Shown one piece after another: positions 1 to 32,565 of a DNA stretch of 32,565 nt; within the stretch, counting starts at the first letter, position 1, and the number at the start of each line of letters is the position of its first letter. The notes under the pieces are model-generated. The model did not search any database. It saw nothing but the letters and a program-made list of their open reading frames with translations, and was not told the DNA's origin. The DNA comes from Bacteroidota bacterium (GTDB taxonomy: Bacteria > Bacteroidota > Ignavibacteria > Kryptoniales > JAKASW01), in the NCBI GenBank assembly GCA_021794075.1, contig JAJYRM010000044.1, positions 1 to 32,565 on the forward strand. Direction: 5' to 3'. Both the position numbers and the translations under genes were made by a program.

Positions 1-86
1 TTCGTCTCCAACCACTGAGCGGGTAACCTCTCGTTTCCAAGGCTGACGATAATTAATGCATACAAAATGAGACGCAGGCTTCTCAC
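1..86 (-). CDS. 5' end of a cassette gene for a secreted or membrane protein (cut by window edge)
   Basis: After the core at 121-115 the minus strand shows AGGAG at 100-96, then a GTG at 86-84 opening a frame that stays open to the window edge. The 28 visible codons begin RSLRLILYALIIVSLG: a short basic start, then a hydrophobic stretch and LPAQ, like a signal peptide. Position just after an attC core, with its own ribosome binding site, matches the other cassettes. The function cannot be told from this fragment. The GTG start is inferred from spacing (9 bases from the AGGAG). Confidence 0.42.
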   Translation of the reverse strand, partial: MRSLRLILYALIIVSLGNERLPAQWLET

Positions 87-114
87 TCTTGAAATCTCCT
101 TAGCGGGCAATTGC

Positions 115-248
115 AACTAACGTACTGCGGCAAAAAGTCGTCCCGATTCGGCACTATACATGCGCGAAGCTCCGACCATGGTGCCGAATCGGGATGAAGC
201 GACCACGACATATATAAATGCGGAGCGTCTTTTTGCCGCTTGTTATGC
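115..248 (-). other. attC: attC recombination site of the M23 peptidase cassette
   Basis: On the minus strand the inverse core GCATAAC (248-242) is followed by the left arm GCGGCAAAAAG (239-229). The right arm CTTTTTGCCGC lies at 137-127 and the core GTTAGTT at 121-115. A perfect 14-base inverted repeat, TCCCGATTCGGCAC with its complement, occupies 141-154 and 181-194 inside the site, so the single strand can fold into the long hairpin recognised by integron integrases. The inner GACGCTC and TCGCTTCA motifs are shared with neighbouring sites. The core GTTAGTT departs from the GTTRRRY consensus at one base. The next cassette, outside the window, should therefore end in an inverse core AACTAAC. 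Confidence 0.86.
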
Positions 249-291
249 GCAGCGCAGTAGCAGAGACAAAAATCCATATCCATTTTCGGGT

Positions 292-1212
292 TTATTTGAC
301 AATAAAAGCGAGACCTATCGTGAATAGTCTCGTAGCGATCGTGACAATGATGAAAGCATAGGCGCTAATTAGCGTAAGCAGCGTGAGCACACTTCGTAGA
401 AGATGGATCGGCCAATCGTCGGACATGGGATAGTCAACTTTCACTTCCCAAAAAGCGCCTTGGTTAGGCGCAGCATTTGAGACGACATTATTTTTGGTGA
501 TATGGACTCGTGTTTCATTGCTCACATTCTGTGCACCATCATTCTTTATGACAATACCTCCAAAGGGAATGGGGAGGCCTCTTGCGAAATAGAAGTTTGC
601 CCTATCCTGAATCTGAAAATGAACATGCGGCTCGGTCGAATGACCGGAGTTGCCGCACTTCGCAATGACTTGTCCCCGCCTTACCTTATCGCCCTTCTTC
701 ACAATGCAACTGTGTTTTTTTAAATGTGCTGTAAGGCTGAATACATTTTCACCGTGCTCGATAACGACAAAGTTTCCTCTGATATCGCGTGTCCACACAT
801 CGATCCATCCCGAACCGGTAGTCTGAATGTCTCTTATCTCGTCTTCCACTTCAACAACAACCCCGTCGGCTGCTGCAATCACATTTCGATCAAAGGCAAA
901 ATAGTCTGTCAACTCTTTGCCATCTGTCTGGAACCGCCTGTTTTCGGGTCCGCATGAGACAAGATCATACGCATACCTTTGCGCAATGAGCCCCCAGGAA
1001 TGTGAAGTCGCTTTTTCAGTTCCTCCATTCAACACCATCCACTCACCCTCCAATGGCAATGAAATAACAGGAATAGTTATGGGCGCTTTGTGAATTAGCG
1101 ACCGTATAATTGAGCTAACCTGGCCAAATAGTTGCATGGTACTCTGGTAGTAAGCAAACGGATTAAGCAAACGCCATGCTATTACAGAAATCAAATACTT
1201 AAAGTAGGTCAT
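292..1212 (-). CDS. M23-family (LytM-like) metallopeptidase, membrane-anchored, cassette gene
   Basis: A 306-residue protein with a peptidase M23 domain, a family of zinc peptidases that mostly cut peptidoglycan cross-bridges. The conserved pieces are a QRYAYDLV segment that supplies the family's metal-binding Asp, the catalytic AHLKK histidine, then KKGDKVRRGQVIAKCGNSG and the EPHVHFQIQD segment with the HxH metal motif. There is no clear cleavable signal peptide. The first 25 residues are moderately hydrophobic, and the last 35 (LLTLISAYAFIIVTIATRLF) form one or two membrane helices, so the enzyme is probably tethered. The ATG lies 50 bases after the cassette start and follows a G-rich GGGG tract. 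The stop lies 44 bases before the inverse core of its attC. Substrate specificity is unknown; as a lone cassette gene it has no operon partners. Confidence 0.85.
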   Translation of the reverse strand: MTYFKYLISVIAWRLLNPFAYYQSTMQLFGQVSSIIRSLIHKAPITIPVISLPLEGEWMVLNGGTEKATSHSWGLIAQRYAYDLVSCGPENRRFQTDGKELTDYFAFDRNVIAAADGVVVEVEDEIRDIQTTGSGWIDVWTRDIRGNFVVIEHGENVFSLTAHLKKHSCIVKKGDKVRRGQVIAKCGNSGHSTEPHVHFQIQDRANFYFARGLPIPFGGIVIKNDGAQNVSNETRVHITKNNVVSNAAPNQGAFWEVKVDYPMSDDWPIHLLRSVLTLLTLISAYAFIIVTIATRLFTIGLAFIVK

Positions 1213-1262
1213 CGCTTACCCCACAAGTATGTTAACTCTGAAGTGTCGTTCAACTGCGTTGC

Positions 1263-1378
1263 GCATAACGTACAGCCCAAAAACGTCGCGGCGCGCTCCT
1301 CGCAGCCCATAATGTGCGCGCCGTGAAGCGAGCACCTTGCATATATAATGTCGAGCGTCTTTTTTGGGCTTGTTATGC
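1263..1378 (-). other. attC: attC recombination site of the Mrr cassette
   Basis: The minus strand reads inverse core GCATAAC (1378-1372), an AGCCCAAAAAAGACGCTCG arm, a central palindromic part with a CGGCGCGC/GCGCGCCG pairing, then CGTTTTTGGGCTGTAC and core GTTATGC (1269-1263). The two outer arms pair, with the inverse-core side carrying one extra A, so the two sides are not identical, as expected for attC. The body matches the other sites of the array in TCGCTTCA and GACGCTC. Confidence 0.87.
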
Positions 1379-1394
1379 GCAGGCTCGCGGCTCA

Positions 1395-2303
1395 TCATTC
1401 CTCCGCGAAGAAATCGGAATCAATCCTTTTGATCTCATAGGTCGAAGCGGGAGTGACTCCAAGGTTGAAATCGATCATGTAATTCGCAAGGGCTTTGTAA
1501 TCAATAAGAATTACTTTCGGATCGATCGTTTCGACGTAAGTCTTTGCGTCGTCAGAGAAGCGACCTGTCGTGATGAACACTCCTTTCTTGGCTCGCTTGC
1601 CGTGGAGCGCGCCGACAAACTGTTGGATCTCAAGGCGACCGACTGTGCCCTCCCAACGCTTGGCTTGGATGTATATCACGTCAAGTCCAAGACGATCTTC
1701 TTTGATTATCCCATCGACTCCTTCATCTCCGGTGCGACCGATGGCTTGACCCGCGTCCTCAATGGAACCGCCATATCCCATAGCGACCATAAGTTCAACC
1801 ACGAGACGCTCAAAAAACTGTGGCGAATTAGCTCTCACACGTTCTATTAGATCACTGGCTAGCTGACTTCTGATTCCTTGGTAGGCTTCCTGAAGTGTTT
1901 CTTCCGGAGTGGCTACGCCGTGTGCCACCTCGGGCTGATTCCCCTCGGTCGACGCGCGCTCAGCGGTGTGAAACTCCACAAACTCAGGAAATCGATTCAA
2001 AACGGCGACGTCAATGCGTTGAAGCCCTTCGCGGTGAAGTTCGCGGCCGCGATCGGTAATCTTGAAGTACCCACGCCTTGTGGATTCAAGGACCCGCGCT
2101 TGCACGAAATAACTCTTTGCCCAACCGATTCGGTTATCGAATTTTGTCTGAATGCCACTTGCTAATTTCTCCGCGCGATCCACTTCACTAATCCCCATCA
2201 TTTGAGCAATCTGATCGCGGGCCTCATGGACCGAGTGTTCGGATCCATCCGAAGCAATGTCAAGCAGTGGTTTGAAGAAAGATTGGAAATCAGGAACTGC
2301 CAT
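1395..2303 (-). CDS. mrr: Mrr-type restriction endonuclease, cassette gene
   Basis: A 302-residue protein with the two-part layout of Mrr, the type IV restriction enzyme that cuts modified DNA. Residues 1-90 form an Mrr_N winged-helix region (IGWAKSYFVQARVLE, then GYFKITDRGRELH). Residues about 165-285 form the PD-(D/E)xK-like catalytic domain: FERLVVELMVAMGYGG, then GDEGVDGII with the catalytic Asp, then IYIQAKRW, the Q-x-K motif, and the KKGVFITTGRFS strand. The length is normal and nothing is truncated. The start follows a strong AGGAGGT six bases upstream. It sits alone in its cassette, with the stop 16 bases before the inverse core of its attC. A defence role against modified foreign DNA is inferred from the family. 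Confidence 0.92.
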   Translation of the reverse strand: MAVPDFQSFFKPLLDIASDGSEHSVHEARDQIAQMMGISEVDRAEKLASGIQTKFDNRIGWAKSYFVQARVLESTRRGYFKITDRGRELHREGLQRIDVAVLNRFPEFVEFHTAERASTEGNQPEVAHGVATPEETLQEAYQGIRSQLASDLIERVRANSPQFFERLVVELMVAMGYGGSIEDAGQAIGRTGDEGVDGIIKEDRLGLDVIYIQAKRWEGTVGRLEIQQFVGALHGKRAKKGVFITTGRFSDDAKTYVETIDPKVILIDYKALANYMIDFNLGVTPASTYEIKRIDSDFFAEE

Positions 2304-2350
2304 TTGTTACCTCCTCTGGAATCTGATAGGGTTGTCTGCCGCGAGCTTGC

Positions 2351-2485
2351 GCATAACGTCCATCGGGAAGAAGTCGTTGCGGTCGCCCGCTATAAATGCT
2401 GCGAAGCATCGAGAGCGCGGGCGAACGCAATGAAGCGAGCTCGATTTATTAAAAATGACGAGCGTCTTCTTCCCGATTGTTAGCC
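2351..2485 (-). other. attC: attC recombination site of the lipoprotein cassette
   Basis: The minus strand reads inverse core GGCTAAC (2485-2479), arm TCGGGAAGAAGACGCTCG, a long middle with GCGGGCG-type pairings and the TCGCTTCA motif, then CGACTTCTTCCCGATGGAC and core GTTATGC (2357-2351). The TCGGGAAGAAG and CTTCTTCCCGA arms pair fully. This site uses different cores on its two sides because each belongs to a different cassette. That is what a boundary between two cassettes with different core types should look like. Confidence 0.87.
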
Positions 2486-2538
2486 GACGCGCAACAGTCT
2501 AGATTCGCTTGAGGTTGCATGTACAGCTCTTGCACTAT

Positions 2539-3003
2539 CTATTGAACAGAAAGTTTGAGATTAAATGACATGGATCTCACCGACGCTTCCAAAGAGTACG
2601 AGCCCGATGGGAGTCCTTGACCCGATACGCCTCTCAACACCTGCTTGATACAATAAAAATCAATCCGTTCAGTTTGACCAGGTGCGACTGAGAGGCTCTG
2701 CGCGAGTATGTACCCGTTTCCTCCTTTCATCACGCTGTCACCGCTTGAGTTCACAAGTGCCCATTGGAAAAGACTAGCTTCCACCCCGATTGTGTCAGCG
2801 ACCGAACTGGAGTTGTGCACGGTGATAGCGGCAGTGAGGGTATCTCCGGACTTGTACGTGGTCTTTGGTGTGCTAAAAGTGTACTGAAGTGACCCCGAAC
2901 TCTGAGTGTCGGATGGGCCGACTGGATTACCGCTTTTGCTGCATCCAACTATGAAGATGCTAATTGCGGATATCGCGAGCATAATTGTGATTACCTGTCT
3001 CAT
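2539..3003 (-). CDS. Predicted lipoprotein with BsuPI-like domain, cassette gene
   Basis: A 154-residue protein starting with a lipoprotein signal peptide: basic start, hydrophobic stretch, lipobox IFIVGCS with the acylated Cys at about residue 21. A Ser/Gly/Pro-rich linker follows, then a domain resembling the BsuPI intracellular proteinase inhibitor fold. Seen are TYKSGDTLTAAITVHNSS, the ALVNSSGDSVMKGG segment and a LSVAPGQTERIDF strand, the usual pattern of an immunoglobulin-like beta sandwich. The GGAG at the start is five to six bases from the ATG. The predicted location is a cell-envelope membrane, facing out of the cytoplasm. BsuPI assignments are often only structural, so protease inhibition is not claimed. 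It could equally be a general lipoprotein with a beta-sandwich domain. Confidence 0.75.
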   Translation of the reverse strand: MRQVITIMLAISAISIFIVGCSKSGNPVGPSDTQSSGSLQYTFSTPKTTYKSGDTLTAAITVHNSSSVADTIGVEASLFQWALVNSSGDSVMKGGNGYILAQSLSVAPGQTERIDFYCIKQVLRGVSGQGLPSGSYSLEASVRSMSFNLKLSVQ

Positions 3004-3042
3004 AGGTGTCTCCTTTTTTGTGCTTGACGTAGCCGGTTGTAA

Positions 3043-3315
3043 CTAGGTTGCGTGTCGGCTAACGTTAAGGATTTTATCCGTGCGAGGGACAAAAAATATA
3101 TTGTTACATGGGACGTTCAAAGGCACGGATAAAATTCGGTTGAACGAAGCCGCGTACACCTCGTCGGCCAAGTCTGGCACCATATAATATGGGCATTCAA
3201 TCTTGCTGAGGACTCTTTGAGATGGACCTCCAAGTTCTCCGGTATTACAACACGACAAGTTTATTTTCTTTCTTTCCACGATATCTATTTCCACAGTTAC
3301 CTCGAATTGCATCAT
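3043..3315 (-). CDS. Possible remnant cassette ORF running into attC (uncertain)
   Basis: An open frame of about 90 codons begins at ATG 3315 (or ATG 3312, or GTG 3333) and reads MMQFEVTVEIDIVERKK, then a Cys-containing stretch (SCCNTGELGG and IECPYYM). It then passes through the whole attC at 3145-3057 and stops at 3043. A real cassette gene would normally stop in or before the attC. The upstream side faces the IS91-like element, so this may be the tail of a cassette gene whose front was cut off or displaced by the insertion. I do not recognise the family. It could be spurious. Confidence 0.25.
   Translation of the reverse strand: MMQFEVTVEIDIVERKKINLSCCNTGELGGPSQRVLSKIECPYYMVPDLADEVYAASFNRILSVPLNVPCNNIFFVPRTDKILNVSRHAT
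3057..3145 (-). other. attC: attC recombination site of the IS-invaded cassette (short, divergent type)
   Basis: On the minus strand the inverse core GTTCAAC (3145-3139) fits RYYYAAC exactly. The arm GAATTTTATCCGTGC pairs with GCACGGATAAAATCC, and the site ends in core GTTAGCC (3063-3057). It is only 89 bases long and lacks the GACGCTC and TCGCTTCA motifs of the other four sites, so this cassette probably came from a different source array. The inverse core is the exact complement of the core GTTGAAC at 5590-5584, which lies on the far side of the IS element. Confidence 0.8.
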
Positions 3316-3390
3316 TCTAGTCGGTAAGGGCACACCTATCCCTTGCGACGGATGTCTTTTGATTCTCCTATGTCATTGCCTCTTCATTTA

Positions 3391-4596
3391 TCATGGTGGT
3401 GCATAACTATTACTCATTCCAAAGAAGTAATTTGAGCGTCCTGTCGGCAAAAGCATCCTTTCGCCTGCCATCCTCCCTTTGCGACAACTCGGACACAAAA
3501 GGACATCTATGCCCTTAAACTCTAAAAGCATCTCCTGCCATGTCGCTGTCTCTTCTCGGACTTTTGGTGTTGGCATATCAAGAAGTCTTCTGCACCTGTC
3601 TAATCTCTCCTTCTTCTTTTTGTTGCTGAGTAATCCATAATACCGGATCTTGCACATTCCGTCAGGAAGAATGTGCAGTAAAAAACGCCGTAGGAACTCA
3701 CTCGTCTCAAGGGTCATCACCTTTTCCCTGTCATGGTCTCTGTAATCTCGCCAACGAAAACTTACTTTCCCATCTGCCATCCCTACCAGCCGGTGATTTG
3801 AGATCGCTACTCTGTGCGTGTATCTGCCGAGATAATTAAGAACCTGCTCAGGGCCACCGAACGGTCGCTTGGCATAAACAACCCATTCTTTTTTGTACAG
3901 GCCATCGACTAAGCCCTGAAAGTTTTCCCGGTACTCCAACTCCTTTGCCCTGCCGATACACTTGAGATGTCCTCCGTGATAAACTTTCTTCAACTGTTCC
4001 AGAAACTTCCCTCGAAAAACTCTCGATAGAACTCGAACAGGGATGAAGAAGTTTCCCCTTGACCCAGTCCATCTCGTTCCATCTTCCGAAAGCCCACCTC
4101 CGGTAACGATACAATGCGCATGGGGATGATCCATCAGGTTTTGTCCCCATGTATGCAGAACCATTATCACTCCGACTTCAGCTCCAAGATGCTTCTTGTC
4201 TCGTCCAAGCTTCAACAGTGTCTCGCCTGCAGCCTGGAACAGCAATGTGTATATCTCCCGTTGATTGATTAGCGCCAGTGCGTTCAGATCGTCGGGAAGT
4301 GTGAAGACTATGTGAAAATACTGTATCGGAAGAAGCTCCTCCGTTCGTGCCTTCAGCCATCTCTCTTTTGCCATCGATCCGCACTTCGGACAGTGTCTGT
4401 TGCGGCATGAGTTGTATGAGATACGCTCGTATCCGCATTCCTCGCATCGGTCAACGTGTCCTCCGAGCATCGCCGTTCGACACGACGCTATATCGTGTAA
4501 CGCCCTCAAATGCCGCCGTGGTAGTTTATGTATCCTTACGTACTCCGCTCCGTATCCCCGTACAACATCTGCCACCTCTAACATAGCTGAGCTCAT
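3391..4596 (-). CDS. IS91-family HUH transposase (Y2/Y1 type) with N-terminal zinc finger
   Basis: A 401-residue transposase. Residues about 30-85 form the zinc-binding domain with four CxxC-type pairs (HVDRCEECGYERISYNSC, then RHCPKCGS). The HUH motif is visible as the HPHAHCIVTGGG segment near residue 155. The central region ends with YLGRYTHRVAISNHRL and the VSFRWRDYRD strand, typical of the family, with catalytic tyrosines in and near YLGRY. A C-terminal CPSCRKGRM motif closes the protein. It nicks and joins single DNA strands to drive rolling-circle transposition. The frame is complete with no stops, so it may be active. Its start overlaps the stop of the recombinase gene, suggesting translational coupling. 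Confidence 0.93.
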   Translation of the reverse strand: MSSAMLEVADVVRGYGAEYVRIHKLPRRHLRALHDIASCRTAMLGGHVDRCEECGYERISYNSCRNRHCPKCGSMAKERWLKARTEELLPIQYFHIVFTLPDDLNALALINQREIYTLLFQAAGETLLKLGRDKKHLGAEVGVIMVLHTWGQNLMDHPHAHCIVTGGGLSEDGTRWTGSRGNFFIPVRVLSRVFRGKFLEQLKKVYHGGHLKCIGRAKELEYRENFQGLVDGLYKKEWVVYAKRPFGGPEQVLNYLGRYTHRVAISNHRLVGMADGKVSFRWRDYRDHDREKVMTLETSEFLRRFLLHILPDGMCKIRYYGLLSNKKKKERLDRCRRLLDMPTPKVREETATWQEMLLEFKGIDVLLCPSCRKGRMAGERMLLPTGRSNYFFGMSNSYAPP

Positions 4597-5446
4597 AGTC
4601 TCACCTCCGGCAAAGCAGTCATCAGCCCGTCAAGCGGGTTTACTATTTTCTCTATGCTTGCTCGCTGGAGATGCAGGTAAATGCTTGTCGTCTTGATATT
4701 GGAGTGGCCGAGCAACTGCTGGATTACAAATATATCAGTGCCCGACTCGAGAAGGTGGGTAGCGAAGCTATGACGAAACGAATGAACTGTTACATGCTTG
4801 GTAATACCACTTTTTTTTTCACCTTCGTGAACACAGCCTGTACCGTGCGTTCCGATAGTGGCATCTCCGGGTTACGGCCAGCAAACAACCATGGCTGCGG
4901 ACGGTATATCTTCCAGTACGATCTAAGCTCACTAAGAAACACATTCCCCAGCAGAGTGTAACGATCCTTCTTTCCTTTTCCTTGCTCTACTCGTATCTGC
5001 ATCCTCGCGCTGTCGATGTCCGTTACTTTCAGGTGCACCGCCTCGCTCACTCGCAGACCTGCTGAGTAACACGCCATCATCACCAGACGGTGCTTCGGGT
5101 TCCTCACCCCTTCAAGAAACCGCTTAACCTCTTCTGTCGAAAACACCACCGGTAGCCGCTTCTCTCGCTTCGGATGCGGAATGTTCTCCACTTTCCATTC
5201 ACGCTTCAGTGTGTCCCGATAAAGAAATGTCAGTACGCTGCGTGTCTGTCGGATCGTTGCCCAACCTGCTCCACGTTCCATCAAGCTCTGAAGATATGTC
5301 CGCACCTCTTCTTCTCCCATCTCTCTCGGAGACTTCCCGAACTTGCGTACATACCCTCTCACCACTGAAACGTAGCTCTTGATGGTCTTCGGGCTGAAGT
5401 TCCTCAGCCGCATCGCCATTACCATTTGATCCTGTAGCTCGCCCAT
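4593..5446 (-). pseudogene. IS-associated tyrosine recombinase, split by a shift at an A9 run
   Basis: The first 218 codons (5446-4790) hold the N-terminal core-binding domain and the start of the catalytic domain: SAGLRVSEAVHL (Arg I) and GKGKKDRYTLL (Lys). The frame then runs off after KVKKK at nine adenines (plus-strand T9, 4811-4819) and stops within six codons. Reading on one base back gives SGITKHVTVHSFRHSFATH, LLGHSNIKTTSIYLHLQ and so on, with the HxxR, His and catalytic Tyr. It ends at TGA 4595-4593, overlapping the transposase ATG. With the shift the protein would be about 284 residues and complete. The gene is either broken by one base or expressed by -1 frameshifting or slippage on the A run. 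The ATG at 5446 is preceded by AAGGAG. Confidence 0.85.
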
Positions 5447-5583
5447 AAGTCACTCCTTCGGCTCTTTTGTGTTTACTTCGTGGATTATCTCTCAAAGGTA
5501 CCTTACGGGTACTACTCATACAACATCAAACTTGTCAAAGAACTACTTCTGCTTCTATTCCTGCGCTGCCGCGTAGCGGCTTA

Positions 5584-5705
5584 GTTCAACGTCCTGCGGG
5601 ACAAAGTCGTGGCGCGCATCCACTAAAGGGGTCCCATAATGCGCGCGCCATGAAGCGAGTCCCATCATATACAATAATCGAGCGTCTTTGTACCGCATGT
5701 TAGCC
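5584..5705 (-). other. attC: attC recombination site of the GIY-YIG cassette
   Basis: The minus strand reads inverse core GGCTAAC (5705-5699), arm ATGCGGTACAAAGACGCTCG, a middle with TCGCTTCA and a GGCGCGCGC/GCGCGCC pairing, arm CGACTTTGTCCCGC, and core GTTGAAC (5590-5584), a perfect GTTRRRY match. A 5-bp hairpin (GCCGC-GTA-GCGGC, 5568-5580) lies just beyond, inside the next cassette. The inverse core is the complement of the GTTAGCC at 6253-6247, the start of this cassette. Confidence 0.87.
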
Positions 5706-5735
5706 GCAGCCGCCGCTGGACGGTGAAAGTCGAAG

Positions 5736-6206
5736 TCAACGGTCAAGTCTGTCATCTCTCGATTGCAAATATCTTTCGACATCGTCTCCAAACCGTCCGC
5801 GCTGACGGTTCAAGGGTGGTTCCGCAACTGCGATGAGAATCCCTTCGGTCAAATCCAAAATCTGAGAAAGATTAAGATTCCTGACAGCAGGAATATCAGA
5901 TAATCGATTGTTGTTGGTCACGAATCTGATACCGAACCATGAAAAGGAATCCCACCGACCCGCTAGGTCATCAGTAGTGTGTTGGCGAAGTCGCACGCCA
6001 AGCCTGCTCTGCTCACCTTGGCCTGATTGTCCGACGTAGACTAAGTGGTAATCTGCGTAGAGAGCATAGATTCCAATCTGGTCCCAAAAATCTGTTGGGT
6101 CGTCTCGCCTGGCATCTGAAGGTTTGCCGAGTAGAGAACCAGCGTTGCGCGGACGGCCCGAGAAGACATCGCTCCTTTTCCAGAATAGTCCCATGTTCTT
6201 AATCAT
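5736..6206 (-). CDS. GIY-YIG-like nuclease-domain protein, first cassette of the array
   Basis: A 156-residue protein. After about 45 residues it shows GIYALYADYHLVYVGQSG, which matches the two strands of a GIY-YIG nuclease (YVGQ in place of YIG). LGVRLRQHTTDDLAGRWDSF follows, with the conserved Arg of the first helix. The late TEGILIAVAEPPLNRQ supplies the metal-binding Glu and the PxLN tail common in the family. The domain cuts DNA in a metal-dependent way in homing endonucleases, UvrC and restriction enzymes. Which substrate this one uses is unknown. The ATG follows AGGAG by five bases, and the stop lies 30 bases before the inverse core of its attC. It is nearest to the array head and so, by the integron model, the most recent arrival. 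Confidence 0.82.
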   Translation of the reverse strand: MIKNMGLFWKRSDVFSGRPRNAGSLLGKPSDARRDDPTDFWDQIGIYALYADYHLVYVGQSGQGEQSRLGVRLRQHTTDDLAGRWDSFSWFGIRFVTNNNRLSDIPAVRNLNLSQILDLTEGILIAVAEPPLNRQRGRFGDDVERYLQSRDDRLDR

Positions 6207-6246
6207 AAATGCTCCTCAATTGTGAACTTAAGCATGCGGCGGTTGC

Positions 6247-6282
6247 GGCTAACTCCTTCAAAAACGACATTCGTTTTTGAAG
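6247..6282 (-). other. Head boundary of the cassette array: core GTTAGCC plus 12-bp hairpin (attI-like or truncated attC)
   Basis: On the minus strand a perfect 12-bp stem CTTCAAAAACGA with its complement and a three-base loop (6282-6256) is followed after two bases by GTTAGCC (6253-6247). This core is the exact complement of the inverse core of the first cassette's attC, so it is the insertion junction. The arms resemble the outer arms of an attC, but no inverse core (RYYYAAC) precedes the hairpin. It is therefore not a full attC. It may be an attI-like site or a shortened attC. It starts 25 bases after the stop of the recombinase gene. No run of T follows the stem, so a terminator is less likely. 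Confidence 0.6.
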
Positions 6283-6307
6283 CATATATGGTATAATAGA
6301 CGAACAT

Positions 6308-7216
6308 TTATTTCGTTTTTGTGCCTTTCGGCTGTATGATCCACTCTATCGGACTCCGTATCTGACCGATCTCCTTCTTGCTAACATGCGTGTATATCTC
6401 CGTCGTCCTCACGCTTCGATGGCCTAACAATTCCTGAATGAATTTAATATCCGTCCCTTGTTCGAGCAAATGCGTCGCGAACGCGTGCCTGAGTGAGTGT
6501 ATCGACACGGCCTTGATTATTCCCGCCTTGGCAGCCGCTTTCTCAAATACCCGCTCCGCACTCCTTATAGAATATGGCTTACCCTCCGACTGCCCTTCGA
6601 AAAGCCATTTCTTCGGTCGATACGCGGCCCAATACTCACGCAGCCCTTCCAATACTACTTCCGAAAGTACGGTGTACCTGTCTTTCTTCCCCTTCCCGTC
6701 ATGAACGTGAATCATCATACGGTCGCTGTCGATATCTTCCGGCTTCAACCGCACAACCTCACCCACCCTTAGCCCGGCAGAATATACCAGCATCAGCATT
6801 ATTCTATGCTTCTGATTCCCCAATGACGCAAATATACTCTTTACTTCATTGAGAGAAAGAACGACCGGCAATTTCTGCCCTTTCAACGGACGCGGAATCC
6901 CCGCAATCGCAAAAGGACGCTTGTATAGCTCTACATACAAAAACCTCATCGCGCTGATTACCTGGCTTATCGTGCCTGAAGTAAAATTCCTGTCATGGAT
7001 CAGGTGCAATAGGTAGTCGCGAATCTCCTGCTCGTTCAGCTCTCTCGGATGTCTTGGCGAAATGTACCTCGTGAACTCCAGCAGATGGCTCTTGTATGCC
7101 TTGTAAGTTTTGTTCGAATAATTCCTCAGCCTCATCTCCTCCCTCAATACCGCGAACAGCCCACCCGACCTCGGAAAACTCTTCGCCTCTTCAGACCCTT
7201 TTCTCGTCTCCTCCAT
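6308..7216 (-). CDS. XerC/D-like tyrosine recombinase at the head of the cassette array
   Basis: A 302-residue tyrosine recombinase with all catalytic residues: SAGLRVGEVV (Arg I), GKGKKDRYTVL (Lys), HSLRHAFATH (HxxR), LLGHRSVRTTEIYTHVS (His and nucleophile Tyr). The N-terminal core-binding (SAM-like) domain covers about residues 20-110. Between the Lys motif and the HxxR motif there are only about 55 residues (YRPKKWLFEGQSEGKPYS), so the extra segment that marks IntI integrases is absent. It resembles the integrase in the nearby IS91-like element, sharing the MRLRN segment and the YRP-WLF stretch. It runs in the same direction as the cassettes and ends just before the array junction, the place of an integron integrase. 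A strong GAGGAGG precedes the ATG. It could be a lone relic of another IS91-type element. Confidence 0.9.
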   Translation of the reverse strand: MEETRKGSEEAKSFPRSGGLFAVLREEMRLRNYSNKTYKAYKSHLLEFTRYISPRHPRELNEQEIRDYLLHLIHDRNFTSGTISQVISAMRFLYVELYKRPFAIAGIPRPLKGQKLPVVLSLNEVKSIFASLGNQKHRIMLMLVYSAGLRVGEVVRLKPEDIDSDRMMIHVHDGKGKKDRYTVLSEVVLEGLREYWAAYRPKKWLFEGQSEGKPYSIRSAERVFEKAAAKAGIIKAVSIHSLRHAFATHLLEQGTDIKFIQELLGHRSVRTTEIYTHVSKKEIGQIRSPIEWIIQPKGTKTK

Positions 7217-7361
7217 TGTCTATCCTCCTCTGATTATCTCCGGCAGAATCGCCCTCCGCGCGCCAAAAGCCGGAGCAGTTCCTCATCTTACCTTCAAACT
7301 CTTTTCTATTATCCGGAAAACCGGGGCCGGCATCCCTCGGCCCCGTGTCGTCCATTTCTTC

Positions 7362-8054
7362 TCACTTCGTCGGCTGAGCCGCGGGCTCTTCCAACCGCAC
7401 CTTGTGTCGCTGACCGATGTCCTTTATCACCCGCGCCTCCCAGTACTCGTTGTAAAACTGCGTATCACTCGCTTTGTACACTTCCATCAGGTTGTCGATC
7501 TGGTTCTCGAGTATCCCCATCGCCTCCGCGAAGCTTTCGTACAAACTGGAACGCGCCCCCTTCCGTCGTGCCATGCTGCTCTCGCGCTCCCCTATCGCCC
7601 CCTCGAACGCGTCGATCTTCTCCTTCAGTGAGACCAACTTGGCTTCCGATATCCCGTACTCGCCAACCTCGCCAAGACTCTCGACGCACAGCTCGTGGAT
7701 CGTCCTCGCCCTTGCCACGAGCTCCGTGTCCCTCATGTACCTCAGCTCCGATTCCGTCACTTTCGACTTGCTCGCTATCTCCTGATCACCCACAATGTGT
7801 CCGTACGCGCGAAGCGCCATCGCTATAGGTACCAGCAACCCTAGCAACGCGTCTTCAGCTCCCGCCTTTATGAGCGTCTTCCCTGATGTCGCCGTCATCG
7901 TCTCCCTAACCTTCTCCTTAATCTTCAATGTGACCGCTTCAAGTCTCTCCTGCGCGTTTAGCAGCGCCCCCAATGTCAGCTTCGACTTGTTCCCCGTCAG
8001 GAGCGACGTGACTCCCTCCAGCATTGTCAGCCGGTTTTCATCATCTTTCGTCAT
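7362..8054 (-). CDS. Conserved helical hypothetical protein
   Basis: About 230 residues, soluble, almost wholly alpha-helical by composition, with no signal peptide or membrane segment. Visible stretches include SELRYMRDTELVARARTI, IDAFEGAIGERESSMARRKG and FYNEYWEARVIKDIGQRHK. I recall similar proteins without assigned function from Bacteroidota-type genomes but cannot name a family. The ATG at 8054 is seven bases after AAGGAG; a GTG one codon earlier is possible. It lies 145 bases upstream of the recombinase on the same strand and the coding strand is GC-rich like its surroundings. No function is proposed. Confidence 0.8.
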   Translation of the reverse strand: MTKDDENRLTMLEGVTSLLTGNKSKLTLGALLNAQERLEAVTLKIKEKVRETMTATSGKTLIKAGAEDALLGLLVPIAMALRAYGHIVGDQEIASKSKVTESELRYMRDTELVARARTIHELCVESLGEVGEYGISEAKLVSLKEKIDAFEGAIGERESSMARRKGARSSLYESFAEAMGILENQIDNLMEVYKASDTQFYNEYWEARVIKDIGQRHKVRLEEPAAQPTK

Positions 8055-8872
8055 CACAATTCTCCTTTAATGACTGGTTAACTTATCAGTTAAGGGGACT
8101 CCAAACCGTTTCCCGCAAGCCCCTCCTGCGGCGGCAATCTATCTGAATACCGGATCTTTTCTCCAAAGCGTCATCCTTCAATACCCGGGAAATTGCCATT
8201 ATGGCACGACGTACCAACACCCGGATCCGGGCACCTTCCATCCGGTCACGCACACCTTTCTTCCGGACAGACTGTCCTTCCATCCGGGAATCCCAACCCG
8301 ACATTATGTCCCGATAAGATGTCATTATGGCACACCCATCCCTTATTATTCTTACCGAACTTCTTATCCGGACAATCGAACTTATCGCGGGCGTGACAGC
8401 AAACATCGTCCCGAAAGATGGAAATATATTCCATATAATCTCACTTGCCATTATGGCACGCCTGAACGGCATTATTCCAACCGACAAACCATAGCGCAGA
8501 CCGCATCGCTTCATCCAGATGCGCCGGGCCCCTCTTCGACGCCCTCCATCGGAATCACTCGCGAACCCGGCTAGCGTTCTCTCAGCCCATCCGGGCATTA
8601 ATCGTTTAGGTTTGTCCTCTGGTCCGGCCGGGCTGGTCTCTCTTCGCCGGCCTTCCGTCTATCACTATCCGGCAGATTCAATTCGTCTGCCTTCTCCTTC
8701 CGAAAATCCGTCCCGCCTCTCAGAATTGTGAAGCAACCCGCCTAGGTAGCCCGGACATTCGGATTATCGGGGATGATTCTAAGTCCATCCCTTGTTCTAT
8801 CGACGCTCGTCTCGAATCTACAACTTCCTCGACGCGGATTCAATATGATACTTCACTTCAGGACCTCTCCCG
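8055..8872. repeat. Unassigned stretch with four spaced CATTATG palindromes
   Basis: No convincing gene is seen in about 800 bases. Four 11-base near-palindromes occur: GCCATTATGGC (8195-8205), GACATTATGTC (8300-8310), GTCATTATGGC (8321-8331) and GCCATTATGGC (8447-8457). Copies one and four share 16 bases, TTGCCATTATGGCACG. Copies one, three and four are exactly 126 bases apart. Many short TCCGG/CCGGA runs fill the rest, notably at 8220-8300. A 170-codon minus-strand frame (8598-8086) covers the area, with the palindromes reading as repeated (A/D)IM(A/S/T). Its Arg-rich composition and overlap with open frames on the other strand argue against a real protein. It could hold repeated protein-binding sites or an RNA. 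Confidence 0.45.
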
Positions 8873-11800
8873 TCACTTCCCTGAAAGTACCGCGCCGACG
8901 ACCTTCAGCACCTCCGCCGTCTTGTAAGGTTTCTGAATGAAATGACTGACTCCGATCTTTTCCAATTCATCCTTAACCTCGGGGGCGATGAATCCGCTCG
9001 CCACTATTACATTCACCATTCCTGAGACTTTCTTAATGCGCCTGACCACTTCCTCGCCGCCCACTTTCGGAAGGCCGAGGTCCGAAAGGACCAGGTCGAT
9101 CCGCTCTTTGTTGGCAATGAATGTCGCGACCCCTTCTTCGCCGTCTGCCGCCAAAATTACCTTGTGCCCTTCCAGGGTCAGCACCGATCTAAGAAGGTCC
9201 CTCAGCATCTCCTCGTCTTCGATCACGAGTATGTTTCCAGCCTCCGCCCGATCGGAACTTGACGCGTGGGAACGGGGAGGCGCATCTTCGATTCGCTGCT
9301 TCACGACCGGGAAGTAAATCGTGAATGCGGTTCCCTTGCCCGGCTCGCTTTGCACGTCGATGAACCCTTTATGGCTTTCGACTATCCCGTAAACAACGGA
9401 TAGTCCGAGTCCCGTCCCCTTTCCGACTCCCTTAGTCGTGAAGAACGGCTCGAATATTTTCTGCCTCACATCTTCGTCCATGCCGCTCCCGCTGTCGGAA
9501 ACGCGGAGCTCGACATATTTTTCAGATGTCGCTCCCTGATGGGACCTCCTAAGAGTGGAGCCGGAAACCAGCCCAGTGGCAATCGAAAGTATCCCTCCCC
9601 TCGGCATGGCGTCTCGCGCATTCAGACAAATGTTCAGCAGGATCTGGTGGATCTGGGTCGTGTTTGCCATTACGGGAGGTATCGCCGGATCGAGATCTGT
9701 CCGGATTTCGATCGTCTTTGGAAACGTTTCGTCCATGAGCCTCTGCATTTCCACGATGGTGTCGTTAATGATCACCGGATTGAAGGTGACATCTGTTTTC
9801 CGGGCAAAAGTCAAAAGCTGCTGAACGAGAGACTTTCCTCGATCGGCAGATTTCGATATAGCCAGCATCCCGCGCCGGAACTTCTCCCTGTCGTACTCGG
9901 ATTGGCCGAGAAGATCCGAATATCCGAGTATCACCCCGAGTATGTTATTGAAATCGTGGGCGATCCCCGCCGCGATGTTGCCTAACCCTTCAAGCTTCTG
10001 AGTCTGGATAAACTGACGTTCCAGCGTCCTAATCTCCGTAATGTCCTTCGCCATTCCTGAAATGACGTCTCTGTCCAGCGACGCGTTGATAAGGACATTG
10101 CGCACCTTTCCTGTTTTTGTCCTCAACTCAACTTCCCTGTTCTGGTCCGTTTTGCCGAAAGTCCGCAGCTCGTCAGTAAGACCCGCGCTATCCTCCAGGT
10201 CCCTGTACAGTGACGAGAAACTGACGGACATCAGCTCCTGCGGAGAATCGTACTCCAGCATGTCCGACATCGCCTTGTTGACATAGATGATGGTCCCGCT
10301 GAGATTCACCTTGTACACTCCGACAAGGGCGTTCTCGACAAGTTCCCTGTACTTCTTCTCGGAGTCGCTAATCTCCTTCTCCATCTTCTTATGCTCGCTC
10401 GTGTCGCGCGCGACCCAGAGAACGCTGCTCTCATTCATTGGAGAGACCGTCGCCGACCGCCAGCGCTCCTCTCCTCCGATGACCATCGTGTATTCCAGAG
10501 CGTGAGTCTTACCCGTCCGGAGGGTTTCCCTGACGACGCCTAAGAACTGGCTCGCCTGTTCGTCCGGTAGAATGTCGAAAAATGTCCTCCCGATCATTTC
10601 ATCGGCCGGTCTGTATAAAAGCGATTCATCTGTCGGGGCAATGTTGACATACCTTCCGTCCGAATCTATCGCCATGACGATATCGTGCATCGCTTCGAAG
10701 AGGGCGCGAAGTTCCGCTTCGGAACGCTTCAGCGCCTCATCCACGACGCGCTTCTCCGTGACATCAAACCCGACTCCTACCAGCCCGTTGACCGATCCGT
10801 CGCTCCCGCGCAAAGGTACCTTGGTCGTCAGAACCCAGTGTTCCTTTCCGTTCACATCGGCAAGACATTCTTCTTTGGCAATTATCGATTCGCCGTTCTC
10901 TATCACTCTCCGGTCGTCTTCGAAGTATCTCTCCGCGATTTCCTTTGGATAGACTTCAAAGTCCGTCTTGCCGAAAATCTCTTCTTCCGACGAAAGTCTG
11001 CCGAACTGCTGGACGTCGACAGGATTCGCTATGACTTTCCTATAATTCCTGTCCTTGACATAAATGGCGTGCGGGATGTTGTCGATGAGCGTCCTTAAGA
11101 GCACCCGCTCCTTTTCTATTTCTTCCTCCGCTAGCTTTCTTTCAGTAATATCCCTCAGCACGCCGTCGATCCGTACAAGTCGTCCCCCTTCATAAACCGG
11201 GACCGAATTGTCTTCCATGAACCGGCGGGAGCCGTCTTTGCACTTCCACCATTGCTCCCAGACAGGGGCGTGATCCGTCTCTTCAGTCTGCATTTCATTC
11301 ATCACAGGATCCGGATCGGTCGGGCTGTCCCCTTCGATCACTGAAAGGAGGAAAGGCCACCTCCCTCCCTTCCGTTTTATGTCATCCATCGAATAGCCGA
11401 GAATCTTCTCGAAGGCCGGACTGATATATTCGAATTCACCGGTCTTCCCGTTTACACTATAAATGATATCGCTAATTGAGCCCGATATCCTGGCCAGGAT
11501 ATCCTGAGATGATCTGAGCTCCTTCTGTACGCGCTTCTGTTCGGTAATCTCGGTGGTGATCCCCACCAGCCCGGCAATCTTGCCGCTCTCGTCCCGGATC
11601 GGTATCTTCGAAACCAGCTCCCATATCTCGTGCCCGTCCGGATCGATCGAATGTTCCTCCCTGTTCAATATCGAGATCCCGTCCCGAACCACTTCCTCGT
11701 CTTCCCGCGTGAATGCCTCCGCCCTGCTCGCCGGATAAACTTCCGCGTCGGTCTTCCCTATGATCTCCGATTCCGACCCGATCTTTCTCCCCACCGAAAG

Positions 11801-12322
11801 TCCTACTCTCCGGAGATGAGCAGGGTTCGCGATTATCTTTCGAAGCTCTTTATCTTTCACGAAGATCGCGTTAGGAAGATTATCGATTAGAGTCTTCAAA
11901 AGTATGTGTTCGTTCCGGAATCCTTCTTCCGAATTCATCTCGCGAACCGAAATATCCACGGCGGATCCGATCACACCTATCACTCTATCCATATCTTCCA
12001 GGCGCGGAACAGTCCTGTCCTCCATCCAAACGTATTCGGAAGTAGCGGCCGATTTTATCCTATACTCAGTTGTCCGCGGAGCCTTTGACTCAAAGACCTT
12101 CCGCCAGCTCTCGGCAAGTCTCTCCCTGTCATCGGGATGCACTGACGAAATCCAGGGGTTGCCTTTCCCCTTCGTTTGTCTTGGATTGTAACCCAACAAT
12201 CTTTCGGCGCCTTCACTTATGTAATCGAGCGAGTGTTCCGACTTGTCCCCGCCGCTCAGCGTCGCGTATATTACCTCCCTCGAGTAGGCTTGATAAGTTT
12301 TGGAAGGATCATCCTTGTTCAT
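8873..12322 (-). CDS. Six-PAS hybrid sensor histidine kinase with C-terminal receiver
   Basis: A 1149-residue soluble sensor kinase. In order it has six PAS domains (about 20-130, 140-265, 270-395, 400-525, 535-650, 655-775). A dimerisation/phosphoacceptor region follows, with its His in AAGIAHDFNNILG (about 800), then an HATPase_c domain with NARDAMPRGG, DSGSGMDEDV and GTGLGLSVVYGIVE. A receiver domain (about 1030-1148) ends the protein, with acidic VIEDEE, phosphoacceptor Asp in LVLSDLGLP and Lys in IQKPYK. The HDFNN-type H-box groups it with hybrid kinases whose receiver is often the output. PAS 2 and 4 are close copies (LIDNLPNAIFVKD versus LIDNIPHAIYVKD), showing internal duplication. 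No transmembrane segment is present, so it senses a cytoplasmic signal. There is no response regulator gene beside it. AAGGAG precedes the ATG. Confidence 0.95.
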   Translation of the reverse strand: MNKDDPSKTYQAYSREVIYATLSGGDKSEHSLDYISEGAERLLGYNPRQTKGKGNPWISSVHPDDRERLAESWRKVFESKAPRTTEYRIKSAATSEYVWMEDRTVPRLEDMDRVIGVIGSAVDISVREMNSEEGFRNEHILLKTLIDNLPNAIFVKDKELRKIIANPAHLRRVGLSVGRKIGSESEIIGKTDAEVYPASRAEAFTREDEEVVRDGISILNREEHSIDPDGHEIWELVSKIPIRDESGKIAGLVGITTEITEQKRVQKELRSSQDILARISGSISDIIYSVNGKTGEFEYISPAFEKILGYSMDDIKRKGGRWPFLLSVIEGDSPTDPDPVMNEMQTEETDHAPVWEQWWKCKDGSRRFMEDNSVPVYEGGRLVRIDGVLRDITERKLAEEEIEKERVLLRTLIDNIPHAIYVKDRNYRKVIANPVDVQQFGRLSSEEEIFGKTDFEVYPKEIAERYFEDDRRVIENGESIIAKEECLADVNGKEHWVLTTKVPLRGSDGSVNGLVGVGFDVTEKRVVDEALKRSEAELRALFEAMHDIVMAIDSDGRYVNIAPTDESLLYRPADEMIGRTFFDILPDEQASQFLGVVRETLRTGKTHALEYTMVIGGEERWRSATVSPMNESSVLWVARDTSEHKKMEKEISDSEKKYRELVENALVGVYKVNLSGTIIYVNKAMSDMLEYDSPQELMSVSFSSLYRDLEDSAGLTDELRTFGKTDQNREVELRTKTGKVRNVLINASLDRDVISGMAKDITEIRTLERQFIQTQKLEGLGNIAAGIAHDFNNILGVILGYSDLLGQSEYDREKFRRGMLAISKSADRGKSLVQQLLTFARKTDVTFNPVIINDTIVEMQRLMDETFPKTIEIRTDLDPAIPPVMANTTQIHQILLNICLNARDAMPRGGILSIATGLVSGSTLRRSHQGATSEKYVELRVSDSGSGMDEDVRQKIFEPFFTTKGVGKGTGLGLSVVYGIVESHKGFIDVQSEPGKGTAFTIYFPVVKQRIEDAPPRSHASSSDRAEAGNILVIEDEEMLRDLLRSVLTLEGHKVILAADGEEGVATFIANKERIDLVLSDLGLPKVGGEEVVRRIKKVSGMVNVIVASGFIAPEVKDELEKIGVSHFIQKPYKTAEVLKVVGAVLSGK

Positions 12323-12932
12323 GCTCGTCTCCTTGAGAAGTCAATCCGGTTCGTTTAAGTTGGCAAAAAATCATAACCGTTTTGGCCCCACGATGAGTAT
12401 ATGCCATTTCGTAGCTAAGGTAACAAATCGGACTTAGAAAGTCAGCAAAACCGCAATCTTTAAGATCATCGGACCGGCCGACCGCTTCCCAATTATTACT
12501 ATCGGAGCGATTGGTTAAGTTTCCAGAGACTGGGAATAAATTACACACGCCTATCCATCAGGTTCGTATCCCGGCCACAGGCCTAAATCAGTCGCCCCGT
12601 TTCTAATGAGACTGTCGGCGGCGATATTCCGAACATTTGTTCAGCCTTGAAAAACAATGCACAATCAAATATCTTTATTGCGTCGGTAGCAGAAGGAACA
12701 GGGATCATCTTTCGTATGCTCGATATCCAATGACTGTTCCGCTTTCTACGAACACAGAGTCTTCCAATCTCATGAGGCCGAATAATCCTCGGTTCTAATC
12801 GCCCTGCGGCACAAAACGCCGAGAGAGCGCGAGTGGACTTTTTAGCAGCGATTTCTTTGCTGAGCACACGAGATCATAATACCGCGATGTGCGCGGAACA
12901 ACTACAGATACTTTGACTGGAGGTAAACAACG
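12323..12932. other. Non-coding spacer between the divergent kinase and rho genes
   Basis: About 600 bases with no supported gene. The two flanking genes diverge, so promoters for both should lie here. On the plus strand the last 100 bases before rho contain a CATAAT (12873-12878) that could be a -10 box, but no well spaced -35 partner is clear. No Rho_N helical domain could be read in any frame upstream of rho. The length would allow a long rho leader, in keeping with the known self-control of rho in other bacteria, but I see no specific structure to support this. Confidence 0.4.
12919..12924 (+). promoter_or_regulatory. Shine-Dalgarno sequence that sets the rho start
   Basis: GGAGGT ends eight bases before ATA at 12933-12935 and five bases before ACG at 12930-12932. 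An in-frame stop TAA lies at 12924-12926, overlapping its last base. No ATG, GTG, TTG or CTG exists in the rho frame between this site and codon 55, so this ribosome binding site points to a non-standard start codon. Confidence 0.6.
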
Positions 12933-14075
12933 ATAACGTTCTCGGGAATTCTCGAAATTGAACGAGGTGGTCCCAAAGGGGCACAGCATTCGCGTGGCGA
13001 CCGGTTTAACCGGCAGCCTCGTGAAAGAGGCTTCATAAGAAACCTCACGCTTTCACTTGGTCAGAGCAAGAGCGACATCTTCGTCCCTGAATCCATGATC
13101 TCTCGATATAACCTGCGCCAGGGAGTCCTAATCTCGGGAAGCGCGGCCAACGGAAATGGGAAGGGACTTGAGGCAAAGAACATCGAAACAATCAACGGCG
13201 TCAATCCGGATGAATGGAAGACATTGGCGGAGTTCTCAGCGCACGACGCGGTTTCGCCGAACGAGCTGATAAGGCTCGAAGGACCGGGCTCCGATCCCGC
13301 TATGCGCATTGTCGACCTCTTCTGCCCTCTCGGCAAAGGACAGCGCGCTCTCATAGTCTCGCCTCCCAAGGCTGGAAAGACGATCTTGATGCAGCAGATC
13401 GCCCATGCCATCAGTCAGAATAATCCGAATATGGATCTGATCGTCCTCCTTATCGACGAACGTCCCGAGGAGGTTACCGATATGAAGCGGTCAGTGCGCG
13501 GTGAGGTCTTCGCGAGTTCCAACGATAACGACCTCGCGAGCCACGTCAGGCTCGCGCAGCTGGTCCCTGAGTACGCGAAAAGAAAAGTCGAAACCGGCAG
13601 AGATGTCGTCCTCCTCCTCGATTCCCTTACAAGACTCGGACGCGCGTTCAACGTCCACCAGAAAAGTAGCGGCAGGACGATGTCCGGCGGAGTGGATATA
13701 AGAGCGCTCGAAGTTCCCAAGAGAATATTCGGAGCCGCTAGAAAATTCGAAGGGGCGGGTTCACTAACCATTATCGCCACTATACTCGTCGATACCAACT
13801 CTCGAATGGACGAGCTCATCTTTCAGGAATTCAAAGGGACCGGAAACATGGAGCTCGTCCTTGACCGGGATCTGGCCAATGAAAGGATTTTCCCCGCGAT
13901 TAATCTCGGCGTCTCAGGCACGCGACGGGAAGAACTCCTCTTCGGCGATTCGCTTAGAGAGCATCAGGAGCTCAGGAGATCCATTGCTCGAATGTCTCCC
14001 CGCGAAGCGATGCAGAACGTTCTTAAACTGATCCATCGCTACCCTTCAAACGAAAAGCTCCTCTCCAATTTCTAA
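12933..14075 (+). CDS. rho: Transcription termination factor Rho, apparent non-AUG start
   Basis: Rho is a hexameric RNA helicase that ends transcription. The frame opens after TAA 12924-12926. From 12933 it gives about 380 residues: a short RNA-binding domain (FSGILEIERGG, RERGFIRN, SKSDIFVPESMISRYNLRQG), then the ATPase core with Walker A SPPKAGKT, Walker B VVLLLDSLTRLGRAFN, Q-loop SSGRTMSGGVD, and R-loop GTGNMELVLDRDLANERIFP. The C-terminus is complete. The first ATG (13095) lies inside the RNA-binding domain and would delete most of it. The only good ribosome binding site (12919-12924) points to ATA 12933, or ACG 12930. Either a rare start codon is used, or an ATG was changed to ATA by mutation or sequencing error. 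The N-terminal helical Rho_N domain of E. coli Rho is absent. Confidence 0.93.
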   Translation: MTFSGILEIERGGPKGAQHSRGDRFNRQPRERGFIRNLTLSLGQSKSDIFVPESMISRYNLRQGVLISGSAANGNGKGLEAKNIETINGVNPDEWKTLAEFSAHDAVSPNELIRLEGPGSDPAMRIVDLFCPLGKGQRALIVSPPKAGKTILMQQIAHAISQNNPNMDLIVLLIDERPEEVTDMKRSVRGEVFASSNDNDLASHVRLAQLVPEYAKRKVETGRDVVLLLDSLTRLGRAFNVHQKSSGRTMSGGVDIRALEVPKRIFGAARKFEGAGSLTIIATILVDTNSRMDELIFQEFKGTGNMELVLDRDLANERIFPAINLGVSGTRREELLFGDSLREHQELRRSIARMSPREAMQNVLKLIHRYPSNEKLLSNF

Positions 14076-14548
14076 GTCGGCACACGCGGAGCCGTCCACG
14101 AATAGGGCCGGGCAGCTCTAGTCTAATTCTATCCGCAGTCCGCATATCGCCCTTTACGAACCACATTAATCTTGCGGTGAAGATGCCTTCTTCCGCCTCT
14201 CCTTTGGAATGGGGTAACGGAACTCAATGCCAGCAAAATCCGCTGACGGACCCCCTCGGCCATGCGTAGGGAAATAGTAACGCGCGATTACGGAAATGTT
14301 ACGATACAAGCAGTGACGGTTTCACCAACACGTTGCAATCGGGCTAAATTGAAAGTATTGATCTCGGCATAAGCGTTGCATTAGATAGCACGGACGCTCT
14401 CCACCGTACGCGCCGGCCGGCACACGGCGGTCTTTTTGAGACCATGTAAGGGAGTGTTGCATCAAGAGATGCAATGATAACTATTTTTTTTGAGTGAGCA
14501 TTAGACCATTTCAGCAAAGGCTTTAGGCCACCCAGCACGGAGTTTTGT
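14076..14548. other. Spacer between rho and the first DUF4402 gene, with two small hairpins
   Basis: About 470 bases without a gene. Near its end are a 5-bp hairpin GGTCT/AGACC (14429-14443) and a perfect 7-bp inverted repeat TTGCATC-AAGA-GATGCAA (14457-14474). A run of eight T lies at 14484-14491. The T run is too far from either stem for a classical terminator. The inverted repeat sits about 75 bases before the next start codon and could be a protein-binding site. No clear rho terminator was found. Confidence 0.35.
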
Positions 14549-15043
14549 ATGAAAAGATATATTTCAATCGCGCTAGTCCTTACCGCATTTTGGGCTACCA
14601 ATTCTTTTGCCCAGGTCTCAGGCACCGCGACAGCTACCGTCAACCTCACCGTAAACGCCCAGGTGACCGTGACAACGGTGCGTGACCTCAATTTCCCTTC
14701 TCATGTTCAGGACTCAACCGCGGCTGCAGTCAATCCCAATTCCGACGGGACCGAGGCGGCATATCTAATTTTGCAGACCTCGGCGAATCATTCCTGCTCA
14801 GTCTCCTACACGAACACTCCGATGACCTTTACAACTGGAAGTATCAGCTGGACCCCTTCACTTGTGGGAGCTACCACTTCTACAAATCAGACCTCCGCTA
14901 CTTCCGTGTCGAGCGGCTCAAACGTGACAACCAGCGGTACAGGTTACTACTACTTCTGGGTTGGCGGCACGACCGCGCCGATTACGAACACCCTCCCTGC
15001 GGGAGCTTACCAGGGCACGTTCGACCTGACTGTGACTTACTGA
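14549..15043 (+). CDS. Secreted DUF4402-like protein, paralog 1
   Basis: A 164-residue protein with a signal peptide (MKRYISIALVLTAFWATNSFAQ, cleavage after about residue 21). A beta-rich domain follows with the DUF4402 pattern: TATVNLTVNAQVTVTTVRDLNF at its start, a central NPNSDGTEAAYLIL, then YYYFWVGGT and the closing GAYQGTFDLTVTY. Members of this family are exported and resemble pilin or adhesin-type beta sandwiches; their function is mostly unknown. It is the first of three such genes in tandem. The ATG follows a GGAG by seven bases. No chaperone, usher or sortase gene lies nearby, so assembly into a pilus is not supported here. Confidence 0.8.
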   Translation: MKRYISIALVLTAFWATNSFAQVSGTATATVNLTVNAQVTVTTVRDLNFPSHVQDSTAAAVNPNSDGTEAAYLILQTSANHSCSVSYTNTPMTFTTGSISWTPSLVGATTSTNQTSATSVSSGSNVTTSGTGYYYFWVGGTTAPITNTLPAGAYQGTFDLTVTY

Positions 15044-15147
15044 AGCGCTTCGAGGCCGATAAAACAGCTTCTTTACGGGAATGCAAATCGGTCACGAGAT
15101 ATCCCCAGTACTTGCTTGACTCCCACTGATATCTGATATTGGTAACG

Positions 15148-15675
15148 ATGGAGAAAGTCAATCCACCGTTCCGTTTGAATATAGAGAGTGGTATCGTAAG
15201 ACAGACGCTAATCGCCGCGTTCCTCATCCTTAGCATGTCAAACGCTGCCGCCCAGACAACCACGGCATTCGTTTCGGCGAACATAGTAATAAAAGGCCTC
15301 GTTTCGCTATCGACCGTTCGAAATCTCGATCTCGGGACAGTGGAACAGGGAATCACCCAGGTTGATGTGAACCCGATAACAGGAGGGGGCTCGGCGGCAT
15401 ACTTCACATTCGCTTCCTCGCCACACACTCCGATTATAGTGACTTACGCTTCCGACAAATTAATATCCGCGGGCAATTCGATAGCGTTCTCCGGCAAACT
15501 TGCGGGAAGTTCCTCCAGAGTTCAGACTCACGCCGTCCTCATCAACAACGGGACCGGCCTCGTCACAAACTCAAAAGGTAGATACCATTTCTGGGTAGGC
15601 GGCTCGGCAAAACTCTCCGCTGATCAGCCTCTTGGAGTCTATACCGGCGATTTCACAATGACTATCGCCTACTGA
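15148..15675 (+). CDS. Secreted DUF4402-like protein, paralog 2
   Basis: About 175 residues. A basic leader of about 20 residues precedes the hydrophobic TLIAAFLILSMSNAAAQ signal segment. The mature part repeats the family pattern: SANIVIKGLVSLSTVRNLDLG, DVNPITGGGSAAYFTF, then YHFWVGGSAKL and the ending GVYTGDFTMTIAY. The ATG at 15148 is chosen over an upstream TTG (15139); neither has a strong ribosome binding site. It lies about 100 bases after paralog 1 in the same direction and is likely co-transcribed. It is clearly related to paralog 1 but well diverged, so the duplication is old. Confidence 0.78.
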   Translation: MEKVNPPFRLNIESGIVRQTLIAAFLILSMSNAAAQTTTAFVSANIVIKGLVSLSTVRNLDLGTVEQGITQVDVNPITGGGSAAYFTFASSPHTPIIVTYASDKLISAGNSIAFSGKLAGSSSRVQTHAVLINNGTGLVTNSKGRYHFWVGGSAKLSADQPLGVYTGDFTMTIAY

Positions 15676-15934
15676 GCTCGACGCCGGAACCCATTTCCGC
15701 CGACCAGACTGCTCCCCCCAAAAAGGAACACCGATCAATGCGATAGAGCTGAATCACTCCAGATCTGTTTCATAGGAACTTTTCTGATTTTGCGCCTGAA
15801 TCGATTTGTTGACGGCGCACACACATCGCCTCCCAAGCTTGACTTTGTTAAGGGCGCGAGCTAAAATCGTACCAGGACGTTGCATCGGCAGTGACAGCGT
15901 CTGCTTGATTCCATCTTGGGTATTCAAAGGAGCA

Positions 15935-16447
15935 ATGGTGCAGCGAGTCGTGGTAGTAGGATTTCTGGCATTTTTTGGGATTTCAGCCGGGATGCCGGGC
16001 ATTTGCGCAGCGCAGTCAAACGCGAACACATCGCTCAGTGTAACAATTCAAATTGTGCAGGCAACAGCCGTGACCGCTTTCGACGGTATGCTGTTTGAAA
16101 ATTTCACCATTGCTGACGGGCTCCGGCAAAGTACGCACTCCAAGCAAGACAGTGGATTTCTCACCATCAACGGGCAACCCAGATCGCGAATAAGCGTTTC
16201 TATTCCGCCGATGGTTGTGCTTCACAGCGCCGCTGGTAGACCCATCGCGCTTTCGTCCGATATCACCGTTTGGAGCTCCGGCGATTCTGTAAGGGGAAGG
16301 AAACGCTCTTTCCCTTCCACTACCGGCGGGACGGCCTCGTTCGGTTCAAACGGGCTGCTCCGCTTTCACTTGGGAGGCTCCCTTCACACGGACTACACAT
16401 CCGCGGGATCATATAGCGGCAAGTATGTCATAACTCTCACATACTAA
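15935..16447 (+). CDS. Secreted DUF4402-like protein, paralog 3
   Basis: About 170 residues from ATG 15935. An in-frame GTG at 15938 fits the AAGGAG at 15928-15933 with more usual spacing, so either may be used. The signal peptide reads VVVVGFLAFFGISAGMPGICAAQ. The mature part is the most diverged of the three but keeps the ends of the fold: NTSLSVTIQIVQATAVTAFDG near its start, and LLRFHLGGSLHTDY with SAGSYSGKYVITLTY at its end. An upstream extension of the frame to 15806 is not favoured because it would bury the signal peptide. It is spaced about 260 bases from paralog 2, so it may have its own promoter. Confidence 0.72.
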   Translation: MVQRVVVVGFLAFFGISAGMPGICAAQSNANTSLSVTIQIVQATAVTAFDGMLFENFTIADGLRQSTHSKQDSGFLTINGQPRSRISVSIPPMVVLHSAAGRPIALSSDITVWSSGDSVRGRKRSFPSTTGGTASFGSNGLLRFHLGGSLHTDYTSAGSYSGKYVITLTY

Positions 16448-16449
16448 GC

Positions 16450-16463
16450 ACCCCCGAAGGGGT
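16450..16463 (+). terminator. Weak hairpin after the third DUF4402 gene
   Basis: ACCCC-CGAA-GGGGT forms a 5-bp GC-rich stem six bases... directly downstream of the stop codon. Only a short T-poor tail follows (CGACTTTCC), so as an intrinsic terminator it is weak. The remaining 220 bases to plsY show no gene. Confidence 0.25.
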
Positions 16464-16681
16464 CGACTTTCCAGACCGAGAATCAGACTGAGGTCTTTCG
16501 GTACTCTCCCAATGATGGCATAACTCCTTCTACCGCGTCTTCCCCGCGCGTTCGAAGTGAAATCACCCCGCCATGCAAGGATCGCCTCACCACCAAAACT
16601 TTCGGCGATGACTTCCATGCCGCTCCCATGTCGGCCTTCCAGGAGGATTGAAATTCAGTCCCTTTTTGCATAATATTCCAA

Positions 16682-17251
16682 ATGTTAGGACTAAGCGCCG
16701 CCATTGTATCTTACCTGGTTGGATCATTTCCGACGGCCTACGTGATTGGGAAGCACTTTCGAAAAATAGATCTTTCAAGGAACGGAAGCGGGAATTTAGG
16801 CGCCATGAACGCTTATGAAGTCACCGGTTCAAAGTCCATAGGGATCGTCGTCGCCTTAATTGATATGTCCAAAGGATTCTTGGTGACTTCCCTTTCCTTC
16901 TGGAATTATGGAATAATAATAGGTTTGACCGCCGCGCTCTTTGTTGTGATCGGACACAATTATTCTTTGTATGTGGGTTTCAAAGGCGGACGGGGACTCG
17001 CGACAGCGGCGGGAGCGCTATTGGTTCTTCAACCGCTAGCAGTGCCTCTGTACCTGTTCATCTATTTCATGCTGAGGATGCTCAGCGTTAAGTTGTACTT
17101 ATCGAGTGTTATCGGGATAGCGCTCGCGTCTGTACCTTTATTTGTGAAAATGTATCCGGCGCCGGTGCCTCTAATGCTTTCCGCCGGTTTAATCTTGGCT
17201 GTACTCTCTAAACATCTTACACCATTGAAGACAGAGATAAAGGATGCTTAA
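16682..17251 (+). CDS. plsY: Glycerol-3-phosphate acyltransferase PlsY
   Basis: A 189-residue polytopic membrane protein with several hydrophobic helices. PlsY transfers an acyl group from acyl phosphate to glycerol 3-phosphate, the first step of phospholipid synthesis in many bacteria. Seen motifs are IVSYLVGSFPTAYVIGK, NGSGNLGAMNAYEVTGSK (motif 1), IDMSKGF (the conserved Lys-Gly of motif 2), and GHNYSLYVGFKGGRGLATAAG (motif 3). The usual GATN of motif 1 reads GAMN here, and GGKG reads GGRG, so it is a somewhat divergent member. Length is normal. Its end overlaps htrA by eight bases. No clear ribosome binding site precedes the ATG. Confidence 0.88.
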   Translation: MLGLSAAIVSYLVGSFPTAYVIGKHFRKIDLSRNGSGNLGAMNAYEVTGSKSIGIVVALIDMSKGFLVTSLSFWNYGIIIGLTAALFVVIGHNYSLYVGFKGGRGLATAAGALLVLQPLAVPLYLFIYFMLRMLSVKLYLSSVIGIALASVPLFVKMYPAPVPLMLSAGLILAVLSKHLTPLKTEIKDA

Positions 17252-18449
17252 AAGAATTTCATTCACGCGATTCGACTCTTACAAGACGCGGCTTCAACAA
17301 GACCGGGAATCGCGATTCTTTTCACGCCTCGTCGCGGTCGCACTTTTTGTCACACTTCTATCTGGCAATCTCGTCGCGGCACAACGCGCGGCTGCCAATG
17401 ATGATCCTACGAGCAGCAGACAAACGGCAATTACAAAGGCCGTGCGGGAAGTTAGCCCGGCAGTCGTCGGAATCAACGTTACGGCGGTGCAGGAACAGCA
17501 AAGCCCGTTCTCGATGAACGACCCTATGCTGCGGGAGTTCTTCGGTAACGATCCCTTCTTCAGGCAATTCTTCGGTTCTCAGAAAATCGAAGTACGGAGT
17601 CTCGGATCAGGATTCGTGATTTCGCCTGACGGTTACATTGTCACAAACGAACATGTGGTGAAGAACGCGACGAAGATTATCGTGACGATGACCGACGGAA
17701 GTAAGCGAAGCGCAACTATAATCGGCCAGGATGATCAGGCGGATGTCGCGCTTCTCAAGATCGACGGACACAACCTCCCCTACTGCAAACTAGGAGACAG
17801 CGACAGCATACTCGTCGGTGAATGGGTGGTCGCCTTCGGGAATCCATTCGGACTCTTCGACATAAACGATAAGCCGACCGTGACCGTAGGGGTCGTGAGT
17901 TCGCTCGGAATGAACCTGGCAAAGATCGGCTCCAGAAACTACAGCAACATGATCGAGACAGACGCCGCGATAAATCCCGGCAACTCGGGAGGCCCGCTCG
18001 TCGATGCGAACGGAAGGGTCATTGGTATGAATACAATGATATACACGGCGGGTGTAAGCAACGCTTACATAGGTTACGGTTTCGCGATTCCGATAAACAG
18101 AATAAAGCGCGTTGTGGAGGAACTTCGAAAGTACGGTAAGGTAAAACGAGACGCGTGGACAGGCCTGCAGCTTCAGTCCCTCGACGAACAGATGGCAAGG
18201 TACTTCGGACTCAGCGAGCCTACCGGCGCGCTTGTGAGCAACGTCGACTCCGGCAGCCCGGCAAGAAAAAACGGCTTCGAAGCGGGCGATCTCATACTGA
18301 AATACCAGGGCCGTCCGGTGAGAAGCGCGGGTTCCCTGCAATCGCAACTTGACGACTTAAGGCCCGGAGAGAAAATCACGTTCGAAATACTCCGCGACAA
18401 CAAGCTTTTGACAATAACACTTACGGTTGGAAGGAAACCCAAGAAATGA
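17244..18449 (+). CDS. HtrA/DegP-family serine protease with one PDZ domain
   Basis: A 401-residue periplasmic protease-chaperone of envelope quality control. A membrane or signal segment lies at about residues 30-47 (LVAVALFVTLLSGNLVAAQ). The trypsin-like domain shows the full triad: TNEHVV (His), QADVALLKI (Asp) and AINPGNSGGPLVD (Ser). A loop rich in Phe (FFGNDPFFRQFFGS) precedes the domain, as in DegP/DegS relatives. One PDZ domain follows (about 305-398: TGLQLQSLDEQM, GALVSNVDSGSPARKNGFEAGDLIL). Only one PDZ is present where DegP has two. It overlaps plsY by eight bases and purB by four (ATGA), so all are likely one operon. Confidence 0.94.
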   Translation: MLKRISFTRFDSYKTRLQQDRESRFFSRLVAVALFVTLLSGNLVAAQRAAANDDPTSSRQTAITKAVREVSPAVVGINVTAVQEQQSPFSMNDPMLREFFGNDPFFRQFFGSQKIEVRSLGSGFVISPDGYIVTNEHVVKNATKIIVTMTDGSKRSATIIGQDDQADVALLKIDGHNLPYCKLGDSDSILVGEWVVAFGNPFGLFDINDKPTVTVGVVSSLGMNLAKIGSRNYSNMIETDAAINPGNSGGPLVDANGRVIGMNTMIYTAGVSNAYIGYGFAIPINRIKRVVEELRKYGKVKRDAWTGLQLQSLDEQMARYFGLSEPTGALVSNVDSGSPARKNGFEAGDLILKYQGRPVRSAGSLQSQLDDLRPGEKITFEILRDNKLLTITLTVGRKPKK

Positions 18450-19744
18450 TAAAGAGATACTCTCCCGCGGAGATGAGCGGGGTCTGGAGTGAAGAGAATA
18501 AATTCACGATTTGGCTGGATGTTGAAATTGCGGCCATGGAAGCTCAGGCAAACCTCGGCAGGGTTCCTAAAGAAGCTGTCGAAGAGGTAAAGCGGAAGGC
18601 CAGGTTCGACGTCGCCAGGATCGACGAGATCGAAAGGACTGTCAAGCACGATGTCATAGCCTTTCTGACGAACGTCAGCGAGAACGTCGGCCCGGCAGCG
18701 CGCTTTGTGCACCTCGGCATGACGTCGTCCGATGTGCTCGATACCGCTTCAGCAATTCAGTTGAAGCAAGCCGGGGATATGATCCGGAAACATCTCACGG
18801 AGCTTCGTGATATGGTCGGCAAATTGAGCCTGAAATATAAGAACGTTCCGACGATAGGGCGCACTCATGGGATCCACGCTGAGCCCGTCACGTTTGGGCT
18901 GAAGATGGCAGTCTGGTACGATGAGCTCGGCCGTGACGTCGAACGTCTGAAGATTGCCAACGATGAAGTTTCGGTCGCCAAGATATCTGGAGCTGTAGGA
19001 ACTTTTTCACACATTTCGCCCGAGGTCGAAAAGTATGTCGCCAAAAAATTCGGCCTCCGTCCTTCGATTGCTTCGACACAGGTAATCCAGAGAGACCGGC
19101 ACGCTCAATTCATGACGGTGCTCGCAGTAGTCGCCGGCACTCTGGAGAAAATGGCCCTCGAGGTACGTCATCTTCAGCGCACCGAGGTGCTCGAAGCTGA
19201 GGAGCCATTCACAAGAGGCCAAAAAGGCTCTTCTGCAATGCCTCACAAGCGTAACCCTGTCAACTCGGAGCGAATATGCGGCATAGCCCGGCTCATCAGG
19301 TCGTACGCCATGTCCGCGCTCGAGAACCAGGCTCTCTGGCACGAAAGGGACATTTCACACTCCTCCGTCGAAAGAGTCATATTCCCAGACGCGACGCTGG
19401 GTCTCGATTTCATGATACTTGAATCGCAGAAGATTTTTAGAGACTTCGTGGTTTACCCAGAGAAGATGCAGAAGAACCTGCAGATTACGCACGGCCTGTT
19501 CTTCTCTGAAGACGTTCTCCTTAAGCTCATCGAAAAGGGGCTGACTCGTGAACAGGCGTACGCGCTTGTGCAGAGGAACGCGATGCACTGCTGGGAAACC
19601 GGAGAAGATTTCCTGACGGCGCTTGCCAACGATCATGAAGTCGCCGAGAAGATTACACGCACTGAGCTCGAGAAGGTCTTCGACCTTAATTCGCTGCTTG
19701 GAAACGTGGATTACATTTACAAGAGTCTTGGTCTTAAAGAATGA
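18446..19744 (+). CDS. purB: Adenylosuccinate lyase
   Basis: A 432-residue enzyme of the fumarase/aspartase superfamily. It splits SAICAR and adenylosuccinate, releasing fumarate, in two steps of purine synthesis. Seen motifs are HLGMTSSDVLDT, PTIGRTHGIHAEPVTFG with the catalytic His, and the signature KGSSAMPHKRNPVNSE. The start SPAEMSGVWSEENKF is typical for the bacterial enzyme of this size. The ATG overlaps the htrA stop (ATGA) and the stop overlaps the next ATG in the same way, so translation is probably coupled along the operon. Confidence 0.97.
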   Translation: MIKRYSPAEMSGVWSEENKFTIWLDVEIAAMEAQANLGRVPKEAVEEVKRKARFDVARIDEIERTVKHDVIAFLTNVSENVGPAARFVHLGMTSSDVLDTASAIQLKQAGDMIRKHLTELRDMVGKLSLKYKNVPTIGRTHGIHAEPVTFGLKMAVWYDELGRDVERLKIANDEVSVAKISGAVGTFSHISPEVEKYVAKKFGLRPSIASTQVIQRDRHAQFMTVLAVVAGTLEKMALEVRHLQRTEVLEAEEPFTRGQKGSSAMPHKRNPVNSERICGIARLIRSYAMSALENQALWHERDISHSSVERVIFPDATLGLDFMILESQKIFRDFVVYPEKMQKNLQITHGLFFSEDVLLKLIEKGLTREQAYALVQRNAMHCWETGEDFLTALANDHEVAEKITRTELEKVFDLNSLLGNVDYIYKSLGLKE

Positions 19745-20058
19745 AATCTTCGTCGCTCATGCAAAACAAGCCTTTCCTGGTGTGGCTCGGTGGGTTCTAC
19801 GGGCTCCTCGTGGGATTGACTATTGCAATGGCGGCGCAGATCACATTTCTCAAGTTTTCAATGGGACCTATCAAGGCTATAACCCTGATAGTTCTGGCGG
19901 GGGGCTCGTCAGTCGCGGGCTCGCATCTCGTGAGCAAACTCCTTTTCCGTGATGACGAGCTCGTTCTCAGCAGGCCCCTTCACTATGTCCTTTTTTTCTC
20001 TCTGCTTCCGATACTCGTGCTGATACTTTCTATAGTTCTTTTTTTCAGTCCAAATTAG
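19741..20058 (+). CDS. Small three-helix membrane protein of unknown function
   Basis: 105 residues with three hydrophobic segments: about 11-33 (LVWLGGFYGLLVGLTIAMAAQ), about 42-60 (AITLIVLAGGSSVAGSH), and 80-103 (HYVLFFSLLPILVLILSIVLFF). A short charged loop (RDDELVLSRP) links the last two. It overlaps purB by four bases, so it is translated with it. I do not recognise a family. A housekeeping accessory role is only inferred from the operon position. Confidence 0.7.
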   Translation: MKSSSLMQNKPFLVWLGGFYGLLVGLTIAMAAQITFLKFSMGPIKAITLIVLAGGSSVAGSHLVSKLLFRDDELVLSRPLHYVLFFSLLPILVLILSIVLFFSPN

Positions 20059-20220
20059 GAAATCTAGCGCGTGACTCGCCGGAAGACCCCGGCTGCCACG
20101 CCACCATGATCGACATGAGTATCGGGATTCATACTCTCTTTCTCAGCAAGGACGCGAAGGCAATAAAGATGTAAGATACAGATAAACAAACCATTCCGTT
20201 ACATACTAAACCGGGAGCTC

Positions 20221-21744
20221 ATGATGCCAAAAGCATTTAGGAATCTCATCGGCGGCAAGGAAACAGACGCCATATCGGGAAGAACATTCGAGAACCGAAA
20301 TCCGGCCGAGTGGGACGAAGTTGTAGGGATATTTCCGAAGAGCGACGCCAGAGACGTCGACGCGGCGGTGGACGCAGCAAGACAAGCTTTCAAAGAGTGG
20401 AGTCTTTACCCTGCTCCGCGAAGGGGGGACATAGTCAAAAAGGCGGGCGACATCATGGTAGCTCGTAAGGACGAAATCGCCAGTGAAATGACGCGAGAGA
20501 TGGGGAAGGTCCTTCTCGAGACTCGCGGTGACGTCCAGGAAGGGATAGACACAGCATTCTACTCGGCAAGCGAAGGCAGACGGATGTTCGGTGTCACGGC
20601 GCCAAGCGAGCTGAAAGACAAATTCACAATGTCCATGAAGGTTCCGGTCGGCGTCGCGGGAGTGATCAGCCCGTGGAACTTCCCAATGGCAATCCCGACA
20701 TGGAAGATTTTCCCCGCGCTCGTTTCGGGAGATACAATCGTATTCAAACCTGCCTCCGACACGCCGAAGACCGCTGCTACGCTAGTGGAGATTCTCGTTG
20801 AGGCGGGCGTGCCCGACGGCGTCGTTAATATAGTTCATGGAGGAGGCAACGAAGTCGGGATCGCGATCGTGGAACACCAGGATGTCGAACTTGTGAGCTT
20901 TACGGGATCGACGGCCGTTGGGAAGAAAATTTCCGAAATCGCGTCAAAGTCTCTCAAGCGCGTCTCGCTTGAGCTCGGAGGGAAAAACGCTGAAATAGTA
21001 ATGGACGACGCGAACCTCGAATTGGCGCTCGACGGAGTGCTGTGGGGAGCTTTCGGAACAACCGGACAGAGATGCACCGCGACCAGTCGCCTGATAGTTC
21101 ACGAGAAAATATACGAGAAGTTTATCGACATGCTGGCTGAGCGCGCCTCAAAGCTGAGACTCGGAAACGGACTTGACGAATCGGTGGAAGTCGGCCCTTG
21201 CGTCAACGAAGCGCAGCGCGCGAAAGTGCATTCTTACGTTGAGATCGGCAGGAAAGAAGGCGCGAGGCTTGTCATCGGTGGCGAGGCGGCAACTGGAGGC
21301 AATCTCGACAAAGGGTGGTTCTACAAGCCGACGATATTTGCGGACGTGACACCGGGAATGACGATCGCCCGCGAAGAGATTTTCGGCCCAGTGCTGAGCG
21401 TCATGAAGGCCGGATCTATTGAGCACGCGATCGAACTTCTCAACGGGACCATTTACGGATTGAGTTCCGCCGTCTACACCAGGAACATAAATCACGCGTT
21501 CAAAGCGATACGCGACATTAAAGCGGGGATAACTTACATAAACGCGCCGACAATCGGCGCGGAGACGCACATGCCGTTCGGCGGAGTCAAACAGACCGGG
21601 AACGGCCACCGCGAGGGCGGCGCGAGCGCCTTCGACTTCTTCACGGAGACAAAAACCGTCTACGTCGATTATAGTGACAGGCTGCAGCGAGCACAAATAG
21701 ACACATATTCCGACAACCCCGGCAACAACCGGAAGAACAACTAA
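20221..21744 (+). CDS. NAD(P)-dependent aldehyde dehydrogenase, likely 2-aminoadipate semialdehyde dehydrogenase
   Basis: A 507-residue ALDH with VISPWNFPMAIPTWKIFPAL, the FTGSTAVGKKI nucleotide loop, catalytic Glu in LELGGKNAEIV, nucleophile Cys in TTGQRCTATSRLIVH and the late EEIFGPVLSV and MPFGGVKQTGNGHREGG motifs. Substrate is inferred from the partner gene 18 bases downstream, an L-lysine 6-transaminase. That enzyme would make 2-aminoadipate 6-semialdehyde (or its cyclic imine), which this enzyme would oxidise to 2-aminoadipate. Family similarity alone would also allow other semialdehydes. A GGGAG precedes the ATG; a second ATG follows at once. Confidence 0.9.
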   Translation: MMPKAFRNLIGGKETDAISGRTFENRNPAEWDEVVGIFPKSDARDVDAAVDAARQAFKEWSLYPAPRRGDIVKKAGDIMVARKDEIASEMTREMGKVLLETRGDVQEGIDTAFYSASEGRRMFGVTAPSELKDKFTMSMKVPVGVAGVISPWNFPMAIPTWKIFPALVSGDTIVFKPASDTPKTAATLVEILVEAGVPDGVVNIVHGGGNEVGIAIVEHQDVELVSFTGSTAVGKKISEIASKSLKRVSLELGGKNAEIVMDDANLELALDGVLWGAFGTTGQRCTATSRLIVHEKIYEKFIDMLAERASKLRLGNGLDESVEVGPCVNEAQRAKVHSYVEIGRKEGARLVIGGEAATGGNLDKGWFYKPTIFADVTPGMTIAREEIFGPVLSVMKAGSIEHAIELLNGTIYGLSSAVYTRNINHAFKAIRDIKAGITYINAPTIGAETHMPFGGVKQTGNGHREGGASAFDFFTETKTVYVDYSDRLQRAQIDTYSDNPGNNRKNN

Positions 21745-21762
21745 ACTCCCAAAAGGTGATTT

Positions 21763-23178
21763 ATGACAATGAATGACACACAAAACAGAGCCGCCGGCGC
21801 GAGAGAAAAGGAGCACGATGTCAGCGCGGGCACTATCGCCTACTCCGCAAGCGTGACCCCGGAAAGAGTCATGGATATCCTCCGCAAACATCTCCTTGTT
21901 GACGGCTTCGACATCATTTTCGACCTGAAGCGAAGCAAAGGATCGTATGTGTTCGATTCAAAAAGGAAGAAATACTTCCTCGACTTCTTCACATTCTTTG
22001 CCTCGTCCCCCGTCGGATTCAACCACCCGAGAATGACGACACCTGAGTTCCTCGAGAAACTTGCGAGGGTCTCCGTGCATAAACCTTCGAGCTCGGACTC
22101 ATACACGGTAGAAATGGCCGAGTTCATGGATACCTTTTCCAAGGTCGCGATTCCGGATTACCTCCCGCATGCTTTTCTCATCGAGGGAGGCGGACTCGCT
22201 GTCGAGAACGCGCTGAAAGCGGCTTTCGACTATAGGATGAGAAAAAATCTGGTGAGCGGAATATATAAGACTGACAACGATGAAGACAGGTTGAAGGTAA
22301 TCCACTTCAGACGCGCGTTCCACGGACGCACCGGCTATACGCTTTCACTGACAAACACAGATCCCATCAAGACAAAATACTTCCCAAAATTCAGGTGGCC
22401 GCGCGTTCACAATCCAGCCGCGCGATTTCCGCTCAACGAGGAGAACCTCAACTTCGTCAAACATGAGGAAGAAATCGCGATTAGCCAGATAAAGCAGGCG
22501 ATAACGGAATTCGGGAAGGACATCGCCGCCCTGATAATCGAACCTATACAGGCGGAGGGGGGCGACAATCACTTCCGCAAGGAATTCTTTGAGAAGCTTC
22601 GCGAAATTTGCTCCGAGAATGACATCATCATGATTATGGACGAGGTGCAAACAGGCATAGGGCTGACGGGCAAGATGTGGGCACACCAGCATTTTATCGA
22701 GCCAGACGCAATATCGTTCGGCAAAAAAACCCAGGTTTGCGGCGTGCTCGCCGGCAGGAAATTCGACGAGCTGGATGACAACGTATTCACCACACCCGGA
22801 AGACTCAACAGCACCTTCGGGGGCAACCTGACGGACATGGTACGCTTCACGAAATTCCTTGAGATAATCAACGAGGAACGGCTGGTCGAGAACGCGGCAA
22901 AGGTGGGAGAATATTTATTGAAGAGAATCTCAGAGATGAGTGAGGACTACCAATCGCTTGTCATTAATCCTCGAGGACTAGGCTTGTTCTGCGCGTTCGA
23001 TATGCCTTCCGCGGAGAAGAGACTGGAACTGCGGCGCAGGGTGTTCGACAAGGGGCTGTTGCTAATTGGATGCGGCGAGCGCACGATACGCTTCAGACCG
23101 CCGTTAAACTTAAGCCAACCTGAAGTCGATGAGGGAATAGAGATAATCCTGAAATCTCTGTCGGAGATAAAAGCTTAG
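21763..23178 (+). CDS. lat: L-lysine 6-transaminase (lysine epsilon-aminotransferase)
   Basis: A 471-residue class III PLP-dependent aminotransferase. It moves the epsilon-amino group of lysine to 2-oxoglutarate. Specific signs are FLDFFTFFASSPVGFNHPRM, LIEGGGLAVENALKAAFDYR, MDEVQTGIGLTGKMWAHQH, the PLP-binding Lys in ISFGKKTQVCG and PGRLNSTFGGNLTDMVR. These follow the pattern I know for lysine 6-transaminases more than for ornithine or GABA enzymes. A stretch of about 30 residues precedes the start of the conserved fold. The start ATG follows AAGGTG. With the preceding dehydrogenase it forms a two-gene lysine catabolic unit. Confidence 0.93.
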   Translation: MTMNDTQNRAAGAREKEHDVSAGTIAYSASVTPERVMDILRKHLLVDGFDIIFDLKRSKGSYVFDSKRKKYFLDFFTFFASSPVGFNHPRMTTPEFLEKLARVSVHKPSSSDSYTVEMAEFMDTFSKVAIPDYLPHAFLIEGGGLAVENALKAAFDYRMRKNLVSGIYKTDNDEDRLKVIHFRRAFHGRTGYTLSLTNTDPIKTKYFPKFRWPRVHNPAARFPLNEENLNFVKHEEEIAISQIKQAITEFGKDIAALIIEPIQAEGGDNHFRKEFFEKLREICSENDIIMIMDEVQTGIGLTGKMWAHQHFIEPDAISFGKKTQVCGVLAGRKFDELDDNVFTTPGRLNSTFGGNLTDMVRFTKFLEIINEERLVENAAKVGEYLLKRISEMSEDYQSLVINPRGLGLFCAFDMPSAEKRLELRRRVFDKGLLLIGCGERTIRFRPPLNLSQPEVDEGIEIILKSLSEIKA

Positions 23179-23189
23179 TGTGCAATCCA

Positions 23190-23235
23190 AAGTGTGGCCG
23201 TTTACTCCTAAAACCAAGAGTCGACGGTCACACTT
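23190..23235. terminator. Hairpin between the convergent lat and sensor genes
   Basis: AAGTGTGGCCG (23190-23200) pairs with CGGTCACACTT (23225-23235) over 11 bp with one G-U pair and a 24-base loop. It lies exactly between two converging genes and could serve both directions. No strong T run follows on either strand, so termination here might need Rho. The loop is large for an intrinsic terminator. Confidence 0.4.
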
Positions 23236-23244
23236 CATTCTTCA

Positions 23245-24831
23245 TCAGCCTTTGGAGTTTTCCCTCACAGAGGCAAAGACCCCCTGCAGTTCTCCGGAAT
23301 CGTTCCGATATATGTTCGCACTGTACATCACGCTCACGGGCAATCCGGACTTATGACGAAGCGTCAACGCGAAATCACGAATAGTCCCATCCGTAAGAAC
23401 TCTCCTATGCCCCTCTTCTGCCTTTTTCGGCTCCCAAAAGCACTCTGAAAAGTCACGTCCGACAAGTTCCGCCCGGCTTTGACCGATGGCTTCCTCCATC
23501 GCGAGATTGACATCGGTGATCTTTCCGAGTGGACTCACCGCTATCAAAGGGTCTACGCTCGCTTCCAACAGGCTCCTTGCATAAGCAGCGGACTCGCGGG
23601 CTCTCTTCTCGGCCATAGAGCGCGCCGATTGGTCCCGCAGTGATGTCGTGGAGTATGCCAGATCGTTCGCGAGTTCTTTCAAGAGCTCTATTTCCGTCTC
23701 GTCGAACGCGTCAGCGACAGAGGAATAAACCATCAGCGCACCGTAGGTCCTCCCATCGCATCTGAGAGGAATCGTGGCAGACGAGCGATATCCTTTTTCC
23801 ACCGCCCTGAAGCGCCAGGGTTCGAAGCCGGGTTCAGTGGAAGTATCCCTCGCGATAACAACCTCGCCGGTTCTGATGCAAGTGCCGGTAGGCCCCCGCC
23901 CTCTCTCGTTGTCACCCCAGGAGACCTTTGCGTGTTCGATATACTCGCCGTCTTCGCCCGCGTAAGCCATCGCGCGCACCGATTTGTTCTTATCGTCATC
24001 GGCGTAGCCTACCCAGGCCATCTTGTAGCTTCCCATCTCGATGATAGCGCGGCAAACATCCTCGAGGAGTTGAGTCTCATCGTGGGCGCGGATTGCGGCA
24101 GCTCTGCTGGCGTTCAACATTTTTAGAGCCCTGGTCGCCTTTGCCCCAGACTTTTCCGCCGAACCGACTTCGAAGACATACGAAGAAATTGTGCGGCTCA
24201 TGTACACGGCGAGCGCCGCTGCCATCACTATTCCGATTACTCCAAGGAGGAGAAATTCCCGACCTCTCAAAGCGGCATCATCCTCGGCACGACCGACTAT
24301 ATCGCGCGCTTCGCGCAGTTCCATCTCTTCGAGCTCACCTGCTACGGAACGCATCCTGGCATAATTTTCCATTTGAGATCTTAGGAACAATTCTTTCGCG
24401 TAATCTTTCTTTCCATCGGCCATGAGCTCCAATTGGAAATCCTGCACCTTGTTGTACCTGTCTCTTGTGGCAATTAGCACCCCAAGCCGTTCCGACTCGT
24501 CTGGGAAATCACGGAATCTCAGAATGAGATTATTTATCAGGCTGTCGGCGGTCTTGCGACGGCTTTCAAGCTCATCCGCCAGCGAATCCCAGCTCGCTTC
24601 GGGGCTCTCGAGGAGCAGGGCTACCATTAGACGCTGCGCGTTGAGATTCGCCCTGAAATTTGGAAGGTCGTATAAATTGCTAAAATTGTATTCAAGAATT
24701 CTTCTCTGAGCTCTTTGAGATTCGTCAAGAGCCAGATAGGCTGTTATCAAAATCACGAGCAAAACAAAAACGAGTGCGCCGAACCCCACATATATTCTCG
24801 TCCGTATGCCCACTACTGAATCAGGTTTCAT
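23245..24831 (-). CDS. Membrane sensor protein, periplasmic helical domain plus GAF and PAS, no kinase
   Basis: 528 residues. TM1 at about 14-34 (FGALVFVLLVILITAYLAL), then an extracytoplasmic helical region of about 160 residues like a four-helix-bundle sensor, and TM2 at about 195-215 (LLLGVIGIVMAAALAVYM). A GAF domain lies at about 255-405 with YKMAWVGYADDD and WGDNERGRGPTGTCIRTG. A PAS domain at about 425-525 (LLEASVDPLIAVSPLGKITDVN) ends the protein after GVFASVRENSKG. There is no HisKA, HATPase, GGDEF or EAL, and only about 60 bases remain before the lat stop codon, so the gene is not merely frameshifted off a kinase. It follows the next sensor gene by eight bases and both are probably one operon. 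Confidence 0.85.
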   Translation of the reverse strand: MKPDSVVGIRTRIYVGFGALVFVLLVILITAYLALDESQRAQRRILEYNFSNLYDLPNFRANLNAQRLMVALLLESPEASWDSLADELESRRKTADSLINNLILRFRDFPDESERLGVLIATRDRYNKVQDFQLELMADGKKDYAKELFLRSQMENYARMRSVAGELEEMELREARDIVGRAEDDAALRGREFLLLGVIGIVMAAALAVYMSRTISSYVFEVGSAEKSGAKATRALKMLNASRAAAIRAHDETQLLEDVCRAIIEMGSYKMAWVGYADDDKNKSVRAMAYAGEDGEYIEHAKVSWGDNERGRGPTGTCIRTGEVVIARDTSTEPGFEPWRFRAVEKGYRSSATIPLRCDGRTYGALMVYSSVADAFDETEIELLKELANDLAYSTTSLRDQSARSMAEKRARESAAYARSLLEASVDPLIAVSPLGKITDVNLAMEEAIGQSRAELVGRDFSECFWEPKKAEEGHRRVLTDGTIRDFALTLRHKSGLPVSVMYSANIYRNDSGELQGVFASVRENSKG

Positions 24832-24839
24832 GTGTTCTC

Positions 24840-26198
24840 CTAAACTCTGTCATCCCCTCTGCTCGGACTGACACGTTCCGTAATGTCGAGAGACAGCACA
24901 AAGATTCCTTCAGGGACAGGTGTCACCCGAAGCTCATACCAGTTTGTAGTGCCATCCTCGAAAGTATAACTCGATTCAAATCGCTGAGGCATCCTCTCCT
25001 CCATGCACTGTCTGTAACGCATAAACACTTCGGACCTTTCGACACCCGGATACACCGACGTCATTTTTCGTCCAAGCAGGTTTTCTCTCTCCTGATAACC
25101 GTGACGCGCAGCGGCCTCGTTCACGTAGAGGTAGGTCCAGTCATACCCAATCACCATGCACCCTTCCAGCATGTTATCAAGCACGCTCTTATATCGCTCG
25201 CGTGACTGGACAAGGTCTTCTTCGGTAACCTTGCGATCTGTTATGTCTTCAGCAATTCCCGCCATACTAGTGGACCCTTCGCCCGCTTCAACGAGCGCGA
25301 CTCCTCTGTCGTGAATCCATCTCAGCTTCCCGTCCGGCCTCACAATGCGAAACTCCACGTTGTAAGTCGACCCCGGTATCCGCTGCATCCAATTCGAAAA
25401 CAGTTCCATGACTCGAGGCCTGTCATCGAGATGGATTGAATCCATCCAAACCCTCGAATTCCTGTAAAGCTCCGACACAGGTCTGCCCCACACTTTTTCG
25501 AACGCCGGATTGACATAAAGCATCAACTCGGGCTGAGTCCGCGTTATCCAGAACACTTCGTCCGCCATCTCCGCGAACTTCTTGAACATTCTCTCCAGTT
25601 CCCCGGACTCGGGCTTCGGACCATTTTCTTTTTCGGCTCTTTCTAGCTGCCCGATTCGGTATGAAACATCTGCAGTGATCTCCTCAAGCAACGCCACGTC
25701 GGTATCCACAAAAGAATTCAACTCATCCGAATACACGTTCAGCGTACCGCACACTTCCGACCTGCCGCAGGTAAACGGGAACGCGGCCGAAGCGCGAATG
25801 CCCGCCTTTCTGGCAGCAGCGTGCCAGGGCTCAGTGCGCGAGTCGGAAAGAAAATCATTGCAGACAAAACTGCTCCGCTCGCGATATGCTGTACCCGTCG
25901 GCCCCTGTCCCTTCTCGCTTCCGTTTGCCGTGACCCTGACAGATCCAAGATATTCTTCAGAAGGTGCGCCAGCAAATGCCGCGGGAACCACTACTTGCGT
26001 CCTCGGATTCAGCCAGCCGATCCACGATATGAGGTATCCACCTTCGCTAACCATTATTTCACAGACTTTCTTAATGACGTCTTCCTTCGATTCCGCGCGG
26101 AGCAGAGATTGATTGATATGACCGAGTGCCGTCTGAAGTCTTTCGGAACGCCCTTTTGCCCGAACGTCTTCTGTAGGCTCGTGATATCCTTGTGACAT
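24840..26198 (-). CDS. Cytoplasmic GAF-PAS-PAS sensor protein, no kinase
   Basis: 452 residues without membrane segments. A GAF domain at about 25-165 (YLISWIGWLNPRT, then VTANGSEKGQGPTGTAYRE) resembles that of the next gene. The first PAS (about 205-335) has the ELMLYVNPAFEKVWGRPVSELYRN pattern with a PAC tail GIAEDITDR. The second (about 335-450) starts YKSVLDNMLEGCMVIGYDW and ends PEGIFVLSLDITERVSPSRG. No output domain follows. It lies upstream of the membrane sensor with only eight bases between, so the pair may form a sensing complex that acts on a kinase encoded elsewhere, perhaps the six-PAS hybrid kinase in this window. That partnership is inference only. Confidence 0.85.
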   Translation of the reverse strand: MSQGYHEPTEDVRAKGRSERLQTALGHINQSLLRAESKEDVIKKVCEIMVSEGGYLISWIGWLNPRTQVVVPAAFAGAPSEEYLGSVRVTANGSEKGQGPTGTAYRERSSFVCNDFLSDSRTEPWHAAARKAGIRASAAFPFTCGRSEVCGTLNVYSDELNSFVDTDVALLEEITADVSYRIGQLERAEKENGPKPESGELERMFKKFAEMADEVFWITRTQPELMLYVNPAFEKVWGRPVSELYRNSRVWMDSIHLDDRPRVMELFSNWMQRIPGSTYNVEFRIVRPDGKLRWIHDRGVALVEAGEGSTSMAGIAEDITDRKVTEEDLVQSRERYKSVLDNMLEGCMVIGYDWTYLYVNEAAARHGYQERENLLGRKMTSVYPGVERSEVFMRYRQCMEERMPQRFESSYTFEDGTTNWYELRVTPVPEGIFVLSLDITERVSPSRGDDRV

Positions 26199-26576
26199 TT
26201 TTTCCTCCTTCCTCTAAGGAAGAGGTCAAAAATCTAAGAATGCTCGCGGAGTACCGCTTACCGCCGTCAAGGGATGTATCGAAAGTTGATCAGCTCAAAC
26301 ACGGGACGCTATGCATGATCAATAGTCAGTGGGTTCTTTCGTCCCACTTTTTCGACAAGAAAGTTTGATGAATCTCTGTGTTCGGAGAGCACAACTGGAA
26401 TCGTTGAAACTCAGATGGTAGTAAGAGGTGGTTCTTAATGAAATCCAAGCCTTCGGATTTCAGATAACAGCCCTGACGGAGGTTACAGAAGAATTTATCT
26501 CAGGCTGGAGGCAAAATCAAGATGCGCCACCGCGTTCCTTGTGCGTTTCCGGCGCTTGAAAACAACCGATGGGCTT
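26199..26576. other. Spacer between obgE and the sensor pair
   Basis: About 380 bases with no gene seen. It holds the end of the obgE transcript and the promoter of the sensor pair, both minus strand. A 6-bp stem AGTGGG/CCCACT with a 9-base loop and a T5 tail (26328-26352) looks like a terminator, but on the plus strand, where no gene ends. A second stem GAAATCC/GGATTTC lies near 26440-26461 without a T run. Confidence 0.35.
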
Positions 26577-27560
26577 TCATTTCAAAGCGTCCCAGAATTT
26601 TTTCAGGAGCTCCTCTATGCCGTCCCCCGTCACGGCGCTGGCGAAAAGTATCTTCAGCTTTCTTGGAAAAGCGATCTTGCTGAGAACTTTCAAGGTATCC
26701 TCATCGACGAGATCTGTTTTCGTGAAGACGACAATTTTGACCTTCTTCGGAAGTTCATTGCTGTGCAGCCGCATTTCTTCCATGAGCTTCTCAAGATCGC
26801 CTTTGGGATCAGTCGAGACCGATTCGATAAGAACCGCTATCGCCTTGGTTCTCTCGATATGTTTCAGGAAGGAAATCCCCAGTCCCTTTCCGCTGCTCGC
26901 GCCTTCAATAAGCCCGGGCATATCTGCGACGACGAACGACCTGTCGCGGAAGCTAGCAATGCCTAGGATTGGCGCAAGGGTGGTGAACGGGTAGTCAGCG
27001 ATCTTCGGCTTCGCGGCGGAAATTACGGAAAGCATGGTCGATTTCCCGGCGTTAGGGAATCCGACGAGACCGATATCCGCGAGAAGCTTCAGCTCGAGCT
27101 TAAGAGTTTTTTCCTGCCCGGACTCGCCTGGGTCTGCCCTTCTCGGCGCGCGATCAGTCGGCGTTGCGAACTCCGCGTTGCCCCGTCCGCCCCTTCCGCC
27201 TCGTGCCACCACAAATTCCTGGCCGTCTTCAACCATATCGACAATCGTCTCTTCGCTCTCCGCGTCCATCACGAGAGTGCCGGTCGGAAGTTTTATGACC
27301 ATGTCCTCGGCGCTCCTGCCGTACTTGTTGGAGCCCTGACCGTGCTGACCGCGGCTGGCCTTGAACGAAGCTCGGTAGTGAAAGTCGAGAAGCGTCGTCA
27401 GGCTCTTGTCCGCGACTAGTATGATGCTCCCTCCTCGTCCGCCGTTTCCGCCGTCGGGCCCTCCGCGCGGGATAAACTTTTCTCTTCTGAAGCTTACGCA
27501 GCCGTTCCCGCCGTCTCCGGCTTTGACATGAATCACCGCCTCATCCACAAAATGTGCCAT
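26577..27560 (-). CDS. obgE: GTPase ObgE/CgtA
   Basis: 327 residues. The N-terminal glycine-rich Obg fold (1-158) is clear: FVDEAVIHVKAGDGGNGCVSF, PRGGPDGGNGGRGG and LPTGTLVMD. The G domain follows with G1 GFPNAGKST, G2 region YPFTTLAPILGI, G3 DMPGLIEGAS, G4 FTKTD and G5 SAVTGDG. The variable C-terminal domain of some Obg proteins is absent. Obg binds the large ribosomal subunit and helps its assembly. It starts 14 bases after the stop of the unknown gene upstream and is the last gene of a three-gene operon. Confidence 0.97.
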   Translation of the reverse strand: MAHFVDEAVIHVKAGDGGNGCVSFRREKFIPRGGPDGGNGGRGGSIILVADKSLTTLLDFHYRASFKASRGQHGQGSNKYGRSAEDMVIKLPTGTLVMDAESEETIVDMVEDGQEFVVARGGRGGRGNAEFATPTDRAPRRADPGESGQEKTLKLELKLLADIGLVGFPNAGKSTMLSVISAAKPKIADYPFTTLAPILGIASFRDRSFVVADMPGLIEGASSGKGLGISFLKHIERTKAIAVLIESVSTDPKGDLEKLMEEMRLHSNELPKKVKIVVFTKTDLVDEDTLKVLSKIAFPRKLKILFASAVTGDGIEELLKKFWDALK

Positions 27561-27574
27561 TGATTATGCCCCGC

Positions 27575-28831
27575 TCAGGATTTCTTTTCGGAAGATTGGG
27601 ATCCCCTGAACTTCGCGCTCACAGCGTCCGTGAACGCGACTGCGAACTTCGAGAAAGGGTCGACATCGTTGTCAATGAATACCCCCTCGACGACCCTCGA
27701 AGCGGCGTGCCAGTCGGCGCTCTCGTCCAACCTGTGGAGGCAGATCTGGTAAGCCGACCTGCTCCCCCTAAATATTTTCTTGATAATCTTTTCCTCAAGT
27801 TTCGGCGACAGGTAGTTACGCACGGAGGAGGTTGAGGTGTTTCGGCGCGTTTCCTGATTACGGGGCGCTTCAGCTCTCGGCGGCTGGGACTGCGAGACCA
27901 TCGGCCTCGAGGGCTCCGGCTGTGAAGGCGCCCCCGGAGTCTCGTTCAGTACCGCATCCGGGATTTGCCTGGCCTGCGGATTTTCCGGGTAAAGCGGGTG
28001 CGTCACTTTCTGGCGCTCAAAACTCCTGAACTCCTTCGGCGGCTCTTCCGTCTTCGGAAGCACTGCAATGTTCTGGTCGATATCACTTGATGCAGCCTCG
28101 AGGATCATCGTGAGCGTCATGATATCGACCGAACGTATGTTCTTTACCTCCTTTGCAAATTCCACCCTGTCGACAATTCCGTTGGCGAACTTGTCCTTGA
28201 AGAAAAGGACGGCCGCGTCCGAAGGGATCCGGTCTGTGTCGGAGGAGAATTTGAACAACCCGAAGAGCGGCGCTGTCAGGCTGCTCAACTTGGCAGGAAG
28301 TGTGCTTATTAAATGCTCATCGATCTTCGCGTGGAGCTTCTTCCAGGTCTCAATATCGAGGACAGCTTTGCCGTGAAAATCGAGATATTCCGTTATCCCC
28401 TTTGGATAATAGCCGTAATAATGGATGAACCTCGATGCTTTCCGGATGGAGACCGCATCGACCGAATTTTCGCCCTTGAATAGAAACTTCTCCAGTGTCC
28501 ATCGGGGACGAATAACGTAATTGAAAAGAAACTTCGATGCTTTGTCGGCAAGCTCAAGGAATTCCTCACGACTGAATTCATAGGAATTCTTAAGTATATG
28601 CCTTACCTCCTTGAAGAGCGCCTGGATCTCCGGCTTTGACAGATCCAACTTCCCTGTCTTGCTCCGTTCAATCCCCTCCATGTCGATGATATCGTCAACT
28701 TCGGCTTCCGCGAATTTTCTGAACGCCTCTGGCAGCTCCACGTCGGACAGGAGAGCGCTCAACTTGACACGATCGCTCGTGTAGTGCTTCGTGACGTTGA
28801 AAGCGTAACTTGTAATTTCCTTTTCGAACAT
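27575..28831 (-). CDS. Unknown protein between the TPR protein and ObgE
   Basis: 418 residues, soluble, no signal peptide. The first 270 residues look like a helical folded domain (FLFNYVIRPRWTLEKFLFKG, FIHYYGYYPKGITEYLDFHG). A Pro/Gln/Ser-rich linker follows (about 285-340: PGAPSQPEPSRPMVSQSQPP). A smaller C-terminal helical domain ends it (NYLSPKLEEKIIKKIFRGSR, then DPFSKFAVAFTDAV). I do not recognise a family. Its ATG overlaps the TPR gene stop by one base (TAATG), so translation is coupled. The cytoplasmic location follows from lack of export signals. Confidence 0.8.
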   Translation of the reverse strand: MFEKEITSYAFNVTKHYTSDRVKLSALLSDVELPEAFRKFAEAEVDDIIDMEGIERSKTGKLDLSKPEIQALFKEVRHILKNSYEFSREEFLELADKASKFLFNYVIRPRWTLEKFLFKGENSVDAVSIRKASRFIHYYGYYPKGITEYLDFHGKAVLDIETWKKLHAKIDEHLISTLPAKLSSLTAPLFGLFKFSSDTDRIPSDAAVLFFKDKFANGIVDRVEFAKEVKNIRSVDIMTLTMILEAASSDIDQNIAVLPKTEEPPKEFRSFERQKVTHPLYPENPQARQIPDAVLNETPGAPSQPEPSRPMVSQSQPPRAEAPRNQETRRNTSTSSVRNYLSPKLEEKIIKKIFRGSRSAYQICLHRLDESADWHAASRVVEGVFIDNDVDPFSKFAVAFTDAVSAKFRGSQSSEKKS

Positions 28832-31800
28832 TATTTCAACAGCGCCTTTACTCTGTTTATTTCTCTTTCCGCACCTGCAATAAATGTCGGGTCGGTGTTC
28901 GGTTTGTGGACTATCTTCTCGTACATGGCAATAGCTTCGTTCGGTTTGTTCAGCTTTTCATAGCACTTCCCTGCCATATAATACGCCTGCGCGGCCCAGT
29001 CGACAACGGCATTCTTCCTTACCAGGTATGGCACCTTCAAAAATTCTAGTATCGCGTTCGCGTATTCGCCCTTGTCGTCATATATCGCGCCGACATAATA
29101 ATGAAGTTCCGCCTGATAATCACGGTTCGCCTCTTTTACAAGCCCCTTGAACGTGAGAAGTGCCTGATCGAAATATCTCAGTTCTTCATAGAGAATGCCG
29201 ACCTGGATCCGTTTGTCCATGATCGACTTGTCTTCAGGGAACATCTTGATGAACTTCCTCGTGATATCCAGGGCGGCGTCATACATCCCGACCGACTCGT
29301 AGGAGCTGATAAGCCTGCTCATCGCGTCGCGGACTAGCGATTGCTCTGCGAGCGAATCGAGATAAACTGCCCTGAAATTATCGGCAGCGTCCTGGTACTT
29401 CTGCTTGGCATAATAGATATTGCCCAGTTCCAGATGCGCTTCCGGCGCAACGTCCGCGTTCGGAAACTTGGCAATGAGAGCCTTCAGCCTGCGTTCCGCC
29501 ACGTCGAGCTCGCCGAGCGCGACTGAAATCTGAGCTTCATCCAGCAGCGCGTGAGGGTAGGCCGGCGTGGCCTTGTAATTTCGGCTCACTTCGGTCAGGA
29601 TGCGTTCGGCCTCATTATAGTCTTTGCTTCGAATAAAGTATTCGGCCTTATCGACAAGAAAGCGTGACCAATATCTGTCTCGCGGATCGCGAAAATTCCT
29701 TCTGAACTTAGCGGCGTCGAGATCCGCTATTTTTATATTGCCTCCAAGGTAATCGATCTCCACGAGTCTCGCTGCTGAATGAGCCCTTAGGGAGTCGGAG
29801 CTGGCCGTGGATACGATCTCATTATAGACTCTTTCCGCGTCAGCATAATCTTTCATGGAAAAATAAATGTCCGCCGCCTTAACGAGGGCGCCTGGATTCG
29901 AACTCCCGGCACGCTCATAAAAAGAAGCGCTCATCCGCTTGTCGCCAATGGTGGCATAGATATTCCCGAGTTGATTATAAGAATCCAGCACACGGGAAGA
30001 ATCGCCGGAGGTGGTCGCAACTTCCTGAAAAAGATGTTTAGCACTGTTCAGGTCACCCGAATTGAGTTTGCAGTAAGCCATCTTGTACAGAGTCGACGGA
30101 GGCTTGCTATACCACAATTGGTCCTTCCCGATACTCTTGTAGACGGCGTAGGCGCTATCATAACTCCCGGTCGAATACAGATAATCACCCAGCTGAGCAG
30201 CGACTTTATCTTTGTACCGCGAAGGCTGCAACTGTTCAAGTATGTTTGAGTACGTCGGCATGGCATCTTTGCCCATCTTCCTGAGGACGCTGGCGTAAAG
30301 CAAGCGACCTTCCAGCATATACTTCTTCGAAGGGCTAGAACCGATGAACGACTCAAGAGTTTGTCGCGCCTCCTGGAGGGAGTCTAGAGCGATTTCTGAT
30401 CTTGCCACTATCAGTTCTGCTTCGGGCAAGTTCCCCGCGAGGATACCCTGGGCCATCGCCTCGTGATAAGCGCCGCTTCCATAAAGCGATTGAGCCAGTA
30501 TCGTATAGGCCAGCGGCGCATTTTGTGACGCGGGAAATCGTTTCAGGAAACTCAAAGCCGAGCCTTCCGCGGCGAGCGAATCGCCTGATTGCGCCTGCAT
30601 TTCCGCGACTCTAATGAGGGAATGCTCGGCAACGCTGTCAGTCTGAAGTCCTGTCGAGAGCTGCTGATAAATTGGGAACGCCTGCGAAGATTCGCCTTTC
30701 CCATCGCCGGGCAATTTCTCCAGCGCTTCCGCGTATTTAAACTCCGCGACCCTCTCGGTATCCCCCGACGAAATCGAAGCCAGCTGCTTGTAAACTCTCG
30801 CGGCCTTGCTGTAATCCTTTAGTTCATTTTCATACAGATTCCCAAGATGGAACAACGCGCTTATTCTGTCGGCGGACCCCTGTTCGAGAAGAATGTCAGC
30901 CATCGTGACAACGGCGTCACGGTAATTTACAACCTTGTAGTTCTTGTCGTATCGCGAAAGGCTGTCGGCGGCCTCGGCGTAATCAGACTCGGGATATTCG
31001 GTCGTCAAGTCCTCAAAATCCCGTATCGCTGCCTCGTAATCTCCCACCTCTTCCTCGGAAAGCGCCTTATAGAAATCGTACAGATCGGGACGCTGCTTCA
31101 AGACATTTTCGTAACTGTAGAACGTCTCTCTGACTTTTTCCGGATCGTTGAGATAGCGGTTCTCAATTTCAAGAAGCTTAGCCACAAGCGAGACGTTGGC
31201 GGGCTTTGACTTGGCGACGGCCAACGTAAGAAGCGAATCTGCCAACCGCATCCGTCCGGCTCTGAACGCGAGCTCGGAATACAGGCTTAGGTTGGGTCCC
31301 GTCGACTCTCTCTCGGTTAGGCTTCCGAGGACTGAAATGCCGGTATCGTCCATGCCTTTCGCATTTAGCAGCCGTGCGAGCCGCGCCCGGTATTTGAGCG
31401 GAAGAGCGTTCAGCGAGTTCGCTGAATAAGCAGGCTGATTGCCGAGCGCTATTCCGGCATAAGCTTTTTCAAATACGAGCCACTCTCTCTGAGAGTCGGA
31501 CAATTTCGTCGTATCGATCATCTCGGCCTGACGCGCGGCGAGAGTGAAACTTCCCGCCGATAGATCGATCTCTATTGATTCCAGCATCGCGTCGAAGCTT
31601 TGGGGGGCAATGTTCAGATCCGCCGCGTTTTGCAGAAAAGCTTCCGCCTGCTCTGGCATCCCTCTTAGCCTGTCAAGCTTGCCTAGCGCGAGCAGACCCA
31701 TCACTCGCACGGAGTCGTCGTCCGATGTGAGGAGAGCTTTGTACTGGTCTTCGGCCTTCGAAAGCTGGCCCGAGTTGAAGTAGAGATTGCCGAGCCAGAG

Positions 31801-32331
31801 CGTCGCGCCGAAATAGCTCGGAGTGGTCGTATAATTTTGCACGATCGAGACGAGCGATTCTTCAGCGCGCGCGGTGTCACCGGCAAGTTCAAAATATCTC
31901 GCCGCCTTTAAGAGGGCGGCAGGCGCCTTCACATCAGTTGGATAGAACACGCGAAATCTTTGGTATGAAAGTGCCGCGTTCATATAATCCTTCACAAGCG
32001 CGTACGATTCTCCCGCGCTCAACCACGCTTTAGGCGCCAAGGGATCGTTGGGATATTGAACCGCAAAAGCCTGGAAGTTCGCCGCGGCGCTGCCAAACTT
32101 CTTCTCCTCGTACTGCGACATCGCGAGATAGTACCTGGCCTGACCTGCAGAGGGGGAAGCAGGATACTCTTGAAGGAACTTCGTGAACTGCTCCTCGGCG
32201 AGGTCGTACATCTTATTCTGGTAAAGCTCCATTCCGAACTTCAGGTCGGAATCGGACTGATTCTCCTGCGCGTATGAGATGGCGGCCAGGAGCATGAATA
32301 CTGCAAGCGACAAAAATGCTGTTCTTAACAT
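28831..32331 (-). CDS. Large exported tetratricopeptide-repeat protein
   Basis: 1166 residues with a signal peptide (LRTAFLSLAVFMLLAAISYAQ, cleavage after about 22). The rest is a near-continuous array of TPR units of about 34-38 residues. Clear examples are ELYQNKMYDLAEEQFTKFLQ, YQNGA-like ARYYLAMSQYEEKKFGSAAA, and at the end YYMAGKCYEKLNKPNEAIAM. The repeats are like those of BamD and CpoB, periplasmic scaffolds of envelope assembly. Such very large exported TPR proteins are common in the FCB group, but the partner is unknown. It is the first gene of an operon with an unknown protein and obgE. Its start lies about 110 bases from the 3' end of a group II intron. Confidence 0.88.
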   Translation of the reverse strand: MLRTAFLSLAVFMLLAAISYAQENQSDSDLKFGMELYQNKMYDLAEEQFTKFLQEYPASPSAGQARYYLAMSQYEEKKFGSAAANFQAFAVQYPNDPLAPKAWLSAGESYALVKDYMNAALSYQRFRVFYPTDVKAPAALLKAARYFELAGDTARAEESLVSIVQNYTTTPSYFGATLWLGNLYFNSGQLSKAEDQYKALLTSDDDSVRVMGLLALGKLDRLRGMPEQAEAFLQNAADLNIAPQSFDAMLESIEIDLSAGSFTLAARQAEMIDTTKLSDSQREWLVFEKAYAGIALGNQPAYSANSLNALPLKYRARLARLLNAKGMDDTGISVLGSLTERESTGPNLSLYSELAFRAGRMRLADSLLTLAVAKSKPANVSLVAKLLEIENRYLNDPEKVRETFYSYENVLKQRPDLYDFYKALSEEEVGDYEAAIRDFEDLTTEYPESDYAEAADSLSRYDKNYKVVNYRDAVVTMADILLEQGSADRISALFHLGNLYENELKDYSKAARVYKQLASISSGDTERVAEFKYAEALEKLPGDGKGESSQAFPIYQQLSTGLQTDSVAEHSLIRVAEMQAQSGDSLAAEGSALSFLKRFPASQNAPLAYTILAQSLYGSGAYHEAMAQGILAGNLPEAELIVARSEIALDSLQEARQTLESFIGSSPSKKYMLEGRLLYASVLRKMGKDAMPTYSNILEQLQPSRYKDKVAAQLGDYLYSTGSYDSAYAVYKSIGKDQLWYSKPPSTLYKMAYCKLNSGDLNSAKHLFQEVATTSGDSSRVLDSYNQLGNIYATIGDKRMSASFYERAGSSNPGALVKAADIYFSMKDYADAERVYNEIVSTASSDSLRAHSAARLVEIDYLGGNIKIADLDAAKFRRNFRDPRDRYWSRFLVDKAEYFIRSKDYNEAERILTEVSRNYKATPAYPHALLDEAQISVALGELDVAERRLKALIAKFPNADVAPEAHLELGNIYYAKQKYQDAADNFRAVYLDSLAEQSLVRDAMSRLISSYESVGMYDAALDITRKFIKMFPEDKSIMDKRIQVGILYEELRYFDQALLTFKGLVKEANRDYQAELHYYVGAIYDDKGEYANAILEFLKVPYLVRKNAVVDWAAQAYYMAGKCYEKLNKPNEAIAMYEKIVHKPNTDPTFIAGAEREINRVKALLK

Positions 32332-32438
32332 TCCATAATATAAATCGTTACGGAAGATTGCGAAAGGTAGAAAGTGCGACGCGCCTCAGAAACGTGAAAT
32401 CTAATCGTACCCAAGGAGAGATTGAGTCGCATTTTGGC

Positions 32439-32565
32439 ATCGAGTAGGAGGCGGGATTACTCCCGCCGTCCTCTCACACCACGGTACGAACGGTTCCGTA
32501 TACGGCGGTTCGTGAAAGATTCCGGATTTTGAGCATTGTGTCGAGGAGCGAGACGAGTCCCATCC
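32439..32565 (-). mobile_element. 3' end of a group II intron (domains V and VI), runs out of the window
   Basis: On the minus strand, GAACCGCCGTATACGGAACC (32511-32492) begins a typical domain V. Its lower stem ACCGCCGTA pairs with TACCGTGGT (32486-32478) with one C-C mismatch, and the upper stem TACGG/CCGT is capped by a small loop. Domain VI follows as a 7-bp stem GGCGGGA-TTAC-TCCCGCC (32450-32467 on plus). A candidate branch-point A lies seven bases from the intron end CTACTCGAT, which falls at about 32439. The rest of the intron, including any reverse transcriptase gene, lies to the right of the window. The domain V sequence closely resembles bacterial group II introns known to me. The exact class cannot be told from this fragment. 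Confidence 0.82.

Follow-up and report, generated by a model that had tools for sequence, protein, structure and literature searches.

The gene at positions 6308–7216 (minus strand) of the window, that is, the whole 32,565-nucleotide stretch of DNA analyzed here, which is the entire contig C70 of a draft Bacteroidota genome (4.53 Mb in 240 contigs, 99.8% complete), appears to encode the functional integrase of a sedentary integron in the chromosome, a reading to which we assign a probability of roughly 0.8. This integrase would belong to a family without the I2 helix, and would act on folded attC sites that have no bulge. The integrase and the attC site differ from their classical counterparts in matching ways, with no I2 in the former and no extrahelical base in the latter, and these differences match because I2 is the part of the enzyme that docks the extrahelical base of the attC (PMC7790495).

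The product of the gene is a tyrosine recombinase of 302 amino acids, in which a domain search found PF00589 and an N-terminal SAM-like domain, and it is encoded by the first gene of the array, transcribed into the array. The catalytic residues R150, K175, H240, R243, H266, and Y275 are all present, and are invariant or nearly so across the alignment. The original prediction had placed a tyrosine recombinase other than IntI in the position of the integrase, with the full catalytic set and the same direction as the cassettes, and all of this stands. The distance of 25 bases given there between the stop codon and the head of the array has to be corrected to 55 bp, as measured to the GTT of the first junction (6253–6251).

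The extra segment between the catalytic Lys and the HxxR motif, where IntI carries its I2 domain, is absent, as had also been anticipated. The interval from residue 194 to residue 209 contains 16 residues in 54 of the 64 I2-less proteins, 18 in nine, and 26 in one, whereas it contains 47 in all 34 of the sampled IntI, including IntI1 and a cyanobacterial representative, and the two groups never overlap. In comparison with the IntI of the same class, IntI1, and the cyanobacterial IntI, the window integrase lacks 31 residues at the position of the I2 helix, and its phmmer alignment with VchIntIA (2A3V) is divided into two stretches, which leave residues 183–248 of the 2A3V chain unmatched. The AlphaFold model (pLDDT of 86.5), based on an input of 44 sequences from the window and the loci, passes from a helix at 186–199 through a loop to a helix at 217–230, with no I2 helix, and the closest folds in the PDB are VchIntIA (2A3V), followed by XerA.

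The best-scoring NCBIfam model is TIGR02249, the “integron integrase”, with 223.6 bits, below its cut-off of 265, in a match interrupted around the I2 gap. This best score might be expected of an ordinary IntI that had recently lost its I2 in a single lineage, but such an origin is very improbable, given that the gap is common to the whole of a wide family and that the IntI are monophyletic (100/100), with the exclusion of the clade of the window, even when the insert columns are masked. The 33 integrases of the window kind form a clade (89.9/89), and the integrases that accompany IS91 elements form another (98.7/99), which is its sister, with an SH-aLRT of 86.7 and a UFBoot of 95 for the joint node, in agreement with the predicted likeness to the IS91-associated integrases. 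The comparison of a single clade of I2-less integrases with a paraphyletic stem of IntI gave a p-AU of 0.227, and the I2 helix may either never have been present in this family, or have been lost from it.

Downstream from the integrase, the architecture is that of an integron, with a recombinase gene at the head of the cassettes, each gene followed by an attC, an attI with a G^TT insertion point adjoining the recombinase gene, and folded attC stems with their boxes and an unpaired central spacer, although the stem has no extrahelical base. The stop codon of the integrase is followed on its 3' side by 55 bp that include a 25-bp palindrome (6257–6281), then by GTTAGCC, and then by the array. This attI-like region (6251–6307, minus strand), with its putative G^TT insertion point (AAC on the plus strand, 6251–6253), is similar in sequence in three other genomes of the genus (G009, G002, and G011) as far as the GTT, with different cassettes beyond it. 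The palindrome is not a universal feature of the attI, since a test for it was positive in just eight of 33 loci, compared with five of 330 shuffles.

All the cassettes and attC sites of the window are on the minus strand. Cassette 1 (5591–6253) contains an open reading frame at 5736–6206, which is GIY-YIG-like by eye only and has no Pfam match, and it ends in attC 1 (5584–5705; 35.1 bits), a stem without a bulge and with spacers of one and four nucleotides. Cassette 2 (3064–5590) harbors an IS91-family element, with a transposase at 3391–4596 and a frameshifted tyrosine recombinase at about 4620–5446, while its attC 2 (3057–3145) is short (89 nt), with spacers of three and seven. Cassette 3 (2358–3063), with attC 3 (2351–2485), an attC-like hairpin, has an open reading frame at 2539–3003 for a putative lipoprotein with a weak Arrestin_C-like match; cassette 4 (1270–2357), with attC 4 (1263–1378; 45.8 bits), has one at 1395–2303 for an Mrr-type restriction endonuclease; and cassette 5 (122–1269), with attC 5 (115–248; 42.8 bits), has one at 292–1212 for a member of the M23 peptidase family. 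Cassette 6 (1–121) is incomplete, and runs off the end of the contig. The five attC-like sites compare with zero to four (mean of about 1.7) in shuffled 32-kb windows at the same threshold, the same finder detected no further attC-like sites in the other 26 kb of the window, and an Rfam search of the window returned no match. The sequence type of attC 2 is unlike that of the other four sites, as if its cassette had originated in another lineage. The recombinase of the IS91 element has its frameshift near 4800, and groups with the IS91-partner integrases of proteobacterial plasmids. Unrelated to the integron, three neighboring small proteins of secreted appearance, possibly paralogous, are encoded at 14549–16447 on the plus strand.

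The absence of the extrahelical base is a property of these arrays in general. In the I2-less arrays, 71 of the 81 downstream sites have no bulge, with the spacers in the expected order, whereas 24 of the 31 sites in the IntI arrays of the same class have a single unpaired base in the L'' arm after 5–7 bp. A bulge in this position of the L'' arm is found in one of the 81 sites of the I2-less arrays versus 24 of 31 (Fisher p = 3.5e-17, with sites of the same locus not being independent), and, counted by locus, in all seven IntI loci versus none of the 18 I2-less loci with at least two sites (p of about 2e-6). These counts were obtained with a finder that handles both forms equally, save for a small penalty on the bulge; the initial finder permitted no bulge. 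In one I2-less array (L096), a classical-looking bulged attC was observed at +1939 from the integrase, possibly in a cassette acquired from a classical integron.

In all 52 sites that could be placed in register, a lone A makes up the 5' spacer, while the 3' spacer consists of four bases, nearly always NNAC. A stem of twelve pairs follows, with all four types of pair at most positions, and then a mismatch of one base on each side, usually an A facing an A or a G. The L stems of these 52 sites are 94–100% paired, a value to which their selection, made partly on pairing, contributes. For this reason, the pairing was tested separately on 40 sites selected solely on a sequence motif, in which 10.15 of the 12 positions were paired, as against 6.1 ± 0.27 with swapped partners, and covariation reached 0.578 against 0.164 (0 of 500 shuffles; 36 cores). 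A covariance model, R1, produced 29 matches in the I2-less loci and none in the IntI or Xer loci, and recovered three of the five attC sites of the window. As a scan of whole genomes, R1 was rejected, given its excess of first-look candidates, and the whole-genome counts of attC presented below rest on a DNA pattern used in its place.

This anatomy also bears on whether the recombinase might act on double-stranded DNA, in the manner of Xer or of the IS91 partners, with the hairpins serving some other role, such as termination or stability. The nearest named relatives are indeed the recombinases of IS91 elements, and the attI palindrome at some loci resembles a core site with two arms, but this mode of action is unlikely, given that the sequence of the L box is free to vary while its pairing is conserved, a combination that fits the recognition of shape rather than sequence. 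In addition, R'' and R' conserve only the AAC/GTT core that is common to attC sites, and the asymmetry of the spacers is constant.

The integrase would most likely bind the R and L boxes of the attC folded as a single-stranded hairpin, and would cut the R' box at G^TT, joining the cassette to a double-stranded attI located just 3' of the integrase gene. As both I2 and the extrahelical base are absent, the choice of strand must have another source, and the VCR without extrahelical bases is still polarized, with a strand selectivity provided by the central spacer (Bouvier et al., PMC2727003). Together with the constant asymmetry of one and four nucleotides, this result makes the unpaired central spacer the likeliest means of strand choice here, and it would probably also block the second strand exchange, while the conserved mismatch some 12 bp further in may perhaps aid in the choice. 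The activity of the integrase, its single-stranded substrate, and the role of the spacer in strand choice are inferred, and the requirement of I2 for the capture of cassettes by the classical IntI (PMC7790495) counts against the model of an I2-less integrase.

Relatives of the integrase, with 46–88% identity, are found in other genomes of the Bacteroidota/Ignavibacteriota, as recovered from a search of the class and named contigs, and they repeatedly head attC arrays. In the flanks of 40 of these relatives, any array present lies 3' of the gene and shares its orientation, with a junction at G^TT that resembles an attI, and there are 81 attC-like sites in the orientation of the array in 149 kb downstream (0.54 per kb), versus 16 in 328 kb upstream (0.049 per kb), which is approximately the level expected by chance. 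At least two downstream attC-like sites are present at 18 loci, and many of the remaining loci have the edge of the contig directly past the attI-like junction. In G007, the integrase and its array lie within a contig of 513 kb, which makes an assembly artifact unlikely. The survey proposed in the original prediction found genes of this family linked to attC arrays repeatedly, in many genomes. I2-less relatives in the wider sense occur in 69 of 297 Bacteroidota genomes (E up to 1e-60), and attI-like ends are present in the examples from Flavobacterium, Pedobacter, and Chryseobacterium; a search of a viral collection recovered relatives of 36–44% identity only. On a plasmid of Chryseobacterium sp. 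SNU WT5 (L314), three near-identical attC-like sites of approximately 149 bp are located at 6927, 9022, and 11403, downstream from an I2-less integrase, and their stem apparently continues from the AAC/GTT without a central spacer.

The cassettes appear to have moved between arrays. Cassette 6 of the window and the first cassette of G010:C37 (L099) are 87.5% identical over 120 bp, starting from the G of the GTT, while the bases upstream are alike at four of 25 positions, with an attC preceding the cassette in the window and an attI in G010:C37. Two arrays of G002 have a common cassette with 98.3% identity and a breakpoint that is again at the GTT, and a third pair of cassettes is identical over 34 bases from the GTT onward. 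Homologous cassettes in different arrays, with GTT breakpoints, represent comparative evidence of recombination between attI and attC. The 5' flank of the window integrase is syntenic with that of G009 (protein identity of 72–85%), yet the first cassettes differ, as would be expected in a sedentary integron. In L197 and L199 (G025 and G053), a common cassette starting with GTTGGGCGCAATTAAATGG was seen by eye, with the same next junction and different neighbors.

The cassettes might, alternatively, be moved by a classical I2-bearing IntI encoded elsewhere or recently lost, with the gene at the head of the array being a bystander or relic. Clusters of attC without an integrase (CALINs) are common (PMC9024848), and two genus-mates, G002 and G003 (L091, L126, L130, L131, and L140), have I2-bearing IntI in addition to I2-less integrons. 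All the genomes are drafts, which may miss genes, and the possibility of an IntI in an assembly gap also counts against the interpretation of the head gene as the working integrase. This alternative is nevertheless improbable, given that the head genes have the same position and direction in many genomes and mostly intact reading frames, and that their sites are without the base that is docked by the I2 of IntI. In addition, the whole-genome search for IntI suggested in the original prediction recovered none above the family cut-off in the 99.8%-complete draft of the host, nor in G004, G005, G007, G009, G010, or G011, every one of which has arrays. The prediction had left two cases, an intI that was lost or distant, or cassettes handled by a recombinase of an unusual kind, and it is the second that gains support from the absence of IntI and the repeated linkage to arrays. 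In G003, the sites of the I2-less and I2-bearing kinds differ in the expected way.

In the genus, the strict attC motif has 3–25 matches in each of the nine genomes in which the integrase gene is intact, two and four in G006 and G012, which have fragments only, and zero and one in G008 and G001, which have no copy. The reversed pattern, used as a control, had one match over all 13 genomes. The genome of the window has 16 strict matches and none of the reversed pattern, and 12 motif matches lie outside the window, on the contigs C182, C184, and C236, none of which yielded a recombinase.

The I2 has been described as conferring single-strand recombination and as being absent from all other proteins (PMC7790495), and integron surveys use it to define IntI (PMC2426708, PMC9668308). 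Widespread I2-less integrases at the heads of arrays, with attC sites that lack the base held by I2, challenge this definition, and would explain some of the “integrase-less” arrays. The window array would be classed as a CALIN by tools that require the IntI-specific domain (PMC9024848, PMC9668308), although, unlike a CALIN, it is headed by a dedicated recombinase. In the open-access literature, with subscription papers mostly outside the search, no published account was found in which an integron integrase without I2 is described together with attC sites. It is conceivable, if rather doubtful, that these integrons represent an earlier or a parallel type, which recombined folded, single-stranded cassettes when the matched pair of I2 and extrahelical base had not yet arisen; if so, single-strand recombination would not have originated with I2, but would have been refined by it. 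A natural pair of enzyme and site makes the origin of integrons directly testable, the joint absence of the helix and the base offers a natural experiment in the selection of one hairpin strand by a recombinase, and the genomes with both kinds of integrase (G002 and G003) offer a natural test of cross-talk.

The classical integron (VchIntIA with the VCR, or IntI1) has in common with the window array the position of the integrase at its head, the attI, the R'', L'', L', and R' boxes of the attC with their AAC/GTT core, the asymmetric central spacer, the mobile cassettes, and the G^TT junction. It differs in the I2 of its integrase, where the window integrase has none, in the extrahelical base of its attC, where the stems of the I2-less arrays have none, and in the direction of the integrase gene, which points away from the array, rather than into it. 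The partner recombinases of the IS91 family, which form the sister clade and have the same length at the I2 position, precede an IS91 transposase, whereas the genes of the window type precede an attC array. The array-head genes were rejected as leftovers of IS91 elements, given that no IS91 transposase was found adjoining them in the loci examined; the window has a single such transposase, at a distance of 1.7 kb, inside cassette 2 and with a recombinase of its own.

The nearest published relatives are the rAID arrays of the Bacteroidales, reportedly first described by Ross et al. in 2019. Their tyrosine recombinase also lacks I2 and comes from the same broader family, and it likewise heads a co-oriented array of genes, with conserved intergenic motifs (PMC12247911); the rAID-type recombinase of a Bacteroides ovatus plasmid, which heads an immunity array, is 44.7% identical to the window integrase, with 16 residues at the I2 position. 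The “new kind of cassette system” proposed in the original prediction is somewhat too strong a description, given that the system is an integron by architecture, and that I2-less relatives were already known to head the rAID arrays. The cargo of the rAID is made up of orphan immunity genes of the T6SS, whereas that of the window, judged on the domain content of its cassettes, is mixed, with an Mrr nuclease, an M23 peptidase, and unknowns. The B. ovatus plasmid (L315) has short intergenic hairpins at 5816–10451, which are attC-like, with variable paired arms around AAC..GTT, and which have a different layout from the window sites, with their full attC layout.
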